Assembly: GCA_016188005.1 (NCBI GenBank)
Contig: JACPIQ010000026.1
Coordinates: forward strand, 1-64,000
Reading direction: 5' to 3'
Source of the DNA: Candidatus Rokuibacteriota bacterium
GTDB taxonomy: Bacteria; Methylomirabilota; Methylomirabilia; Rokubacteriales; CSP1-6
Length of the DNA stretch: 64,000 nt
Shown one piece after another: positions 1-64,000 of this stretch; within the stretch, counting starts at the first letter, position 1; every line of letters starts with the position of its first letter. The notes beneath the pieces were generated by a model. It had not been told where the DNA came from and did not search any database. It worked only from the letters and a program-made list of their open reading frames with translations. Both the position numbers and the translations under genes were made by a program.

Positions 1-1
1 G

Positions 2-247
2 GCGGGGGAGAACAAGGTGATGGTGGCCCACAGCGGCCGCGTCCGGGTGAAGGTGGATGCGACGCACGGGGCCATCGCCGTCGGCGACCTGCTCGTCACG
101 AGCCCGACGTCGGGCCACGCCATGCGATCCACGCCCGTGAGTGTGTCGGGGATCGCGATGCATCGCCCGGGCACCGTCCTGGGGAAAGCGCTGGAGCCGT
201 TCGCCGAGGGCCAGGGGGAGATCCTCGTCCTGCTGACGCTGCAGTAG
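2..247 (+). CDS. C-terminal end of an unidentified protein (5' truncated by the window)
   Basis: An open frame enters from the window edge and stops at 245-247. The visible 81 residues include VKVDATHGAIAVGDLLVTSP, then GTVLGKALEP and a hydrophobic end ILVLLTLQ. That alternation of short beta-like strands and glycines looks like the C-terminal fold of a larger secreted or structural protein. GTG 17 and ATG 20 are in frame, but nothing resembling a ribosome binding site precedes them, so I treat the gene as partial. I do not recognise the family and infer no function. Confidence 0.5.
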   Translation, partial: AGENKVMVAHSGRVRVKVDATHGAIAVGDLLVTSPTSGHAMRSTPVSVSGIAMHRPGTVLGKALEPFAEGQGEILVLLTLQ

Positions 248-324
248 GCCGACCTGCGAGGCTGGCCCGGATCCGCGTGCACAGGAGGGCTTCCCGGCTG
301 CTACTATCGGGCGGGAGGCCTTCC

Positions 325-354
325 ATGAGTGAGCCCGCTCGGGGCCAGCGGTGA
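325..354 (+). CDS. Possible 9-residue leader peptide overlapping the next start
   Basis: ATG 325 is preceded by GGGAGG at a good distance and reads MSEPARGQR before TGA 352-354. The stop overlaps the GTG start (351) of the next gene as GTGA. That gene has no ribosome binding site of its own, so ribosomes ending this peptide could restart on it. This may instead be chance. Confidence 0.25.
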   Translation: MSEPARGQR

Positions 355-791
355 CCGTGAGGCTCGTGGTCCCGGTCGTGCTGCTCCATCTCGCCGCGGG
401 GTGCGGCGCCATGGCCCAGGGCGTGTCGCCGGCGGTGATCGACCCCACCGTGAGGACGGAGATCCAGCGCGGCAGCGCGCGCGTGATCGTGCGGCTGCGC
501 CTCCCCGCGGAGTTCAGGCCCGAGGGCGAGCTGCCGGGCCCCGCGGCGGTGGCGGCCCAGCGATCAGCGATCGCCGCAGGCCAGCGGGCCGTCCTGGCGC
601 GGCTCGCCGGCACGCGCTTCACGGTCGCGCGCATGTACTCGACGACCCCGTTCCTCGCCCTGGAGATCCGTCGGGATGCGCTGGCCGCGCTGGAGCAGAT
701 GAGCGATCTCGTCGTCAGGGTGAGCGGCGACGAGCTGGCCGCGCCCGGCGGCGGCGCCGCGCCCGCGGGGCCATCCGGGCAGCCTCGATGA
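351..791 (+). CDS. Secreted protease-propeptide-like (inhibitor I9-like) protein
   Basis: A 146-residue protein with a hydrophobic N-terminal segment (about residues 4-22) that can act as a signal peptide. The core RVIVRLRLP...TRF...YSTTPFLALEI...LAALE...VVRVSGDELAAP closely parallels the propeptide segment of the subtilase encoded next (RVIVRLRMP...ETVPFLALEV...LAELE...VARVVEDELAPP), so the two are paralogous domains. Subtilase propeptides of the I9 type act as folding chaperones and inhibitors. Here the domain stands alone without a catalytic part, which suggests an inhibitor or chaperone of the neighbouring protease (inference). The stop lies 7 bases before the protease start, so the pair is probably cotranscribed. 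The GTG start overlaps a short leader peptide. Confidence 0.65.
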   Translation: MTVRLVVPVVLLHLAAGCGAMAQGVSPAVIDPTVRTEIQRGSARVIVRLRLPAEFRPEGELPGPAAVAAQRSAIAAGQRAVLARLAGTRFTVARMYSTTPFLALEIRRDALAALEQMSDLVVRVSGDELAAPGGGAAPAGPSGQPR

Positions 792-798
792 GCCGCCC

Positions 799-3700
799 GT
801 GGCCATGACGGGCACCTCCTGGCTGAGGCTTGGCGCCGGAGTGGCCGGCGTCCTGGTCCTGCTCGCTCTCGTCCTCCGCTCCCCGACGCCGTCCTCATCC
901 GCCGGCGGCGACGGAATCGCTGAGGACCGGGTGCGCCAGACGGTGGATACCGGGGGTCGCGCCCGCGTCATCGTCAGGCTCCGCATGCCGGCGGCCCCGT
1001 TCACGGCGGAGGGGCATCACCCCAGCCGGGCCAGCGCCCTCGCCCAGCGGGGCGACATCACCTCGGTCCAGTCGACCGTCCTGTCGAAGCTCCTGCACAC
1101 CAGCACCCGCCTCGTCCACAAGTACGAGACGGTGCCGTTTCTCGCCCTCGAGGTGGACCGGGCCGCCCTGGCGGAGCTCGAGGCGCAGAGTTTCCACGTC
1201 GCGCGTGTCGTCGAGGACGAGCTCGCCCCTCCCGCGCTGGCCCAGAGCGCTCCCCTCGTCGAGGCCGACCAGGCTTGGGCCCAGGGATATGACGGCACCG
1301 GGCGGGTGATCGCGATCCTCGACACGGGCGTGGACTCCACCCATCCCTTTCTCGCCGGCAAGGTGGTCGAAGAGGCCTGCTACTCTCGGAACGTGGCTCA
1401 GGATGGAGCCACGACCGTGTGCCCGAACGGAGGCACGCAGCAAACAGGTGCCGGGGCCGGACGTAACTGCTCCGTCTCGGGGTGCGACCACGGCACGCAT
1501 GTCGCCGGCATCGCCGCGGGAAACGGCGCCGGGGCGGGACAATCCTTCTCCGGTGTCGCCCGGGGCGCGAACCTCATGGCGGTCCAGGTCTTCTCGCGCT
1601 TCGACAGTGCCAGCAACTGCGGATCCTCGGCCCCCCCCTGTGTGCTCAGCTACAGCAGCGATCAGATCGCGGGGCTCGAGCGTGTGTACAACCTCCGCTC
1701 CAGCCACAACTTCGCGTCCGTGAACATGAGCCTCGGCGGCGGACTCAACTCCACGAACTGCGACGACGACAGCCGGAAGCCGATCATCGACAACCTTCGG
1801 TCCGTGGGGATCGCCACCGTGATCTCCGCGGGGAATGACGGGAGCCGCAGCCAGCTCGGCAAGCCCGCCTGCATCTCCTCGGCGGTGAGCGTCGGATCGA
1901 CGACCAAGACCGACCAGGTGTCGAGCTTCTCGAACGCCGGCACGATCCTGTCCCTCTTCGCGCCCGGGTCGTCCATCAACTCCTCCGTGCCCGGTGGCGG
2001 CTTCGCCAGCTGGAACGGCACCTCCATGGCGGCGCCGCACGTCGCGGGCGCCTTCGCGATCCTGAAGCAGGCCGCTCCGACGGCCTCCGTCACCGCGCTC
2101 CTCACGGCGCTGCAGGACACGGGGCAGTCGATCACGGACACGCGCTCGGGGGGGAGCGTGACGAAGCCGCGCATCCGCGTCGCGGCGGCGCTGCCCCAGT
2201 TCATCGCGGCGGGCGCAACCCTGACGGTGTCGAAGGCCGGGACCGGCAGCGGCACGGTGGCGAGCAGCCCGGCGGGCATCAGCTGCGGCGCGACCTGCGC
2301 GGCCGGCTTCGCGGGGGGCGCGACGGTCACGCTCACTGCGACGCCAGCGGCCGGGTCGACGTTCGGGGGCTGGAGCGGCGGCGGGTGCAGCGGCACGGGC
2401 ACCTGCAGCGTGACTCTGACGGGGAACACCACGGTCACGGCCACGTTCAACCTGGGCGGCGTCTCGCTGGCCGTGGTCCGGGCGGGAACGGGCAGCGGGA
2501 CGGTGACCAGCAGCCCGGCCGGCATCAGCTGCGGCACGACCTGCTCGGCGCCCTTCGCCAGCGGCACCCTGGTGACGCTCACGGCGACGGCCGCCACGGG
2601 CTCGACCTTCGCCGGCTGGAGCGGCGGGGGATGCAGCGGCACGGGCTCCTGCGTGGTGACCCTCACCGCCACCACGACCGTGACGGCGACGTTCAACCCC
2701 CTCGGGCTGACGGGCGACACGCGTTCCAGCCCCATCGTCATCTCCACCAGCTCCTTCTCCGAGACGAGGGACACCGCCAGCTACACATCTGCCGCGGACG
2801 ACCCCGCCCACTCGTGCACGGGCCAGGCCGACGGGCACACGATCTGGTACCAGTACACGCCGAGCACCTCGGGCCAGCTCACTGCCAACACGTTTGGCAG
2901 CAGCTACGACACGGTCCTCTCCGTCCACGTGGCCTCCACGCTCGCGGAAGTGCCCGGGGCCTGTCAGGACGACTACGCCCCGCCCGCCGACCTCACGTCG
3001 CGCGTGGTCGGCAATCTGGTGGCGGGCACCACCTATCTGATCGAGGTGTCGGCGTACGGGAGCACGGACGGGGGCACGCTGGCGCTCTCGGTGGACTTCG
3101 TCTCGGTGGCGCCGCTGGCCGGAGACGAGCGGGCCTCTCCCATCGCCATCTCCAGCAACTCGTTCTCGGACACCCGCGACACGCAGAGCTACACGTCGGC
3201 GGCGGATGACCCGGTGCACTCCTGCACGGGCCTGGCGGACGGGCACACGATCTGGTACCGTTTCGCCCCGAGCGCGGCGGGCACCGCCAGCATCAGCACG
3301 AGCGGGAGTAGCTACGACACGGTACTGTCGGTGCATCTGGCCTCGACACTCGCCGAGGTGGCCGGCGGCTGCAACGACGACGTCGCGTCCGGCAATCTCA
3401 CCTCGCAGGCGGAGGTGGCGCTGGCCGCGGGCACGGAGTACCTCGTCCAGGTGTCGTCCTACTGGACGGGCCCGGGCGGCACGCTGAACCTGGCGTTCGG
3501 CTTCACCTCGACCCCGACGCTCACGGTGGCCAAGACGGGCACCGGCAGCGGCACGGTCGCGAGCAGTCCCGCGGGGATCAGCTGCGGTGCCACCTGCGCG
3601 GCGAGCTACGCCAGCGGGACAGCGGTGACGTTGACCGCCGCACCGGCCGCGGACTCCACCTTCACCGGCTGGAGCGGCGGCGGCTGCACCGGCACCGGTG

Positions 3701-4812
3701 CCTGCACCGTGACGCTCACCGCCGCGACCTCCGTCACCGCCACCTTCACACTGCTGACCTTCTCCCTGACGGTGACGAGGACGGGCACCGGCAGCGGCAC
3801 GGTCACGAGCAGCCCCGCGGGAATCAGCTGCGGCGTCACGTGCGCGGCGAGCTACGCCAGCGGGACAGCGGTGACGTTGACGCCGACGCCGGCGGCCGCC
3901 TCCGCCTTCACCGGCTGGAGCGGTGGCGGCTGCACCGGCACCGGTGCCTGCACCGTGACGCTCACCGCCGCGACCTCCGTCACCGCCACCTTCACGCTGG
4001 TGACCTTCCCCCTGATGGTCACGAAGGCCGGGGCCGGGGGCGGCACGGTCACCAGCAGCCCCGCGGGAATCAGCTGCGGCGCTGCCTGCGCGGCGAGCTA
4101 CGCCAGCGGGACAGCGGTGACGCTGACGGCGACGCCGGCCGCGAACTCCACCTTCGCCGGGTGGAGCGGGGCGGGATGCAGCGGCACCGGCCCCTGCACC
4201 ATCACCGTGACGGCCGCGGCGGCCGTGACGGCGGCGTTCGACCTGAGTTTCTTCACGTTGACGGTGGCCATGGCCGGCTCCGCCGACGGCACCGTGGTGA
4301 GCAACCCGCTGGGCATCACGTGCGGCTCCACCTGCGCGTGGACGTACGCCGCCGGCACGGTGGTGACGCTGACGGCCACGGCGCCGGCCGGCGCGGCCTT
4401 CTCCCGGTGGGGGGGCGCCTGCAGCGGGACCGCGCCGTCGTGCACCGTCACGCTCGATGCGGCCCGGTCCGTCACGACGACCTTCTCGCAGGAGTTCACC
4501 GACCCTGCGGTGACGGCGACGAGCACCCTCGTCAAGGCCGCCCACATCACCGACCTTCGCTCGGCGATCGGCGCGCTCCGCGCCCACCTCGGGCTCTCGC
4601 CGTTCAGCTGGACCGATCCGACGCTCGTCGCCGGCGCGACGGCGATCAGCGCCGTCCATGTCCTCGAGCTCCGCACGGCCCTGGCCCAGGCCTATGCGGC
4701 GGCGGGGAGCGCCAGCCCCACCTACACGGACCCCACCCTCACGACGGGGCAGACGGTGGTCAAGCGCGCGCACCTGATCGAGCTGCGTAATGCCGTGCGG
4801 GCGCTCGAATGA
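799..4812 (+). CDS. Large secreted subtilisin-like serine protease with beta-repeat tail
   Basis: A 1,337-residue exported protease of the S8 family. Order: membrane or signal segment (about 9-30), I9-like propeptide (about 50-140), and a catalytic domain with Asp175 (ILDTGVD), His231 (DHGTHVAG) and Ser409 (NGTSMAAPHVAG). Two InlB-type repeats follow (about 474-633), then two pre-peptidase-like beta modules each beginning with GD-R-SPI (about 635-905) and four more InlB-type repeats (about 908-1232). A final segment (about 1235-1337) carries three HITDLR/HVLELR/HLIELR-like motifs. All catalytic residues are present, so activity is likely. The tail is extracellular, probably for adhesion or substrate binding (inference). 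Start is GTG 799 or ATG 805, and neither has a clear ribosome binding site, so coupling to the upstream gene is likely. Confidence 0.92.
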   Translation: MAMTGTSWLRLGAGVAGVLVLLALVLRSPTPSSSAGGDGIAEDRVRQTVDTGGRARVIVRLRMPAAPFTAEGHHPSRASALAQRGDITSVQSTVLSKLLHTSTRLVHKYETVPFLALEVDRAALAELEAQSFHVARVVEDELAPPALAQSAPLVEADQAWAQGYDGTGRVIAILDTGVDSTHPFLAGKVVEEACYSRNVAQDGATTVCPNGGTQQTGAGAGRNCSVSGCDHGTHVAGIAAGNGAGAGQSFSGVARGANLMAVQVFSRFDSASNCGSSAPPCVLSYSSDQIAGLERVYNLRSSHNFASVNMSLGGGLNSTNCDDDSRKPIIDNLRSVGIATVISAGNDGSRSQLGKPACISSAVSVGSTTKTDQVSSFSNAGTILSLFAPGSSINSSVPGGGFASWNGTSMAAPHVAGAFAILKQAAPTASVTALLTALQDTGQSITDTRSGGSVTKPRIRVAAALPQFIAAGATLTVSKAGTGSGTVASSPAGISCGATCAAGFAGGATVTLTATPAAGSTFGGWSGGGCSGTGTCSVTLTGNTTVTATFNLGGVSLAVVRAGTGSGTVTSSPAGISCGTTCSAPFASGTLVTLTATAATGSTFAGWSGGGCSGTGSCVVTLTATTTVTATFNPLGLTGDTRSSPIVISTSSFSETRDTASYTSAADDPAHSCTGQADGHTIWYQYTPSTSGQLTANTFGSSYDTVLSVHVASTLAEVPGACQDDYAPPADLTSRVVGNLVAGTTYLIEVSAYGSTDGGTLALSVDFVSVAPLAGDERASPIAISSNSFSDTRDTQSYTSAADDPVHSCTGLADGHTIWYRFAPSAAGTASISTSGSSYDTVLSVHLASTLAEVAGGCNDDVASGNLTSQAEVALAAGTEYLVQVSSYWTGPGGTLNLAFGFTSTPTLTVAKTGTGSGTVASSPAGISCGATCAASYASGTAVTLTAAPAADSTFTGWSGGGCTGTGACTVTLTAATSVTATFTLLTFSLTVTRTGTGSGTVTSSPAGISCGVTCAASYASGTAVTLTPTPAAASAFTGWSGGGCTGTGACTVTLTAATSVTATFTLVTFPLMVTKAGAGGGTVTSSPAGISCGAACAASYASGTAVTLTATPAANSTFAGWSGAGCSGTGPCTITVTAAAAVTAAFDLSFFTLTVAMAGSADGTVVSNPLGITCGSTCAWTYAAGTVVTLTATAPAGAAFSRWGGACSGTAPSCTVTLDAARSVTTTFSQEFTDPAVTATSTLVKAAHITDLRSAIGALRAHLGLSPFSWTDPTLVAGATAISAVHVLELRTALAQAYAAAGSASPTYTDPTLTTGQTVVKRAHLIELRNAVRALE
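2218..2700 (+). repeat. Two InlB-type coding repeats, first block
   Basis: Two repeats of about 80 codons, each with GTGSGTV, SSPAGISCG, TC and GWSGGGCSGTG. Each holds four cysteines in two pairs, suggesting disulfide-stapled beta modules. They share high DNA identity with the second block at 3520-4494. Confidence 0.85.
3520..4494 (+). repeat. Four InlB-type coding repeats, second block
   Basis: Four further repeats of the same module. The first three share long identical DNA stretches (for example around 3600, 3842 and 4092), pointing to recent duplication or gene conversion. The fourth is more diverged. The four-cysteine pattern is kept. Confidence 0.85.
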
Positions 4813-4851
4813 GCCGGGGGCGCCGCCCCGCGCGCCGCCGCCAGATTGGCG

Positions 4852-4879
4852 TGGACACCCGAAATCGGTCTGCTATAAT
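4852..4879 (+). promoter_or_regulatory. Sigma-70-type promoter
   Basis: TGGACA (4852-4857, 5 of 6) and a perfect TATAAT (4874-4879) are separated by 16 bases. It lies just after the subtilase stop and 77 bases before the acidic mini-protein, so it should drive that gene and probably the PuuD-like gene. Confidence 0.75.
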
Positions 4880-4956
4880 CCCGCCGGACAAAGGCCGGCG
4901 GTGCGGGCCTCATCTCTAATACAAGTCAAGACGGGAGCCGCCCGGAGGGACCATTC

Positions 4957-5178
4957 ATGGCATGGATGGCCACGACGCCATGGGGCGACGAGGAGCATCT
5001 GCTGCGCAGCCACCCCGACGACGGCGCAGAGGGCGTCGAGGGCGAGGATGACCTCGACGACGAGCTGGAGGACGACGAGGACGACCTCGACGACGACTTC
5101 GACGACGAGGATGACCTCGACGACGATTTCGACGAGGACGACGAGGACGAGGACGAGGAGGAGGACGAGGCCGAGTAG
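4957..5178 (+). CDS. Small, extremely acidic protein
   Basis: A 73-residue protein. The first 25 residues are mixed in composition (MAWMATTPWGDEEHLLR). The remainder is almost entirely Asp and Glu with periodic Leu and Phe (units like DDLDDDFDDE). It has no signal peptide or cysteine. The start is supported by GGAGGG 8 bases upstream and by the strong promoter at 4852-4879. Such tails can bind cations or basic proteins, but no function can be assigned. It sits 39 bases before the PuuD-like gene, so the two may be cotranscribed. Low complexity could also reflect repeat expansion of GAC/GAG codons. Confidence 0.6.
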   Translation: MAWMATTPWGDEEHLLRSHPDDGAEGVEGEDDLDDELEDDEDDLDDDFDDEDDLDDDFDEDDEDEDEEEDEAE

Positions 5179-5217
5179 CGAGCGGACGCACAGCGAACCC
5201 CTCTCCGGGAGGCATCT

Positions 5218-5919
5218 ATGGCACTGACAAGCGGCGAAGGCGTGCTGTTCCTCCTGAGGTGGATCCACTTCCTGGCCGGTATCACCTGGATCGGCCTGCT
5301 CTACTACTTCAACTTTGTCCAGACCCCGTTCTTCGCGGAGACCGAGGCGCCGGTGCGCGCGGGCGCCATCCAGAAGCTGGTGCCGCGCGCCCTCTGGTGG
5401 TTCCGGTGGGGCGCGATGTTCACCTTCCTCTCCGGCTGGCTGATCATCCTGGACCGGATCGGCCGGGGCGGCTTCTTCGCGGGCTCCTACGGCTGGGCCA
5501 TCCTGCTCGGCGGGCTGCTGGGCTCCATCATGTGGGCGAATGTCTGGTTCGTGATCTGGCCCAAGCAGAAGATCGTGATCCAGAACGCCCTCGACACGGG
5601 GGCGGGCAAGCCCGCGAATCCCGCGGCCGCCCCCGCCGGCGCCCGCGCGGGGCTCGCCTCGCGCACCAACACGCTCTTCTCGATCCCCATGCTCTTCTAC
5701 ATGGGCGCCGCCACGCATCTCCCCACTCCGACCGTGCCGCGGTCGGGCGCCGCCTTCTGGATCGTGGTGCTCGTCATCATGGCCGCGGTGGAGATCAACG
5801 CGCTGGCGGGCAAGCCGGGCACGGCGACCACGAAGCCCCTCGGCACGGTGAAGGGCACGCTCTGGGCGGGCTTCATCCTGGCCGCGATCTTCTATCTCTG
5901 GTTCGAGATGATGCGCTAG
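5218..5919 (+). CDS. PuuD-like (urate oxidase N-terminal domain) membrane protein
   Basis: A 233-residue multi-pass inner-membrane protein. Features: RWIHFLAGITWIGLLYYFNF near the start, a WWFRWGAMFTFLSGWLII helix, several later helices, and conserved His and Trp residues. The pattern matches the membrane domain of PuuD-type urate hydroxylases (Urate_ox_N). Full PuuD proteins carry a C-terminal cytochrome c domain. This one stops after the membrane domain, and a cytochrome c lipoprotein is encoded convergently next door. The start is backed by CGGGAGG at 5206-5212. Urate oxidation is only one possibility, since no other purine-degradation gene is visible nearby. Confidence 0.7.
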   Translation: MALTSGEGVLFLLRWIHFLAGITWIGLLYYFNFVQTPFFAETEAPVRAGAIQKLVPRALWWFRWGAMFTFLSGWLIILDRIGRGGFFAGSYGWAILLGGLLGSIMWANVWFVIWPKQKIVIQNALDTGAGKPANPAAAPAGARAGLASRTNTLFSIPMLFYMGAATHLPTPTVPRSGAAFWIVVLVIMAAVEINALAGKPGTATTKPLGTVKGTLWAGFILAAIFYLWFEMMR

Positions 5920-5939
5920 CAGGCCCCCGCCCTGCGGGG

Positions 5940-5965
5940 GCGGGGGAGGGGGCGCCCTCCCCCGC
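5940..5965. terminator. GC-rich hairpin between convergent genes
   Basis: A perfect 11-base stem (GCGGGGGAGGG / CCCTCCCCCGC) around a 4-base loop, between the stop of the PuuD-like gene and the 3' end of the cytochrome c gene. There is no T-tract, so it may work as a bidirectional pause or RNA-stabilising structure rather than a classic intrinsic terminator. Confidence 0.5.
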
Positions 5966-5996
5966 TCGATGCCGGACGCGCCGACCCGCCGCGGGG

Positions 5997-6410
5997 CTAC
6001 CGGAGGAAGGCCGCCAGGTCGGCGACGCTGCCGGCCAGATCGGGTCGCGGCAGCATGACCCTGGAGGTCCGCTTCGGGGTGTAGCCCGGCGGGTAGCCCG
6101 CCCGCAGCACGCGGGCTTCCAGCAACGCCGCGGAGGCGCCCTTCACCGCCGGCCCCACGGGCCCGACCTTCTCGGGATCCCGGTGGTGACACTGCACGCA
6201 CTGGGCGAGCCACACCTGCCGCCCTTTCTCGGGATCTCCGGCGCGCAGCGCCCCCGGAGCGCCCGGGGCCGGCTGAGGGACGGCTGAGCCGCTGGGGGGC
6301 GCCGGCGTCGGCTCCTCCCCGCAGGCGGCCAGCAGGAGCGAGACGGCGCACAGGAGTCCGACCGTCGCGCGCGCGCTCCTCCCTCGATGTCCTCCCGCCA
6401 CGATACCCAC
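5997..6410 (-). CDS. Cytochrome c lipoprotein
   Basis: A 137-residue precursor. It has a basic N-terminus, a hydrophobic stretch and a lipobox ending LLAAC (Cys30). A Pro/Ala-rich linker follows, then a single haem c motif CVQCH (Cys71, Cys74, His75), with a candidate axial Met119 in RVML. It should be lipid-anchored and face the periplasm. It lies convergent to a PuuD-like membrane protein that lacks the usual cytochrome c domain, so it may be its electron acceptor (inference). Start is GTG 6410; in-frame GTG codons just downstream are possible too. Confidence 0.8.
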   Translation of the reverse strand: MGIVAGGHRGRSARATVGLLCAVSLLLAACGEEPTPAPPSGSAVPQPAPGAPGALRAGDPEKGRQVWLAQCVQCHHRDPEKVGPVGPAVKGASAALLEARVLRAGYPPGYTPKRTSRVMLPRPDLAGSVADLAAFLR

Positions 6411-6525
6411 CGCCGACGGACGCTAGCGAGGGCAGCGCTCGCTGTCAAGCGAGCGCGCGCGGGCGCGTCACGCGCGAGCATGCCCGGATTGGGGTACACT
6501 GACGACCTCAGGAGGACCGTCTCGA

Positions 6526-9336
6526 ATGCCGCAGCCCTCTTGGCTCCGCATCGAGGGAGCCAGGCAGAACAATCTGAAGAACATCTCGCTGGACATCCCC
6601 CACGACCGCGTGACGGTGATCACCGGCGTGTCCGGCTCGGGCAAGTCCTCCCTCGCATTCGACACGCTCTTCGCCGAGGGGCAGTGGCGCTACGTGGAGT
6701 CCCTCTCCACCTACGCGCGCATGTTCATCGAGCGGCTGGACCGTCCCGACGTGGACCGCATCGAGCACATCCGCCCCGCCATCGCCATCGAGCAGAAGAA
6801 CCCGGTCCGCACCGCCCGCTCCACCGTGGGGACCGCCACCGAGCTGCACGACTACCTGCGCCTCCTCTTCGCGCGCATCGGGCGCGTGCACTGCCCCCGC
6901 TGCGGCAGCGAGGCGCGCAGCGACTCCGCCGAGAGCGTGGCCGAGGCCCTCATCCGCGAGCACCCGGACGCCCGCGCCCTCGTCTGCTTTCCGCTCTCCG
7001 CCGCGGCGGGCTCGACGCCGCCGGAGGCGCTGGCCGCGCTGCTCCGGCGCGGCTTCGCCCGGGTGAAGATCGGCGACGCGGTGATGGAGCTGACCGACGC
7101 GGCGGGCCGGCCCACCGGCCTGCCGCCGGCGGCGGCGGGGCAGCGGATCCAGGTGGTGCTGGACCGCGTCACGCTGGGGGCCGACGCGCGCCATCGCCTC
7201 ACCGAGTCGCTGGAGGCAGCGCTGGCCGAGGGCGAGGGGCGGGCCGAGGTGGACGTGCTGGGCCGGGCCGTGGTCGGCGTCAGCCGGGAGTTCCGGTGTC
7301 CGTCGTGCGAGACGCCCGTCACCCGGCCGCAGCCGCTGCTCTTCTCGTTCAATCACCCGCTGGGGGCCTGCCCCGAGTGCAAGGGGTTCGGCAACATCCT
7401 CCGCTACGACGAGCACCGGGTGGTGCCCGACCGGACGCTGAGCCTCGCTCAGGGCGCCGTCGAGCCGTGGTCGCATCCCTCCGGCCAGCGCTACCAGAAG
7501 CAGCTCCTCAGGGCGGCGCGCAGGCGCGGCGTGGACACCTCGCGGCCCTACGGGGAGCTGCCGGCCGAGGACCGCGAGTGGGTCCAGGCCGGCGCCAGGG
7601 GCTTCCCGGGCATCCAGGGCTTCTTCGAGGAGGTCGAGTCCTACCGCTACAAGCTGCACGTCCGCGTCTTCCTGTCCCGCTATCGCAGCCAGTCGCCGTG
7701 CCCGCGCTGCGCCGGCGCCCGGCTCAGGCCCGAGGCCCTGAACGTCCGCGTCGGCGGCGCCACCATCGCCCAGCTCTGCGAGCGGACCGTGGAGGACCTG
7801 GCGGGCCTCCTCGACAGCCTGCGGCTGCCGGCCCGCGAGGAGACGGTGGCGCGGGAGGTCCTCCGGCCGCTGCGCGCCAAGCTCTCCTTCCTCCTGCGCG
7901 TGGGGCTCGGCTACCTCACCCTGGCGCGCCAGACGCGCACGCTGTCGGGCGGAGAGGCCCAGCGGATCAACCTCGCCAACCAGCTGGGGGCGCAGCTCGT
8001 GGGGACGCTCTACATCCTGGACGAGCCGTCCATCGGGCTCCACGCGCGGGACACCGGGCGCCTGGCGGAGGTGTGCGGCGAGCTGGCGGCTGCCGGCAAC
8101 ACGGTGGTCGTCGTCGAGCACGACCGCTCCTTCATCGCCTCCGCCGACCACGTGGTCGAGATGGGGCCGGGCTCGGGGGACCGCGGGGGCAGCGTGGTCT
8201 TCGCGGGCCCCCAGGCCCGGTTCCTGGAGGACCCCCGCTCGCTGACGGCCCGCTACCTCACCGGCCGTGAGACGATCGCCGTGCCGCTGATCCGCCGCGA
8301 GGGGCGGCGCGCCCTCACGCTCCGCGGCGCGCGCGCCCACAACCTGAAGCACCTGACGGTCCGGCTCCCGCTCCACACCCTCACCTGCGTCACGGGCGTC
8401 TCCGGCTCGGGCAAGTCCAGCCTCGTGCACGACACGCTCTACCGGGCGGTGGCCCGGCACTTCAAGCAGGACTTCAAGCCGCCGGGCGAGCACGACGAGG
8501 TGCGCGGGCTCGAGTACCTCAAGGGCGTCCGTCTCATCGACCAGCAGCCGATCGGCCGCACGCCGCGCTCCAACCCGGTGACCTACATCAAGGCCTTCGA
8601 CGAGATCCGGAAGGTGTTCACCGCGCTGCCCCGGGCCCGGACGCTCGGCCTCGGCGCCGGCGCCTTCTCCTTCAACGTGGCGGGGGGGCGCTGCGAGAGC
8701 TGCGAGGGCGCGGGCGCCCAGAAGCTCGAGATGTACTTCTTCGAGGACGTGTACGTGACCTGTGCCGACTGCGACGGCCGCCGCTACCGCCCCGAGGTGC
8801 TCCAGGTCACCTGCAAGGGCCGGGACATCGCCCAGGTGCTCCAGCTCACGGTGGACGAGGCGGTGGACTTCTTCGCGATGCACCCGGTGCTGGCGCGGCG
8901 CCTCGGGCTGCTCCAGGAGGTGGGGCTCGGCTATCTCCGGCTCGGCCAGCCCGCACCGACCCTGTCCGGCGGCGAGGCGCAGCGCCTCAAGATCGCCGCC
9001 GAGCTGGGGACCCGCCAGAGCGCCGATCACCTCTTCATCCTGGACGAGCCCACCACGGGCCTCCACCTCGACGACGTCCGGAAGCTGCTCGGGGTGCTCA
9101 ACCGCCTGGTGGACGCCGGCAACACCGTGCTCGTCGTCGAGCATCACCTGGACGTGGTCAAGTCCGCGGACTGGGTCATCGACCTGGGACCGGAGGGCGG
9201 CGAGGCCGGCGGCGCCATCATCGCCGAGGGCACGCCGGAGCAGGTGGCCCAGACGGACGGCTCCTACACGGGCAAGTTCCTCCGCGACCTCCTCCCCCGA
9301 CCCAACGGCCGGAGCGCGGCGGCCCGCGGCGCGTGA
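6526..9336 (+). CDS. uvrA: Excinuclease ABC subunit A (UvrA family)
   Basis: A 936-residue DNA-damage recognition ATPase of nucleotide excision repair. It has two ABC ATPase halves: Walker A lysines K40 and K630 (both GVSGSGKSS), and two LSGGEAQR signatures followed by ILDEPSIGLH and ILDEPTTGLH. Two four-cysteine zinc sites are present, CPSC...CPEC before the first signature and CESC...CADC before the second. The start has AGGAGG ten bases upstream (6510-6515). It is full length for the family. It heads a chain with two membrane-protein genes joined by 4-base overlaps. Whether this is the housekeeping UvrA or a second paralogue cannot be settled from this window. Confidence 0.95.
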   Translation: MPQPSWLRIEGARQNNLKNISLDIPHDRVTVITGVSGSGKSSLAFDTLFAEGQWRYVESLSTYARMFIERLDRPDVDRIEHIRPAIAIEQKNPVRTARSTVGTATELHDYLRLLFARIGRVHCPRCGSEARSDSAESVAEALIREHPDARALVCFPLSAAAGSTPPEALAALLRRGFARVKIGDAVMELTDAAGRPTGLPPAAAGQRIQVVLDRVTLGADARHRLTESLEAALAEGEGRAEVDVLGRAVVGVSREFRCPSCETPVTRPQPLLFSFNHPLGACPECKGFGNILRYDEHRVVPDRTLSLAQGAVEPWSHPSGQRYQKQLLRAARRRGVDTSRPYGELPAEDREWVQAGARGFPGIQGFFEEVESYRYKLHVRVFLSRYRSQSPCPRCAGARLRPEALNVRVGGATIAQLCERTVEDLAGLLDSLRLPAREETVAREVLRPLRAKLSFLLRVGLGYLTLARQTRTLSGGEAQRINLANQLGAQLVGTLYILDEPSIGLHARDTGRLAEVCGELAAAGNTVVVVEHDRSFIASADHVVEMGPGSGDRGGSVVFAGPQARFLEDPRSLTARYLTGRETIAVPLIRREGRRALTLRGARAHNLKHLTVRLPLHTLTCVTGVSGSGKSSLVHDTLYRAVARHFKQDFKPPGEHDEVRGLEYLKGVRLIDQQPIGRTPRSNPVTYIKAFDEIRKVFTALPRARTLGLGAGAFSFNVAGGRCESCEGAGAQKLEMYFFEDVYVTCADCDGRRYRPEVLQVTCKGRDIAQVLQLTVDEAVDFFAMHPVLARRLGLLQEVGLGYLRLGQPAPTLSGGEAQRLKIAAELGTRQSADHLFILDEPTTGLHLDDVRKLLGVLNRLVDAGNTVLVVEHHLDVVKSADWVIDLGPEGGEAGGAIIAEGTPEQVAQTDGSYTGKFLRDLLPRPNGRSAAARGA

Positions 9337-9620
9337 ACCCCTATCACGTCCTCGAGGCCGTCGGCATCCTCGTCTCCGGCTTCCTCTTCTACTCGTACAG
9401 CTACTCCTGGATCTCCCCGGGCTCTCGGCGGAGCCGCCTCCGCCGGGCGCTGCTGGCGCGGGAGCGGCTCAACCGCCTCATCGGCGTCGAGGCCACGGCG
9501 CCGGCCGGCGAGATGCAGCCGATCCTCGACACGCGGAAGTCCGGTGCTCGCGGCGCCGGGCCAGACCCGGTGTCCTCCTCCCTCCCGCCGGCGCGTCCGC
9601 CCGTCGCCCCTGCCCAGTGA
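9333..9620 (+). CDS. Small membrane protein of unknown function
   Basis: A 95-residue protein whose GTG start overlaps the uvrA stop as GTGA. A single membrane helix spans about residues 7-25 (VLEAVGILVSGFLFYSYSYS). A basic stretch RRSRLRRALLARERLNRL and a Pro/Ser-rich tail follow. It is not a recognised family. Translational coupling on both sides (its own stop overlaps the MFS start) argues that it is a real gene. Confidence 0.55.
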   Translation: MNPYHVLEAVGILVSGFLFYSYSYSWISPGSRRSRLRRALLARERLNRLIGVEATAPAGEMQPILDTRKSGARGAGPDPVSSSLPPARPPVAPAQ

Positions 9621-10879
9621 CCCGGCCCCTGTTCTACGGGTGGGTCGTCGTAGGGGGGGCGTTCGTGGTTCTCTTCCTCGCCTACGGCGCGCAGTACGCC
9701 TTCGGCGTCTTCTTCGCGGCGCTGCTCGACGAGTTCGGCTGGAGCCGCGCGAGTCTGGCCGGCGCCTTCTCGCTCTACGCCTTCGTCTACAGCGGCTGCG
9801 GCGTCCTCTCCGGGCGCCTCACCGACAGGCTGGGGCCACGGGCCGTGATCGCGCTGGGCGGAGGCTTCCTCGGCCTCGGATTGGTGGCGATGAGCCAGGT
9901 GAGCGCGATCTGGCATCCCTTCGTCCTGTACGGCATCGTGGCGGCGCTGGGCATGTCCACGGCCTATGTTCCGTGCAGTGCCACGATCGTGCGCTGGTTC
10001 GTCGAGCAGCGCGGCCTGGCCATCGGCATCGCCACTGCCGGCGGCAGCCTGGGTACCTTCGCCTTGCCGCCCATCGCCCATCTCCTCGTCAGCCGCGTGG
10101 GCTGGCGCTGGGCCTACGTCGCCTTCGGCATCGTGATCCTGGTGGCGCTCAACCTCGTGGCCGTGGTCATGCGTTCGGATCCCGAGTCGCTGGGGCTCGC
10201 CCCCGACGGACGCCCGCCGGGGATCGCGGCGACACGAGCTGGCGGCCAGGGGCGCGGCTTCAGCATGAGAGAGGCGACGCGCACGGGAGCCTTCTGGATG
10301 GTGTGGGCCGTCTTCGCGGCCACCTGGGTGCCGGTCTTCGTCCCCCTGGTCCACCTGGTCCCCTTCGCGAAGGACCTCGGGGTGCCGGCGCTCCTGGCCG
10401 CCACGCTGGTGAGCGCGCTCGGCATCGCAGCGGTGGCGGGACGGGTCCTCCTGGGGGCGCTCTCGGATCGTATCGGACGGCGGGCCGCGCTGGGCGCCGG
10501 GTTCGCGCTGCAGGCCATCGCCTTCGCGGCCTTCCCCCCGAGCCACGCCCTGCCCGCCCTCTATGCGGCCGCCGTGGTGTTCGGCTTCTCGTACGGCGCC
10601 ATCTCGGCGCTCTTCCCGGCCATCGTCTCCGACTTCTTCGGCCGCGAGCACTCGGGCTCCCTGGTGGGCCTCCTCTTCACCCTCGCCGCGCCTCTGGCCG
10701 CGGTCGGTCCCGTCGGAGCCGGGTGGATCTACGACCGCACGGGCGGCTATGAACCCGCCTGGTGGCTCTCCGCCGGGTTCAACGTCCTCGCCCTCGCCTT
10801 GCTCGCCTGCGCCCGGCCGCCCGCACCGCGCGGCGCTCGCCGGCGGGAGGCGACCGCGTTCCCCGCCCGCACCCCGTGA
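9617..10879 (+). CDS. MFS transporter
   Basis: A 420-residue major facilitator with about twelve predicted helices. It starts MTRPLFYGWVVVGGAFVVLF and has the MFS motif between helices 2 and 3 (SGRLTDRLGPR) with a related motif in the second half (LGALSDRIGRRAALG). The N-terminus resembles OxlT/monocarboxylate-type carriers, suggesting transport of small organic anions (inference). GTG 9617 overlaps the stop of the preceding small membrane protein. The frame is open much further upstream inside uvrA, but the homology begins here. Confidence 0.85.
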   Translation: MTRPLFYGWVVVGGAFVVLFLAYGAQYAFGVFFAALLDEFGWSRASLAGAFSLYAFVYSGCGVLSGRLTDRLGPRAVIALGGGFLGLGLVAMSQVSAIWHPFVLYGIVAALGMSTAYVPCSATIVRWFVEQRGLAIGIATAGGSLGTFALPPIAHLLVSRVGWRWAYVAFGIVILVALNLVAVVMRSDPESLGLAPDGRPPGIAATRAGGQGRGFSMREATRTGAFWMVWAVFAATWVPVFVPLVHLVPFAKDLGVPALLAATLVSALGIAAVAGRVLLGALSDRIGRRAALGAGFALQAIAFAAFPPSHALPALYAAAVVFGFSYGAISALFPAIVSDFFGREHSGSLVGLLFTLAAPLAAVGPVGAGWIYDRTGGYEPAWWLSAGFNVLALALLACARPPAPRGARRREATAFPARTP

Positions 10880-10944
10880 TATCCTGGGCGGGCGTGCGGC
10901 GGCCCGCCGGCGCCCCCCTTCCCCGCTCCATCGGAGGCAGAGGC

Positions 10945-12159
10945 ATGGGATCGCTCAGCGACAGGTACTGCATCGTCGGTGTCGGGGAGACGGAGTACAG
11001 CCGGCACTCTGGCCGCAGCACCCGGGCCATGGCCGTGGAGGCGATCCGCACAGCCATGGCAGACGCCGGGCTCGGCCCGGCCGACGTCGACGGCATGATG
11101 TCCTACCAGAGCGGGGACTCCACGCCCTCCGACTGGGTGGCGCCCGACCTCGGCATCCGGCTCGACTTCTACATGGACGTGGTGGGGGGCGGTTCCTCCA
11201 CGGAGGCGCTGGTCGGGCTCGCCATGGGCGCCATCGAGGCGGGCATGTGCCGCACGGTGGCCCTGTTCCGCTCCATGAACGGCTACTCGGACTTCCGCAT
11301 CGGCGGGACGGGCCCGCGCGCCGCCCAGCCCGTGCGGGCGCTGGACCTGGCGCTCCGGCCCTTCGGCATGACCAGCGCGGGGCAGAAGTTCGCGCTGACC
11401 TTCATGCGTCACATGTACGAGTACGGCACCACTTCGGCGCAGGTCGCCCATGTCCGCGTGGCGCACAGCCGGCACGCCTCGCAGAACCCCAAGGCGCTGC
11501 TGAAGGACCGCGTCACGGTGGAGGAGGTGCTGGCCTCGCGCTGGATCGTCAAGCCGCTGCACCTGCTGGACTGCTGCCTCGAGACCGACAACGCCACCTG
11601 CCTCATCGTCACCTCGGCGGAGCGCGCGCGCGATCTGCGGCAGCGGCCCGTGCACGTCCTGGGGGTGGCCGGACGCGTGTCCAAGCCGCGCACCGACTTC
11701 CACTGGGCCCACGGGCCCACGACCCGGGTCGCCGGCTACCATGCCCGGGACATCGTCTTCGGCCAGGCGGGCATCCGGCCCGAGGACGTGGACGTCACCG
11801 GCTCCTACGACGCCTTCACCTTCACGACCATGCTCCAGCTCGAGGAGTACGGCTTCTGCCCCAAGGGCGAGGGCGGCGCCTACGTGTCGAGCGGCATCAT
11901 CGAGCTGGGCGGCCGCCGCCCCAACAACACCGCGGGGGGGCACCTCTGCGAGGGCTACACCCATGGCATGTCCATGGTCATCGAGAACGTGCGCCAGCTC
12001 CGGGGACGCGCGGACGACTCCTGCCCGGGCGCGGCCGAGGGCCGGCACACCTACGACTACTCGCCGGGGCGGTGCCGGCAGGTCAAGGATGCCCGGATCG
12101 CCATGAACCTGGGCTGGGCCGTGCCCTCCACGGGCTCGGCCCTGATCCTCCGCAGCTGA
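10945..12159 (+). CDS. Thiolase-like protein (SCP-x/Ltp2 type)
   Basis: A 404-residue thiolase-fold protein starting MGSLSDRYCIVGVGETEYSR, with GGAGG 8 bases before ATG 10945. The block where thiolases carry the nucleophilic cysteine reads DVVGGGSSTEALVG, with no cysteine. The C-terminal glycine-rich motif is present as NTAGGHLCEGYTHGMS. It is followed 25 bases later by a DUF35 zinc-ribbon/OB-fold protein, the usual partner. Known thiolase-like/DUF35 complexes include aldolases such as Ltp2, which cleave CoA-thioester side chains rather than acting as thiolases. A similar lyase or acyl-CoA role is inferred here. Confidence 0.85.
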   Translation: MGSLSDRYCIVGVGETEYSRHSGRSTRAMAVEAIRTAMADAGLGPADVDGMMSYQSGDSTPSDWVAPDLGIRLDFYMDVVGGGSSTEALVGLAMGAIEAGMCRTVALFRSMNGYSDFRIGGTGPRAAQPVRALDLALRPFGMTSAGQKFALTFMRHMYEYGTTSAQVAHVRVAHSRHASQNPKALLKDRVTVEEVLASRWIVKPLHLLDCCLETDNATCLIVTSAERARDLRQRPVHVLGVAGRVSKPRTDFHWAHGPTTRVAGYHARDIVFGQAGIRPEDVDVTGSYDAFTFTTMLQLEEYGFCPKGEGGAYVSSGIIELGGRRPNNTAGGHLCEGYTHGMSMVIENVRQLRGRADDSCPGAAEGRHTYDYSPGRCRQVKDARIAMNLGWAVPSTGSALILRS

Positions 12160-12184
12160 GCCAGGCGGAGGCGCGAGGCGCGCG

Positions 12185-12688
12185 ATGCCGAACGTCGAGT
12201 ACCGGGGGATGAGCCTGGTGATCCCGGAGAACGACTCCGAGTGGCGGGAGCACTTCCGGCTGGCGCGCTCGCACCGGCTGATGCTGCGCGCCTGCACGGC
12301 CTGCGGTCTCATGCGCTACCCGCCGAGCCACGGCTGCCCCTGGTGCGCGTGCCTTCAGTGGGCGTGGCGGGAGGTGAGCGGGCGCGGCGCCATCCACTCC
12401 TACGAGATCGTCGTCCACGCCATCCAGCCCGGGTTCAAGGACTGGGCGCCCTACCCCGTGGTGCTCGTGGAGCTCGACGAGCAGCGCGGCCAGCCCACCG
12501 AGCACGAGGCGCTCAGGATCGTCGCCAACCTCGTGACGGCCGACTTCCGCCCGGAGGCCGAGGCCAGCGTGGCCATCGGCAAGCGCGTCCGCGTGGTCTT
12601 CCAGGACCTCGCGGAGGACTTCGCCCTGCCGCAGTTCGTCCTGACGGACGAGCCCCCCGAGGGGCCCATCTGGCGCCTTCCGGGGTAG
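12185..12688 (+). CDS. DUF35 zinc-ribbon/OB-fold acyl-CoA-associated protein
   Basis: A 167-residue protein with a rubredoxin-like zinc ribbon, Cys37-x2-Cys40 and Cys51-x2-Cys54, followed by an OB-fold (IHSYEIVVHAIQPGFKDWAPY, later VRVVFQDL). This is the standard partner of thiolase-like proteins and lies 25 bases after one, so the two very probably form a heteromeric enzyme acting on CoA thioesters. The spacer GGCGGAGGCGCGAGGCGCG offers weak ribosome-binding sequence. Confidence 0.85.
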   Translation: MPNVEYRGMSLVIPENDSEWREHFRLARSHRLMLRACTACGLMRYPPSHGCPWCACLQWAWREVSGRGAIHSYEIVVHAIQPGFKDWAPYPVVLVELDEQRGQPTEHEALRIVANLVTADFRPEAEASVAIGKRVRVVFQDLAEDFALPQFVLTDEPPEGPIWRLPG

Positions 12689-12750
12689 CCCACCGGGCCG
12701 CCGGCCGCCCGTCACGCGTCAGGGGAGCCTCGGTCGGCGAGCGCCTCGGG

Positions 12751-13464
12751 TCACGGGCGGCAGACGCGGAACCGGGCATAGTCTCCTTGCGCGCTGCTCT
12801 GCGTGTCGTCCGAGTCCGTCAGGACGGCGATGCCCGCCGGTTTCGGCACCTCCGCCTCCTTGAAGAGGCTGCGGTAGTCCTCCAGCACGTTGACCCGCTC
12901 CTCGAGCCACTTCCCCTGGCCGCGAGCGCCGTTTCTCAGCACGCGGACCCGGGTGAGCCCGTTGCTCGAGCTGAGCTGCTCGCCGGCGGACACGACGGCG
13001 CTCCAGATGTACTTCAGCGATTTCACGGAGACCGGGGTGTGGGGGAAGACGGCGTAGACGGCCAGCGCGCTGTCGTTGGTCCGGGCCACCCGCTCGTCGG
13101 AGCCCGCCGGGAATCGCAGCGGGCGCCACTGCCACGAGAGCACCGGGTACGCGGCCAGGTCCCACTCGAAGGGCCGGGCCGCCTGGACCCCGAGCCCGCG
13201 GGAGCGGGCGCGCAGGAAGCGCCGCCCCGGCTCCTCCTCGACGGTGTACACCTCCCGGGCGGCGTCATCGCGCGGCCTCCACGCGGCCGGGAACACGCCG
13301 AGCTTCGCCGTCGAGAAGTCGTCCACGGCGACGCAGCCGCCGGCGGCCCCGGCCACGGCTGGAGAGGCGAGGAGGGCGAGGAGCGCCAGGCCGAGGAGGC
13401 GGACGCCGCGCCGGTGCCGGGGGGAGAGGCTCGGACCGGGAGCGCCTAGCGGCCCCGGCGCCAC
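12751..13464 (-). CDS. Secreted DUF3047 protein
   Basis: About 237 residues. A basic N-terminus (RHRRGVR) leads into a hydrophobic signal segment LLGLALLALLASPAVAGAA. The mature part has VDDFSTAKLGVFPAAWRPR, WQWRPLRFPAG, VKSLKYIWS and AVLTDSDDTQSSAQGDYARF, which match DUF3047. There is no ATG. GTG 13464 (or 13467) gives a sensible signal peptide and overlaps the end of the VWA gene by about 19 bases, so coupling is likely. A periplasmic or surface beta-sandwich is expected; its function is unknown. Confidence 0.75.
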   Translation of the reverse strand: MAPGPLGAPGPSLSPRHRRGVRLLGLALLALLASPAVAGAAGGCVAVDDFSTAKLGVFPAAWRPRDDAAREVYTVEEEPGRRFLRARSRGLGVQAARPFEWDLAAYPVLSWQWRPLRFPAGSDERVARTNDSALAVYAVFPHTPVSVKSLKYIWSAVVSAGEQLSSSNGLTRVRVLRNGARGQGKWLEERVNVLEDYRSLFKEAEVPKPAGIAVLTDSDDTQSSAQGDYARFRVCRP

Positions 13465-14855
13465 CACGAGTGCACGAGCTGGTCCACCACCTGCACCAGC
13501 TGCCCCACGGTGCGGCACTCCTTGACGATGTCGCAGGACGGGGCGTAGAGCGGCAGGACGCTGTCGCCGATGCCCCAGCCCCACTGCCCCTCCGGGTTGA
13601 GCCAGATGATGCCTTTCACACGCTCGCGGATCTGACGCACGGCCCACGCCTGCGGGTCGTTGTAGTTGTTGCGGGCATCTCCCAGGACGAGCACCGTGGT
13701 CTTGCGGTCCAGCGACTCCAGCTCCGTCCGGCAGAAGCGGCTGAAGGCGTAGCCGAAGTCGGAGCGGCAGTGGTAGTCCACGGAGGAGGACCTGAGCGCC
13801 CACTCGATGGCCCGGTCCACGGTGTAGGTGTTGAAGGCCTGCGTCACCTCGGCGATCTCGGACACGAACACGTACGAGCGGACCCGGGAGAAGCACTCCT
13901 GCAGGCTCCAGACGAGCTGGAGCATGAACCGCGAGGCGTTCCGCACCGAGTCGGAGACATCGCAGAGGGTGACCAGCTTGGGCTTCTCCCGGTGCCGCCG
14001 CCGGAAGCGGACCTCCATGGGCACGCCCCCGTACTGCAGGCTCTGCCGGATGGTCCGCCGGGAGTCCAGCCGGCCCTTCTCCTCCTGTCGCTGCCGCAGC
14101 GCGAGGGCGTCCTTGATCTTGCGCGCCAGCCGCGCCACCACCGCCTTCATCTGCGCCACCTCGTCGGGGGAGAGGGCGAAGAGGGGCTTGTCTGACAGCA
14201 CCTCGCGCGTGAGCTTCTCGCCCTGGCGGTAGGCGCGGCGTTCCAGCTCGCGCTCCACGTGCTGCCGGATCATCCGGCGGAACGCCTCCAGGCGGAGGTC
14301 GAGGTAGTTGCGGATGCGGGCGAGCTGCCCCGGGTCGAGCCCCCGCGCCTCCAGGAGGCGCATGATGCGCGCCAGGTCGCGCTCGATGCTCTCCCAGTCG
14401 AACTTGTCGTAGATGCGGCGCGAAAAGTACCCGATCTGCAGGAAGTACATGAGCCGCTCGAGGCCGGTGCCCTCGCCGCCCTGGCGGATGGCCATCTCCA
14501 TGTCGGCCCCCTCGCCGCGCAGCATCAGCTCGGTGAGCTCGTCCATCCGGAGCCCATCCTCGGCCGCCAGCCGGTCCAGCAGCTCGCGCATCCGGGGATC
14601 CTCGGGCCCCAGCGCCTTCTTGAGCCCGGCGCCGAGCGCCTCGAGGTCGAGGAAGTACAGGTCGAAGAGGCGATCGAAGGTCGGCAGGTCCCGTGACTCC
14701 TTGACGAGGGTCGTCGCCAGCGCCGTCCGGAAGGTGTCGCGGTCCTCCAGCCCGATCTCGGCCGAGGCCGCCAGCGCATCCAGCGCCTCGCTGGGCGAGA
14801 TGCGCAGCTCCGCCCGCCGGAGATCGCCGATGAACTCGAGAATGCGCTGGTCCAT
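13446..14855 (-). CDS. VWA-domain protein, CoxE family
   Basis: A 469-residue cytoplasmic protein. A helical N-terminal half is followed by a von Willebrand A domain with a MIDAS-type metal site (DVSDSV), a helical VSEIAEVTQAF region and VLVLGDARNN. The match is to CoxE-type VWA proteins, which work with MoxR AAA+ ATPases as chaperones for metalloenzyme or complex maturation. MoxR is the first gene of the same operon. The substrate is not obvious because no CO dehydrogenase or methanol dehydrogenase gene is in view. ATG 14855 directly follows the TAA of a small repeat-encoded ORF. Confidence 0.85.
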   Translation of the reverse strand: MDQRILEFIGDLRRAELRISPSEALDALAASAEIGLEDRDTFRTALATTLVKESRDLPTFDRLFDLYFLDLEALGAGLKKALGPEDPRMRELLDRLAAEDGLRMDELTELMLRGEGADMEMAIRQGGEGTGLERLMYFLQIGYFSRRIYDKFDWESIERDLARIMRLLEARGLDPGQLARIRNYLDLRLEAFRRMIRQHVERELERRAYRQGEKLTREVLSDKPLFALSPDEVAQMKAVVARLARKIKDALALRQRQEEKGRLDSRRTIRQSLQYGGVPMEVRFRRRHREKPKLVTLCDVSDSVRNASRFMLQLVWSLQECFSRVRSYVFVSEIAEVTQAFNTYTVDRAIEWALRSSSVDYHCRSDFGYAFSRFCRTELESLDRKTTVLVLGDARNNYNDPQAWAVRQIRERVKGIIWLNPEGQWGWGIGDSVLPLYAPSCDIVKECRTVGQLVQVVDQLVHSWWRRGR

Positions 14856-15029
14856 TTATCTTGCTTGAATGTGGATGACTTCGGTTTGGCGGTTTGGCCT
14901 CTTCGCGCAAGCGCTCATCGGGGCGGCGTCGCCACCGGGGGCCTCTTCGGGCCTCTGGCCCTCTCTCCATCTCGCCTGAACGTGACTCACTTCGGTTTGG
15001 CGGTTTGGCCTCTTCGCGCAAGCGCTCAT
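14856..15029 (-). CDS. Possible 57-residue repeat-encoded peptide coupled to the VWA gene
   Basis: An ATG inside the upstream 55-bp repeat copy opens a frame reading MSACAKRPNRQTE twice, separated by 24 residues. It ends TAA immediately before the VWA ATG (TAAATG). It is basic and Cys-containing, with no known relatives. It may be translated and help start the VWA gene, or may be a by-product of the repeat. Confidence 0.3.
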   Translation of the reverse strand: MSACAKRPNRQTEVSHVQARWREGQRPEEAPGGDAAPMSACAKRPNRQTEVIHIQAR

Positions 15030-15043
15030 CGGGGCGGCGTCGC
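14878..15043. repeat. Two 55-bp direct repeats, 111-bp period
   Basis: Copies at 14878-14932 and 14989-15043 are identical over 55 bases and sit between the unknown protein and the VWA gene. On the minus strand each is followed within a few bases by a related TTCA(G/A)GC(G/A)AGAT tract. The same tract also stands directly before the start of the unknown gene (around 15599-15613). This looks like a duplicated interspersed repeat carrying a translation-initiation region. Confidence 0.85.
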
Positions 15044-15598
15044 TCACCGCGAGAAGGTGACCCAGGAGGACTTGAACACGTCCTCGTTGCCGTCGCGGCT
15101 GATGGGGCAGAGCCGCCCGTCCTCGAGGCGCAGCAGCCCGTGGAACGAGCCGCGCGAGATCAGGTGGACGATCTTGAGCTTCCAGCCCAGCGGCTCCGAG
15201 GGGGGCTCCTCCTCCTGCTCCACCGCCCGGGTCACGTCCGGCGCGTCCCCGACCAGGTGCAGGACGCGCACCGGCCCCTCGGCGCACCGGAGGCCGAGCA
15301 CCACCTTGTAGGAGGACCCCTGGCGGACGGTCTCCACCGTCATCTCCCCGGGATGGAGCAGGTGCGGGACGGCCTCGGGCATGACGGCCGCGAAGAAGTC
15401 GCGCGGCCCGGGTTGGACGTAGTAGAAGTGCCAGCGCCCCGCCGCCCAGATCCAGAGCTTGGTGTACTCCCCGAGGGCGCCGGAGATGCAGCGCCCGCCT
15501 TCGATGAACACGGGCCCCGCGGGCGCCAGCTCGGGCAGGCGGATCCGCGGCGAGGGGAACCAGAGCTCCCTGAATTCGGTGAGAGTGTCCGGGGCCAT
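15044..15598 (-). CDS. Unknown 184-residue protein between MoxR and VWA genes
   Basis: The protein begins MAPDTLTEFRELWFPSPRIR. It contains GEYTKLWIWAAGRWHFYYVQ, a central beta-rich part (YKVVLGLRCAEGPVRVLHLV), an acidic stretch EQEEEPPSEP, and ends with IVHLISRGSFHGLLRLEDGR. It has no signal peptide or cofactor motif, and I do not recognise the family. Its place between a MoxR ATPase and a CoxE-like VWA protein in one operon suggests that it is a partner or client of that chaperone pair. Confidence 0.7.
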   Translation of the reverse strand: MAPDTLTEFRELWFPSPRIRLPELAPAGPVFIEGGRCISGALGEYTKLWIWAAGRWHFYYVQPGPRDFFAAVMPEAVPHLLHPGEMTVETVRQGSSYKVVLGLRCAEGPVRVLHLVGDAPDVTRAVEQEEEPPSEPLGWKLKIVHLISRGSFHGLLRLEDGRLCPISRDGNEDVFKSSWVTFSR

Positions 15599-15616
15599 TA
15601 TTATCTCGCCTGAACC

Positions 15617-16531
15617 TCAGGGGAGGTCGGCGAGGACCTTGTCGAGGGCGCCCCGGACCCGCTCCAGGTCCTTCTCGTGCTTGACGAGCATCGTGAGGGT
15701 GGACTCGACGAGCTCCCGGTCCATGGCGTCGGCGTTCAGGATGACCAGCGAGCGCGCCCAGTCGAGACTCTCGGACACCGACGGGGCCTTGCGCAGCTCG
15801 AGCACGCGGATCTTGTTCACGACAGCCACCACGGCGCGGGCCAGCCGCTCGGGGACCTCCGGCACCTTCAGGCGGATGATGGCCAGCTCCTCGTCCGGCG
15901 GCGGGAAGTCGATGAACAGGTGCAGGCACCGGCGCTTGAGCCCGTCGGACAGCTCGCGCGCGTTGTTCGACGTCAGCACCACCAGCGGGATGTTGGTCGC
16001 CTTGATCGTGCCGAGCTCGGGCACGGACACCTGGAAATCGGACAGCACCTCCAGGAGGAAGGCCTCGAACTCCGGCTCGGCCTTGTCGATCTCGTCCACG
16101 AGGAGCACCACCGGATCCGCCGACTCGATGGCCTGCAGCAGCGGGCGCGCCGAGAGAAAGCGATGGGAGAAGAAGGCGTCGTCCTGGCCCGAGATCCGCG
16201 CCACCGCGTCCGGCAGCGACGGGGCATCCGCGATCAGCTCGCCGATCCGGTCCTTGAGCAGCTGGGTGTAGAGGAGCTGCTTGGCGTACTTCCACTCGTA
16301 GAGTGCCTTGCCCTCGTCGAGCCCCTCGTAACACTGGAGCCGGATCAGCCGGCGCCCGGTGATCTCGGCCAGGGTCTTGGCCAGCTCGGTCTTGCCCACC
16401 CCGGCGGGCCCTTCGATGAGCACGGGGCGGCCCATGCGCTCGGCCAGGTACACTACCGTGGAGATGCGGCGGTTGGCGATGTAACGGGCATCCCTGAAGT
16501 GCTCCTGGACATCCTCGACCGATTGAAACAT
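15617..16531 (-). CDS. MoxR-family AAA+ ATPase
   Basis: A 304-residue ATPase with Walker A GPAGVGKT (K47), Walker B VVLLVDEIDKAE, sensor sequence LTSNNARELSDGLKRRC (arginine finger region), and C-terminal helices. MoxR proteins use ATP to remodel or activate target complexes together with VWA proteins, one of which is encoded two genes downstream. ATG 16531 has AGGAG nearby. It heads the minus-strand operon and diverges from the M48 protease gene. Confidence 0.9.
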   Translation of the reverse strand: MFQSVEDVQEHFRDARYIANRRISTVVYLAERMGRPVLIEGPAGVGKTELAKTLAEITGRRLIRLQCYEGLDEGKALYEWKYAKQLLYTQLLKDRIGELIADAPSLPDAVARISGQDDAFFSHRFLSARPLLQAIESADPVVLLVDEIDKAEPEFEAFLLEVLSDFQVSVPELGTIKATNIPLVVLTSNNARELSDGLKRRCLHLFIDFPPPDEELAIIRLKVPEVPERLARAVVAVVNKIRVLELRKAPSVSESLDWARSLVILNADAMDRELVESTLTMLVKHEKDLERVRGALDKVLADLP

Positions 16532-16564
16532 GGCGGCTCCTGTGAGTGAATTGCGGTTCAGTCT

Positions 16565-16593
16565 AGCATAAGGGCTGCGTCGTGGAGTGGCGA
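16565..16593 (-). promoter_or_regulatory. Weak sigma-70-like promoter for the MoxR operon
   Basis: On the minus strand TCGCCA (4 of 6) and TATGCT (4 of 6) are spaced by 17 bases, placing transcription about 25 bases before the MoxR start. The -35 lies within the start of the divergent M48 gene. Confidence 0.3.
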
Positions 16594-17702
16594 TGATGGA
16601 TCAGGAGCGAGCGCGCGTCTATCACCGCGTGCAGCTCTGGCTCGCGGCGGCGCGCCTGGGCCTGGGCGCGGCCTACCTCGCCGCGCTCTTGTCCTGCGGC
16701 TGGGCCGCCCGGCTCGCAGACGCCGTCGCGGCACTGACGCCACGCTGGTGGCTGCAGCTGGCGGCCGCGCTCCTCGTGCTCGGCGGCAGCTACCGCCTGG
16801 CCACGCTCCCGCTGGCCTGGCTCGCCGGGTTCTGGCTGCCGCGGCGCTTCGGACTGCTCCACCAGGGGCTTCGCCAGTGGGCGCTCGACGCCGTCAAGGT
16901 GGCGGCGCTCGGCGCGACGCTCGGCCTGGCCGCGGCCGAGATCGTCTACGCTCTCCTGCGCGCGAGCCCGTGGTGGTGGCTCTGGAGCACACTCGCCTTC
17001 CTGGCGATGTCGACAGTGCTGACGCTCGTGGCCCCCGTGTGGCTCGTGCCGCTCTTCTACCGCCTCGAGCCTCTGCCCGACCCGGCGCTCCGCGATCGGC
17101 TGGTGAGGCTCGGCGCGAGGGCCGGGGTGCCGGTGATCGGCGTCTGGGTCGCCGACCAGTCGCGCAAGAGCCGCACCGCGAATGCGGCCGTGACCGGCCT
17201 CGGCCGGACCCGCCGCATCATCCTCTTCGACACCCTCCTGGCCGGGTTCACCCCGGACGAGATCGAGGCGGTGCTCGCCCACGAGCTGGGCCACCACGCC
17301 CACGCCGACATCTGGCGGGGCCTGCTGGTCCAGAGCGCGCTGACCTTGGCAACCTTCCTCGCGGCTGACATCGCCCTCAGAACTGGAGCCGCGGCGCTCG
17401 CGCTCCGGGGCCCGGCCGATCTGGCGGGGCTGCCGCTCCTCGCCCTCATCGTCCTGGCCCTGAGCCTGCTCGCGCTGCCGCTGGGCAACAGCTGGTCCCG
17501 GCGCGTGGAGCGGCAGGCCGACGACTTTGCCCTGCGAACCACCGGCAACGCGCCGGCCTTCATCTCGGCCATGGAGCGGCTCGGCACCCTGAACCTGGCC
17601 GAGCGCGAGCCACATCCGCTGAAGGAGTTCCTTCTCCACTCGCACCCCTCCATCGGCCGCCGGGTGGCGCGGGCGCAGGCGGGCCCGGGATCGCCCGGCT
17701 GA
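16587..17702 (+). CDS. M48 family (Ste24-like) membrane metalloprotease
   Basis: A 371-residue membrane protease. Several helices precede the zinc motif HELGHH (His232, Glu233, His236) with a third-ligand region VERQADDFAL. Ending FLLHSHPSIGRRV matches the C-terminal M48/CAAX-protease motif. The N-terminal helices and RFGLLHQGLRQW are typical of Ste24-like proteins. It probably acts in membrane-protein quality control. GTG 16587, ATG 16593 and ATG 16596 are alternative starts. Confidence 0.9.
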   Translation: MAMMDQERARVYHRVQLWLAAARLGLGAAYLAALLSCGWAARLADAVAALTPRWWLQLAAALLVLGGSYRLATLPLAWLAGFWLPRRFGLLHQGLRQWALDAVKVAALGATLGLAAAEIVYALLRASPWWWLWSTLAFLAMSTVLTLVAPVWLVPLFYRLEPLPDPALRDRLVRLGARAGVPVIGVWVADQSRKSRTANAAVTGLGRTRRIILFDTLLAGFTPDEIEAVLAHELGHHAHADIWRGLLVQSALTLATFLAADIALRTGAAALALRGPADLAGLPLLALIVLALSLLALPLGNSWSRRVERQADDFALRTTGNAPAFISAMERLGTLNLAEREPHPLKEFLLHSHPSIGRRVARAQAGPGSPG

Positions 17703-17797
17703 CACTGTCCCGCCCTGTGCCGTCTCCCCAGCAACGGTCGCCCCGGGCCGAGACGTCGGACCTCCTTTCGGGACGGGCCTTTGCCGTGCGCGGCCCG

Positions 17798-17813
17798 TGG
17801 CACCGGACTTGCT
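17798..17813 (+). promoter_or_regulatory. Sigma-54 (-24/-12) promoter
   Basis: TGGCAC, five bases, TTGCT: all core positions match, with GG and GC 12 bases apart. The predicted start near 17824 lies 17 bases before the histidine kinase ATG (17841), whose ribosome site GGGAGG is in between. It also argues against the earlier in-frame GTG at 17781. Confidence 0.75.
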
Positions 17814-17840
17814 CTCGGGTCTTCCTACAGGGAGGGCGCG

Positions 17841-19160
17841 ATGCCGCTGACGGCCGAAGCCATCATCGAGACCGACGGAGGTTCGGGACGGCCCTTGCCC
17901 ACGCTGATCCGTCACCTGCGCGTGCTCCGGGCCGTCGGAGAGGCCGTGAACTCGTCGCTGGATCTGGAGCAGGTGCTCGAGCGGTCCCTGGAGGCCGTGA
18001 CCCAGGTCACGGGCTACGAGATATCGAGCCTCCACCTGGTCTCCGCCGACGGGGCGCACCTGGTGCTCCAGGGGGACCGTGGACTGTCCGAGCGCCTGCG
18101 CGAGATCAACCGCGTCCTGCCCATGGGAGCCGGGCTCATCGGCGGCGTGGCGGCCTCCGGGATCCCGCGGCGGCTGCGGGAGGTCGCCCGGGCAAAGGAT
18201 CTCCTGCCTGCGGCGCGCGAGGCCGTCGCGGCCGACGCGATCCGCGCCTTCGTCTGCGTGCCGATCCGGGCCCGCCACCGCATCCTCGGTACGCTCTCCC
18301 TGGGCCGGCGGACGGAACACCGCTTCAGCAGCGCCGAGCTCCATCTCCTCGAGTGCGTGGCCGACCAGGTCGGCCTGGCGCTGGACAACGCCCGCCTCCA
18401 CTCGGAGTCGCGCCACCAGCTCCAGGAGCTCGAACGCACCCGGAGCGCCACGGTACGGGCCGAGCGGCTCTCGGCAGTGGACGGGCTGGCCGCGGGAGTC
18501 GCCCACGAGATCAACAACCCGCTCACGATCATCCTCGGCCAGGTGCACGTGCTGGTCCAGGGTGAGCCGACGGCGGCCGCGGTCCTGCAAGGACTCGCCG
18601 TCATCGACGCGGCCGCCAGGCGCGCCGCGAGGATCGTGAAGGATCTCCGTCGGTTCGCCGAGCCGAGCCCCGCCCACCGCTCCCCGTGCTGCGTGGCGAC
18701 GGAGATCAGGAGTCTGCTCGGCCAGGAGGCGCCGCGGCTCGAGGCCGCGGGCATCGCCATCCGGCTCGAGCTCGGGGAGGCGCCGGTCATCTGGGGCGAT
18801 GCGGCCCAGCTCCGTCAGGTCCTGGCCCACCTGGTGGACAACGCCCGCCACGCCATGGCGGCCGCGCACGGGTGCGGCACGCTCGGCGTGCGCCTCGCGC
18901 CCCTGCCGCGCGGGGTGAGGGTCGAGGTCGCCGACGACGGACCCGGCATCGCCCCGGAGCACCTGCCGCGCATCTTCAATCCGTTCTTCACGACCAAGGG
19001 GCCCGACGAGGGGCGCGGGCTCGGCCTCAGCGTCTCCTACGGCATCGTGAAGGAACACGGCGGCAGGCTCTGGGCCGAGAACCTCCCGGGCGGCGGCGCC
19101 CTCTTCGTCGTCGAGCTCCCCGTGAGCCTCAGGCGTGTGGAGCGCGCGCCCCGCGCCTAG
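17841..19160 (+). CDS. GAF-domain sensor histidine kinase
   Basis: A 439-residue soluble kinase. It has an N-terminal GAF domain (about 25-190), a HisKA domain with phospho-acceptor His222 (AHEINNPL), and a HATPase domain with LVDNARHAM (N box), DDGPGIAP, FNPFFTTK and GRGLGLSVSYGI. It has no membrane helix, so it senses a cytoplasmic signal. The class is NtrB/AtoS-like and is often linked to sigma-54 activators. Consistent with this, a consensus sigma-54 site lies upstream, but no response regulator is adjacent. Start ATG 17841 is chosen from GGGAGG just before it. Confidence 0.88.
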   Translation: MPLTAEAIIETDGGSGRPLPTLIRHLRVLRAVGEAVNSSLDLEQVLERSLEAVTQVTGYEISSLHLVSADGAHLVLQGDRGLSERLREINRVLPMGAGLIGGVAASGIPRRLREVARAKDLLPAAREAVAADAIRAFVCVPIRARHRILGTLSLGRRTEHRFSSAELHLLECVADQVGLALDNARLHSESRHQLQELERTRSATVRAERLSAVDGLAAGVAHEINNPLTIILGQVHVLVQGEPTAAAVLQGLAVIDAAARRAARIVKDLRRFAEPSPAHRSPCCVATEIRSLLGQEAPRLEAAGIAIRLELGEAPVIWGDAAQLRQVLAHLVDNARHAMAAAHGCGTLGVRLAPLPRGVRVEVADDGPGIAPEHLPRIFNPFFTTKGPDEGRGLGLSVSYGIVKEHGGRLWAENLPGGGALFVVELPVSLRRVERAPRA

Positions 19161-19316
19161 CCGCCGCGCACCCGCTGCCTCGCCGAGCGTGAGACCGGCC
19201 CCGACAGCCCGACCTTCTTCCTCCTCTGCGTCCAGTCGCCGTAGCAGCCCCGGGGGTGCTGTGGTAGGCTCGGCCCTGTTCCCGGCACCCGACCCTCAAC
19301 CCATCCGGAGGCCCTC

Positions 19317-20483
19317 ATGAGCGCCATCAAGGACGCGATCGCTCAGGCGGTGGACCGCCTGGGCAACGAGCTCGAAGCCCTCTCGCACCGGATCCACGAC
19401 GCCCCGGAGCTCGGCTTCCAGGAGACGCAGGCGTGCGCATGGCTCGGCGAGTTCCTCGCCGCCAAGGGCTTCGGGGTCGAGACCGGAGTGGGCGGTATCG
19501 CCACGGCGTTCCGCGCGACCATCGAGGCAGGCAGCGGCCCGACCATCGCCATCCTCTGCGAGTACGACGCGCTGCCCGGCATCGGGCACGCCTGCGGCCA
19601 CAACGTCATCGCCACCTCCGGCGTCGGCGCGGGCGCCGCGCTGGCCGCGGTCAAGGACAGGCTTCCCGGAGGGCGCGTCCAGGTCATCGGCACGCCCGCC
19701 GAGGAGGGCGGGGCAGGAAAGGTCCGGCTCATCGAGGCCGGGGCCTTCAAGGACGTGGACTGCGCCATGATGATCCACGGCTTCGACCGCACCCTGCTCC
19801 ATTCGGATCTCCTCGGCATCGTGCGCGTCACCTTCGAGTACACCGGCCGGGCCTCGCATGCGTCGGCCGACCCATGGGCGGGGATCAACGCGCTGGACGC
19901 CTGCATCCAGACCTTCAACGCCATCAGCATGCTGCGCCAGCAGGTGCGCCCGGACTGCCGCGTCCACGGCATCATCACCAATGGCGGCGCGGCGGCCAAC
20001 ATCATCCCCGAGTACGCCGCCGCCACGTTCTACGTGCGCGCCCCTCGCATCGACGGCATGTGGGATCTCTACCGACGTGTCGTGGCCTGCGCCGAGGGCG
20101 CGGCCAGGGCAGCCGGGGCCGGCCTGAAGGTCACCCAGCACTCCGACACTGTCTACGAGCCCATGAAGCGCAACCAGACGCTGCTGGATCTCTTCGCCGC
20201 CAACATGGCCGCGGTGGGCCTCACCGAGGGGGAGCCGATGCCCGATCGCTTGGGCTCCTCCGACATCGGCAACGTGAGCCAGGTGATCCCGGCCATCCAG
20301 CCGATGATCGGCATCGCGCCCGCAGGCACGGCCATCCACACGCGCGACTTCGCCGACGCCGCCGTCACACCCCTGGCCCGCGCCGGCATGCTGGCCGCCG
20401 CCAAGACGATGGCCATGACGGCGCTCGATCTGCTGGCCGATCCCGCCAGGGTGCGGGCCGCCAAGGAGGAGTTCGCCCGGTGA
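19317..20483 (+). CDS. M20 family amidohydrolase/peptidase, copy 1
   Basis: A 388-residue di-metal hydrolase of the AbgB/IAA-amino-acid hydrolase type. Metal ligands are His91-Ala-Cys93-Gly-His95, PAEEGGAGK and IHTRDF near the C-terminus; the dimerisation lid contains GRASHASADPWAGINALDA. It hydrolyses an amide bond of an N-acyl amino acid or small peptide; the substrate is unknown. Copy 2 is encoded about 200 bases downstream, and the tail of a third copy occurs at 22613. ATG 19317 has CCGGAGG upstream. Confidence 0.9.
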   Translation: MSAIKDAIAQAVDRLGNELEALSHRIHDAPELGFQETQACAWLGEFLAAKGFGVETGVGGIATAFRATIEAGSGPTIAILCEYDALPGIGHACGHNVIATSGVGAGAALAAVKDRLPGGRVQVIGTPAEEGGAGKVRLIEAGAFKDVDCAMMIHGFDRTLLHSDLLGIVRVTFEYTGRASHASADPWAGINALDACIQTFNAISMLRQQVRPDCRVHGIITNGGAAANIIPEYAAATFYVRAPRIDGMWDLYRRVVACAEGAARAAGAGLKVTQHSDTVYEPMKRNQTLLDLFAANMAAVGLTEGEPMPDRLGSSDIGNVSQVIPAIQPMIGIAPAGTAIHTRDFADAAVTPLARAGMLAAAKTMAMTALDLLADPARVRAAKEEFAR

Positions 20484-20688
20484 TCTTCCACGACGACGCC
20501 GACATCGCCCGGGACGATATCGACAGACTCGGCCGATGGAGACGCGACGGAGGATCATCACCCAGCTCAGGGGGCGACGGCGGCGCGGCCGATGCGCTCG
20601 AGTGGACCATCGACCGCTTGCCAATCTGACGACGAGATCCCACGGCGGGGCCCCACCCCGGCCGAGGGACGGACCCGAGGAGACAACG

Positions 20689-21891
20689 ATGGCAGTGATG
20701 AGCGACACGCTGGAAGCGGCCAAGCGCAAGATCGTGGAGACCGTGGAGTGGCTGGCCGACGACCTCGAGCAGCTGAGCCATCGGATCCACGACAATCCCG
20801 AGCTCTGCTTCAAGGAGGAGAAGGCGGCGGCCTGGCTCACGGCATTCCTCGAGAAACAGGGCGCCGCGGTGGAGCGCGGAGTGGGCGGGCTGCCCACGGC
20901 CTTCCGCGCGACCATCCCCGGTCAGGGGCCCGGCCCCACCATCGCCATCATGGCGGAGTACGACGCCCTGCCCAATATCGGGCACGCCTGCGGCCACAAC
21001 GTCATCGCCACCTCCGGGGCGGGCGCGGGGGCCGCGCTCGCCGCCGCGCTCCGGCCGCTCCCCTTCCCCGGGCGCATCCAGGTCATCGGCACCCCCGCCG
21101 AGGAGGGCGGGGCGGGCAAGGTGCGCCTCATGGAGGCCGGCGTCTTCAAGGACGTGGATGCCGCCATGATGATCCACGGGCGTCCCGGGACGCAGATCTG
21201 GCGGCCGAGCCTCGGTATCGTCAAGGTGACGTGCGAGTTCTCCGGGCGGGCGGCGCACGCCTCGTCCTGGCCCTGGCGCGGGGTCAACGCGCTCAACGCC
21301 ATGATCCAGCTCTTCGTCTCGCTGGACATGATGCGCCAGCAGGTCCGCCCGGACGCCCGCATTCACGGCGTCATCACCAAGGGCGGTGACCAGGCCAACA
21401 TCATCCCCGAGTACACGGCGGCCGAGTTCTACCTGCGGGCGCCCACGCGCGACTACTGCCAGGAGCTGCTGCGCCGCTTCGAGGGCTGCGCCACGGGCGC
21501 CGCCACGGCCACCGGCTGCACGGTCGCGGTCACCCCCGACCCCGTCATCCACGACCCGCTCAAGCCCAACTTCACCATGGCGGCCCTCTTCGGCAAGAAC
21601 CTGGAGCGCATCGCCTTCCCCGTGGATCCCGACGACGGCCAGGCCGGCTACGGCTCCACCGACTGCGGCAACGTGAGCCAGGCCCTGCCGACCATTCACC
21701 CGTACATCCGCATCTCGCCCGACGGCGTGCCCGGCCACTCGCGCGAGTTCGCCGAGTGGGCGAAGTCGCCCCTGGCCCGGGCGGGGATGGTGGCGGCTGC
21801 CAAGACGCTGGCCATGACGGCGGTGGACCTGCTGGCCGATCCCGAGGCGCTCCGCAAAGCCAAGGAGGAGTTCGCGAAGGCGCAGGGGTAG
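20689..21891 (+). CDS. M20 family amidohydrolase/peptidase, copy 2
   Basis: A 400-residue paralogue of the preceding gene, with the same ligands (His99, Cys101, His103; PAEEGGAGK) and near-identical stretches, for example GHACGHNVIATSG. ATG 20689 has GAGGAG just upstream. The frame is open earlier (20536), but those residues have no counterpart in copy 1. Sequence differences around the substrate pocket (RPGTQIWRPS instead of FDRTLLHSD) suggest that the two enzymes differ in substrate. Confidence 0.9.
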   Translation: MAVMSDTLEAAKRKIVETVEWLADDLEQLSHRIHDNPELCFKEEKAAAWLTAFLEKQGAAVERGVGGLPTAFRATIPGQGPGPTIAIMAEYDALPNIGHACGHNVIATSGAGAGAALAAALRPLPFPGRIQVIGTPAEEGGAGKVRLMEAGVFKDVDAAMMIHGRPGTQIWRPSLGIVKVTCEFSGRAAHASSWPWRGVNALNAMIQLFVSLDMMRQQVRPDARIHGVITKGGDQANIIPEYTAAEFYLRAPTRDYCQELLRRFEGCATGAATATGCTVAVTPDPVIHDPLKPNFTMAALFGKNLERIAFPVDPDDGQAGYGSTDCGNVSQALPTIHPYIRISPDGVPGHSREFAEWAKSPLARAGMVAAAKTLAMTAVDLLADPEALRKAKEEFAKAQG

Positions 21892-21927
21892 CAGGCCCAA
21901 GGCGGCAGCGGCCCGGCCAGCGGCTCT

Positions 21928-22323
21928 TCAGAGCAGGACGAAGAGATCGCTCCCCTTCAGGGCCCCATCGAACGTGGCGGTGGACTCGCAGCCAGCCCGT
22001 CGGTTGCGCCACCCCATGAGGTAATCGGCGAAGTCCCCGGGCCCCCGGCGATAGTCCTCCAGCGCCCGGCGGACCAGATCCTTGTCCTCGACGACGAAGT
22101 GCGTCGTCCGGAGGATCGCTTCCAGGACACCGGCGACCGTCGCACGATCGGCCCTGTACTTGTCCCGCAGCACCCAGACCAGCTCGCAGCACATGACCAC
22201 GCCGATCGCGCAACGCTCGCCGCGGGCCACCACCTCGTCGATGAGCGCGGCGGCGCGCCGGAACTGCGCGGGATCGTCCTGCGTCAGATACCGGAGCAGG
22301 ACGTTCGTATCCAGTCCCGTCAT
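21928..22323 (-). CDS. VapC-type PIN-domain toxin
   Basis: A 131-residue PIN ribonuclease. The acidic residues are in place: Asp5 (GLDTNVLLRYL), Glu in CELVWVL, and Asp in DFADYLMG and TFDGALK. VapC toxins cut tRNA or rRNA. The gene starts at 22323 and overlaps the antitoxin stop as ATGA, the usual antitoxin-toxin order. It is convergent to amidohydrolase copy 2. Confidence 0.88.
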   Translation of the reverse strand: MTGLDTNVLLRYLTQDDPAQFRRAAALIDEVVARGERCAIGVVMCCELVWVLRDKYRADRATVAGVLEAILRTTHFVVEDKDLVRRALEDYRRGPGDFADYLMGWRNRRAGCESTATFDGALKGSDLFVLL

Positions 22324-22565
22324 GGCCGCCGGCGGTGGTGCCCGACGATGGCCTGATCCATCTCCGAGAGCGTCACCGGCCGGCGGCCCGGCCGATAGAG
22401 GAGCCCCTTGAGCTCGCTCACGTGCAGCGTCGCGGCCCGCAGCACCACCCGGCCATCGTCCTCGACCACGAAGTCGACCTGATCACCGGGCTTCAGCCGG
22501 AGCACGTCGCGGATCCGCTTGGGAATCGTCACCTGCCCCTTGCGGGTGATCGTCGAGGTCGGCAT
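22320..22565 (-). CDS. AbrB/VapB-type antitoxin
   Basis: An 81-residue protein with a SpoVT/AbrB swapped-hairpin DNA-binding domain at the N-terminus (STITRKGQVTIPKRIRDVL) and a C-terminal toxin-binding tail. ATG 22565 has a near-perfect ribosome site AAGGAGGT 5 bases upstream. An 8-bp inverted repeat just upstream (22585-22605) is a natural autoregulatory operator. It pairs with the PIN toxin. Confidence 0.88.
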   Translation of the reverse strand: MPTSTITRKGQVTIPKRIRDVLRLKPGDQVDFVVEDDGRVVLRAATLHVSELKGLLYRPGRRPVTLSEMDQAIVGHHRRRP

Positions 22566-22584
22566 CGCATTACCTCCTTGAGGA

Positions 22585-22605
22585 ATCCTTACTCCGCGTA
22601 AGGAT
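22585..22605 (-). promoter_or_regulatory. Inverted repeat, likely operator/promoter of the VapBC pair
   Basis: ATCCTTAC, five bases, GTAAGGAT: perfect 8-bp arms, centred 30 bases before the antitoxin ATG. The left part read on the minus strand gives TATCCT, a possible -10 element (4 of 6), so antitoxin binding here could block transcription. Confidence 0.6.
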
Positions 22606-22612
22606 ACCACAG

Positions 22613-22711
22613 GTGCAGCAGACACGGGCCATGACGGCGCTGGACCAGCGGGCCCCCCCGGAGGAGCTCCGCAAGGCCAGGGAAGAGTTCGCGAAGGCGC
22701 ACGGGCAGGCC
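22613..22711 (+). pseudogene. C-terminal remnant of a third M20 amidohydrolase
   Basis: Reads QQTRAMTALDQ, PPEELRKAREEFAKAHGQ, matching the last 30 residues of copy 2 (AKTLAMTAVDL, PEALRKAKEEFAKAQG) at both protein and DNA level. The stop codon TAG is CAG here. Only this tail survives, so the VapBC module sits between copy 2 and the debris of a former copy. Confidence 0.8.
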
Positions 22712-22762
22712 GCTCCCACGCGAAGACGTATCGGAGTGTGCAGCAACCCGCGCGAGGCGCCC

Positions 22763-23341
22763 TCAGCTTCCTGCGCGCGCGGCGCCGAGCGTCTTCTTGA
22801 TCTGGCCGAGGTGGTCGAGGACGTGGAGGCGGAAGACGATCGCATAGGCCTTCCAGTCCAGCTCCTCGATCCAGTGAAGCGGCTTCTCGCTCCCGTCGGC
22901 CGCCCTGGTGTTGACGACCATGATGAGGGGCGCGCGGGCGTCCGTCGTGTAGCCGTCGGGCACCGCGACGAGGGCGCCCAGGATCTCGGCGTGCAGCCCC
23001 CTCAGATCGCGCAGGAGATCGGGCCAGCGGCGGCCCATCGGGTCCGCCGACTGGAGCCCCGCCGGAATGGGCGGGCCTTCGGGCCGCCGCCCACTCAAGA
23101 GATCGCGCAGCTCGGCGATGCTCGGGCGGTGGGTTTCCACCAGGTGATCCACGATCTCCTGCACGCTCCACGCGCCGGCGATGGCGCGGCCGCGCGCCGC
23201 TTCTTCCTCCACCGAACCGAGCGCCTCCTCGATCGCCGCGAAGGCCGCGCCGACACGATCCCGGAGCTGGGCCGCGGTCAGCCGGCTCCCCTTCTGGTCG
23301 AGGTACTGGCGCGCCGTGATCTGCTCGGGGCGCAGGCTCAC
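22763..23341 (-). CDS. DinB-superfamily protein
   Basis: A 192-residue four-helix-bundle protein of the DinB/YfiT type. His residues of the expected metal triad appear in IVDHLVETH and in FRLHVLDHLGQIKKTL. Members are thiol transferases or hydrolases, mostly uncharacterised. GTG 23341 overlaps the stop of the ThyX-like gene (GTGA), so it is the last gene of a cupin/ThyX-like/DinB operon. Confidence 0.75.
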   Translation of the reverse strand: MSLRPEQITARQYLDQKGSRLTAAQLRDRVGAAFAAIEEALGSVEEEAARGRAIAGAWSVQEIVDHLVETHRPSIAELRDLLSGRRPEGPPIPAGLQSADPMGRRWPDLLRDLRGLHAEILGALVAVPDGYTTDARAPLIMVVNTRAADGSEKPLHWIEELDWKAYAIVFRLHVLDHLGQIKKTLGAARAGS

Positions 23342-24921
23342 CGGGCGGCCTCGCGCCGCTTCTCGGCGGCGCGCTCGGCGCCGAGCCGTCCCTCCTCGCC
23401 CCCGGAGTGGTCAGCGTAGCGCATGGCGGCGGCCAGGGCACGGTGCCCCGCCTGCTCGGCGATGAGGCGATGCATGGCCTGGCAGATGCGGCGATAGGCG
23501 GGATGCCCCTGGGCCGCCGTGCGCAGCTCGATCAGGTGCATCGCTTCCCGCGCGTTCATCTCCATGTAGAAGCGCACGCGGTAGGCCATGGCGACGGCGT
23601 AGGGCGCGACGGTGGCGAGCCCGGCGTCGACCAGCGCGTCGTGCAGGGCGGCCGACTCCTCCATGACGCGCCGCCAGTCGGGGAGCGCGCCCGCCTCCTC
23701 GATGCCGTCGGCGACCACGTAGCCGTGGCGCGGGGACAGCGGCTGCCATTCCAGGGTGAGCAGCCGGTGGCGCTGGAGATCCCGGAAGGCGCCGTAGTCG
23801 CCGAGCACGTCGAAGCGGTAGGCGGTGCGCTCGAAGGCCCGGCCAGGCTTGTGACGGCGGTTCTCGCGGCGGCCGACATAGGCCGCGAGGACACGCCGGC
23901 GCTCCTCCGTGGTGAGCGTGTGCGCCAGGGCGAGGAGCTGATCGTCCGGAAGCTGCGATGCCGCGTAGAGCGCCGCCGCGACCACCTTGACCTCGCCCTC
24001 GGGATCCCAGTCGGTGAGCGTGACCTCCGGGCGCGGCTCCGGCGCGATCCCGGCGAGGAGCGCACGGGTCGCCGCCTCCGTGGCCTCGCGCGTGTCGCGG
24101 AGGTACTGGCTCCAGACGCCGCCGCGCTCGGGGCGCTCGAACCGCTGGAGGAAGGCGGGGATCACCTTGCGCAGCTCCGCGAGCATCATCTCGGCGTACT
24201 CCTGCACCTCGCGCAGGGGGTGGGCCCGCATCCTGAGCAGCAGGGCCTCCCAGGCCTGCCCGGTGCCGAAGATGCCCACGTTGGAGCGGGTGGCCGCCGG
24301 CAGAAGTCCGCGGAGGGAGTCCAGCGCCCTGGCGCGGATGGTCATCCGGTACGTGGCCTCGCTCTCGCCGGCCGGCGGCGGGAAGCGCTGGCTCCAGTAC
24401 TCGCGCATGGGCTCGATCCAGCGCGCATAGGTCTCGAAGGCCCGGTCCAGCGTCTCCACGTAGCGCGCCCGCAGCGGGTGGCCCTCCAGCTCGGCGGGCA
24501 CGCGGTACTTCCAGGCCCCACCCGGCCGGTCCGTGTGCGGCACGTAGCGCGTGGACTGCTCGAGGTAGGCCATGAGCCGCCCCCACTCGAGCACCTTGGT
24601 GAGAAGGTTCGAGGCGCCCTCGCAGGCAAGATGCACGCCGCCCAGCTGCGCCACGGAGTCGTCGCCGTAGTCGCTGAGGACGCGCTCGTAGAGGGCCTCC
24701 GCGCGCGTGGTGCCGACGGAGGCCGTGGCGGCGGCCGGGGCCGCCTGCTCGAGGAACTCGTCGAGGAAGAGCCGGCGCAGCGACTTGGCCGAGCGCGAGT
24801 AGCGGGCGAAGAGCGCCCCTTTCACGACCTCCGGCAGGTTGACCAGCGCGAAGACCGGCCCGTCGAGATTCGTGAAGTACGGCGCGAGGCGCGCGCGCTC
24901 CTCGGCGGTGAAGGTCTCCAC
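23338..24921 (-). CDS. ThyX-like (FAD-dependent thymidylate synthase family) protein, double length
   Basis: A 527-residue protein, about twice the usual ThyX length. The first half has FARYSRSAKSLRRLFLDEF and YGDDSVAQLGGVHLACEGAS, typical of ThyX-like proteins. The second half has RHKPGRAFERTAYRFDVLGD and RDLQRHRLLTLEWQPLSPR, which resembles but does not exactly match the ThyX RHRxxSxNxxSxR motif. Whether it makes dTMP or has a divergent role is unclear. The GTG start has no ribosome site and lies ten bases after the cupin stop. Confidence 0.7.
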   Translation of the reverse strand: METFTAEERARLAPYFTNLDGPVFALVNLPEVVKGALFARYSRSAKSLRRLFLDEFLEQAAPAAATASVGTTRAEALYERVLSDYGDDSVAQLGGVHLACEGASNLLTKVLEWGRLMAYLEQSTRYVPHTDRPGGAWKYRVPAELEGHPLRARYVETLDRAFETYARWIEPMREYWSQRFPPPAGESEATYRMTIRARALDSLRGLLPAATRSNVGIFGTGQAWEALLLRMRAHPLREVQEYAEMMLAELRKVIPAFLQRFERPERGGVWSQYLRDTREATEAATRALLAGIAPEPRPEVTLTDWDPEGEVKVVAAALYAASQLPDDQLLALAHTLTTEERRRVLAAYVGRRENRRHKPGRAFERTAYRFDVLGDYGAFRDLQRHRLLTLEWQPLSPRHGYVVADGIEEAGALPDWRRVMEESAALHDALVDAGLATVAPYAVAMAYRVRFYMEMNAREAMHLIELRTAAQGHPAYRRICQAMHRLIAEQAGHRALAAAMRYADHSGGEEGRLGAERAAEKRREAAR

Positions 24922-24931
24922 CGGGATGGGC

Positions 24932-25300
24932 TCAGCCGCGCCCGAGGTACGTGTCCCCGCCGGTGAACATGTCCTCGCGGGGCGGGGCGAAGATGTCGAC
25001 GACCTCCGTGTCCTCGGGAAAGTAGGCCTCGTGGGGCGTGTTGCCGGGAATGACGCACAGGTCTCCCGCCACGCAGGTACGCCGCTCGCCTCCCAGGCTG
25101 AACTCCATCCGGCCCGAGAGCATCCAGAAGATCTGCTCGTGGGGGTGCTGATGCACGGCGGCGCGGGCGCCGGCTTTCATCGTCCAGAAGACGACCATCT
25201 CCTTCTCGCCCACGAGGATCTTGCGGGTGATCTTGTCGCCGATCTTCTCCTCGGGCAGCGTCGTGAGGGTTGCGTAGCCTGTCATCACGGGAACTGTCAT
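24932..25300 (-). CDS. Cupin-domain protein
   Basis: A 122-residue single-domain cupin with metal-ligand motif HQHPHEQIFWML (G(X)5HXH type) and second motif PGNTPHEAYFPED. ATG 25300 is preferred over 25321 because AAGGAGG lies nine bases before it. It probably binds a metal and a small molecule, as a dioxygenase, isomerase or storage protein. It is first in an operon with the ThyX-like and DinB genes. Confidence 0.8.
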   Translation of the reverse strand: MTVPVMTGYATLTTLPEEKIGDKITRKILVGEKEMVVFWTMKAGARAAVHQHPHEQIFWMLSGRMEFSLGGERRTCVAGDLCVIPGNTPHEAYFPEDTEVVDIFAPPREDMFTGGDTYLGRG

Positions 25301-25341
25301 GGCGGTGGGCCTCCTTGTCATCGGGCCTCGGGGTGGCTAAG

Positions 25342-25370
25342 ACCCTAGCCATCCCGCCGAGGCAAGTCAA
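25342..25370 (-). promoter_or_regulatory. Candidate promoter for the cupin operon
   Basis: On the minus strand TTGACT (5 of 6) and a weak TAGGGT (3 of 6) are spaced by 17 bases, about 42 bases before the cupin start. It is divergent from the promoter at 25388. Confidence 0.35.
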
Positions 25371-25387
25371 GTCTCCTCCCCCTCGCG

Positions 25388-25417
25388 TTGACCCCGCCGT
25401 CGGGGGCATGGGATAAT
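25388..25417 (+). promoter_or_regulatory. Sigma-70 promoter giving a leaderless transcript
   Basis: TTGACC (5 of 6), 18 bases, GATAAT (5 of 6). The -10 ends only seven bases before the lipoprotein ATG (25425), so the mRNA should begin at or next to the start codon. There is no ribosome binding site. Confidence 0.65.
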
Positions 25418-25424
25418 CCGCGCC

Positions 25425-25748
25425 ATGCGGCGGCCGCTCCTCCTCGCCCTGCTCGCGCTCATCCTGGCCGGGTGCTTCGCGTTGAGGGCCGGCCAGGAAT
25501 TCCCCTCGCCCGAGCCCCTCATGATCGTCGTGGGCAAGACCGACAAGGCAGCGCTGCGACGCATGTTCGGCGAGCCCTACCAGGTGGGGCTCGACAGCGG
25601 CGACCAGACATGGCGCTGGTTCTTCGGCCAGCGGGAAGCGGGCGCCGAGATCAGCAAGGACCTGTCGGTGCGCTTCGCGGCCGACGGCACCGTGAAGTCC
25701 TACTCGTTCACGTCGAACTTTCCCGAGGACATGAGGCGGCTCAAGTAG
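25425..25748 (+). CDS. Small BamE/SmpA-like lipoprotein
   Basis: A 107-residue lipoprotein: MRRPLLLALLALILAGC (lipobox Cys17). The remainder resembles the SmpA/OmlA (BamE) fold: VGKTDKAALRRMFGEPYQVG, WRWFFGQR, and a final strand VRFAADGTVKSYSF. BamE-like proteins help assemble outer-membrane proteins, but this small relative may have another job. It is expressed from a promoter that leaves no leader. The DapA-like gene follows after 18 bases. Confidence 0.75.
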   Translation: MRRPLLLALLALILAGCFALRAGQEFPSPEPLMIVVGKTDKAALRRMFGEPYQVGLDSGDQTWRWFFGQREAGAEISKDLSVRFAADGTVKSYSFTSNFPEDMRRLK

Positions 25749-25766
25749 CCGGCAGGAGATCTCCCC

Positions 25767-26690
25767 ATGAGCGGCATCGACCTCAAGGGCGTCATCCCCG
25801 CCACGGTCCTGCCGATGACGCAGGACGCCGAGATCGACGAGCCGGGCCTCCGCAAGTACATCCGCTGGATCGCCGCGCAGGGCATCAAGGCCGTGGCCGT
25901 CAACGTGGACACGGGCGAGGGCCTGCACCTCTGGCACGACGAGAGGCTCTCCGTGCTGCGCATCTACAAGGAGGAGCTGTCCGGGCGCGGCGTCCCCATC
26001 GTGGCGGGTCTCGGCGCCTCCTTCACGGCCCAGGCCGTCAAGTACGCCAAGGAGTACCGCGAGGCCGGTGCCGACTGCCTCCTGGTCTTCCCGATCACCG
26101 CCTACCTGGGACAGCCCCTGTCGTCCGAGGTGCCGTACCACTACCACAAGGCCGTGGCCGACGAGGTGGGCCTGCCCATGATCCTCTTCACGCTGCAACC
26201 CGCGCTGGGAGGGACGAACTTCGACGACGAGACGCTGGCCCGGCTCATGGAGATCCCGCAGGTCGTCGCCATCAAGGAGGCGCTCTTCGACGCCAAGCGC
26301 TTCCGCGAGATCGTCACGGTGGCGCGCCGAGCGCCGCGGTCCATCACGGTGCTGACGGGCAACGACAACTTCATCTGGGAGTCCTACCTCCTCGGCGCCG
26401 AGGGGGCGCTGCTGGGCGCCTGTGCCGTCACCACGAGGACCCACGTGGACGTGTATGAGGCGGCCATGCGCGGCGACTGGGCCACGGCCCGCGCCAAGGG
26501 CGACAGGATCCAGAAGCTCGTGGACGCCGTCTTCGCAGCGCCGGTACGCGACTACCGGGCCCGCGCCAAGGAGGTGCTGGTGATCCAGGGCATCCTCGCC
26601 CACGGCCACATGCGGCCGCCCCTCCTCCCCGTGGGCCCGGAGGATTGCCAGCGGCTGAAGTGGGCGCTGGAGGAAGCCGGGGAGCTGTAG
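25767..26690 (+). CDS. DapA-family (dihydrodipicolinate synthase-like) aldolase
   Basis: A 307-residue TIM-barrel lyase of the DHDPS/N-acetylneuraminate lyase family. Schiff-base Lys170 lies in VAIKEAL; the barrel start is GVIPATVLPMTQDAEID, and a GNDNFIWESYLLGAEG strand follows. The usual GTTGE pyruvate-binding motif reads NVDTGEG, so the keto-acid specificity may differ from lysine-pathway DapA. It probably cleaves or forms a keto-acid aldol product. It lies just after a lipoprotein gene and before a sensor kinase. Confidence 0.88.
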   Translation: MSGIDLKGVIPATVLPMTQDAEIDEPGLRKYIRWIAAQGIKAVAVNVDTGEGLHLWHDERLSVLRIYKEELSGRGVPIVAGLGASFTAQAVKYAKEYREAGADCLLVFPITAYLGQPLSSEVPYHYHKAVADEVGLPMILFTLQPALGGTNFDDETLARLMEIPQVVAIKEALFDAKRFREIVTVARRAPRSITVLTGNDNFIWESYLLGAEGALLGACAVTTRTHVDVYEAAMRGDWATARAKGDRIQKLVDAVFAAPVRDYRARAKEVLVIQGILAHGHMRPPLLPVGPEDCQRLKWALEEAGEL

Positions 26691-26765
26691 TGCCGGACCC
26701 GATTCCGGCGCTCCTGCCCACCACGGTCCGCGGCTCCCATTCCCTGCCCCGCTGAGGCGACTGCC

Positions 26766-29700
26766 ATGATTCCTCTCTCGGGACTCATGAAGGGGCTCAC
26801 CGAGAATCTGGCGCTCCTCCTCTCCCTGGCCTGCATCTACGGCCTCCTCTGGTCCTCCCTCCGGCGCGCCCGCCCGGCCGCCTACACCCTCGTCAGCGGT
26901 GCCGCCTTCGGTGGCATCGCGGTGGCCGGCATGGCCATGGGCATCGAGGTGATGCCGGGGGTGATCCTTGGCCAGCGCGTGGTCATCATCGGCATGGCCG
27001 GGGTGTTCAACGGCCCGGGCTCGGCGGCGGTGGCTGCTGCCATCGCAGTGGCATTCCGCCTGGCGCTGGGGGGGATCGGCGTCGTTCCCGGCGTGGGGGC
27101 GATCGTCACGGCGGCGCTCATCGGGGCCCTGGTCCACCGGCGCTGGGGCGACCGGGTCGCCGAGTTCGGGATCGGCCGGTTCCTGCTGCTGGGCTGGGCG
27201 CTCTCCGTCTCAGGCCTGCTGTGGACGTTCGCCATTCCAGACGTCGCGCTCGCCTGGCGCCTGCTCGAGCGTTTCGCGATTCCGGTGACCATCTTCTACC
27301 CGCTGAGTACCGTCCTCCTCGGGCTCCTGCTCTCCTATCTCCAGGTGGAGCGCCGGCGTCTCATCCGCACCGAGGCCTCCATCGAGCACTCCCGGGAGGC
27401 GATGTTCTGGGTGGACGCGACCGGGCGCATCGCCGACGCGAATGCCGCCGCCACGCACCTCTGCGGCTACTCGCGTGACGAGCTCCGCGGCATGCCCATC
27501 GGCCGGCTCCACGAACAGGGCTCGAGCGCGCGGTGGCCGGTGATCTGGCGCAAGGCCGAGACGGAGCGGCTGCTCCACGTCGAGTCCGAGCTCCGCGCCA
27601 AGGACGGCCACGTCGTGCCCGTCGACATCTCGTGCGCGTTCGTCGATCTCAAGACCGACGCCTACCTCTCCTACTGCCTGCGGGACATCAGCGAGCGCCG
27701 GCGCGCGGAGCAGGCCACCGCCGCGCTCGCGGCCATCGGGCGCGAGCTGACCGGCACGCTGGACGTCGCCGAGGCGGCGCGCCGCGTGGTCTCCACACTG
27801 CTTCCGTTCTTCGGGGTCAGGCGCTCGATGCTCCATCGCTTCGAGCCGGCCACGGGCGCTCTCGTCTGCGTGGCCGCGGCGGGCGAGCTGGATGCCAGCC
27901 GATGGCTCGGGCAGGCCGCTCCGGTGGGCGTGGGACTGGCCGGCCTGGCCGTGGCCGAGGGCCGGCCCATGTGGTGCGCCGACATCCTCGCTGATCCGCG
28001 CCTCGTCGTGCCCGGCTGGCTCAGGGCATGGGTCGAGCTCGACGGCGGTCGCGCGGCGATTGCCGTGCCGCTCAAGGCCCACGGCGAGACGGTGGGGGCG
28101 CTGGTCCTGGCGGATCTGCCCGGGCGGAGCTTCACCGAGCAGGAGCGGCTGATGCTGTCGGCCTTTGCCGACCAGGCGGCCCTGGCCCTCCGGAACGCGG
28201 GGCTCTTCGCAGAAACGGCGCGCCGCCAGCGGGAGGCCGCGGAGCTGGCCCGGGTGGCCCGGGCGCTCACGGAAAGTCTCGACGTGACGGAGATCGCCGA
28301 GCGGATCGTGGCAGGTGTGCCGTCGGTCCTCGGTGCCCGTTACGTCGTGATCAGGCGCCTGGCTGCCGACGGCTCCCTCGTCGTGCTGGCCGCCGCCGGC
28401 CCGGCAGCGCCGTTCTTCGAGCCGGGGCACGCGCAGCCGGCAGGCACGGGGGTGGCAGGGCGCGCCGTGGCCGCGGGCCGCCCCGTCTGGACCCGCGACG
28501 TGCGCTCCGATCCCGACATCCCGCTGGACGACGACCTGCACCGAAGGCTGGCGGACTCCGGGATCTGCTCCGGCCTGGCCGTCCCGATGAGGGTCAAGGG
28601 CGAGACCATCGGTGCGCTCATCATCGGAGACGCGGCCGCCCGGGATTTCGCTCCGGCGGAGATCGCGCTGCTGGAGGCCTTCGCCGACCAGGCGGCGCTG
28701 GCGCTGGAGAACGCGCGCGTCCACGAGGAGGCGGGGCGGCGGCGGCGGGAGGCGGAGGTGCTGTCCGAGATCGCCCGTTCCGTCAACGCCTCGCTCGAGC
28801 TGGACAGCATCCTCCAGCGGGTGGTCGAGGGCGCCAGGGAGCTCTGCCGGGCCGATGCCGCCTCCATCTCGCTCCGGGACCCGGCCTCGGGGGAAATGGT
28901 GTACCGGCGCTGGACCGAGCCCCGGCCGAGAGGCCACGGCGCGACACGGATCGTTCCAGGCAAGGGCGCCGGAGGGCAGGTGCTGCTGACCGGCCGCCCC
29001 TTCAGGACCGACGACTACCTGAGCGATCCCCGGATCGACCAGGAGTTCGCCGAGTCAGTGCGGACCGCCGGCACCGTGGCAGTGCTCGTGGTGCCCATCA
29101 GTATCGACGAGGCCATCGAGGGACTCCTCTATGTGTACAACCTCGCCCCCCGTCCGTTCAGCGACCGGGACGAGTCCATCCTGTCGCGGCTGGCCGACCA
29201 CGCGGGGGCAGCCATCCGGAATTGCCGCCTCTACGCCCAGGCGACGGAGCGCGCGCGGAGACTCCAGACGCTCAGCCAGCTCACCGCCCTCATCACGTCG
29301 GCCCGCGAGGGCCCGGAGGTGTTCAGGGCCGTGGCAGGAGCCGCCGTCACGCTGCTGGGGGCCCGAACGGCGCGGGTCTGGATCGCCGATCCCGACGCGC
29401 GCGTCCTCAGGCCCGCGGAGAGCTTCGGCGTCGAGCCCGAGGCCGAGCAGCGGCTGCTGGAGATCTCCCTGATCCCCTTCGGGGGTGGCATCGCCGGCCA
29501 GATCCTGGAGACCCGGACGCCCGAGTACATCGTGGACTGCCAGGTCGATCCCCGCTGGCTGAACCCGCGCTTCGCCCGTGAGCTCGGATTGCACGGCTAC
29601 GCGGGCCTCCCCCTCACCGACGGGGACCGCGTGGCCGGGGTGCTCGCCATCCTCTTCGGCGAGCCCCGCCATTTCGGCACCGAGGACAGGGAGCTGATCG

Positions 29701-31322
29701 CGCTCCTGGCCGACCAGGCCGCCATCGCCATCCGGAATGCCCAGTTCCACCGGCGGGAGCAGGCAGCCCTGGCCGAAGCGCAGGCCTCCGAGGCGCGCTA
29801 CCGGGGTCTCTTCGACCACACGCCCATCGGGCTCTTCCGCACGACGCCTGACGGCCAGATCCTGGATCTCAACGCCGCCGGTCTGCACGGGTTGAGGCTG
29901 CCCGATCTCGAGACCGCGCGGCGCATCCCCATCGACGATTTCTTCGTGGATCCGCAGGCGCGCCCGCGCGGTCACGCGGTCGCCCTCCGGGAGGGCCAGC
30001 TCCGCGACTTCGAGGTGCGGCAGCGCCGCTTCGACGGCTCCATCGGCTGGTTCCGGATCAACGCCCGGACTGTGCGCGACGGGGAGGGACGCCCCGTCGC
30101 CTTCGAGGGAAGCACCGAGGACATCACCGCCCGGAAGGACGTCGAGGACGCCCTGCGCCAGCGCACGAAGCGACTGGAGATGCTCCACGAGCTGGAGTGG
30201 GCCATCCTCGCGACGCAGTCGCCGGAGGCCATCGCCGAGGCGGCGCTGCGCGGGGTCGCCCAGCTCATCCCGTGCCAGCACGGGAGCGTCGCCGTCCTCC
30301 ATCCCGGCCGGAGCGAGCCCACCGTGCTCGCCACCTACGACGGCGGCCACGCCCGGCAGGGCGCAGGCCCGTGCATCTGGACCCCGCTGGTCCGCCACAT
30401 GGAGGCGCTCAGGGAGGGCCGGCCCCATCTCACCGAGGCAGTCGTCAGCGCAGAGCCCCCGGGGATCCGCTCTTACCTCACGGTGCCCATGCTGTTCTCG
30501 GGGGAGCTGGTGGGGGCCGTGAGCCTGGCCGTCGACGGGGCTCGCGGGTTCACCCCCGAGCACGTGGAGATCGCCCGCGAGGTGACCGACCCGCTGGCCG
30601 TGGCCATCCAGCAGGCCCGGCTGCACGATCAGGTGCGCACCGCCCATGGCGAGCTGCAGCGGCTGACCGGCCGGATCGTGGAAGCACAGGAGGCGGAGCG
30701 CCGGCGCATCGCCCGCGAGCTGCACGACGAGGTCGGCCAGGTGCTGATCGGGCTGAAGCTCAACCTGGAGGCGAGCGCGCGCCTGGCTGACGAGCCGGCC
30801 CGAGCGCGACTTCGCGGGGCGCAGGTCCTGCTCACCGATCTCATCGGCCGGCTGCGGGATCTCTCCCTCGATCTGCGGCCCCCGATGCTCGACGACCTCG
30901 GCCTCGTGCCCGCGCTCCTGTGGCTGCTCGACCGGTACACCGCCCACACGCGGGTCCGCGTCGCCTTCAGGCACGGGGGCCTCGAGGGGCAACGCTTTCC
31001 CCCGGAGCTCGAGACGGCCGTGTATCGTATCGTCCAGGAAGCCCTGACCAACGCCGCCCGGCACGCCGCGGTGGACGAGGTCTCGGTGCAGCTCTGGACC
31101 ACCGGAGAGCTCCTCCACATCCACGTCCACGATGAGGGGAAGGGCTTCGACGCCGACAGCGCCCCGGCCTCCGGGCTGTCCAGCGGGCTCGGCGGGATGC
31201 GCGAGCGGGCCGCCGTGCTGGGCGGCCGCCTCGCCGTCGACTCCCGCCGCGGGCTCGGCACCCTCGTGGCGGCGGAGCTGCCCCTGGGGGCCCGGGTGAG
31301 CGCGGGGCAGGGGTCGCCATGA
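26766..31322 (+). CDS. Giant membrane sensor histidine kinase (5TM-PAS-GAF-GAF-GAF-GAF-PAS-GAF-HisKA_3)
   Basis: A 1,518-residue kinase. The N-terminus has helices of the LytS-like 5TM receptor type (about 5-200). Then follow PAS (about 205-310), GAF1 (about 317), GAF2 (about 489), GAF3 (about 661), GAF4 (about 829), PAS2 (about 1008-1130) and GAF5 (about 1133-1290). The HisKA_3 module has His1320 (ARELHDEVGQ) and the NarX-type HATPase ends near 1510 (GLGGMRERAAVLGG). The family phosphorylates LuxR-type regulators, and one is encoded immediately after with an ATGA overlap. Five GAF domains suggest integration of several small-molecule or redox signals. Confidence 0.9.
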   Translation: MIPLSGLMKGLTENLALLLSLACIYGLLWSSLRRARPAAYTLVSGAAFGGIAVAGMAMGIEVMPGVILGQRVVIIGMAGVFNGPGSAAVAAAIAVAFRLALGGIGVVPGVGAIVTAALIGALVHRRWGDRVAEFGIGRFLLLGWALSVSGLLWTFAIPDVALAWRLLERFAIPVTIFYPLSTVLLGLLLSYLQVERRRLIRTEASIEHSREAMFWVDATGRIADANAAATHLCGYSRDELRGMPIGRLHEQGSSARWPVIWRKAETERLLHVESELRAKDGHVVPVDISCAFVDLKTDAYLSYCLRDISERRRAEQATAALAAIGRELTGTLDVAEAARRVVSTLLPFFGVRRSMLHRFEPATGALVCVAAAGELDASRWLGQAAPVGVGLAGLAVAEGRPMWCADILADPRLVVPGWLRAWVELDGGRAAIAVPLKAHGETVGALVLADLPGRSFTEQERLMLSAFADQAALALRNAGLFAETARRQREAAELARVARALTESLDVTEIAERIVAGVPSVLGARYVVIRRLAADGSLVVLAAAGPAAPFFEPGHAQPAGTGVAGRAVAAGRPVWTRDVRSDPDIPLDDDLHRRLADSGICSGLAVPMRVKGETIGALIIGDAAARDFAPAEIALLEAFADQAALALENARVHEEAGRRRREAEVLSEIARSVNASLELDSILQRVVEGARELCRADAASISLRDPASGEMVYRRWTEPRPRGHGATRIVPGKGAGGQVLLTGRPFRTDDYLSDPRIDQEFAESVRTAGTVAVLVVPISIDEAIEGLLYVYNLAPRPFSDRDESILSRLADHAGAAIRNCRLYAQATERARRLQTLSQLTALITSAREGPEVFRAVAGAAVTLLGARTARVWIADPDARVLRPAESFGVEPEAEQRLLEISLIPFGGGIAGQILETRTPEYIVDCQVDPRWLNPRFARELGLHGYAGLPLTDGDRVAGVLAILFGEPRHFGTEDRELIALLADQAAIAIRNAQFHRREQAALAEAQASEARYRGLFDHTPIGLFRTTPDGQILDLNAAGLHGLRLPDLETARRIPIDDFFVDPQARPRGHAVALREGQLRDFEVRQRRFDGSIGWFRINARTVRDGEGRPVAFEGSTEDITARKDVEDALRQRTKRLEMLHELEWAILATQSPEAIAEAALRGVAQLIPCQHGSVAVLHPGRSEPTVLATYDGGHARQGAGPCIWTPLVRHMEALREGRPHLTEAVVSAEPPGIRSYLTVPMLFSGELVGAVSLAVDGARGFTPEHVEIAREVTDPLAVAIQQARLHDQVRTAHGELQRLTGRIVEAQEAERRRIARELHDEVGQVLIGLKLNLEASARLADEPARARLRGAQVLLTDLIGRLRDLSLDLRPPMLDDLGLVPALLWLLDRYTAHTRVRVAFRHGGLEGQRFPPELETAVYRIVQEALTNAARHAAVDEVSVQLWTTGELLHIHVHDEGKGFDADSAPASGLSSGLGGMRERAAVLGGRLAVDSRRGLGTLVAAELPLGARVSAGQGSP

Positions 31323-31993
31323 GCCCGACGACGATCGTGCTGGCGGATGATCACGGCATCGTGCGGCAGGGCGTGCGCGTCCTCCTCGAGGCCGAGCCCG
31401 ATCTCACCGTCGTCGGGGAAGCGGCCGACGGGGTCGAGGCCGTCAGGCTCGTGGAGCAGCTCCGACCGGCGGTGCTGGTCGCCGACGTGATGATGCCTGG
31501 GCTCACCGGGCTCCAGGTCACTCGCGAGGTCCGGCGTCGCTTCCCGCACACCCGCGTGGTGATCCTCTCCATGTACGCCAACGAGGCCTATGTGCTGGAG
31601 GCGCTCAAGAACGGCGCCGCCGGCTACGTGCTCAAGGAGGCGGGCGCAGCCGACCTCGTGCGGGCCATCCGCGAGGCGACGGCAGGCGGGCGTTACCTCA
31701 GCCCGCCGCTCTCCGAGCGCGCCATCGAGGCCTACGTGGAGCGTGCCCAGGCCACCCCCCCGGAACCCTACGACACCCTCACGCCCCGGGAGCGCGAGAT
31801 CCTGCACCTCACCGTCGAGGGGCTGAGCAGCACGCAGGCCGCAGCCCGGCTGGCCATCAGCCCGCGCACCGTGGAGACCCACCGGGCCAACCTCATGCGC
31901 AAGCTCAACCTGCGCCGCCAGACGGACCTCGTGCGCTACGCGCTCGAGCGGGGCCTCGTACCGGTGGAGGGGCCGCCGCGCCCGCAGTCGTGA
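31319..31993 (+). CDS. NarL/FixJ-family response regulator
   Basis: A 224-residue regulator. The receiver domain has the acidic pocket DDH and phospho-acceptor Asp56 (VADVMMPG), plus VLKEAG. The C-terminal LuxR-type helix-turn-helix is LTPREREIL...SPRTVETHRANLM. It overlaps the giant kinase by four bases and is its evident partner. Its stop (31991-31993) lies inside the first codons of a truncated binding-protein frame. Target genes cannot be read from the sequence. Confidence 0.92.
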   Translation: MSPTTIVLADDHGIVRQGVRVLLEAEPDLTVVGEAADGVEAVRLVEQLRPAVLVADVMMPGLTGLQVTREVRRRFPHTRVVILSMYANEAYVLEALKNGAAGYVLKEAGAADLVRAIREATAGGRYLSPPLSERAIEAYVERAQATPPEPYDTLTPREREILHLTVEGLSSTQAAARLAISPRTVETHRANLMRKLNLRRQTDLVRYALERGLVPVEGPPRPQS

Positions 31994-32373
31994 GGTCTGC
32001 AGCCGACATTCGGTACGTGGACTTCGGCGTCAACGCGCTCAGCCAGGGGCTCTTGATCCACACCAAGTACCTCGGCGAGAAGGACCTCAGCTGCCGGACG
32101 GTGCGCGCCAGCAGCAAGGCGTGGACGGAGGCCGCCAGGCACCCCGAGGAGGCGGCGAAGATCCTCGTGGAGATGTTCCCCAAGGCGGGCGTCATCGCGC
32201 TGAACCTCTCGCAGTGGAAGGACACCGTGCAGCTCATGTACACGGCCAACACCAAGGGGAAGCCCGCCGGCTGGATGGCGGCGGCGGACTGGGACACCCT
32301 GCTGGGCCTGCAGAAGACCTACGGCAACATCCAGACCAGGGCGCCGGCCGACTACTACACGAACGACTTCTTC
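31990..32373 (+). pseudogene. 5'-truncated NMT1/TauA-type substrate-binding protein
   Basis: The frame from GTG 31990 reads the C-terminal half of an ABC-transporter binding protein: IRYVDFGVNALSQGLL, KAWTEAARHPEEAAKIL, DWDTLLGLQKTYGNI and finally YYTNDFF. The N-terminal half with its signal peptide is absent. The break falls exactly at the response regulator stop (GTGA). After TNDFF the frame runs on into unrelated sequence, so the normal stop is lost too. Confidence 0.75.
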
Positions 32374-32592
32374 GACTGCAAGTCGCGGCGCAGGGCAAGA
32401 GTGCCCGGCGGGTCAGTCCGGCTCCTGAAGCCAGGCGGCGCACGTGTAGAGGAAGAGGCAGGGCGGGGCGATGCCACGGTTCCGGTTGGCCCACGGCTCG
32501 CCTCCGACGGAATCTTGGCCCGTGCAGACCGAGGGCGCGAGAGCCACGAGGAAGAAGGTCAGCCGGCGGAGACGCGCGAGCAGCATCCCGGT

Positions 32593-32919
32593 TCAGCGCC
32601 GGTATCGCCAGCGGCTCGCTCGCACGGCGTCGAGGAGGGGCGAGGGCTCCAGGTCAGCCATCTCATCGCGCGTGTAAGGAAAGATGTCGACTCCCACCGG
32701 GAATGCCCCGGGCAGGAGGTCGGGAATCCTGTCGCGAGGCGGCCTGACTGAGGCCGTCAGGACAATGAAGAGATCGACGTCGCTGCCCGGGGCCCAGGTC
32801 CCCTTCGCGAACGAGCCGAACACGATGATCTCCTCCACGTCCGGACGTGTCCGGAGGATATCCGCCGCATAGGCGTCCACCGCTCGGCGCACCCCGGCTT
32901 CATCGACGGATTTGATCAC
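32593..32919 (-). CDS. MNT-type minimal nucleotidyltransferase (antitoxin)
   Basis: About 108 residues with the polymerase-beta signature FGSFAKGTWAPGSDVDLFIVL (GS followed by D-x-D). MNT proteins pair with HEPN toxins and neutralise them by AMPylation. The HEPN gene lies just upstream and overlaps by about 20 bases. GTG 32919 gives the usual length; the frame is open further upstream but only across the HEPN gene. Confidence 0.8.
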   Translation of the reverse strand: MIKSVDEAGVRRAVDAYAADILRTRPDVEEIIVFGSFAKGTWAPGSDVDLFIVLTASVRPPRDRIPDLLPGAFPVGVDIFPYTRDEMADLEPSPLLDAVRASRWRYRR

Positions 32920-33292
32920 GACAGAAGCCAAGGATCCCCTCCGCGAGGGCGATGGCCCTGTCGGCCTCGCCGCGGGTGTAGAGGTCGGCCGGCGCACCCC
33001 GCTCGAAGCCGTTCGGATACCGCGTCGGGATGTAGTGCTTGTCCAGCTCCTTCGCGTGGTCCATCAGCGCCTCGTCCGGTCGAGCCGGCCCGGGCAGACT
33101 CGCGAGAAGCACACTCAGGGTGTGGCCCCAGGCATCGAGGTGAAGCTTCTGGAACAGCGCCTTGATCGCCTTCTCCGCCGCTTGGTGGGAGGCGAACGCC
33201 GCCCAGTCGTAGTCCTTGTCCTCCCTGGCGTGATGGGCGTGGCGAAGGTCGGCTTCGGCCTGCCTCAGCCAGTCCCGCGAGCGTTCTGCCAT
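32900..33292 (-). CDS. HEPN-domain protein (toxin of HEPN-MNT pair)
   Basis: A 130-residue helical protein: WLRQAEADLRHAHHAREDKDYDWAAFASHQAAEKAIKA is classic HEPN (quoted here in parts: HQAAEKAIKALFQ), and the C-terminal half has RYPNGFERGAP and YTRGEAD. HEPN proteins are RNases or nucleotidyl targets in toxin-antitoxin and defence modules. ATG 33292 is chosen over 33325 because GGGAGG precedes it at the right distance. The MNT partner follows. Confidence 0.8.
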   Translation of the reverse strand: MAERSRDWLRQAEADLRHAHHAREDKDYDWAAFASHQAAEKAIKALFQKLHLDAWGHTLSVLLASLPGPARPDEALMDHAKELDKHYIPTRYPNGFERGAPADLYTRGEADRAIALAEGILGFCRDQIRR

Positions 33293-33325
33293 CTGCACAC
33301 GCCTCCCGTTAGCGGTCCCGGCCAT

Positions 33326-33653
33326 CTTAACCCGCGGCAGGCTCAGCGTGTAGCCGCCATGAACGTCGCGGCCCCAACCCCGTCGCGGGCGACCTCGGCG
33401 CCAATCGGATGGGACCGGGGCAGGCTCGGCACGAGCGCCCGTTCCCGGAAGCGGGCGGCAGCCGGATGCCCGCGCCGAGTCTCGATCTCTGCGGCGGCGG
33501 AGTCCGCCGGGGCGGGACCATCACGGGGCTGCCGGGGTATAATGCCGCCCGGATCATCTGCGACGACCTGGGCCTCGCGCCCTGGTGGACCCCGCCGGAT
33601 CCGGGGGCACAGTGGGCCGCACTGCACCGGACAGACCGTCGAAAGGACCGCGC
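33326..33653. other. Gene-free stretch of 328 bases holding a promoter
   Basis: No supported gene on either strand. It contains the TATAAT box at 33538-33543 and GC-rich local palindromes, such as around 33500-33516. I see nothing else. Confidence 0.5.
33538..33543 (+). promoter_or_regulatory. Perfect -10 box upstream of the luciferase-like gene
   Basis: TATAAT; the best -35 candidate is GGGACC 18 bases upstream (matches only GAC). It would give a leader of about 100 bases before ATG 33654. Confidence 0.45.
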
Positions 33654-34643
33654 ATGGCCAGGCTCAGGATCGGCTTCATCCCCATCGAGGGCGGGCAGTT
33701 CTACCGGGAGGCCCTCGAGGAGGTGGTCCGCGGCGAGGACCTCGGCTTCGACTCGATCTGGATGGAGGAGCACCACTCCGTCCAGGACCACTACTGGCCC
33801 TCGCCGCTGACCGTGCTGGCCGGCTTCGCCACCCGCACCTCCCGCGTGACCCTCGGCACCGACATCCTGGTGGCGCCCTTCTACCACCCCGCACGGCTGG
33901 CCGAGGACGTCGCGATGCTCGACGTCATGTCCGGCGGCCGCGTCGTGCTCGGCGTCGCCATCGGCTACAAGCCGGACGAGTTCGCGCTGTACGGCGCCGA
34001 GATGGAGAAGCGCGGCGCGCGCTTCGAGGAGCAGCTCGCGGTGATGAAGGGGCTGTGGACCCAGGACTGGCTCTCCTTCAAGGGGAGGTGCTACCAGGTG
34101 GAGGGGCGGCTCGAGCCCAGGCCCGTCCAGAGGCCGCACCCGCCCCTCTGGATCGGCGGCTGGGGCGAGCTCACGCTGCGGCGAGCGGCCACGCTCGGCG
34201 ACAACTGGATCCCCGGACCCACGGCCGAATTGCCGCGGCTCGTCGCCGGCAAGAAGCGGTTCCTCGACAACCGCGCCCGGGCCGGGCTCACCGCGCCCAT
34301 CACGGAGTGGCCGCTGACCCGCGACGTCATCATCGCGGACACGGACCGGGAGGCGCGGGAGCTGGCCGAGCGGCACATCATGGTGTCCTACCGCAAGGAG
34401 TACGCCGGCGGCTGGAAGCACCCCTTCATCGACGCCTCCATCGCCACCAACCTCGACACCGTGATGAAGGACCGCTTCCTCATCGGAAGCCCCGACCGCG
34501 TCGTCCAGGCGCTCCGGCCCTTCGTCACGGAGTACGGGATGACCCACCTGATCTGCCGCCTCTTCTTCCCCGGGATGCCGCATGCGCACATCATGCGGGA
34601 GCTCGACCTCCTCGCCCGCGAGGTCATGCCGGCTTTCCGGTAG
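33654..34643 (+). CDS. Luciferase-like (LLM class) flavin-dependent oxidoreductase
   Basis: A 329-residue TIM-barrel monooxygenase: MARLRIGFIPIEGGQFYREA, WMEEHHSVQDHYWPS, RVTLGTDILVAPFYHPARLAEDVAMLD (shown in part), GGRVVLGVAIGYKPDEF and RPHPPLWIGGWG. Members use F420 or reduced FMN on diverse substrates. ATG 33654 has GAAAGGA upstream; the longer frame from 33585 adds unmatched residues. The next gene starts 8 bases after its stop, so it heads an operon with the enolase-like remnant and the dihydroorotate dehydrogenase-like gene. Confidence 0.88.
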   Translation: MARLRIGFIPIEGGQFYREALEEVVRGEDLGFDSIWMEEHHSVQDHYWPSPLTVLAGFATRTSRVTLGTDILVAPFYHPARLAEDVAMLDVMSGGRVVLGVAIGYKPDEFALYGAEMEKRGARFEEQLAVMKGLWTQDWLSFKGRCYQVEGRLEPRPVQRPHPPLWIGGWGELTLRRAATLGDNWIPGPTAELPRLVAGKKRFLDNRARAGLTAPITEWPLTRDVIIADTDREARELAERHIMVSYRKEYAGGWKHPFIDASIATNLDTVMKDRFLIGSPDRVVQALRPFVTEYGMTHLICRLFFPGMPHAHIMRELDLLAREVMPAFR

Positions 34644-34651
34644 CCCTCCGC

Positions 34652-35086
34652 ATGACAGCGGCCATCGGGCTCGCGCTCAAGGCGGCATCGTGCCACGTGC
34701 GCAACCTCCGCACGCGCCTGCCGTTTCGCTACGGCGCCGTGACGCTGACCCGCTTCCCACTGCTCCACCTGGCAGTGGAGGTCGAGGCCGCGGACGAGCG
34801 CCGAGACGGCGGCTTCGCTGCCGACAACCTCCCTCCGAAGTGGTTCGACAAGGACCCGGCCAAGAGCTTCCGGGACAACGTGGCCGACCAGCTCGCCTCG
34901 ATCCGCGCGGCCCACGAGGCCTACCTCTCCGGCGGCGAGGCCGAGGCCTCTCTCCGGATCGACGGGGGCGCGCTCGCGGTGGGCTCGCTGCAGGCGCCAG
35001 GCTACGGCGTGGCGTTCCACCCCGATCTCGACTCCCTGACCCCGCTTGCCGAGTGGAGCTTCGACTCCCTCGAGGCCGCCCCATGA
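34652..35086 (+). pseudogene. Enolase-superfamily-like remnant lacking the catalytic barrel
   Basis: A 144-residue open frame. Residues up to about 90 resemble the N-terminal lid domain of mandelate racemase-type enolases (LRTRLPFRYGAVTLTRFP, AADNLPPKWFDKDPAKSF). The last 40 residues (DGGALAVGSL, PGYGVAFHPDLDSL) look like such a protein's extreme C-terminus. The barrel with the metal and base residues would have been removed in frame. The family assignment is from memory of motif style, so moderate confidence. It could instead be a small independent protein. Its stop overlaps the next start (ATGA). Confidence 0.45.
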
Positions 35087-36126
35087 TCGCCTATCGCCCG
35101 GGGCGCTCGTTCGCCTGGAACACGGCGCATTCCCCGAAGCTCCCGGCTCGCCCGCGCCGGCTGCCCGCAGGGCCGCCGGTGTTCCTCTTCGGCCGGACGA
35201 TCGAGTGCGCCGTGGGCATCTCTGCGGGGCCCCTGCCCAACGCGCAGTGGATCCAGGCCTATGCGCGCCTGGGCTACGGGCTCCTCACCTACAAGACGGT
35301 GCGCACGGTCGCGCGCCAGGCCTTCGTCCAGCCCAATCTCCTCTTCTGCCGGCTCGGCGAGCCCTCGGTGGCGGAAGCCCGGGCGCCCCGGAACCCCGAC
35401 CCGGCGGCCATCACCTGGGCCGTGTCGCTGGGGCTGCCCTCGGCCGATCCCGAGGTGTGGCGGGCCGACGTCAAGCGCGCCCGCTCCCGGCTCGGCGAGG
35501 GCCAGCTGCTCATCGTCAGCGTGGCGGGCACGCCCATGCCGGGCGGCGACGGGGAGCAGCTCGCGGAGGACTACGCGCGCTGCGCCCAGTGGGCGGCCGA
35601 AGCGGGCGCCGACGTGGTGGAGGTCCACCTCTCCTGCCCCAACACCATGGGAGAGCACCCGCGCATGATCTTCGAGGACAAGGAGCTCTCCGCCCGGATC
35701 GTGGGGCGGGTGCGGCAGACCCTCGGCAGCCATCCGGTGATCGCCAAGCTCGGCGCCACGCCGAGCCCGCGTACTCTTCACGAGCTGGCGACGCGGCTGG
35801 CCCCGTGGCTCGACGGCTTCATCCTGGTCAACGGCCTGCAGCGGCGGGTCGTCAAGGAGGACGGCGTCCCGGCCTTCCCCGGTGCCGGGCGCGAGCTGGC
35901 GGGTGTCTCGGGGGCCGCCATCTACGAGCACTGCCGCGTGCAGGTGGAGGAGCTGATCGCGTGGCGCAAGGCCGGCGCCTGGAACCGCACCATCCTGGCC
36001 GTGGGCGGCATCACCACCGTGGAACGCGCCCGCGACATGCTCGCCGCCGGTGCCGACGCCGCCATGGTGGCGACCGCGGCGCTGGCCGACCCCCTCCTCG
36101 CCGCGCGCTTCAGGCAAGCGCGGTAG
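35083..36126 (+). CDS. Dihydroorotate dehydrogenase-like flavoprotein
   Basis: A 347-residue FMN-barrel enzyme: ISAGPLPNAQWIQAYARLGYG, YKTVRT, VEVHLSCPNTMGEH, HPVIAKLGA, and the phosphate-binding end AVGGITTVERARDMLAAGADA. The pattern matches the PyrD/dihydropyrimidine dehydrogenase group. The divergent N-terminus and the non-pyrimidine neighbourhood mean that the true substrate is uncertain. ATG 35083 overlaps the preceding stop by four bases. Confidence 0.8.
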   Translation: MIAYRPGRSFAWNTAHSPKLPARPRRLPAGPPVFLFGRTIECAVGISAGPLPNAQWIQAYARLGYGLLTYKTVRTVARQAFVQPNLLFCRLGEPSVAEARAPRNPDPAAITWAVSLGLPSADPEVWRADVKRARSRLGEGQLLIVSVAGTPMPGGDGEQLAEDYARCAQWAAEAGADVVEVHLSCPNTMGEHPRMIFEDKELSARIVGRVRQTLGSHPVIAKLGATPSPRTLHELATRLAPWLDGFILVNGLQRRVVKEDGVPAFPGAGRELAGVSGAAIYEHCRVQVEELIAWRKAGAWNRTILAVGGITTVERARDMLAAGADAAMVATAALADPLLAARFRQAR

Positions 36127-36347
36127 CACCGGGCTCGCGGACGTGTGGTGCGTGCCCGCCCGATCTTTCTCTCCTCGACCCCGTTGATCTTGGCAAGGAC
36201 GGGGAAGCGCGGGCCCTGGAGATCTCCCGGGACGGGCCAGCGGCTTACCCCAGAGGTTCTTGGGCTTGGCTGTGTGTTCTTCAGCCCGTTCATCCACGCG
36301 CTCGTCGGCCCGCTCATGCTACGATCCCATCGAGGAGGTGATGACGC

Positions 36348-36560
36348 ATGACGGCGCGTGAAGCAACCGCCGAGGTGTTCTGGGCGGCCTTTCGCACCTT
36401 GCCTCGCGCATCCCGCGAGGCCGTGCTCGGCCGACTGCTCCGGGACCGCCGCACCCGCGAGGATCTCCTCGACGTCGCAGTGTCTCTCGGGCGGGCCAGC
36501 GAGAAGAGCATTCCGTATGAGAAGGTGCGCGCGCATCTCAGGAAAACCGGGCGGCTGTGA
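36348..36560 (+). CDS. Antitoxin of a RelE/ParE-type pair
   Basis: A 70-residue, charged, helical protein (ATAEVFWAAFRTLPRASREAVL, then a basic C-terminus) preceded by AGGAGGTGATG. It directly precedes and overlaps (GTGA) a RelE-fold gene, so an antitoxin role follows from context; the sequence alone is not diagnostic. Confidence 0.7.
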   Translation: MTAREATAEVFWAAFRTLPRASREAVLGRLLRDRRTREDLLDVAVSLGRASEKSIPYEKVRAHLRKTGRL

Positions 36561-36814
36561 CCTACGCCGTCCTCATCAAGCCCTCGGCCAGGCGAGAGCT
36601 TGAAGCCCTTCCCGACCACGCGCTCCGGCGTGCCGACCGCGTCATCGCCTCCCTGGGCGCTGATCCCCGCCCTCGGGGCTCCGTCAAGCTTCGCGGCATG
36701 GCCGACCTGTTCCGGGTGCGGGTTGGCGACTACCGCGTCGTGTATCGGGTCGACGACGTGACCCGCGTCGTGGAAGTGACCAGGATCGGCCACCGGCGGG
36801 ACGTGTATCGCTGA
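36557..36814 (+). CDS. RelE/ParE-family toxin
   Basis: An 85-residue protein with the RelE fold sequence: YAVLIKPSARRELEALPD, VKLRGMADLFRVRVGDYRVVYRV (in part) and RIGHRRDVYR. RelE toxins cleave mRNA on the ribosome; ParE relatives poison gyrase. The C-terminal GHRRDVYR is typical of the RelE side. It overlaps the antitoxin by four bases. Confidence 0.88.
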   Translation: MTYAVLIKPSARRELEALPDHALRRADRVIASLGADPRPRGSVKLRGMADLFRVRVGDYRVVYRVDDVTRVVEVTRIGHRRDVYR

Positions 36815-36835
36815 GATTGTGATACGCTCTCGCCG

Positions 36836-37828
36836 ATGCGCTGGCTCATCGTGCTGCCCTTCGAGCGCCCCGAGCACATGGTCGTCGACTTCCGCGACGC
36901 GCTCGGGGGGCTCGGGCACGAGGTCCGGACCTTCGCCTACCGGCGCGACAACGCGCTCTACAAGAACCGGGGCACCAAGGCCGCCTACCAGCTCTGGATC
37001 CTCAGGCGCCTCGAGCGGGAATGCGCCGCGTGGCGCCCCTCCCTCGTGCTGGTGGTCAAGGGGGGCCCCATCACCCCTGGCGTGATCCGGCGGGTGAAGG
37101 CGAAGGTGGACACCCTCTTCCTCAACTTCTTCCCCGACAACCCGCTCTGGATGATCCCCTTCGAGTGCATCGAAGCCTACGATCTCTTCTTCACGAAGGA
37201 GCGCTACGCGCTCCGGGCGCTCCAGGCGGTGGGGCTCAGGAACCTCCACTACCTCCCGCTCTACTGCGTGCCCGAGATGCACCACCCGGTGACGCTCACG
37301 GCGGAGGAGGAGCGCACGCTCGCCTCCCCGGTGGCCTTCGTGGGGAGCCACTACCCGTACCGTGAGCGGTTCGTCCGCGAGCTGGCAGGCTACCCGTTGC
37401 GGCTCTGGGGCGCCGGCTGGCACGGCGCCGCCTCCCCGGCCGTGCGGTCCATGGCCGGGGGCGGGCCCGTCTGGGGGCGCGCGAAGCTCGCCGTCTACTC
37501 GGGGGCCACGCTCTCGCTGAACCATCACCACCCCATGAACGACATCGTGGGCGTCAACAGCCGCGCCTTCGAGCTGGCCGCCAGCAGCGCCTGCCAGGTG
37601 GTGGATCTGAAGGACGAGCTGCCGCATCTCTTCACCCCGGGCAAGGAAGTGCTGGCCTACCGGGACCTCGCCGAGCTGCGCCGGTTCCTCGACTACCACC
37701 TCGCCCATCCCGACGAGGCCCGTGAGATCGGGCATGCGGCGCTCAAACGCGCGCTGGGCGAGCACACCCTCCGCCACCGCATCGAGGAGATCATCGACGT
37801 CGTCGAGCAGCGCTTCGGGAAGCGGTAG
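36836..37828 (+). CDS. CgeB-like glycosyltransferase
   Basis: A 330-residue GT-B-type protein: MRWLIVLPFERPEHMVVDF, LVLVVKGGPITPGVIRR, LNFFPDNPLWMIPFECI, and a C-terminal sugar-nucleotide half with VAFVGSHYPYRERFV, LSLNHHHPMNDIVGVNSRAFE and a DLAELRRFLDYHLAHPDEA end. This is the CgeB/DUF3880 pattern, linked to cell-surface glycosylation. There is no ribosome binding site; an extended -10-like TGATACGCT lies 12 bases before the ATG, so expression may be leaderless or by read-through from the TA pair. Confidence 0.75.
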   Translation: MRWLIVLPFERPEHMVVDFRDALGGLGHEVRTFAYRRDNALYKNRGTKAAYQLWILRRLERECAAWRPSLVLVVKGGPITPGVIRRVKAKVDTLFLNFFPDNPLWMIPFECIEAYDLFFTKERYALRALQAVGLRNLHYLPLYCVPEMHHPVTLTAEEERTLASPVAFVGSHYPYRERFVRELAGYPLRLWGAGWHGAASPAVRSMAGGGPVWGRAKLAVYSGATLSLNHHHPMNDIVGVNSRAFELAASSACQVVDLKDELPHLFTPGKEVLAYRDLAELRRFLDYHLAHPDEAREIGHAALKRALGEHTLRHRIEEIIDVVEQRFGKR

Positions 37829-37861
37829 GGTGCTGTCTCTGAGGTTCGTTGACAGGCGCCG

Positions 37862-38008
37862 CCGGGTGGGGCCGGGGGCCCTCCCCGCGGAACCGTGGCT
37901 TCTGCGCGATGCCGGAGCCGAAGACCTCGATCTCGTGGCTCGTTACGAGACGTGGCCGCGGGTGGCGACTCAGCGTGTTCCGCGGGGAGGACCCCCGGCC
38001 CCGCCCGG
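37862..38008. repeat. 31-bp inverted repeat with 85-base loop
   Basis: Arms 37862-37892 and 37978-38008 are complementary at 29 of 31 positions, and almost all pairs are GC. It lies entirely between the glycosyltransferase and the threonine synthase-like gene. It can form a very stable hairpin or cruciform and may act as terminator, attenuator or mobile repeat. Confidence 0.85.
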
Positions 38009-38044
38009 CCCTCTGTCTTCGGATCTCCCAGACGGACCACGCGC

Positions 38045-39280
38045 GTGAGCGAGCCGGAGTCGTTCGCCAGCGAGCTCCGCTGCATCGACTGCGGCATGGC
38101 CGCCGCGCTGGGCTACCGGCTGCAGTGCGCCTTCTGCGGCGGGCTGCTCGAGCTGGCCTACGACGAGACTGCCCTCGCCAGGCGCGGGCCGGGCGTCTTT
38201 TCCGGCACCGGCCTTTGGCGCTACGCGCCCGTCCTGCCCATCGCCGACCCCGCGCACCGGTTGACGCTCGGCGAGGGCCAGACGCCGTTGCTCGAGTGCC
38301 CGGCGCTCGCCCGCCATCTGGGGGTGCGGCGGCTTCTCGTGAAGTTCGAGGGACCGAACCCCACGGGCACCGTGAAGGACCGCTCCTCGACCACGGCCGT
38401 CGCCGCGGCGCTGCAGTTCGGGTTCGGCGCGACGTCCGTCGTGAGCAGCGGCAATGCGGGCTCCTCCGTCGCCGCCTACTCGGCGCGGGCGGGGCTGCGC
38501 TCGCTGGTCTTCGCCTACGAGAAGGCCTCGGCGCCCAAGCTCCTGCACATGGCCGCCACGGCCACCGACCTCGTCATCTACCAGGGCGTCTACGACGACC
38601 TCATCACGATCTGGGACCGGCTCGTGGAGGACCGCCTCTTCTTCGACTGCGGGGCCTCGCGCAACGCCTACAAGCACGAGGGCAAGAAGACCATCGCCTA
38701 CGAGATCGCCGAGCAGCGGGGCTGGCAGGTGCCCGACGTGGTCGTCGCGCCCGTGGCCGTGGGCGAGACGTTCATTGCCGCCCACCGTGGCTTCTGCGAG
38801 ATGGAGCGGCTGGGCTGGATCGCGCGTCGGCCGCTGATGGTGGCCGCTCAAGCCACGCGCGCCAACGCCGTCGCCTCCGCCTGGCGCGAGCAACGCGCGC
38901 TCCAGCCGCTCAAGATCGGCTACACGGTGGCGGAGGGGCTCGCCGCGGGGAACCCCGGGCGCAAGGGCGAGTGGGTGCTTCGGATCCTCCGCGAGACGGG
39001 CGGTGTGGCTGGCGATGCCGAGGACGAGGAGATCCTCCGCGCCCAGGCGCTGCTGGCGCGGACCGAGGGCATCTGGGCGGGACCCACCGGGGTCGCCACC
39101 CTTGCGGTGCTCGAGCGCCTGCTGGCGGAGAAGGCCGTGGACCCCGACGCCGCGATCTGCGTCATCGTGAGCGAGACGGGGCTCAAGACCGAAGCTCCGC
39201 CGCCGAGCCGTCAAGGCACCGCCTTCGACGAGGCGTCGCTGAGGCGCCTCGTCCGCGATCGCCTCGGCAGGGCGAGCTGA
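38045..39280 (+). CDS. Threonine synthase-like PLP enzyme with zinc ribbon
   Basis: A 411-residue PLP-dependent beta-family enzyme. An N-terminal zinc ribbon (CIDCG...CAFCGG) precedes the threonine synthase core: LGEGQTPLLE, NPTGTVKDRSS with PLP Lys111, SSGNAGSSVAAYSARAG, and a C-terminal VIVSETGLK. It converts O-phosphohomoserine to threonine, or acts as a related lyase. GTG 38045 follows the inverted repeat by 36 bases. The frame is open upstream, but homology starts at the ribbon. Confidence 0.85.
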   Translation: MSEPESFASELRCIDCGMAAALGYRLQCAFCGGLLELAYDETALARRGPGVFSGTGLWRYAPVLPIADPAHRLTLGEGQTPLLECPALARHLGVRRLLVKFEGPNPTGTVKDRSSTTAVAAALQFGFGATSVVSSGNAGSSVAAYSARAGLRSLVFAYEKASAPKLLHMAATATDLVIYQGVYDDLITIWDRLVEDRLFFDCGASRNAYKHEGKKTIAYEIAEQRGWQVPDVVVAPVAVGETFIAAHRGFCEMERLGWIARRPLMVAAQATRANAVASAWREQRALQPLKIGYTVAEGLAAGNPGRKGEWVLRILRETGGVAGDAEDEEILRAQALLARTEGIWAGPTGVATLAVLERLLAEKAVDPDAAICVIVSETGLKTEAPPPSRQGTAFDEASLRRLVRDRLGRAS

Positions 39281-39366
39281 GCCGTGCCGCACGGCGAGGC
39301 GAGCGGATAAGGGAATTCCCCGAGCGGAGCGAGGCCGGCGAGCTGAGCCCTGCCTCACGGCGAGGC
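39271..39366. repeat. 30-bp direct repeat, 66-bp period
   Basis: Copies 39271-39300 and 39337-39366 match at 28 of 30 bases. The first covers the last codons and stop of the threonine synthase-like gene, so the gene end itself has been duplicated downstream. Confidence 0.7.
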
Positions 39367-39639
39367 AGGCAAGCTCAATTCGCGGCGCCAGGAATCCCCC
39401 AGCGGCGCGGACGCGTCGAAACGGGCGTGGGGCGCGGCTGCGCGCCTCCTGGAGCCGCCGCAGGACTTACTGGCCGGCACGCAGACTTTTCGTGCCCCGG
39501 CGCAGCCGGCAGCCTTGTTCGGCCGCGAGTTCGTGTGGCGAAAGATCTCCGCCCGGGCGCGATTCAGGCACGCGGCTTGCTCCGGGATAGGCGGCTGTCC
39601 AGCGCGCAGGCCGAATCGTCCCCGGGGAGGCCAGAAGAG
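39281..39639 (+). other. Intergenic stretch of 359 bases with repeat copy and sigma-54-like site
   Basis: No supported gene. It holds the second copy of the 30-bp direct repeat (39337-39366) and a sigma-54-like element at 39566-39581. I see nothing else. Confidence 0.5.
39566..39581 (+). promoter_or_regulatory. Sigma-54-like promoter upstream of the MlaC-like gene
   Basis: AGGCAC, five bases, TTGCT: one mismatch (A for T) to the core, with GG and GC correctly 12 bases apart. The transcript would start near 39592, 48 bases before the ATG. Confidence 0.5.
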
Positions 39640-40236
39640 ATGACACGCGGAACTGCTCTCTCTGTCGCGCTGGCGGCACTGGTGACGCTCGCCGGAACGC
39701 CCGGGGCCCACGCCGGACCCGTGACCGACCAGCTCAGGCTCCACATCGACCGCGTCGTCCAGACACTCGAGGACCCCACCCTGAAGGGCCCGGCCAAGGC
39801 TCTGGAGCGGCGTCGGGCGCTACGTCAAGCAACCGACGGCATCTTTCACTGGGCGGAGATGGCCCGGCGCACCCTCGGCGGGCACTGGGAGGAGCGCTCC
39901 GAGACGGAGCGCGCGGAGTTCACCGCGCTCTTCCGCGACCTGATCGAGCGCGCGTATCTCGTCAAGATCGAGCGGTACAGCGGCGAGGCGATCCGGTACG
40001 AGGGTGAGTCCGCAGAGGGCGAGCGGAGGCTGGTCCGCACCCGGCTGCTGACGCGGCAAGGTCAGGAGGTCGCCATCGACTATCTGATGGCCCGCGACAG
40101 CCAGCGCTGGATGATCCACGACGTGGTCGTCGAGGGCGTCGGCCTCACCGCCAACTACCGCGCCCAGTTCGACGGGATCATCCGGACCTCCTCCTACGCG
40201 GAGCTGGTCCGGAAGATGCGGAGCCGCGCCTCCTGA
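39640..40236 (+). CDS. mlaC: MlaC/Ttg2D-like periplasmic phospholipid-binding protein
   Basis: A 198-residue secreted protein with signal peptide (ALSVALAALVTLAGTPGAHA) and the Ttg2 core: DRVVQTLEDP, FHWAEMARRTLGGHWEERSE, FRDLIERAYLVKIERYSGE and VAIDYLMARDSQRWMIHDVVVEGVGL (in part). MlaC carries phospholipids between the outer and inner membrane. No mlaBDEF genes are adjacent. ATG 39640 is weakly supported by GGGGAGG 11 bases upstream. Its 3' end overlaps the convergent DNA methylase gene by 59 bases. Confidence 0.85.
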   Translation: MTRGTALSVALAALVTLAGTPGAHAGPVTDQLRLHIDRVVQTLEDPTLKGPAKALERRRALRQATDGIFHWAEMARRTLGGHWEERSETERAEFTALFRDLIERAYLVKIERYSGEAIRYEGESAEGERRLVRTRLLTRQGQEVAIDYLMARDSQRWMIHDVVVEGVGLTANYRAQFDGIIRTSSYAELVRKMRSRAS

Positions 40237-40915
40237 CCGGCGGAGCGGCTGGCGCGAGCGCGAGCCGCCGCGCCGCCAGCCGCGCCATCCGCGGGTCCTG
40301 CTCCACCCCGATCCACGCGCGGCCGGACTCCCGCGCGACGAGCGCGACCGTGCCGGCGCCCAGGAAGGGGTCGAGCACAGGGCCCCGCTTCCGGCTCCGC
40401 TCGAGCGCCGTGCGGATCACGGGGTCGGGCGTGGCGTCCCACAGGCTTTCGCGATGCGAGGGCGGGAGCGGAAGCATCCAGCAGAGCGTGGCCGAGTCGG
40501 GCCGCACCGCCCGGCCGGCCTTGCGGAAGCGCAGCACGTGGTTGAGGCGGTTGTCCCAGCGCTCCCGCGAGCACACCTGCGCCCAGCAGCCCATGGACTG
40601 GAGGCGCCAGCCCGTCCGCCGCAGCCACCCGGCGACGATGCCGTCGAGCCCCAGCCACTCCACCCCGTCGTGGCGATCGCCGATCACGAGCCACAGGTCG
40701 CCATCGGGGGCCAGCACGCGCCGCCATTCCGCACCGAACTCCACCGCGAGCCTGCGCGCCCATGCCCCGGCGGAGGCCCTGCCCCGGCCCCGCACCCAGT
40801 AGGGGGGCGAGGTGAAGATCACCCCGACGCTGCCGGTGGCAATGCCATCAAGGCGGCGGCTGTCCCCCACGAGGAGACAGCCCCGCCCGTCGCCGCTCTC
40901 GAAACGCGGCCTCAC
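40178..40915 (-). CDS. Orphan DNA methyltransferase (N4-cytosine/N6-adenine type)
   Basis: A 245-residue methylase with catalytic motif TSPPYW (about residues 35-40) and, near the C-terminus, the SAM-binding motif DPFLGAGTVALVARESGR followed by GVEQDP. This order is the beta class, and SPPY favours N4-cytosine. No restriction enzyme or specificity subunit is nearby, so it is orphan. GTG 40915 overlaps the endonuclease V stop (GTGA). Its basic C-terminal tail is antisense to the end of the MlaC-like gene. Confidence 0.82.
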   Translation of the reverse strand: MRPRFESGDGRGCLLVGDSRRLDGIATGSVGVIFTSPPYWVRGRGRASAGAWARRLAVEFGAEWRRVLAPDGDLWLVIGDRHDGVEWLGLDGIVAGWLRRTGWRLQSMGCWAQVCSRERWDNRLNHVLRFRKAGRAVRPDSATLCWMLPLPPSHRESLWDATPDPVIRTALERSRKRGPVLDPFLGAGTVALVARESGRAWIGVEQDPRMARLAARRLALAPAAPPVRRRGSASSGPAPRRRRSG

Positions 40916-41601
40916 CGCCCGCGGTCCAGCCGCTTGCACTCGTTGACCACGCGCTCGGCCAGCCGGATGGGCTCGGGCACCCGCAGCCGGCTCGCCGCGA
41001 GGACGCAGGCGATCGCGCGCGCCAGGCCGATGCGGTGGCCCGGCGAGACGTAGATGGGACGCACGCCGTCGCGCGTCCTGAGGACCGCGCCCACCGTCCG
41101 TCCCTCGATGGTGAGCGGCGTCCAGTCCCCGCGCCGCGGCCCCGGGTCGTCGTGCTCGCCCACCAGCCGTGACTTGGCACAGCCCACGCTCGGCAGGTCG
41201 AGGAGCACTCCCACGTGCGACGCGAGCCCGCACCCACGCGGATGCGCGATCCCCTGCCCGTCGAAGAGGCAGACGTCGGGTTGCCGCGTCAGGCGGGCGA
41301 AGGCCTCGAGGAGCAGCGGGCCCTCGCGGAAGGAGAGGTAGCCGGGGATGTACGGGAAGCGCGGCCGGTGCGAGGCCGTCGCCGTCTCGACGACGGCGCC
41401 GTCGGGGAGTGACACGAGGACCACCGCGGCCCAGGCGCGCGAGCCGTCGCCGCGGTAGGCGAGGTCGGCGCCGGCCACGAGGCGCCACCGTCGGGGCCCG
41501 CCCGTCGTGCGCACCCGCGAGCGCAGCCGCTCCTGGATGGCGCGCGCCACGGCGAGCGTGGGCACCCGGCGGACAGGGATCACGGTGGAACCCGGATTCA
41601 C
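40912..41601 (-). CDS. nfi: Endonuclease V
   Basis: A 229-residue repair nuclease that cleaves one base 3' of deaminated adenine (inosine). Family motifs are complete: catalytic Asp46 in GADLAY, FPYIPGYLSFREGP, DGQGIAHPRGCGLASHVG, GCAKSRLVGEHDD, and VSPGHRIGLARA. GTG 41601 overlaps the stop of the MBL gene and its own stop overlaps the methylase start, so it sits inside a tightly coupled operon. Confidence 0.93.
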   Translation of the reverse strand: MNPGSTVIPVRRVPTLAVARAIQERLRSRVRTTGGPRRWRLVAGADLAYRGDGSRAWAAVVLVSLPDGAVVETATASHRPRFPYIPGYLSFREGPLLLEAFARLTRQPDVCLFDGQGIAHPRGCGLASHVGVLLDLPSVGCAKSRLVGEHDDPGPRRGDWTPLTIEGRTVGAVLRTRDGVRPIYVSPGHRIGLARAIACVLAASRLRVPEPIRLAERVVNECKRLDRGR

Positions 41602-42371
41602 AGCGGGTATGGCACCAGCTCCTCGGCGATCTCCACGATCCCGGTGAACCGGGAACGAGCCTCCTCCGCCAGGGCCTCCGCGTCGTCGTGATGGATCGGA
41701 TCCATGTGGGTCAGGAGGAGGCGGTGGACACCTGCCAGCGCCGCGATCTCGCCGGCCTCGGCCGCCGTCGAGTGAACGCCGAGGCGCTCGCCGGCGCGCT
41801 GCGAGAAGGTCGCCTCGTGGATCAGCGTGTGGGCACCGCGGGACAAGGCCACCACCGCGTCACAGGGCTCGGTGTCCGAGGAGTAGACGACGGAACCGCG
41901 CCCGTGCACGTCGAAGCGCAGCGCCAGGTTCGGCATGCTGCCGTGGGCGTTGGGCGATGCCGTGATGGCGAAGGAGGCGGAGGTCGCCACGAGGGCCCCC
42001 TCGCGGGGCGGCACCGGCTCCCACGCCAGGGGAAACATCCCAGGCCGCTCCAGGAGACCGAACACGCCGAGGAGGGCGCGGAGAGGCTCGGCGTGCTCCT
42101 GGCGGCACGCGATGGCCAGCGGGGCCGCGCGCTTCATGAGCAGCAGATTCTGGATCAGCGACGGCAAGCCATAGGCGTGGTCGGGATGGATATGGGTGAT
42201 GATCACTCGCTCGAGCCGCGCGGGCGTCGTCCCGGCCAGGAGGAGCTTCTGCACCGGACTGCCCCCGCAATCCACGAGCACGACCTCGGGGTGCCCCACG
42301 AAGACCAGGGAGGTCGTGTCCCGGCGCAGGGAGGGCACGGCCCCCGAGGTTCCGAGGAAGGCGAAGTGCAC
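41598..42371 (-). CDS. Metallo-beta-lactamase fold hydrolase, RNase Z-like
   Basis: A 257-residue MBL protein beginning MHFAFLGTSGAVPSLRRDTT with the zinc motif THIHPDHAYG, then VVYSSDTEPCDAVV, HEATFS and LTHMDP. This motif order matches RNase Z/arylsulfatase-like enzymes. It may process tRNA 3' ends, but short MBL relatives also act on small esters. GTG start is 7 bases after the lgt stop. Confidence 0.82.
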   Translation of the reverse strand: MHFAFLGTSGAVPSLRRDTTSLVFVGHPEVVLVDCGGSPVQKLLLAGTTPARLERVIITHIHPDHAYGLPSLIQNLLLMKRAAPLAIACRQEHAEPLRALLGVFGLLERPGMFPLAWEPVPPREGALVATSASFAITASPNAHGSMPNLALRFDVHGRGSVVYSSDTEPCDAVVALSRGAHTLIHEATFSQRAGERLGVHSTAAEAGEIAALAGVHRLLLTHMDPIHHDDAEALAEEARSRFTGIVEIAEELVPYPL

Positions 42372-42378
42372 GGACCGT

Positions 42379-43164
42379 TCAGGCGGCGGGGCGGGCGCGC
42401 CTGAGCATGAGCGGCACTGCCGCGAGGGCCACGGCCACGCCCAGCAGACTCACCAGCTGGGCCACGCGCAGCGGCCCCAGCATCAGGGGATCCGTGCGGA
42501 TGGCCTCGGTGAAGAAGCGCCCCGCGGAGTAGAGGCCGAGATAGGTGAGGAAGAGGGCGCCCGGCGCGCGCGCCACGCGGTCGCGGAGGAGCCAGGCGAG
42601 GAGGGCAAAGACGGCCAGATCCCAGAGGGACTCGTAGAGGAAGGCGGGGTGGAAGAACTCGCTCTGGGCGTAGACCAGCGGGCGGTGCGGAGGCGAGATG
42701 TACAGCTTCCAGGGCAGGCTGGTCGGCGTGCCGAAGGCCTCCTCGTTGAAGAAGTTGCCCCAGCGGCCGATGGCCTGCCCGAGGGCGAGGCTCGGCGCCA
42801 CGATGTCCGTGTAGACGCGCAAGGGCAGCCGGCGCCGCCACGCATAGCCGCCGCCGACCAGGAGCCCGCCGAGGAGCCCGCCGTGGATGGCGAGCCCCCC
42901 TTCCCAGACCGCGAGGATCTTGGCCGGGAACTGGGCGTAGTAGTCCAGGTTGAAGGCGACGTAGTAGAGCCGGGCGCCGACCAGGGCGCCGAGCAGAGCG
43001 AGCTCCGCGGCCTTGAGCAGGCTCTCGGGATCCTGCCCGCGGCGCCTCGCGTCCCGGTAGGCGAGCCAGAGCCCCAGCGCCATGGCCGTGGCCATCAGCA
43101 GCCCGTACCAGCGAATCGTGAGGGGACCGAGCTGCAGCGCGACGGGACCGGGGGACCTGAACAT
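42379..43164 (-). CDS. lgt: Prolipoprotein diacylglyceryl transferase
   Basis: A 261-residue inner-membrane enzyme that adds diacylglycerol to the lipobox cysteine of prolipoproteins. It has about seven helices and the Lgt signature GRWGNFFNEEAFG, plus AIHGGLLGG, WKLYISPPHRP and FHPAFLYES. It serves the lipoproteins seen in this window (Pal, CpoB, cytochrome c, BamE-like). It is first in an operon driven by the promoter at 43258-43286. Confidence 0.94.
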   Translation of the reverse strand: MFRSPGPVALQLGPLTIRWYGLLMATAMALGLWLAYRDARRRGQDPESLLKAAELALLGALVGARLYYVAFNLDYYAQFPAKILAVWEGGLAIHGGLLGGLLVGGGYAWRRRLPLRVYTDIVAPSLALGQAIGRWGNFFNEEAFGTPTSLPWKLYISPPHRPLVYAQSEFFHPAFLYESLWDLAVFALLAWLLRDRVARAPGALFLTYLGLYSAGRFFTEAIRTDPLMLGPLRVAQLVSLLGVAVALAAVPLMLRRARPAA

Positions 43165-43257
43165 CAGCGCGAGGCCTCTCGGCGGAGGCGAATGGGCATC
43201 ACTCGAAGTCCGTCACATCCAGCAGCGGTTCCGGTCGCCCGTTGACGTCACCGCCCT

Positions 43258-43286
43258 CTTATACGGCGGGACGCTTTGGCTGTCAA
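43258..43286 (-). promoter_or_regulatory. Strong sigma-70 promoter for the lgt operon
   Basis: On the minus strand TTGACA (6 of 6), 17 bases, TATAAG (5 of 6). Its -35 abuts, with four bases between, the -35 of the Tol-Pal promoter on the other strand. Confidence 0.8.
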
Positions 43287-43290
43287 ATCA

Positions 43291-43319
43291 TTGACACTCT
43301 TCGTGCGCCTTCGTATCAT
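43291..43319 (+). promoter_or_regulatory. Strong sigma-70 promoter for the Tol-Pal operon
   Basis: TTGACA (6 of 6), 17 bases, TATCAT (5 of 6). Start near 43326 gives a leader of about 43 bases before tolQ. It shares the palindrome TGTCAA-ATCA-TTGACA with the divergent lgt promoter. Confidence 0.85.
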
Positions 43320-43368
43320 CGAGGGGAAGCCTTCGCCCCCGATGTGCGCCACAGAAAAGGAGCCCTGA

Positions 43369-44109
43369 GTGCCGGGAAACGGAAGCCTGAACTCCAGCGT
43401 CATCGAGCTCGTCCTCAACGCCGGTCCCGTCGCGAAGTTCGTGCTCCTGCTCCTCGGCGTCTTTTCCATCGTCTGCTGGGCCCTCGTGGTCGAGAAGTGG
43501 TGGGAGTTCCGGAAGATCCGCAGGGAGTCGGCGCGCTTTCTGAAGGTCTTCCGCGAGGGGCGCCGGCTGTCGGCCATCTTCGGCGCCGCCAAAAAGCACC
43601 GCGAGAGCCCGCTGGCCCAGCTCTACATCGCGGGCTGCCAGGAGGCCGGTGGAGCCCTCGGTGGCGCGGAGCTGCTCGACCACGTGATCGAGGAAGCCGA
43701 GGAGGGAATCCCGGCTGAGCGCGTGGACGCCATCCAGCGGGCCATGCGGCGAGCGGGCTCGGGCGAGGTCTCCCGCATGGAGCGCTACCTGCCCTTCCTC
43801 GCCACGACGGCGAGCGCCGCGCCCTTCATCGGGCTCTTCGGCACGGTCTGGGGCGTGATGAGCGCGTTCCACGGCATCGGGCAGCAGGGCTCGGCGAGCC
43901 TGGCCGTGGTGGCACCTGGCATCTCCGAGGCGCTCATCGCCACGGCGGCGGGCCTCGGCGCCGCCATCCCCGCGGTCATGGCCTACAATTACTTCGTCAA
44001 TCAGGTGAAGCGCTGGGCGACTGAGATGGAGGGCTTCACCCTGGATCTCCTCAACCTGTTCGCCCGCCCGGCCCCGAAGCCGGCGCGGATCGTGAAGGAT
44101 GGCCATTAA
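43369..44109 (+). CDS. tolQ: TolQ/ExbB-type proton channel protein
   Basis: A 246-residue inner-membrane protein. The first helix is FVLLLLGVFSIVCWALVVEKW; the MotA/TolQ/ExbB core has LPFLATTASAAPFIGLFGTVWGVM (in part), and ALIATAAGLGAAIPAVMAYN follows. With TolR it uses the proton gradient to energise the Tol-Pal system for outer-membrane constriction at division. GTG 43369 has AAGGAG upstream. It overlaps tolR by 11 bases. Confidence 0.92.
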   Translation: MPGNGSLNSSVIELVLNAGPVAKFVLLLLGVFSIVCWALVVEKWWEFRKIRRESARFLKVFREGRRLSAIFGAAKKHRESPLAQLYIAGCQEAGGALGGAELLDHVIEEAEEGIPAERVDAIQRAMRRAGSGEVSRMERYLPFLATTASAAPFIGLFGTVWGVMSAFHGIGQQGSASLAVVAPGISEALIATAAGLGAAIPAVMAYNYFVNQVKRWATEMEGFTLDLLNLFARPAPKPARIVKDGH

Positions 44110-44536
44110 GGTCGACTCGTCGGAGTACGGTGCCGGCGGAGCCCGGATCGGCGCCACGCTGTCCGAGATCAACATCATCCCGCTGGTGGACGTGATCCTG
44201 GTCCTCCTCCTCATCTTCATGCTCACCGCGCCGCTCATGCACCGCGGGATCGACGTCGCGCTGCCGAAGAGCGCGGCCAAGCCCACGGCGGTGGAGGAGC
44301 GGGTGGTCCTGACGCTCACCAAGGACCGTACCGTGTTCGTCAACGACAAGCCGGTCCCCCTGGCGGGCCTCGAGCCGAGGCTGCGCGACGTACTCAAGAG
44401 CCGGGCTGACAAGACGATCTACCTCAAGGCGGACCAGGGGCTCCAGTACGGTTTCGTGGTCGAGACGATGGACCGCGTGCGCCGGGCCGGAGTCGAGAAA
44501 CTCGGCATGGTAACCGAACCGGCGAGGGAACGCTGA
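44099..44536 (+). CDS. tolR: TolR/ExbD-type protein
   Basis: A 145-residue protein with one N-terminal membrane helix, INIIPLVDVILVLLLIFMLT, containing the essential Asp of the proton path (PLVDV). A periplasmic domain (VEERVVLTLTKDRTVFVNDK, YLKADQGLQYGFVVETMDRV) follows. It is the partner of TolQ, translated from an overlapping start. Confidence 0.92.
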   Translation: MAIKVDSSEYGAGGARIGATLSEINIIPLVDVILVLLLIFMLTAPLMHRGIDVALPKSAAKPTAVEERVVLTLTKDRTVFVNDKPVPLAGLEPRLRDVLKSRADKTIYLKADQGLQYGFVVETMDRVRRAGVEKLGMVTEPARER

Positions 44537-44565
44537 TCTCCACCGGCGCGGCCGGAGGGGTTCCG

Positions 44566-45414
44566 ATGCGGTACCCGTTTCGGGTGGCGCCGGTCAAACC
44601 CGGTCCCGCCCTCCGCAGCCGGCGAGTGCCGTACCTGGCCATCACCGTGTCCACCATCGGCCACGGACTCGCCGCCGCAGCGCTGTTCGTCTGGGTGATC
44701 TGGGGGGTCGGGAGCAGCCAGAAGGTCTACGTGGTCAACCTCGTCCCCGCGGTGGCGGCGGTGGGATCTCCCTCCGGGGCCACCACGCCGGCGCTGCCGC
44801 CGCGCCCGGCCACGCCGGCGCCGTCGCGCTCCACCCTGCCCGAGCCCGAGCCGCGGGAGGCGCGGGCGCGCGAGCCGGTCAAGCTCCCCGACAGCCCCGC
44901 CGTGGCGCCGCGGCTGCCCTCACGCCCAGCCGCGTTGCCACGTCCGGGCCAGAGGGAATTGCCGCCCCTCGGCGCGCCCGAGGTGCGCCGCTCCCCTGCG
45001 CCGCCCATCGCCGCCAGGGCCGGAGAGACCCCGGCCGAGGCGCGTCCGGCGCCGCCTCCGCCCCTCGGCAAGACCACGGGCTCGGTCACTGGCACGGGCG
45101 CCCTCACGCTGGACGTCTCCGACTTCCCTCATGCGTGGTACCTCCGGGTAGTGCTCGGCAAGGTCGAGGAGCGGTGGCAGAGGCAGGGGCAGACCAGCGA
45201 GCCGGCGCAGAAGCCGCTCGTCTTCGTGGAGATCCAGCGTGACGGCTCCATCCGGCCCCCGACGATCGAGAAGAGCTCGGGCAATGCCTTCTACGATCAG
45301 GCCGCGCTGCGCGCCATCGCGGATGCGAGCCCCTTCCCCCCCCTTCCCCAGGAGTGGAGCAAGCCTTCGCTGCGCGTGATGTTCCGCTTCGAGCTCCGAC
45401 CGGGGCGCGGCTGA
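44566..45414 (+). CDS. TolA/TonB-like energy transducer
   Basis: A 282-residue protein with a membrane helix (about 25-48). A long Pro/Ala/Arg-rich periplasmic spacer (about 60-175) comes next, then a TonB/TolA C-terminal domain (WYLRVVLGKVEERWQ, VFVEIQRDGSIRPPTIEKSS, YDQAALRAIADASPFPPLP). In this position it acts as TolA, reaching across the periplasm to Pal and TolB. The spacer is proline-rich, unlike the helical spacer of enterobacterial TolA. The start has GGAGGGG. Confidence 0.88.
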   Translation: MRYPFRVAPVKPGPALRSRRVPYLAITVSTIGHGLAAAALFVWVIWGVGSSQKVYVVNLVPAVAAVGSPSGATTPALPPRPATPAPSRSTLPEPEPREARAREPVKLPDSPAVAPRLPSRPAALPRPGQRELPPLGAPEVRRSPAPPIAARAGETPAEARPAPPPPLGKTTGSVTGTGALTLDVSDFPHAWYLRVVLGKVEERWQRQGQTSEPAQKPLVFVEIQRDGSIRPPTIEKSSGNAFYDQAALRAIADASPFPPLPQEWSKPSLRVMFRFELRPGRG

Positions 45415-45416
45415 GC

Positions 45417-46748
45417 GTGCGCGAGGTGCGGGCACTCCTGGCCCTCGCGGCCGCGGTCCTGACGGTCGCGGCCAGCCTCCTCGCCTCGCCGCCGCCGGCG
45501 CGCTCGCAGGCCCCCGACGTGCTGCTCAACGTCATGGCGAGCGGCGCCAAGCGGCTCAACATCTTCATCCCTGACTTCACCGTGGTCGCGGGGGCGGATC
45601 CTGGCGTCCTCGCCAAGCGGGTCCCCGAGGTGGTCGGCGCCGATCTCAGGTTCTCGGCGCTGTTCAGCGTGGTCTCCGATCCCGCCCCGCTGCCGGTGGG
45701 CGATGCCGAGGCGCTGCGCCAGCGGTGGTCCGGCGCCGCGGCCGCGGGCGCCCATGCGGCACTGCACGGGCTCCTGAGCCTCGGCGGCACCCGCGCGACG
45801 GCCGAGATGAGGCTCTACGACCTGACCTCGCCCGAGCTGCGCCTCATCGCCACGAAGAAGGTCGAGATGCCGGTGGCGGAGGCGCGCCGGCTGGCCCACA
45901 AGATCGCCGACGAGGTGGTCTTCCAGTTCACGGGGGAGCCGGGCATCGCGGACACCAGGATCGCCTACGTGGCCGGGCGCCCTGGAGCGAAGGAGCTCTA
46001 CCTGGTGGACTACGACGGCGCCGGGCCGCACCCGCTCACGGCCAACCGCTCCGTCAACCTGTCCCCCGCGTGGAGCCCCGACAGCCGTTCCGTGGCCTTC
46101 ACGTCCTACCTGGGCGGCTACCCCTATCTCTACCGGCTTTTCGCCTTCGAGCGCCGCCCGGTGCAGCTCCTCGCGGGCTACCTCGGCATCAACATCTCGC
46201 CGGCGTGGAGTCCCGACGGCCGCTCGGTGGCGCTCACGCTGTCGAAGGACGGCAACCCGGAGATCTATGTCCTCACCGTCGCCACGGGTGCCTTCCGCCG
46301 GCTGACCACGCACAGCGGGATCGACACCGAGCCGAGCTGGTCACCCACGGGGCGGGAGATCGCCTTCACCTCGGACCGCGCCGGGAGGGCGCAGATCTTC
46401 GTCATGGACGCGGAGGGCACCAATGTGAGGCGCCTGACCGGCGGCGGCTTCAACACCCAGCCGCGCTGGTCGCCGAGGGGAGACACGATCGTCTACACCT
46501 CGCGCCAGGGCAACCACGATCTCTGGGCCGTGAGCCCTGACGGCTCCAATGTCCGCCGGCTCACGGCGGGCCCCGGAGACAACGAGAGCGCCTCCTGGGC
46601 CCCCAATGGTCGCCATCTGGCGTTCCACTCGAGCCGCCTTCGCGGCTCGAGCATCTTCACCATGCTGGCCGACGGCTCCGAGCCGCAGCCCGTGCCCACT
46701 CAAGGGGGTGAGGCTACAAGTCCTGCTTGGTCTCCCCGCCTTCCGTGA
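45417..46748 (+). CDS. tolB: TolB periplasmic beta-propeller protein
   Basis: A 443-residue protein with a signal peptide (about 1-27), the TolB N-terminal domain (FIPDFTVVAG, ARRLAHKIADEVVFQFTGEPG) and a six-bladed propeller of WSPDGR-type repeats: LSPAWSPDSRSVAF, ISPAWSPDGRSVAL, TEPSWSPTGREIAF, TQPRWSPRGDTIVY, ESASWAPNGRHLAF. It binds Pal. GTG 45417 follows the TolA-like stop by two bases; the longer frame from 45354 lacks a signal peptide. Confidence 0.93.
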   Translation: MREVRALLALAAAVLTVAASLLASPPPARSQAPDVLLNVMASGAKRLNIFIPDFTVVAGADPGVLAKRVPEVVGADLRFSALFSVVSDPAPLPVGDAEALRQRWSGAAAAGAHAALHGLLSLGGTRATAEMRLYDLTSPELRLIATKKVEMPVAEARRLAHKIADEVVFQFTGEPGIADTRIAYVAGRPGAKELYLVDYDGAGPHPLTANRSVNLSPAWSPDSRSVAFTSYLGGYPYLYRLFAFERRPVQLLAGYLGINISPAWSPDGRSVALTLSKDGNPEIYVLTVATGAFRRLTTHSGIDTEPSWSPTGREIAFTSDRAGRAQIFVMDAEGTNVRRLTGGGFNTQPRWSPRGDTIVYTSRQGNHDLWAVSPDGSNVRRLTAGPGDNESASWAPNGRHLAFHSSRLRGSSIFTMLADGSEPQPVPTQGGEATSPAWSPRLP

Positions 46749-46807
46749 TAAGATTGCCGGGGATTTTTGGCGTGTTCACCGGATGTAGACAAGGAGGAGT
46801 GGACATC

Positions 46808-47419
46808 ATGCCGCAACGACGGGGTCACATGGTCCTGGTCCTGCCCCTGCTGATCCTCACCCTGTTCCTCGTGGGATGCCCGAAGCGGCCGGCCACCACC
46901 GCGGCCACGGCTCCCCCTCCCACCGCGCCGGCGGCTCGTCCCGCCCCGGCGGCACCAGCGCCGTCCGCTGTCGCGCCGGCTCGTCCCGCCCCGGCGGCAC
47001 CAGGGCCGTCCGCTGTCGCGCCGGCTCGTCCCGCCCCGGCGGCACCAGCGACGCCGCCCAGGCCCGCCGAGTTCGCCGAGACCCCGAACCTCAAGGACAT
47101 CCACTTCGCCTTCGACAAGTACGACATCAGGCCGGAGGACGCGAAGATCCTCGACAGCAACGCGGCATGGCTCAAGCGGGAGGCGAGCAGCCTGGTGCTG
47201 ATCGAGGGGCACTGTGACGAGCGCGGCACCAACGAGTACAATCTCGCGCTCGGCGAGCGCCGCGCGAAGGCCACCATGAACTACCTCGTGTCCCAGGGAA
47301 TCCAGGCCAGCCGGATCACCATCATCTCGTATGGCGAGGAACGGCCCAGCTGCTCGGAGAAGAACGAGGCGTGCTGGTCGAAGAATCGCCGCTCCCACTT
47401 CCTGGTGAAGGCCCGATAG
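46808..47419 (+). CDS. pal: Pal, peptidoglycan-associated lipoprotein
   Basis: A 203-residue outer-membrane lipoprotein: signal peptide with lipobox LFLVGC (Cys24), a Pro/Ala linker made by a 45-bp tandem DNA repeat, then an OmpA domain (IHFAFDKYDIRPEDAKIL, IEGHCDERGTNEYNLALGER) with the diaminopimelate-binding residues. It tethers the outer membrane to peptidoglycan. ATG 46808 has AAGGAGGAG upstream. The C-terminus has two cysteines (CSEKNEACW), common in delta-type Pal proteins. Confidence 0.94.
   Translation: MPQRRGHMVLVLPLLILTLFLVGCPKRPATTAATAPPPTAPAARPAPAAPAPSAVAPARPAPAAPGPSAVAPARPAPAAPATPPRPAEFAETPNLKDIHFAFDKYDIRPEDAKILDSNAAWLKREASSLVLIEGHCDERGTNEYNLALGERRAKATMNYLVSQGIQASRITIISYGEERPSCSEKNEACWSKNRRSHFLVKAR
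46933..47050 (+). repeat. 45-bp tandem repeat in the pal linker
   Basis: Units at 46933-46977 and 46978-47022 are nearly identical, and a partial third runs to about 47050. They encode APAAPAPSAVAPARP-type linker. Copy number is likely variable between strains by slippage. Confidence 0.8.
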
Positions 47420-47436
47420 CGCGCCAGGAGCGAGCG

Positions 47437-48312
47437 GTGGCCCTGATGTTGCAGCCGTGGAAGGGGAGCCTCGGGCTCCCCTTCGTTGCGTGGGCGGGGC
47501 TCCCTGCGCTGGCTCTGCTGGCGGTGGGATGCGCCGACCTCACCGGGGACGGGCTGCATCAGGACGTGGCCCAGCTCCGCCAGGAAGTGAACGCCCTCAC
47601 CCTCGCGGTTCACCGCGCGCGAGGCGACGCGGAGGCGGTGACGGGCCAGATCGATCGCCGCACCCGGGAGGAGGCGGCGGAGAGCAAGCGCCAGCTGGGG
47701 GCTCTGTCGGGCCGGCTCGACGCGCTGGGCACCGAGGTCGCCGGGGCAGCCGCCCGCCTCGAGGAGATCTCCCAGCGGCTCGAGTCGCTGAGTCGCCAGC
47801 TCGCTGCCCGACCCGCCGCTCCGCCGACTCCGGCGGTGCCTCAACTCGCCGCGCCCGCGGCGGTCCCGGGACCGCGGGTGTCGGGCGGCGAGCCCACCGC
47901 CGAGCAGGCGTACCAGGCGGCCTATCTCGACTTCACCAAGGGCAACTTCCCGCTGGCCCTCTCGGGCTTCCGCGAGTTCGTGCGGCGCTTCCCGGACTCT
48001 CCGCTCGCGGACAAGGCGCAGTACTGGGTCGGCGAGTCCTATTTCAGCCTGGCGCGCGCCAGCGCCGGAGCCGGCCAGAAGGAGAAGGCGGCGCGGGAGC
48101 TGCAGCAGGCGGTGCAGGAGTTCCGGAAGGTCGTGTTGAACTACCCACGAGGTGAGAAGGTGCCGACGGCCATCTACAAGGAGGCGCTGGCACTGATCGA
48201 GCTGAGGCAGCCCAGGGTCGCCCGCCTGCGGCTACAGTACCTCCTCGAGAACTTCCCCCAGTCCGAGGAAGCCCCGCTGGCCAGGGAGCGCCTGGCCGCG
48301 CTCAGCGGGTAG
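47437..48312 (+). CDS. cpoB: CpoB/YbgF-like Tol-Pal coordinator
   Basis: A 291-residue exported protein. A hydrophobic segment ends LALLAVGC, a probable lipobox. A coiled coil (about 50-130) with regular Leu/Val spacing precedes a Pro/Ala hinge and TPR repeats (YQAAYLDFTKGNFPLALSGF, YWVGESYFSLA, LNYPRGEKVPTAIYKEALAL). CpoB links Tol-Pal to peptidoglycan synthesis. GTG 47437 is preferred because AGGAG is six bases upstream; ATG 47446 is an alternative. Its end overlaps the convergent anti-sigma-like gene by 11 bases. Confidence 0.88.
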   Translation: MALMLQPWKGSLGLPFVAWAGLPALALLAVGCADLTGDGLHQDVAQLRQEVNALTLAVHRARGDAEAVTGQIDRRTREEAAESKRQLGALSGRLDALGTEVAGAAARLEEISQRLESLSRQLAARPAAPPTPAVPQLAAPAAVPGPRVSGGEPTAEQAYQAAYLDFTKGNFPLALSGFREFVRRFPDSPLADKAQYWVGESYFSLARASAGAGQKEKAARELQQAVQEFRKVVLNYPRGEKVPTAIYKEALALIELRQPRVARLRLQYLLENFPQSEEAPLARERLAALSG

Positions 48313-48835
48313 TAGCCCCGGTCTGCCCTTCGATCTGGGAAGCGAAGACCCAGATCACGGTCACGTCGCGGTCAGGGGTGTGGTAGACCATGACGCTGCC
48401 GTCAGGGTCGGCCGTGCTCACGTCCTGCACCACCACAGGATCCGCCCACGCCGCCGGGAGCTCGCCCTCCCGGCCGGGCCAGAGGGAGAAGGTCAGGAGC
48501 GAGGCGGCCAGCGCGGCCGTCACCGTGGCCAGCCGTGGGTGCCCCCAGATGGGCTTCCAGAGCGGCAGCCACCAGACCTCCGCCACGGGGCGCGGCGGCT
48601 CGCTCGCGATGCGGCGGCGAACCGCCGGCCAGAAGCCGGACCACTCCGGCTCCTCGACCCCGATGGCCTCCGCGCTGACAAGGCGGCGAAGGGCGCTGAG
48701 GCGCTCCACCGTGGCCTGGCAGGCGCTGCAGCGCCCGACATGGCCAGAGACCGCGCGCGCGGCACGGCCTTGGAGGGCGCCGTCCGCATGGGCCTCGAGA
48801 CGGGACCGGTACCAGAGACAGCCGAGGGTGGGCAT
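48302..48835 (-). CDS. Zinc-finger anti-sigma-factor-like membrane protein
   Basis: A 177-residue protein. The N-terminal zf-HC2 motif is His-x3-Cys-x2-Cys (GHVGRCSAC). One membrane helix (LATVTAALAASLLTFSLW) follows, and the C-terminal domain faces the periplasm. The layout is that of anti-sigma factors that hold an ECF sigma at the membrane. No sigma gene is adjacent, so the partner is elsewhere or the protein has another role. The GTG/ATG start lies about seven bases after the -10 box. Confidence 0.75.
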   Translation of the reverse strand: MPTLGCLWYRSRLEAHADGALQGRAARAVSGHVGRCSACQATVERLSALRRLVSAEAIGVEEPEWSGFWPAVRRRIASEPPRPVAEVWWLPLWKPIWGHPRLATVTAALAASLLTFSLWPGREGELPAAWADPVVVQDVSTADPDGSVMVYHTPDRDVTVIWVFASQIEGQTGATTR

Positions 48836-48842
48836 CACCGAC

Positions 48843-48870
48843 AGTGTACCTCGCTATCTCAGACGGTCAG
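48843..48870 (-). promoter_or_regulatory. Candidate promoter, probably leaderless, for the anti-sigma-like gene
   Basis: On the minus strand CTGACC (4 of 6), 16 bases, TACACT (4 of 6). Transcription would start at about the GTG/ATG (48838/48835). Confidence 0.4.
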
Positions 48871-48952
48871 CCGCCCTTGCATATTCCCGCCCCCGCAACT
48901 AAGGTCAGGGGAAGCGGCACGGGGCGTGGGCCTTCCGCTGGGCCCGGCGTGA

Positions 48953-49564
48953 TCAGGGGCGCTCCCGGGGGAGGCGCTCCGGCGTCGCGGTACCCGCCGA
49001 GAGGATGATGCGGATGCCCTCCTCGATGGTGAGCCCGGTCGTGAGTGCCTCGCCCCTCGGCACCAGGATCACGTCGCCGAGGTAGAGGTTGTTGGTGGGC
49101 ACGAATACCGTCACCATCGCCCGCTCGCCCTCGGGACCGTTCACGAGCACCTCGGAGGTCACGAAGCCGAAGACGAACTCACCCTTGCGAGGGTGCTCGG
49201 CCAGCACCACTTCCTTGAACGAGCTGCGCTTGGCCGGCGAGAAGGACTCGAGCAGCTCCTTGATGGTCGGGTAGATGTGGCGGAAGATCGGGACGCGCGT
49301 GAGCAGCCCCTCCACACGGATGAGGATGCGCCGCCCGACCACGTTGGTGGCCACGGTTCCCACGACGAAGATGAGCACCACGGCCGTGAGGAAGCCGAGC
49401 CCTGGGATGCGCCTGCCGAACATGCGCGCGTACCCGGGCGAGAAGAAGTCGTCGATCGCGTCCCAGAACAGGTAGAGGAGCGACGAAGTGGCGATGACGG
49501 GAACGGTGACGAAGAAGCCGGTGATGAACCGGACCTTGGCCCACTTGCGGAAGCTGCCGGCCAT
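48953..49564 (-). CDS. DUF502 membrane protein
   Basis: A 203-residue protein with two N-terminal membrane helices (FITGFFVTVPVIATSSLLYLF and LTAVVLIFVVGTVATNVVGR). The cytoplasmic or periplasmic domain has RVPIFRHIYPTIKELLESF and VFVPTNNLYLGDVILVPRGE, as in the DUF502 family (plant COV1 relatives). Its function in bacteria is unknown. The ATG is only nine bases from the divergent SDR start. Confidence 0.85.
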   Translation of the reverse strand: MAGSFRKWAKVRFITGFFVTVPVIATSSLLYLFWDAIDDFFSPGYARMFGRRIPGLGFLTAVVLIFVVGTVATNVVGRRILIRVEGLLTRVPIFRHIYPTIKELLESFSPAKRSSFKEVVLAEHPRKGEFVFGFVTSEVLVNGPEGERAMVTVFVPTNNLYLGDVILVPRGEALTTGLTIEEGIRIILSAGTATPERLPRERP

Positions 49565-49573
49565 CTCCGCCTG

Positions 49574-50332
49574 ATGACACCACAGGGGTCCGGGCAAGTC
49601 AAGGAACTGACCGGCACCGTGGCGCTCGTCACGGGCGGCGCCGTGCGCGTGGGCCGCGCCATCGCCCTCGGCCTGGCACGCCAGGGCGCCGACGTCGCGA
49701 TCGGCTACCACCGATCGGCACCGGCGGCCCGCGCGACGGTCGCGGAGCTGCATGCCCTCGGGGTGCAGGCGGCGGCCCTGCGTGCCGACATCGCCAGGCC
49801 CGCCGAGGCCCGGCGCCTCGTGACGGACGCAGCGCGGCAGCTGGGTCGGCTCGACCTGCTCGTCAACAACGCGGCCGTCTTCGTGCGGACGCCCTTCGCC
49901 GACACCACGCCGGCCCAGTGGGAGCGGCTCCTCGGGGTGAACCTCAGGGGGGCGTTCTTCTGCGCTCAGGCGGCGGCCCGCGCGATGGGGCGCCGGGGCG
50001 GGCGCATCGTCAACATCGCGGATGTGGGCGCGGTGCGCGGCTGGCCGGCCTACATCCCCTACGGCGTGTCCAAGGCAGGCCTCCTGATGCTCACGAAGGG
50101 GCTGGCGGCGGCGCTGGCGCCGCGGATCCAGGTCAACGCGGTGGGCCCGGGCGTCGTGCTCCTCCCCGAGGGCGTGCGGGCAGGGCCCCGGGAGCGGCTC
50201 ACCGCCCGCATCCCGATGCGCCGCCGCGGCCATCCAGACGACGTGGCGGCGGCCGTCTGCTTCTTCGCCACCTGCCCTGGCTACATCACCGGCCAGGTCC
50301 TCTTCGTGGACGGCGGCGCCACCGCGATCTGA
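49574..50332 (+). CDS. Short-chain dehydrogenase, pteridine reductase/FolM-like
   Basis: A 252-residue Rossmann enzyme: cofactor motif LVTGGAVRVGRAIALGLA, NNAAVFVRTPF, and YGVSK with catalytic Tyr and Lys. The usual catalytic serine block reads NIADVGAVRGWPAY, with Asp where most SDRs have Ser, as in pteridine reductases. The TGGA-RVG start also fits that group. It probably reduces dihydropterin/dihydrofolate or a keto substrate with NADPH. ATG 49574 lies almost back-to-back with the DUF502 start, so its promoter must lie inside DUF502 coding sequence. Confidence 0.82.
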   Translation: MTPQGSGQVKELTGTVALVTGGAVRVGRAIALGLARQGADVAIGYHRSAPAARATVAELHALGVQAAALRADIARPAEARRLVTDAARQLGRLDLLVNNAAVFVRTPFADTTPAQWERLLGVNLRGAFFCAQAAARAMGRRGGRIVNIADVGAVRGWPAYIPYGVSKAGLLMLTKGLAAALAPRIQVNAVGPGVVLLPEGVRAGPRERLTARIPMRRRGHPDDVAAAVCFFATCPGYITGQVLFVDGGATAI

Positions 50333-50354
50333 CAGCAGATGCGGGCGCCGCGCC

Positions 50355-50645
50355 TCAGCCGCGGAGCCTGAGCGCGCCAGGGCACACGGAGACCTCGAAC
50401 GGCACGCCGCCCCAGGGCTCGCCGTCGAGCTCGAGCGGCACCGCCTCCGGGCTGTCGACGGCGACGGTGTGAGTCCGACGCATCCGGACCTTTGGGTTTC
50501 TCAGGTGCCCGCCCCAGTAGCGGGTCTCGGCGTGATCGAAGCGGAGGCCCTGGCGAGTCAGCCGGTCGCGGAGGGCGGGCCAGAGGCCGCCGGTGCGGCC
50601 TCCTCCGGCCGAGGGGTTGACGATGACGAGCGGAAGCGCGCCTAT
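50355..50645 (-). pseudogene. Internally deleted diacylglycerol kinase (YegS/DagK family)
   Basis: Minus-strand frame ending TGA 50355-50357. It begins ALPLVIVNPSAGGGRTGG (DAGK catalytic N-terminus) and RLTRQGLRFDHAETR, then jumps directly to YWGGHLRNPKVRMRR, PLELDGEPWGG and VCPGALRLRG (DAGK C-terminus). About 200 middle residues, including the GGDGT motif, are missing, and the frame is kept. No in-frame start codon precedes it; the MBL gene ends 17 bases upstream. Confidence 0.75.
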
Positions 50646-50661
50646 CTGGGCCCCGCCAGAA

Positions 50662-51330
50662 TCAGCCGGCGCCCATGACGCGCAGGAACTCCGCCACCGA
50701 TGAGAAGCGCATCAGCGGGTTGTGGCGTTTCTCGTCGCCGATCGTCGTGGCCGAGCCGCCGTAGTTGTGGCCAGGCAGCACCACCGTCGCGTCTGGCAGC
50801 GCCCCCAGCCGCTGGGTGAGCGAGTAGTACATCTCTTTCGGATCGCTCCCGGGCAGGTCCGTCCGCCCACAGGAACGGATGAACAGTGTGTCGCCGGAGA
50901 TGAGCCGCCCGTCCACGAGGAAGCACTGCGATCCGGGTGTGTGCCCCGGCGTGTGGACGAAGGTGAGCGTGAAGCGGCCCACCGGCAGCGTGTCGCCAGC
51001 GTCCACCTTCACGAGGTCCGAGCCGAAGCCCTTGAGGAACTCGCGCTCCGACCGGTGCACGTATACCTTCACAGCGGCCTTGGCCAGCAGTTGCTCGACG
51101 CCCGGGATATCGTGGCCGAAGAGATGGCCTCCCACGTGGTCCTGGTGGGTGTGGGTCACGAGCACGCCCGCGAGCCGCATGTCGTCGGCCTGCATCCGGT
51201 CGAGGACGGCGTCGATCTCCCAGGCCGGATCCACCGCCACGCATTCGCGCGTGACGGGGTCTCCGACCAGGTAGACGAAGTTCTGCATGGGGCCGAGCTC
51301 CATCTGCTTGAGGTAGAGAGTGTCGCTCAT
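50662..51330 (-). CDS. MBL-fold hydrolase, glyoxalase II/ETHE1-like
   Basis: A 222-residue metallo-hydrolase: THTHQDHVGGH, FVHTPGHTPGSQ, ISGDTLFIRSCGRTDLPGSD and LPGHNYGG give the full metal ligand set. The GDTLFIRSCGRTD block resembles persulfide dioxygenases (ETHE1) and related thioesterases. The substrate could be a glutathione thioester or persulfide. It is followed by the diacylglycerol kinase remnant. Confidence 0.87.
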   Translation of the reverse strand: MSDTLYLKQMELGPMQNFVYLVGDPVTRECVAVDPAWEIDAVLDRMQADDMRLAGVLVTHTHQDHVGGHLFGHDIPGVEQLLAKAAVKVYVHRSEREFLKGFGSDLVKVDAGDTLPVGRFTLTFVHTPGHTPGSQCFLVDGRLISGDTLFIRSCGRTDLPGSDPKEMYYSLTQRLGALPDATVVLPGHNYGGSATTIGDEKRHNPLMRFSSVAEFLRVMGAG

Positions 51331-51357
51331 GCCCTCATCCTACCATCCCCCGGAGGC

Positions 51358-51795
51358 TCAGGGTGCCCAGTAGCCCTCCACCCAGACCGGCTGGTACTGA
51401 CCTGTCTGGGTCACCTGGGGCGTGTAGTGGCTCTCCACCCACACGCCCTCAGCCGTGTAGAATCCCGGCACATAGAGGTAGGAGGTGGAGAACCGGGGCA
51501 CCCAGTGGTAGCTCCAGTATCCGGGCACCCAGCGGGGATAGACGGGCGCCACGTAGCTCGGGGCGTAGTAGTAGTTCCTCGGGACGACGATGACCCTGTG
51601 GCGGGGATCCTTGACGATCCCCCTCGTGTGACGCCGTCGGTGCTCGTGGCGCCAGCCCGGCGGCGGGCCAGGCCGGTGCCCGCTTCCCTCGATGATCTTG
51701 ACCCCGTCTGCCGGGGCCGGCGTCGGAGCCATGCTCACGGCCGGCAGCAGCGCCGCGGCGACGAGAAGGGCTCCTGATCTCGCGTGCTTGAGCAT
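51358..51795 (-). CDS. Secreted Tyr/Trp-rich protein with YXWGXW-like repeats
   Basis: A 145-residue protein with signal peptide (LLVAAALLPAVSMAPTPAPA), a basic His/Arg/Pro stretch, and a C-terminal half rich in aromatic pairs: YYYAPSYVAPVYPRWVPGYW, YLYVPGFYTAEGVWVE and PVWVEGYWAP. This fits YXWGXW-type periplasmic proteins of unknown function. The start has GGAGG. Confidence 0.7.
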   Translation of the reverse strand: MLKHARSGALLVAAALLPAVSMAPTPAPADGVKIIEGSGHRPGPPPGWRHEHRRRHTRGIVKDPRHRVIVVPRNYYYAPSYVAPVYPRWVPGYWSYHWVPRFSTSYLYVPGFYTAEGVWVESHYTPQVTQTGQYQPVWVEGYWAP

Positions 51796-51860
51796 GGGGC
51801 ACCTCCACTTCTCGGAAGCCTCCGGAGCTGGGAACCCGGAGCCCCCGATCGAGGTTCCGA

Positions 51861-53636
51861 TCAGCCCGGGATGTCTGACGGGGCCTTGCGGAGGTCGCGG
51901 GCCAGCTTGCTGTCTATGACGTAGATGACGGGGGATGTCTTCACGCGAGCGTAGGTGCGCTCGCCCTCCTCCTTCCCCAGGAGGAGCGTGGCGATCTCGG
52001 CGCCGCTTGCCCCGGAGAGCGTCACCTCGAGCTCGGGCCGGCCCAGCCCGTAGCGCGCAGCATCATCTCCCTTGGCGGAGGCAATCTCTTTCCAGCGGAG
52101 CGCCTTGAGCGCCAGCAGGAGATCCGAGACACGCGCCTCCTTCGCCGCCCCCTTCGACGGCTCCAGCGCCTTCCACTCCCCCTCGCCCTTCCGTTCCACC
52201 AGGAGCGACTTGCCGCCGCCCGCCACCCGCGCCCGCTTGACGTCGGCGAGCTCGAAGGCCGGCAGGAGGCTCTTGTCCCGCAGGTCGGAGCTGGTGCGGG
52301 CGAGGTCCTCGAGCACCTTGCCCTCCACGAGCATCACCGGCCCCTGCCCGGCCACCGCAGCGACGGCGGCCGGGCGCCCGCCGCGGACCTCGCGCGAGGC
52401 GGCCAGGAGCAGCACCTTGGGCTCCTTCGCCCCGTCCTCCCAGAGGCGCACCGTCACATCCGGCCTGGCGAGATAGCGAGGGATCTCCTTCGCCTCCTCG
52501 GCCAGGAAGCCGCTGGCGCGCAGGTCACGGATCCGCCAGAGGAGGCTGTTGACCGCGCCGGGGTCGGCCTTGAGCGGCTCGGGGCTCGTGAGCTTCCACT
52601 GGCTGCCCTCTCGCTCGATGGTGACCCGGTCCCCGGCGTGCTCCAGCGAGACCTTCGCCACCTTGTCGTACGCGTAGGCGACCACGACCTTGTCGCGCAG
52701 GACGCCCACCGTCTTGGGCACGGCCGTCCACAGCTCCTCACCCACCAGGAGGACGCCCGGCTCGCCCTGCCGCATCACGTAGACGCCCTTCTTGTCCTTG
52801 TCCTGCCGGCCGAGGAGAAGTGTCCTCGAGGACCGCTCCTTGTCCTTCCCGAGCCAGAGCGTGACGGTCGCGGGTCGGTCCAGCCCGTAGGGGCGGAGCG
52901 ACTTCGGCGCCTCGTCCACGAACTCCTTGGCGCGGGCCCCGCCCAGCTTGTCCAGGAAGTCGGCCATCAGGTCGGCGTCGGCCTTGAGGGCCCGCGGCTT
53001 GGTGATCTGCCACTGGCCGGCGTCCCGGGCCTCCACGGTCATGCGGTCGCCGGCCACTTCGAGCTCCACGGCGGTCAGCTTCTGTCGCTCGAAGGAGAGA
53101 ACCGTCTTGTCGCGCAGGTCGGCGACGGGACGGGCCACGTCGCGGCCCACGATCTCCGACAGGGCGAGCACCGCGGGCTTGCTCGCCTGCTTGCCGTACA
53201 CCCAGGCCCCGGTCGGGCTCTTGCCGCCGACCAGCAGCACGAGCGGCTCGGAGCGCCCCTTGACCTCGAGAGTGACCTGGGCCTCGGGCGGCTCGATTCC
53301 GAACTCGCCGAGCTTGCCGGGGTCCGAATCGATCTCCCGGTCCACCCGGATCGTCGCGAGCGTGGTCACCAGCCCGTCCACGGTGCTCCGGTCGCCGCGG
53401 GTCTTCACGGGCTCGAGCATCTCCCAGCCCGCGTCCCCCGCGCGCTTGAGCTTGACCGTGTCGGCCTTGCGCTTGAGCGTGAGCGCCTCGATGTCCTTGG
53501 GCTCCACCTGCCAGAGGCGCCCCTTGGCGCTCTCCGCCTTCTCGCGGGCCGGTGCCAGCCTGTAGGTGTCGTAGTAGTAGAAGCCGCCGAGGCCGGCGGC
53601 GAGCAGGACCAGGACGACGAGGGATTTCCAGTTCAT
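51861..53636 (-). CDS. DUF4340 protein of a Gld-type ABC system
   Basis: A 591-residue protein with one N-terminal membrane helix (LVVLVLLAAGLGGFYYYDTY). Repeated beta modules follow with recurring W-x-L/M-x-x-P-x-x-x-K-A/T and LRDK-V-F sequences, as in DUF4340. It is the last gene of an operon with an ABC ATPase, permease and GldG-like protein, 16 bases after the GldG-like stop. Such sets occur in many non-gliding bacteria; the cargo is unknown. Confidence 0.85.
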   Translation of the reverse strand: MNWKSLVVLVLLAAGLGGFYYYDTYRLAPAREKAESAKGRLWQVEPKDIEALTLKRKADTVKLKRAGDAGWEMLEPVKTRGDRSTVDGLVTTLATIRVDREIDSDPGKLGEFGIEPPEAQVTLEVKGRSEPLVLLVGGKSPTGAWVYGKQASKPAVLALSEIVGRDVARPVADLRDKTVLSFERQKLTAVELEVAGDRMTVEARDAGQWQITKPRALKADADLMADFLDKLGGARAKEFVDEAPKSLRPYGLDRPATVTLWLGKDKERSSRTLLLGRQDKDKKGVYVMRQGEPGVLLVGEELWTAVPKTVGVLRDKVVVAYAYDKVAKVSLEHAGDRVTIEREGSQWKLTSPEPLKADPGAVNSLLWRIRDLRASGFLAEEAKEIPRYLARPDVTVRLWEDGAKEPKVLLLAASREVRGGRPAAVAAVAGQGPVMLVEGKVLEDLARTSSDLRDKSLLPAFELADVKRARVAGGGKSLLVERKGEGEWKALEPSKGAAKEARVSDLLLALKALRWKEIASAKGDDAARYGLGRPELEVTLSGASGAEIATLLLGKEEGERTYARVKTSPVIYVIDSKLARDLRKAPSDIPG

Positions 53637-53652
53637 GGCCCGAGCCGCCGGA

Positions 53653-55260
53653 CTACCTGGAGCGGCGCCGGCGAACGACGGTGACGATCCCGCAGACCAT
53701 CACGGCCCCTGGCAGCACGATGACCGGCAGCCACAGAACGGCCTGGGACTGCGAGGAGGTCAGGATGATGGGGATCTGGCGGACATCCTTCGCGCGCACC
53801 GAGATCAGGTCCTCTTCCTCGGCCAGCCAGGAGACGACGTTGAGGAAGAAGTCGCGGTTGCCCTGGGTCCCGAGGAACTGGTTGGAGGCCAGGTTGGCGG
53901 TGCCGACCACGACGAGGCGGGCCCGCGCGGGCCTGGGCTCCTCGGCCGCGCCCCCCGTCGGCGCCGCGGGCGTGGGACCAGCCTTGGCGTCCGGCTGTGT
54001 CTCGATGGTCGCGACGGCGGCCACCGGGAGCGGCCCCTTCCGGTCCTGGGGATCGGGCTTGGCCTCGCCGCGCTGCAGCGCTGTCTTGTCGGTCTCCCCC
54101 CAGGACTGGGCGCTCGAGTGCGCGAGGGTCTGCACTTGCACACCCTTCGGCGGCGTCTTCGCCGCGGCGACCGAGCGGGTGAGCGGGAACAGGGTCATGA
54201 CGCCGCCCAGGTCCCGCGTGATCGGGTGGCTGTCATACTGGTTGACGACGGGGACCTCGGGACCCACGCCGAAGAGCCGGCCGATAGGATTCATCTCGAC
54301 GACGAGGTCGTCGCCGAGGTCGAAGCCGTACTTCGCGAGGTACGTCCGCAGCCCCTCCGCCTGGAAGGGCGCGGCCATGAAGAAGACCTTGCCGCCGCGG
54401 CCGATGTAGCCGTCCAGGGCCTCCAGCTCCTGCGGGAAGAGATCGGTGCGCGGCCCCGGGACCAGGAGCAGGGCCGCGTCCTGCGGGATCTTCGGATCGC
54501 GGGCGAGGACCAGCTCCTTGACCTCGTAGTTGGCCTTCTCCATCTGTTCCCTGGCCTGGCTGAGCCCCGGGCGATCGCCGCTGGCGATGTCGGCCTCCCC
54601 GTGCCCCTTGACGACATAGACCACGCGCTTGCCGTCCCGGGTGACCTTCACGAGGCCGTTGGTGAGTTTCTCCTCCTCGGCGTCCAGGACCTTCTCCGAC
54701 TTGGCCTGCCCCTTGCCGCCGCGCTCCAGCACGACGGTGCCGTAGGTCTCGACCCCGTACCGGCGCGCCAGCCCAGGTGCCCGGTCGGGGTCTTCCATGC
54801 GCCAGGTGAACTTCCCGCCGGAGTAGGCCGCATACTGCTTGAACAGATCCTCGGCGGTACGCTTGCCCGGGGTGTCCGAGCGGAAGAAGGCGATGGCCTC
54901 CACCGGCAGCTTGAGTGTTTGCAGCACCTTGATGGTCTGGGGCGACACGCTGTGACGCTTGTTCTCGGTGAGGTCCCAGCGCGCGCTGTGCTTGATGGAC
55001 AGGGCATTGGCGACCACGACGATGCCGAGCGCCAGCAGCACCATGGCGCCCAGCCCCGCGCCGTAGCGGGCGGAGCGGTGGCCGAGGGCGCGGCCCACCT
55101 GCCCGGCGTTGAGGGCGAGGGAAAGCAGCAGCAACGCCGCCCCCGCGATCACGAGGGCCCACCGGAGCCGCTCGAGCCCCGGCACGAACAGGGCCGCCCC
55201 GCCCGCCCCGAGGAGGCAGAGGACGGCGACGGTTGCGGCCCAGCGACGCAGGACGCTCAT
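53653..55260 (-). CDS. GldG-like ABC transporter auxiliary protein
   Basis: A 535-residue protein. Two N-terminal helices precede a large periplasmic ABC_transp_aux domain (RWDLTENKRHSVSPQTIKVL, KVVYVVKGHGE region, LLLVPGPRTDLFPQELEALD), and a C-terminal helix LWLPVIVLPGAVMVCGIVT ends the protein. A Pro/Ala-rich insertion occurs near residues 400-430. It works with the ABC permease/ATPase encoded just upstream. Confidence 0.87.
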   Translation of the reverse strand: MSVLRRWAATVAVLCLLGAGGAALFVPGLERLRWALVIAGAALLLLSLALNAGQVGRALGHRSARYGAGLGAMVLLALGIVVVANALSIKHSARWDLTENKRHSVSPQTIKVLQTLKLPVEAIAFFRSDTPGKRTAEDLFKQYAAYSGGKFTWRMEDPDRAPGLARRYGVETYGTVVLERGGKGQAKSEKVLDAEEEKLTNGLVKVTRDGKRVVYVVKGHGEADIASGDRPGLSQAREQMEKANYEVKELVLARDPKIPQDAALLLVPGPRTDLFPQELEALDGYIGRGGKVFFMAAPFQAEGLRTYLAKYGFDLGDDLVVEMNPIGRLFGVGPEVPVVNQYDSHPITRDLGGVMTLFPLTRSVAAAKTPPKGVQVQTLAHSSAQSWGETDKTALQRGEAKPDPQDRKGPLPVAAVATIETQPDAKAGPTPAAPTGGAAEEPRPARARLVVVGTANLASNQFLGTQGNRDFFLNVVSWLAEEEDLISVRAKDVRQIPIILTSSQSQAVLWLPVIVLPGAVMVCGIVTVVRRRRSR

Positions 55261-55264
55261 GCCG

Positions 55265-56035
55265 TCATCCGTTCCACCGCTTGGCTTCCAGGGAGCGGAG
55301 CGCCAGGAAGAGGGCCAAGGCCGTGGCCGTCAGGTAGTACACGACGTCTTTCGTGTCAAGCACGCCCTTGCTGAAGCTGTCCATGTGGTCGGTGATCGCC
55401 ACGTACTGCAGCACGGTCCTGAGGGTGCCGCCCGCGAAGTCCGCCCCCCAGCCGACGACCCACAGCGCGAGCAGGATGCCGAAGGTCGCGAACCCGGCGA
55501 CGATCTGGTTTTCGGTCATCGACGACAGCAGGAGGCCGATGGAGAGGAAGGTCCCGCCCAGCAGCAGGAGCCCGAGGTAGCCGGTGAGGACCGCCCCCCA
55601 CTCCACCCGCGCGAAGTGCGCCACCATGCCCGGATAGAGGAGGGTCAGGACCAGCAGGAGCACGTAGAGCCCGCCCGCGGCCAGGAACTTGCCCAGGAGG
55701 ACCTCCCCGTCGCGAACCGGGTAGGTCAGGAGCAGCTCGATGGTGCCGGAGCGCTTCTCCTCCGCGAAGAGGCGCATGGTGATCATCGGCATGAAGAACA
55801 GGAGGACCACGCTCATGTTGGAGAAGAGCGGCCGCAGGATCGCCTCGGTGGGGTTCAGGCTCTGGCCCATCTGCGGCTGCATGGCCGCCTGCATGGAGGA
55901 CATGTTGTAGAAGAAGAGGATCTGGGTGAAGAACCAGCCCGAGATCACCAGGAAGAATGTGCCGACGACATAGGCGACGGGCGAGCCGAAGTACAGCCGC
56001 ATCTCCTTCTTGAACACGGGCCACCAGCGCATCAC
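55265..56035 (-). CDS. ABC-2 type permease (GldF-like)
   Basis: A 256-residue membrane protein of six helices, beginning MMRWWPVFKKEMRLYFGSPV, with MRLFAEEKRSGTIELLLTYPV, the conserved ABC-2 permease block. ATG 56035 overlaps the ATPase stop as ATGA. It is the transport channel of the Gld-type exporter. Confidence 0.9.
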   Translation of the reverse strand: MMRWWPVFKKEMRLYFGSPVAYVVGTFFLVISGWFFTQILFFYNMSSMQAAMQPQMGQSLNPTEAILRPLFSNMSVVLLFFMPMITMRLFAEEKRSGTIELLLTYPVRDGEVLLGKFLAAGGLYVLLLVLTLLYPGMVAHFARVEWGAVLTGYLGLLLLGGTFLSIGLLLSSMTENQIVAGFATFGILLALWVVGWGADFAGGTLRTVLQYVAITDHMDSFSKGVLDTKDVVYYLTATALALFLALRSLEAKRWNG

Positions 56036-57021
56036 GGGGCCTCGGCGGGGGCCGCGGGGGCCTCCACGCTCTCGGCGGGCCCGGTGGTCTCCTCGCCCGC
56101 CACCACGCGGATGAAGACCTCCTCGAGGCTCATGCCCACCTGGTGCAGCTCGAGGAGGGGCCAGCCGCGGCTCGTGACGAGCTGGACCAGGTCGCCCCGG
56201 ACATCACGTCCGCGGGGTGACTCCACGACGAAGGCGGCCACCCCGTCCCGCGTCTCCCGCTTCTCCACGCCGAGCACCCCGGGTACGGCGAGGAGCTCTC
56301 GCTCCAGGGTCTCCGCCGGGACAGCCACCCCGATGGCCACGCGGGAGGTCGGAAAGACCTGCTCCACCAGCTGATCCTCGGTGCCCTGGGCGACGATGCG
56401 GCCGCGGTTGATGATGATGACGCCGTCGCAGACCATGGAGACTTCCGGGAGGATGTGGGTGGACAGGATCACGGTGTGCTGCCCCGCCAGTGAGCGGATG
56501 AGGTGGCGGATCTCGGCGATCTGCCTCGGGTCCAGGCCGATGGTGGGCTCGTCCAGGATCAGCACCTCCGGATCGCCCAGCAGCGCCTGCGCCAGCCCGA
56601 CGCGCTGCCGATAGCCCTTGGACAGGCGGCCGATGAGCCGGCGCTGCATGTCCGTGATGAAGCAGCGCTCCATCACCTCGGCGACCCGGGCCCGCCGCTC
56701 TCGCCGGGGGACTCCCTTGAGCTCCGCGACGAAGCCGAGATATGCCGCCACGGGGAGCTCGGGGTAGAGGGGGGCGTTCTCCGGCAAGTAGCCGATGCGG
56801 CGGCGTACCTCCATGGACTGAGAGAACACGTCGAACCCCGCGATGCGCACCGTCCCGCCGCTGGCCGGCATGAAGCACGACAGGATCTTCATGGTCGTGG
56901 ACTTCCCGGCGCCGTTGGGGCCGAGGAAGCCGACGATCTTCCCCTTCTCGACGCCGAAGGAGACGTCCTCGACGGCCAGGACAGGGCCGTAGCGCTTCGT
57001 CAACCGGTCCACCTGGATCAT
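56032..57021 (-). CDS. ABC transporter ATPase (GldA-like)
   Basis: A 329-residue ATPase: Walker A GPNGAGKST (Lys40), signature LSKGYRQRVGLAQAL, Walker B VLILDEPTIGLDP, and H-loop LSTHILPEV, followed by the C-terminal regulatory domain of ABC-2 exporters. ATG 57021 is preferred; the open frame to 57114 has no matching residues. It is first gene of the Gld-type operon, divergent from the GGDEF gene. Confidence 0.92.
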   Translation of the reverse strand: MIQVDRLTKRYGPVLAVEDVSFGVEKGKIVGFLGPNGAGKSTTMKILSCFMPASGGTVRIAGFDVFSQSMEVRRRIGYLPENAPLYPELPVAAYLGFVAELKGVPRRERRARVAEVMERCFITDMQRRLIGRLSKGYRQRVGLAQALLGDPEVLILDEPTIGLDPRQIAEIRHLIRSLAGQHTVILSTHILPEVSMVCDGVIIINRGRIVAQGTEDQLVEQVFPTSRVAIGVAVPAETLERELLAVPGVLGVEKRETRDGVAAFVVESPRGRDVRGDLVQLVTSRGWPLLELHQVGMSLEEVFIRVVAGEETTGPAESVEAPAAPAEAP

Positions 57022-57055
57022 GATCTCTGTGCGCTCTCCGCCGTAACCGGCGGTA

Positions 57056-57061
57056 AGTATA
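57056..57061 (-). promoter_or_regulatory. Candidate -10 box for the Gld-type operon
   Basis: TATACT on the minus strand (5 of 6), 35 bases before the ATPase start. No convincing -35 was seen at 16-18 bases. Confidence 0.3.
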
Positions 57062-57126
57062 ACACAGGGATCACGACCCGGGTCTTGGCGGGGACTCCCC
57101 GGGCGTGAGAACATGAGAGAGGAGCC

Positions 57127-59268
<2,142 letters not shown>

Positions 59269-59739
59269 TCCCGCCCGCGGGCTCCCGGGACCTGCGCCCG
59301 CGGTACGGTGACGGGGGCCCACCGACGGGGCGACCGCTGCCGGAGAGTGTTCATGTCGGCTTGCATGAAGCGGCTGGCCGTGTCAAGCCGTGGTGTGTCG
59401 CTCCGTTGTGTCTCGGTCCCGCGTGTTCACCTCCATTGAGCAGGAAGTGGGCTCTGGTCTCGCGAAGTTCCGTCAGCCTTGTATCCGCGCTCGCCAAGAG
59501 CGAGGGACACTCGCCGGCGCACGAGGGGGTTCGAGGGGGTGGGGGCGCCATCCACGCAGCGGCCCTGCAGCAGCGGCCGGGCCAACATTCGCGCTCACCC
59601 ACCCGTCGAACCTGCGAGAGGCCACGAGGCTCCGCTCCCGCACCATCACCGTGTACCGTCCGGTGTCCCTCACGCGGGAAGTGCGGCGACGGAGTGAGAA
59701 TGCGCCGCCGGGGGGCGGGGCGCATCCAGCGTTTCATCC
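59269..59739. other. 471-base stretch without a supported gene
   Basis: Downstream of the GGDEF gene. Several short frames exist, but none has a ribosome site or recognisable sequence. It borders the insertion-sequence remnant at 59740 and may be decayed mobile-element DNA. Confidence 0.4.
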
Positions 59740-59901
59740 CGAGGAGCGCATAGAGGAGGCCGGCCAGACGGCGGGCCAGCGCGACCACGGCGACGGGCTT
59801 GCCCCGGCGGGCGGCGATGCGCAGGGCCCAGGTCCGGAGCGCCTCGCCGCAGGGGGCTGGCGGCGCAGCAGCGAGAGCGCGGCGTGAATGAGCACCCAGC
59901 G
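59740..59901 (-). pseudogene. IS110-family transposase C-terminal remnant, frameshifted
   Basis: The minus strand reads RWVLIHAALSLLRRQP and then, after a one-base shift, ALRTWALRIAARRGKPVAVV, ALARRLAGLLYALL. These are the conserved C-terminal sequences of IS110/IS1111 transposases. The DEDD catalytic N-terminal part is absent. Confidence 0.65.
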
Positions 59902-59903
59902 GG

Positions 59904-60023
59904 CGCGCCGTGGGGGACACGGTACCGATCATCGCCGACGGCGGCGTCAGGGACGACAAGGACCTGTTTCTGGCGCTCATCTGCGGGGCCTCCTCGGTGA
60001 TGCTCGGCGACATGTTGTCGACG
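59904..60023 (+). pseudogene. IMP dehydrogenase-like barrel fragment
   Basis: Reads VGDTVPIIADGGVRDDKD and LFLALICGASSVMLGDML, the IMPDH/GMP-reductase phosphate-binding strands. A frameshift follows near the next expected residues, where the neighbouring frame gives VDEVGPP (compare TDE-PG). The catalytic loop and N-terminus are missing. The fragment starts where the transposase remnant ends. Confidence 0.6.
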
Positions 60024-60223
60024 AAGTGGGTCCGCCCGCGACCGCCGAGATCCCGTGGAAGGCCTCGAGTCCGCTACAACGCGTCACGCACCTGAGAGAG
60101 CGAGTACTTGGCGAGTGGCTCCTCCGCTGATCGCAGCATCCGCGCGCCCCCCAGCCTAGCCAGAGAAAATGATGCATCCGCCTCATTGCCGTCGCCGGCC
60201 GCTGCGATCTATCGTTCAACGAC

Positions 60224-60253
60224 TGGAATTATATTTCACTATTTCGGAATAAT
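60224..60253 (+). promoter_or_regulatory. AT-rich island with candidate promoter
   Basis: A strikingly AT-rich tract (about 60215-60256) in GC-rich surroundings. The best pair is TGGAAT (3 of 6), 18 bases, AATAAT (5 of 6), ending 30 bases before the CoA-transferase start; TATATT at 60230-60235 is another -10 candidate. Confidence 0.35.
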
Positions 60254-60282
60254 CTCCGACTGCGGCCGAGGAAGGATTGAGT

Positions 60283-61530
60283 GTGGAAGGTCGTCTGGTA
60301 CCCGTCGCGCCGGCGCCTCGCGAGACTCTCTGGCACGAGCACCGCGGGCCGCTTCGCGGCGTCCGCGTCATCGACGTCACGTCGGTGATAGCGGGGCCGT
60401 TCGCCACCAACCTGCTCGCCGACTTCGGCGCCGAGGTGATCAAGATCGAGCAGCCCGGCGCGGGCGACGCCTGTCGCACCATCGGCCCCTTCGCCCGCGG
60501 CGAGTCGCTTCGGTTCCCCAGCCTCGGACGCAACAAGAAGTGCATCACCCTCAATCTCGGCGACGCCCGTGGCGCCGCGCTCTTCAGACGGCTTTGCGCC
60601 GATGCCGATGTCGTCGTCGAGAACTACCGGCCCGGGGTGATGGAGCGCTGGCGGCTCGGTCCCGACGACCTGCGCACGGTGAACCCGCGCCTGATCTTCG
60701 TGCGCATCTCGGGCTACGGTCAGACGGGCCCCTACCGCGAGAAGGCCGGCTTCGGCACGCCGGCCACCGCGTTCGCCGGGTTGACTTACCTACTCGGGTA
60801 TCCGGATCGGCCGCCGCTCAATGTCCCCATCGCGCTCGCGGACCTGCTGGCGGGCCTCTACGGCGCCCTGGCCACGGTGATGGCGCTCTACTGGCGGGAC
60901 GCGTGCGACGGCGGGGGACAGATGGCCGATGTCTCACTCTACGAGTCGGTCTTCCGACTGCTCGACGCGCTCGTCGCGGAGTACGGGGTTACCGGGCGCG
61001 TGCGCGAGCGCGCTGGCGACACCAGCGGCGCCTCGCCGGCGGGCGTGTACGAGACGGGTGACGGGCGCCACGTCGTGCTCGTGTGCAGCACCGACCGCAC
61101 GTTCAATCGGCTCGCCGAGGCGATCGGGCGTCCAGACATGGTGACCGATCCCCGCTACTCGGTCAATGCTCGCCGCGTGGAGCACCGGAAGGCCGTCGAC
61201 GCGATCGTGAGCGCGTGGCTCAAGGCGCGGCCCCTCGAGGACAGCCAGCGCATTCTCGACGCGGTCGGGTGCCCGTTGAGCCCCGTCTACTCCGTGGCTG
61301 ACATCTTCGCCGACCCCCAGTACCAGGCCCGCGGCGACATCGTCGAGGTGGACCATCCCCGCCTGGGCAAGGTGCCGCTGCCTGGGCTCGTGCCCGTGTT
61401 CTCGCTCACGCCCGGCCGCGTGGTGCACGGGGGGCCGGATCTTGGTACTCACAACGGGGCGGTGCTGGGAGGGCTGCTCGGGCTCGGCGCCGAGGAGATC
61501 GAGTCACTGCGCCAGAAGGGCGTGATCTGA
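60283..61530 (+). CDS. CaiB/BaiF family CoA transferase
   Basis: A 415-residue class III CoA transferase: GVRVIDVTSVIAGPFATNLL, FGAEVIKIEQPGAGDACR, LGRNKKCITLNL, VVVENYRPGVMERW, the catalytic-Asp region IALADLLAGLYGAL, and a C-terminal CPLSPVYSVADIFADPQY. It moves CoA between an acyl-CoA and a free acid. GTG 60283 is chosen because GAGGAAGG is seven bases upstream; TTG 60277 also fits the frame but is too close. It heads a cluster with two hydrolases and a binding protein. Confidence 0.92.
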   Translation: MEGRLVPVAPAPRETLWHEHRGPLRGVRVIDVTSVIAGPFATNLLADFGAEVIKIEQPGAGDACRTIGPFARGESLRFPSLGRNKKCITLNLGDARGAALFRRLCADADVVVENYRPGVMERWRLGPDDLRTVNPRLIFVRISGYGQTGPYREKAGFGTPATAFAGLTYLLGYPDRPPLNVPIALADLLAGLYGALATVMALYWRDACDGGGQMADVSLYESVFRLLDALVAEYGVTGRVRERAGDTSGASPAGVYETGDGRHVVLVCSTDRTFNRLAEAIGRPDMVTDPRYSVNARRVEHRKAVDAIVSAWLKARPLEDSQRILDAVGCPLSPVYSVADIFADPQYQARGDIVEVDHPRLGKVPLPGLVPVFSLTPGRVVHGGPDLGTHNGAVLGGLLGLGAEEIESLRQKGVI

Positions 61531-61575
61531 TGCGGGGCCGAAACGAGTCGAGGTCGTCGCATGAGGAGGGGGACA

Positions 61576-62610
61576 ATGCATACGCTCAGGGTCGTCGTGG
61601 GTTTCGCGCTGGGGCTGGCGGTCACCTCGGGCGCCTATGCGGCCGGAATCGAGATCGCGGAGATCGGGAGCTTCCACGTCGGCGGCCGGCAGGTCACGCT
61701 GTCGGGACTTCCCAAGAGGGAGATCGTGTTCACCCCGGGCTCTCCGCCGTTCGTCGTCGATCCCAACGGCGACTTCGAGGCGGAGCAGATGTACGTGCAG
61801 TACATCCAGCTCACTGCCCCGAGAGCCAAGTATCCCCTCCTCCTGTGGCACGGAGGGGGTCTCACCGGCGTCACGTGGGAGAGCAAGCCCGATGGGCGCC
61901 CGGGATGGCAGATGTTCTTTCTGCGCGCCGGCCACAGCGTGTACGTCTCCGATGCTGTCGAGCGCGGCCGCGCTTCCTGGGCTCGCTACCCGGAGATTTT
62001 CAAGACCGAGCCGTTCTTCCGCACGAAGAAGGAGGCATGGGAGCTGTTCCGGATCGGGCCCAAGGGCTCGTACGCCACCGACCCGGCGAAGCGTGTCGCC
62101 CATCCGGGCCAGCAGTTCCCGACCAGCGCGTTCGACCAGTTCACGAAGCAGGGGGTGCCGCGGTGGGCCACCACCGACGCTGCCACGCAGGTGGCGTACG
62201 ACGCGCTCGTGCAAAAGGTCTGCCCCTGTGTCGTGCTGGTGCACAGTCAGGGCGGCAACTTCGGCTTCAACGCCGCCCTGAAGGCGCCGGAGAAGGTCAA
62301 GGCGGTCGTCGCGATCGAGCCCTCCGGCGCGCCGGACCCGGCGAAGGTCGCCGTCGCGAGCCTCAAGGGCGTACCCCACCTCTTCGTGTGGGGTGACTAC
62401 CTCGACACGCAGGAACTCTGGATGAAGATCATGCCGAACGTGACACGGTACCGTGACGCGCTGCGGACCACCGGAGGCACGGCCGAGTGGCTGGACCTGC
62501 CCAAGGCCGGCATCGCCGGCAACACCCACATGCTGATGATGGACGGCAACTCGGACCAGGTCGCGACGCGCATCCAGGACTGGATGGCGAAGCAGGGATT
62601 GATGAGATGA
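61576..62610 (+). CDS. Secreted alpha/beta hydrolase (esterase-like)
   Basis: A 344-residue protein with signal peptide (VVVGFALGLAVTSGAYAA). The alpha/beta hydrolase core has an oxyanion segment LLLWHGGGLTG, a nucleophile elbow VLVHSQGGNFGF (Ser224) and a C-terminal histidine in GNTHMLMMDGN. It is probably an extracytoplasmic esterase. ATG 61576 follows AGGAGGGGG closely; ATG 61561 is in frame but unsupported. Its stop overlaps the next start (ATGA). Confidence 0.85.
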   Translation: MHTLRVVVGFALGLAVTSGAYAAGIEIAEIGSFHVGGRQVTLSGLPKREIVFTPGSPPFVVDPNGDFEAEQMYVQYIQLTAPRAKYPLLLWHGGGLTGVTWESKPDGRPGWQMFFLRAGHSVYVSDAVERGRASWARYPEIFKTEPFFRTKKEAWELFRIGPKGSYATDPAKRVAHPGQQFPTSAFDQFTKQGVPRWATTDAATQVAYDALVQKVCPCVVLVHSQGGNFGFNAALKAPEKVKAVVAIEPSGAPDPAKVAVASLKGVPHLFVWGDYLDTQELWMKIMPNVTRYRDALRTTGGTAEWLDLPKAGIAGNTHMLMMDGNSDQVATRIQDWMAKQGLMR

Positions 62611-63041
62611 CGACAGAGGCTCCCATGGTCACAACATCCTTCCGGTTCCTCGCCGCCTCGGTGATCCTGACGGCGTCGCTGCTGACGATCCTCGTGTCGG
62701 TGCCGGTGCCCGCGCAGGGCCGACAGGAGGACTACAGGTCGTTGACGGTGCGAACACCCGACGGTCTCACCATCGCCGTGCAGCAATGGGGCAATCCGAG
62801 CGGCCCCGAGATCCTGTTCGTCCACGGCTTCTCCCAGAGCCACCTCTCCTGGGTCAAACAGACGCGCAGCGATCTCGCCCAGGCGTTCCGCGTCATCACG
62901 TACGACACGCGCGGGCACGGTGGATCGGACAAGCCGCTGGGTTCCTTCTACGACAACGTCGGGCACAGTCCGTTCTGGGAAGACCCGGCCCGCTTCAACA
63001 GCGAGCTCGCAGCGTTCGTCCGCGCCAGCGCGAGCCGATAG
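62607..63041 (+). pseudogene. Internally deleted alpha/beta hydrolase
   Basis: A 144-residue frame: signal peptide (about 10-36), then DGLTIAVQQWGNPSGPEILF, VHGFSQSHLSWVKQ, ITYDTRGHGGSDKPL. It then jumps to FYDNVGHSPFWEDPARFN and ELAAFVRA, the C-terminus with the catalytic histidine. The nucleophile elbow and cap, roughly 130-150 residues, are missing with the frame kept. It is coupled to the preceding hydrolase by ATGA. It may be translated but cannot be a normal hydrolase. Confidence 0.7.
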
Positions 63042-63064
63042 GGGTTCTCATCACGGAGGCGATC

Positions 63065-64000
63065 ATGAGTGACGGTATCCAGTGTTCGACGCGCAGGGGT
63101 TTCGTCCGGGGCAGCATCGCTCTGACCGCCGGCGTGGCCCTCGCTCCCGGTCTGGCGCGAGCGCAGGGCAAGCCGCTGGTCACCGGCTCCTTCGGCCCGG
63201 CGATCACGCTCTACGCCCCGTTCATGGTGGTCGAGGTCGAGGGGCTGGCGCGCGCGGAGGGCCTCGACTTCAAGATCGTGGTCACCGACGGCGGCGCCCG
63301 GACGCGCCAGGTCATCGCCGCCGGGCAGGCGAGCCACGCCCACGGGGACGCCAGTCACCCGCTCCAGCTCACCAACCGCGGCAAGCCGACGAAGATCCTG
63401 ATGGGCACCGAGTCGCGCTGCCCGTACGCGAACATCGTGGTCCGCAAGGACCTCTACGACCAGGGCATCACGACGCCCGAGAAGTTCGGCTACTGGAAGC
63501 GGCCGGATGGCAGCAAGCCGGTGATCGCGGCCACGGCGATCGGGTCGGGGACGTGGATGTACGGGAGCTACGTGCTCGAGCGCTACGGCGTGGCCGAGAA
63601 GGTGAACTGGGTGGCCGCGGGCGGCGCCAAGACGATGCTCGGCGGCCTCTCGTCGAAGCAGCTCGACGCGATCGTGGCGAGTCCAGCGATCCAGTTCGAC
63701 GCGGAAGACCGCGGGTGGGGGCGCGTGATCTACGACGTGCGCGATCAGGCCGCGTGGGACCGAGCGTTCGGCGGGCCGATCCCGACGACCGCGGTCTACG
63801 CCCTGGCGTCGACGACCCAGGCCCCCGACGTCACCCAGGCCTTCGTCAATGCCGTCTACCGGGCGATGCAGTGGCTCAAGGCGCACGGCGTCGACGAGAT
63901 CTACGCCCGGGTCGGGGAGAAGTACATGGGCGACCAGAGTCCACAGGCCACCAAGCGTGAGATTGCCTACTTCAAGCAGCTCTGGAAGTACGATGGGATG
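63065..64000 (+). CDS. NMT1/TauA-type ABC transporter substrate-binding protein (3' end outside window)
   Basis: 312 codons are visible and the frame is open at the window end. The N-terminus is a Tat-type signal (TRRGFVRGSIALTAGVALA, twin arginine and Phe), so it is exported folded. The mature part has GSFGPAITLYAPFMVVEVEG, VIAAGQASHAHGDASHPLQL and KPVIAATAIGSGTWMYGSYV, typical of NMT1-like binding proteins for small sulfonates, nitriles or aromatic acids. ATG 63065 has GGAGG upstream. With the CoA transferase and hydrolase it suggests uptake and activation of an organic acid. A truncated relative is at 31990. Confidence 0.85.
   Translation, partial: MSDGIQCSTRRGFVRGSIALTAGVALAPGLARAQGKPLVTGSFGPAITLYAPFMVVEVEGLARAEGLDFKIVVTDGGARTRQVIAAGQASHAHGDASHPLQLTNRGKPTKILMGTESRCPYANIVVRKDLYDQGITTPEKFGYWKRPDGSKPVIAATAIGSGTWMYGSYVLERYGVAEKVNWVAAGGAKTMLGGLSSKQLDAIVASPAIQFDAEDRGWGRVIYDVRDQAAWDRAFGGPIPTTAVYALASTTQAPDVTQAFVNAVYRAMQWLKAHGVDEIYARVGEKYMGDQSPQATKREIAYFKQLWKYDGM

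Follow-up and report, generated by a model that had tools for sequence, protein, structure and literature searches.

A mobile repeat family of Rokubacteria operons that probably relays translation between genes

The spacer between two genes of a MoxR operon in a Rokubacteria genome consists of members of a dispersed, often tandem family of repeats of about 64 nt. We put at roughly 0.78 the probability that this mobile family persists in operons by passing translation on between neighboring genes. The family itself, its empty sites, its frame and stop/start architecture, and the covariation of its hairpin are all computed results.

The repeat in its operon and in the genome

The window (the whole stretch of DNA analyzed, 64,000 nt of contig JACPIQ010000026.1 from a Candidatus Rokuibacteriota bacterium) carries on its minus strand a MoxR-type ATPase gene, a gene for a protein of 184 aa (here, the 184-aa gene), and a VWA/CoxE-like gene, with the repeat between the last two. 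From upstream to downstream, the features are as follows.

15617..16531, minus: MoxR-type AAA ATPase gene (Pfam AAA_5, 8.8e-11)
15599..15616, minus: 18-nt spacer GGTTCAGGCGAGATAATA from the MoxR stop to the ATG of the 184-aa gene, holding the repeat's 3' tail
15044..15598, minus: 184-aa gene, upstream of the repeat (no Pfam match; present in 11 of 60 relatives)
14859..15046, minus: 188-nt insertion at the junction of the 184-aa and VWA genes (both congeners have CGG/TAAATGG there)
14969..15043, minus: first (upstream) full repeat unit (repeat search, family matches, profile)
14856..15029, minus: 57-codon mini-ORF created by the repeat (ATG at 15029; TAA at 14858-14856; VWA ATG at 14855)
15016..15025, minus: first-unit stem-loop GCGC-TT-GCGC, immediately downstream of ATGA (covariation over 38 clusters and alignment test)
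about 14933..14968, minus: truncated third unit between the full copies, read from the sequence with approximate limits (hairpin GGGCC-AGA-GGCCC, then GAAGAGGCC, then the next unit's lead-in)
14858..14932, minus: second full repeat unit (repeat search, family matches, profile)
14905..14914, minus: stem-loop GCGC-TT-GCGC of the second unit (covariation and alignment test)
13446..14855, minus: VWA/CoxE-like gene, downstream of the repeat (Pfam VWA_CoxE, 2.8e-32)

A repeat search of the window found two 75-nt copies (15043-14969 and 14932-14858) with 92% identity at a spacing of 111 nt. The 55 nt adjoining the stop of the 184-aa gene are identical between both, so the original prediction, made from the sequence, was correct in describing a duplicated 55-bp repeat of 111-bp period after that stop. 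The 57-residue ORF it described is also real, with an ATG 14 nt past the TGA of the 184-aa gene and a TAA that abuts the VWA ATG. A 30-mer core has two matches in the window and none in 100 shuffles, and the truncated unit matches the family profile weakly (14958-14939, E 9.5). The tract TTCA(G/A)GC(G/A)AGAT occurs three times in the window, always within the MoxR operon (15614-15603, 14980-14969, and 14869-14858); with one mismatch allowed, at least three occurrences arose in 1 of 100 shuffles. As had been claimed, it precedes the starts of two operon genes, the 184-aa gene (15614-15603) and the VWA gene (14869-14858). The idea that the repeat brings its own start signals held for the overlapping stop and start codons CGATGAG at its 5' end and failed for the tract, TTCARGCGAGAT, which is the repeat's 3' tail and not a canonical Shine-Dalgarno sequence. 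At the junction of the MoxR and 184-aa genes, where the window has the 18-nt spacer GGTTCAGGCGAGATAATA, the congeners carry CCGTAGATGG, and the spacer is probably what remains of a second insertion. Elsewhere in the window, at 5073-5119, there is a match to the Guanidine-II riboswitch (34.1 bits versus a threshold of 32; E 0.0045), possibly spurious, in low-complexity sequence ahead of an ORF (5218-5919) for a membrane protein.

Far from being unique to this locus, the 75-mer has 85 matches at E<=10 in its own 5.37-Mb genome, many of them tandem. A profile built from 34 stretches around these matches, with clusters kept at a best E<1e-3, gave 40 clusters and 97 units in that genome, window included, with array periods of mostly 63 or 66 nt. 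Aligning 40 rows, 36 of them units from the same genome and 4 from two other genera, gave the consensus CCCGATGAGC-stem-loop-GCGAAGAGGCCCAACCGC...GTCATCCACGTTCAGGCGA. Scanned as a pattern against 84,980 species genomes, this consensus matched 16 stretches, every one from Candidatus Rokubacteria GWA2_70_23 or GWC2_70_16. The repeat was detected by blast in 6 of 60 relatives and by a covariance model in 9 of 57 genomes of the taxonomic family (the source genome counted in both), which represent 4 of 24 genera. The same model found at least 93 matches in the source genome and at least 93 and at least 94 in its two congeners. In a second genus (G004), the repeat has a different 3' tail, and several mini-ORFs again stop beside a start codon. 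An exact 24-mer of the repeat was absent from viral contigs, and blastn of one 75-nt copy against a plasmid collection gave no match, both of which speak against spread by phages or plasmids. The literature searched, mostly outside subscription journals, does not describe the family.

Stop and start codons at the repeat and at its empty sites

Units begin CCGATGAG, in which a stop and a start codon overlap, the ATG opening a mini-ORF to which each unit contributes 21-22 codons. Across the 40 clusters of the source genome, the upstream gene ends exactly at the repeat's TGA in 21, ends earlier in 11, and passes it in 2, and the neighbor is antisense or unclear in 6. Among the 23 cases that reach the TGA, a count that omits the 11 with an earlier stop and the 6 with antisense or unclear neighbors, the TGA thus ends the upstream gene in 21 (p 1e-8). 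A hold-out set, consisting of 39 further stretches from the two congeners (35 of 41 clusters evaluable), gave 12 of 14.

The exit from the repeat was analyzed in 38 of the 40 clusters, leaving out one with an antisense downstream gene and one without a start, and with gene starts called by GC3 frame rather than by a gene finder. In 19 of these 38 the mini-ORF runs uninterrupted to a stop that lies -15 to +4 nt from the downstream start, and in 6 it carries on in frame into the gene itself; by this simple rule 13 do neither, and some of those 13 are, by eye, chains of coupled units. Some arrays are such chains, in which the terminal ATGA of one unit starts the next. Where a TGA overlaps the downstream start, its frame is that of the mini-ORF in 16 of 20 clusters (3 and 1 in the other frames; chance, 1/3) and, in the hold-out set, in 15 of 22 (5 and 2), with a combined p of 1e-7. 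Six clusters with an ambiguous downstream frame are included in this analysis, two of them among the 16 (the first cluster of L034 and the minus-strand cluster of L047), and without the latter the count is 15 of 19 (p 6e-5). Copies do lie before start codons, a point that the original prediction had proposed to check, and it is the mini-ORF frame, not the other two, that meets the downstream start.

Lengths show the same preference. The first array period is a multiple of 3 in 16 of 26 cases (p 0.003), and length differences between species are multiples of 3 at 20 of 32 shared arrays (p 7e-4), a comparison of 32 of 36 shared sites (4 had no readable first ATG) in which congener sites share ancestry and are not all independent. 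One three-unit array (L048, G000:C81, 1344-1532) is antisense to both flanking genes, is present at the same position in both congeners with two units in each, and does not fit the relay model.

Where the window reads CGG/TGAGCG...AAGCAAGA/TAAATGG, both congeners (G001 and G002) read CGG/TAAATGG. The 188-nt insertion supplies a new TGA stop and leaves the old TAAATG intact, and because the junction is empty in two genomes of the same genus, the insertion is recent and precise. These empty sites, together with the dispersal of the family through its own genome, bear out the proposal that the repeat is mobile. A search for the orthologous junctions in both congeners, made with the 90-nt flanks of every one of the 40 clusters, gave 65 matched cluster-genome pairs, with the element detected in 36 and not in 29. 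A -4-nt stop/start overlap is present at 20 of the 28 hit-free junctions evaluated (of 29); after 3 had been set aside by eye (2 with repeat remnants and 1 locus cut by a contig end), it is present in 18 of 25 comparisons, representing 16 of 21 sites (the frame call of cluster c10 is weak). Ordinary co-directional junctions overlap in 9 of 76 cases (12%) by a crude gene caller and in 5 of 26 (19%) within the window, and against this window background the empty sites differ with p 3e-8. The window's own site is one of five exceptions, with a TAA abutting the ATG in place of the overlap.

At some single-unit sites (L045 and L062), there is by eye what looks like a target-site duplication of ATGA, and at others, the window among them, there is none. 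One site (L152, G002:C56, with orthologs L054 and L117) has 8, 1, and 2 units in the three congeners, all in frame and ending TAGATGA, and is a natural variable-number tandem repeat locus. Y1/RAYT transposases (PF01797) were considered as the mover and rejected. The domain occurs in 5 of 6 repeat-bearing versus 3 of 30 other genomes of the family (Fisher p 0.0008; the source genome is among the 6), but the source genome has none, none of nine Y1 loci examined carries the repeat, and the Y1 genes of two genera come with their own inverted flanks. Those flanks, which hold GGTCAGGTCTTG... (L178 in G004, 1874-1912 and 2841-2879; L179 in G020, 1965-1988 and 2932-2955), belong to a REP-like system that has no relation to the window's repeat.

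We propose that the family expands in tandem and enters operon junctions in a few Rokubacteria genera, landing mostly on overlapping or abutting stop and start codons. Every full unit begins with CC-GATGAG, its TGA ending the upstream gene in most copies and its overlapping ATG opening the mini-ORF; the lengths of retained copies bring the mini-ORF stop onto or against the next start or, less often, let the mini-ORF run on in frame into the gene behind it. After ending the upstream gene, a ribosome could then restart on the mini-ORF and reach the downstream gene, so that the mini-ORF would be a relay and not a gene. According to a review, coupling efficiency drops as stop-start spacing grows to 30-40 nt (PMC12548453), and a plain 188-nt insertion should therefore uncouple the genes it separates. 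With the repeat, this handover of the ribosome would keep the operon coupled, a relay that would make insertions neutral. Thus, the original picture of a mobile repeat that carries its own start signals and couples genes is supported, with translation, termination-reinitiation, neutrality, and the coupling itself being what we infer from this architecture.

The stem, the peptide, and competing explanations

Directly after the start codon, a stem of 4-5 bp is kept by compensatory change. Of its cells, 150 of 152 pair (at most 134 in 5000 shuffles), the four outer pairs are complete in 36 of 38 clusters (shuffle maximum, 24), and in a separate alignment test 93% of 158 cells pair, a level reached in 0 of 500 shuffles. 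In the alignment, invariant GATGA and GAAGA flank the stem, and RNAalifold also pairs an invariant CC and GG outside it. The folding energy of single units is no better than that of shuffles (z of 0.03, 0.80, 0.57, and -0.21), so the stem may matter as DNA, RNA, or both; strong RNA structure was rejected on these z values near 0. The mini-ORF peptide appears not to be constrained: across 23 pairs of orthologous units, differences at codon positions 1, 2, and 3 number 46, 38, and 31, and with no third-position excess a selected peptide was rejected as well.

The alternative that survives best, though we consider it unlikely, is a non-coding intergenic repeat of an ordinary kind (REP-, ERIC-, or MITE-like), which would collect between genes because it does harm in other places, without any role for translation. 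The repeat is short and dispersed and has a covarying stem, its peptide lacks a third-position signal, and GC-rich DNA makes open frames cheap, as shown by the 24 of 38 clusters in which frame 2, too, is open as far as the start. Such a repeat, however, predicts 1/3 for each frame, whereas both the entry and the exit frame show a strong bias in each of two separate sets, and periods and length differences favor multiples of three.

The compensatory changes in the stem would also suit a cis-acting RNA element between genes, such as an attenuator, processing site, or ribozyme, whose reading frame is incidental. The invariant GATGA and GAAGA that flank it also recall the hammerhead core. We regard this reading as quite improbable: a hammerhead ribozyme or other known RNA was rejected when Rfam gave no match in the window at the gathering score or in 8 repeat loci to E 10, single units fold no better than shuffles, and the frame bias is left unexplained.

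Less probable again is a small-protein family with a function of its own that spread by duplication. One reading frame, encoding MSA..AKRPNR...SSTF-like peptides, is shared by 29 of 38 first units, but the codon-position counts above do not suggest a protein under selection, and other arrays, such as L040, use another frame and encode a different peptide yet still meet the next start. Assembly duplication, which the original prediction had named as a possible refutation, is very improbable, as the two copies differ (92% identity overall) and arrays of the same makeup recur in other assemblies and genera.

Relation to known systems and wider meaning

The relay reading has its closest parallel in mycobacterial MIRUs. 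As described in a review, these are apparently mobile repeats that insert at start codons, with the repeat's ORF coupled at a -4-nt spacing (PMC12548453), and they probably have minimal impact on the gene at the insertion site (PMC12548453, citing Supply et al. 1997, reference 77). On that description, both families are mobile and found at coupled junctions (empty Rokubacteria sites are -4 overlaps in 16 of 21), and in both the repeat ORF meets the next gene at a -4-nt overlap, a likeness of architecture (mini-ORF frame in 16 of 20 and, in the hold-out set, 15 of 22). Both are also short, dispersed, and tandem, the Rokubacteria family with 40 clusters and 97 units, and both form arrays of varying copy number (the basis of MIRU typing). 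The Rokubacteria family differs in belonging to another phylum, where the scan of 84,980 species genomes placed the exact consensus pattern in just two genomes, both of Rokubacteria, and in its covarying stem right after the start codon. To our knowledge, MIRUs are without dyad symmetry. We have not filed the family as a MIRU because its consensus pattern was found only in Rokubacteria; it seems to work like MIRUs while being unrelated in sequence as far as the pattern scan can tell, which could miss very distant homology.

Overlapping pairs of genes read in the same direction are a common feature of bacterial and archaeal genomes (PMC6728339). The ATGA junctions of translational coupling are of the same type as the repeat's sites; they join two host genes directly, whereas in Rokubacteria a mobile repeat with its own mini-ORF lies between. 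REP/REPIN and ERIC-type repeats are short, dispersed, structured, and extragenic, as is the Rokubacteria repeat. We know of no case in which they bridge reading frames, and the source genome is without Y1/RAYT (PF01797), while Y1 loci examined elsewhere are without the repeat. Rickettsia palindromic elements are mobile and tolerate translation by an open frame inside proteins. The Rokubacteria repeat would likewise tolerate translation but mostly forms its own ORF between genes and adds in-frame N-terminal extensions in a minority of cases.

The junction of the 184-aa and VWA genes is also occupied in other genera. Its spacers in L105 (G020, 1382-1500) and L108 (G016, 1402-1500) are not the window's repeat; the first belongs to a different dispersed family, with 17 matches in G020 and 16, 9, and 23 in G071, G073, and G074, and the second to another, with 42 matches in G016. 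Three genera thus hold three different dispersed repeat families at this junction. By eye, several copies of the G020 and G016 families end just before a start codon, and one G016-family copy (L254, G016:C260) is flanked by an apparent direct target duplication of about 25 nt, which may bear on the way that family moves. In L109 (G008), just after the 184-aa gene, an extra ORF resembles by eye an AbrB-type antitoxin (MNATVSSKGQLTLPRF...), and on this count the junction took different insertions in at least four genera. These observations hint that several repeat families have made junctions of this kind their habitat. More speculatively, and with the odds against it, Rokubacteria junctions might host several unrelated mobile families adapted to coupling, the window's family being moved via its conserved hairpin with the overlapping stop and start codons in the 5' side. 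A hairpin-moved family of this kind would form a new class of non-autonomous element, one that links its choice of target to coupled translation.

If the relay reading is right, the strategy of MIRUs arose separately in another phylum and is not a mycobacterial oddity, and insertion into coupled genes combined with a ribosome relay would be a general way for repeats to live in operons. Annotated small ORFs in Rokubacteria operons may then be repeats and not genes. Empty versus filled sites, and arrays of one versus eight units, amount to dozens of natural experiments on the chaining of termination-reinitiation.
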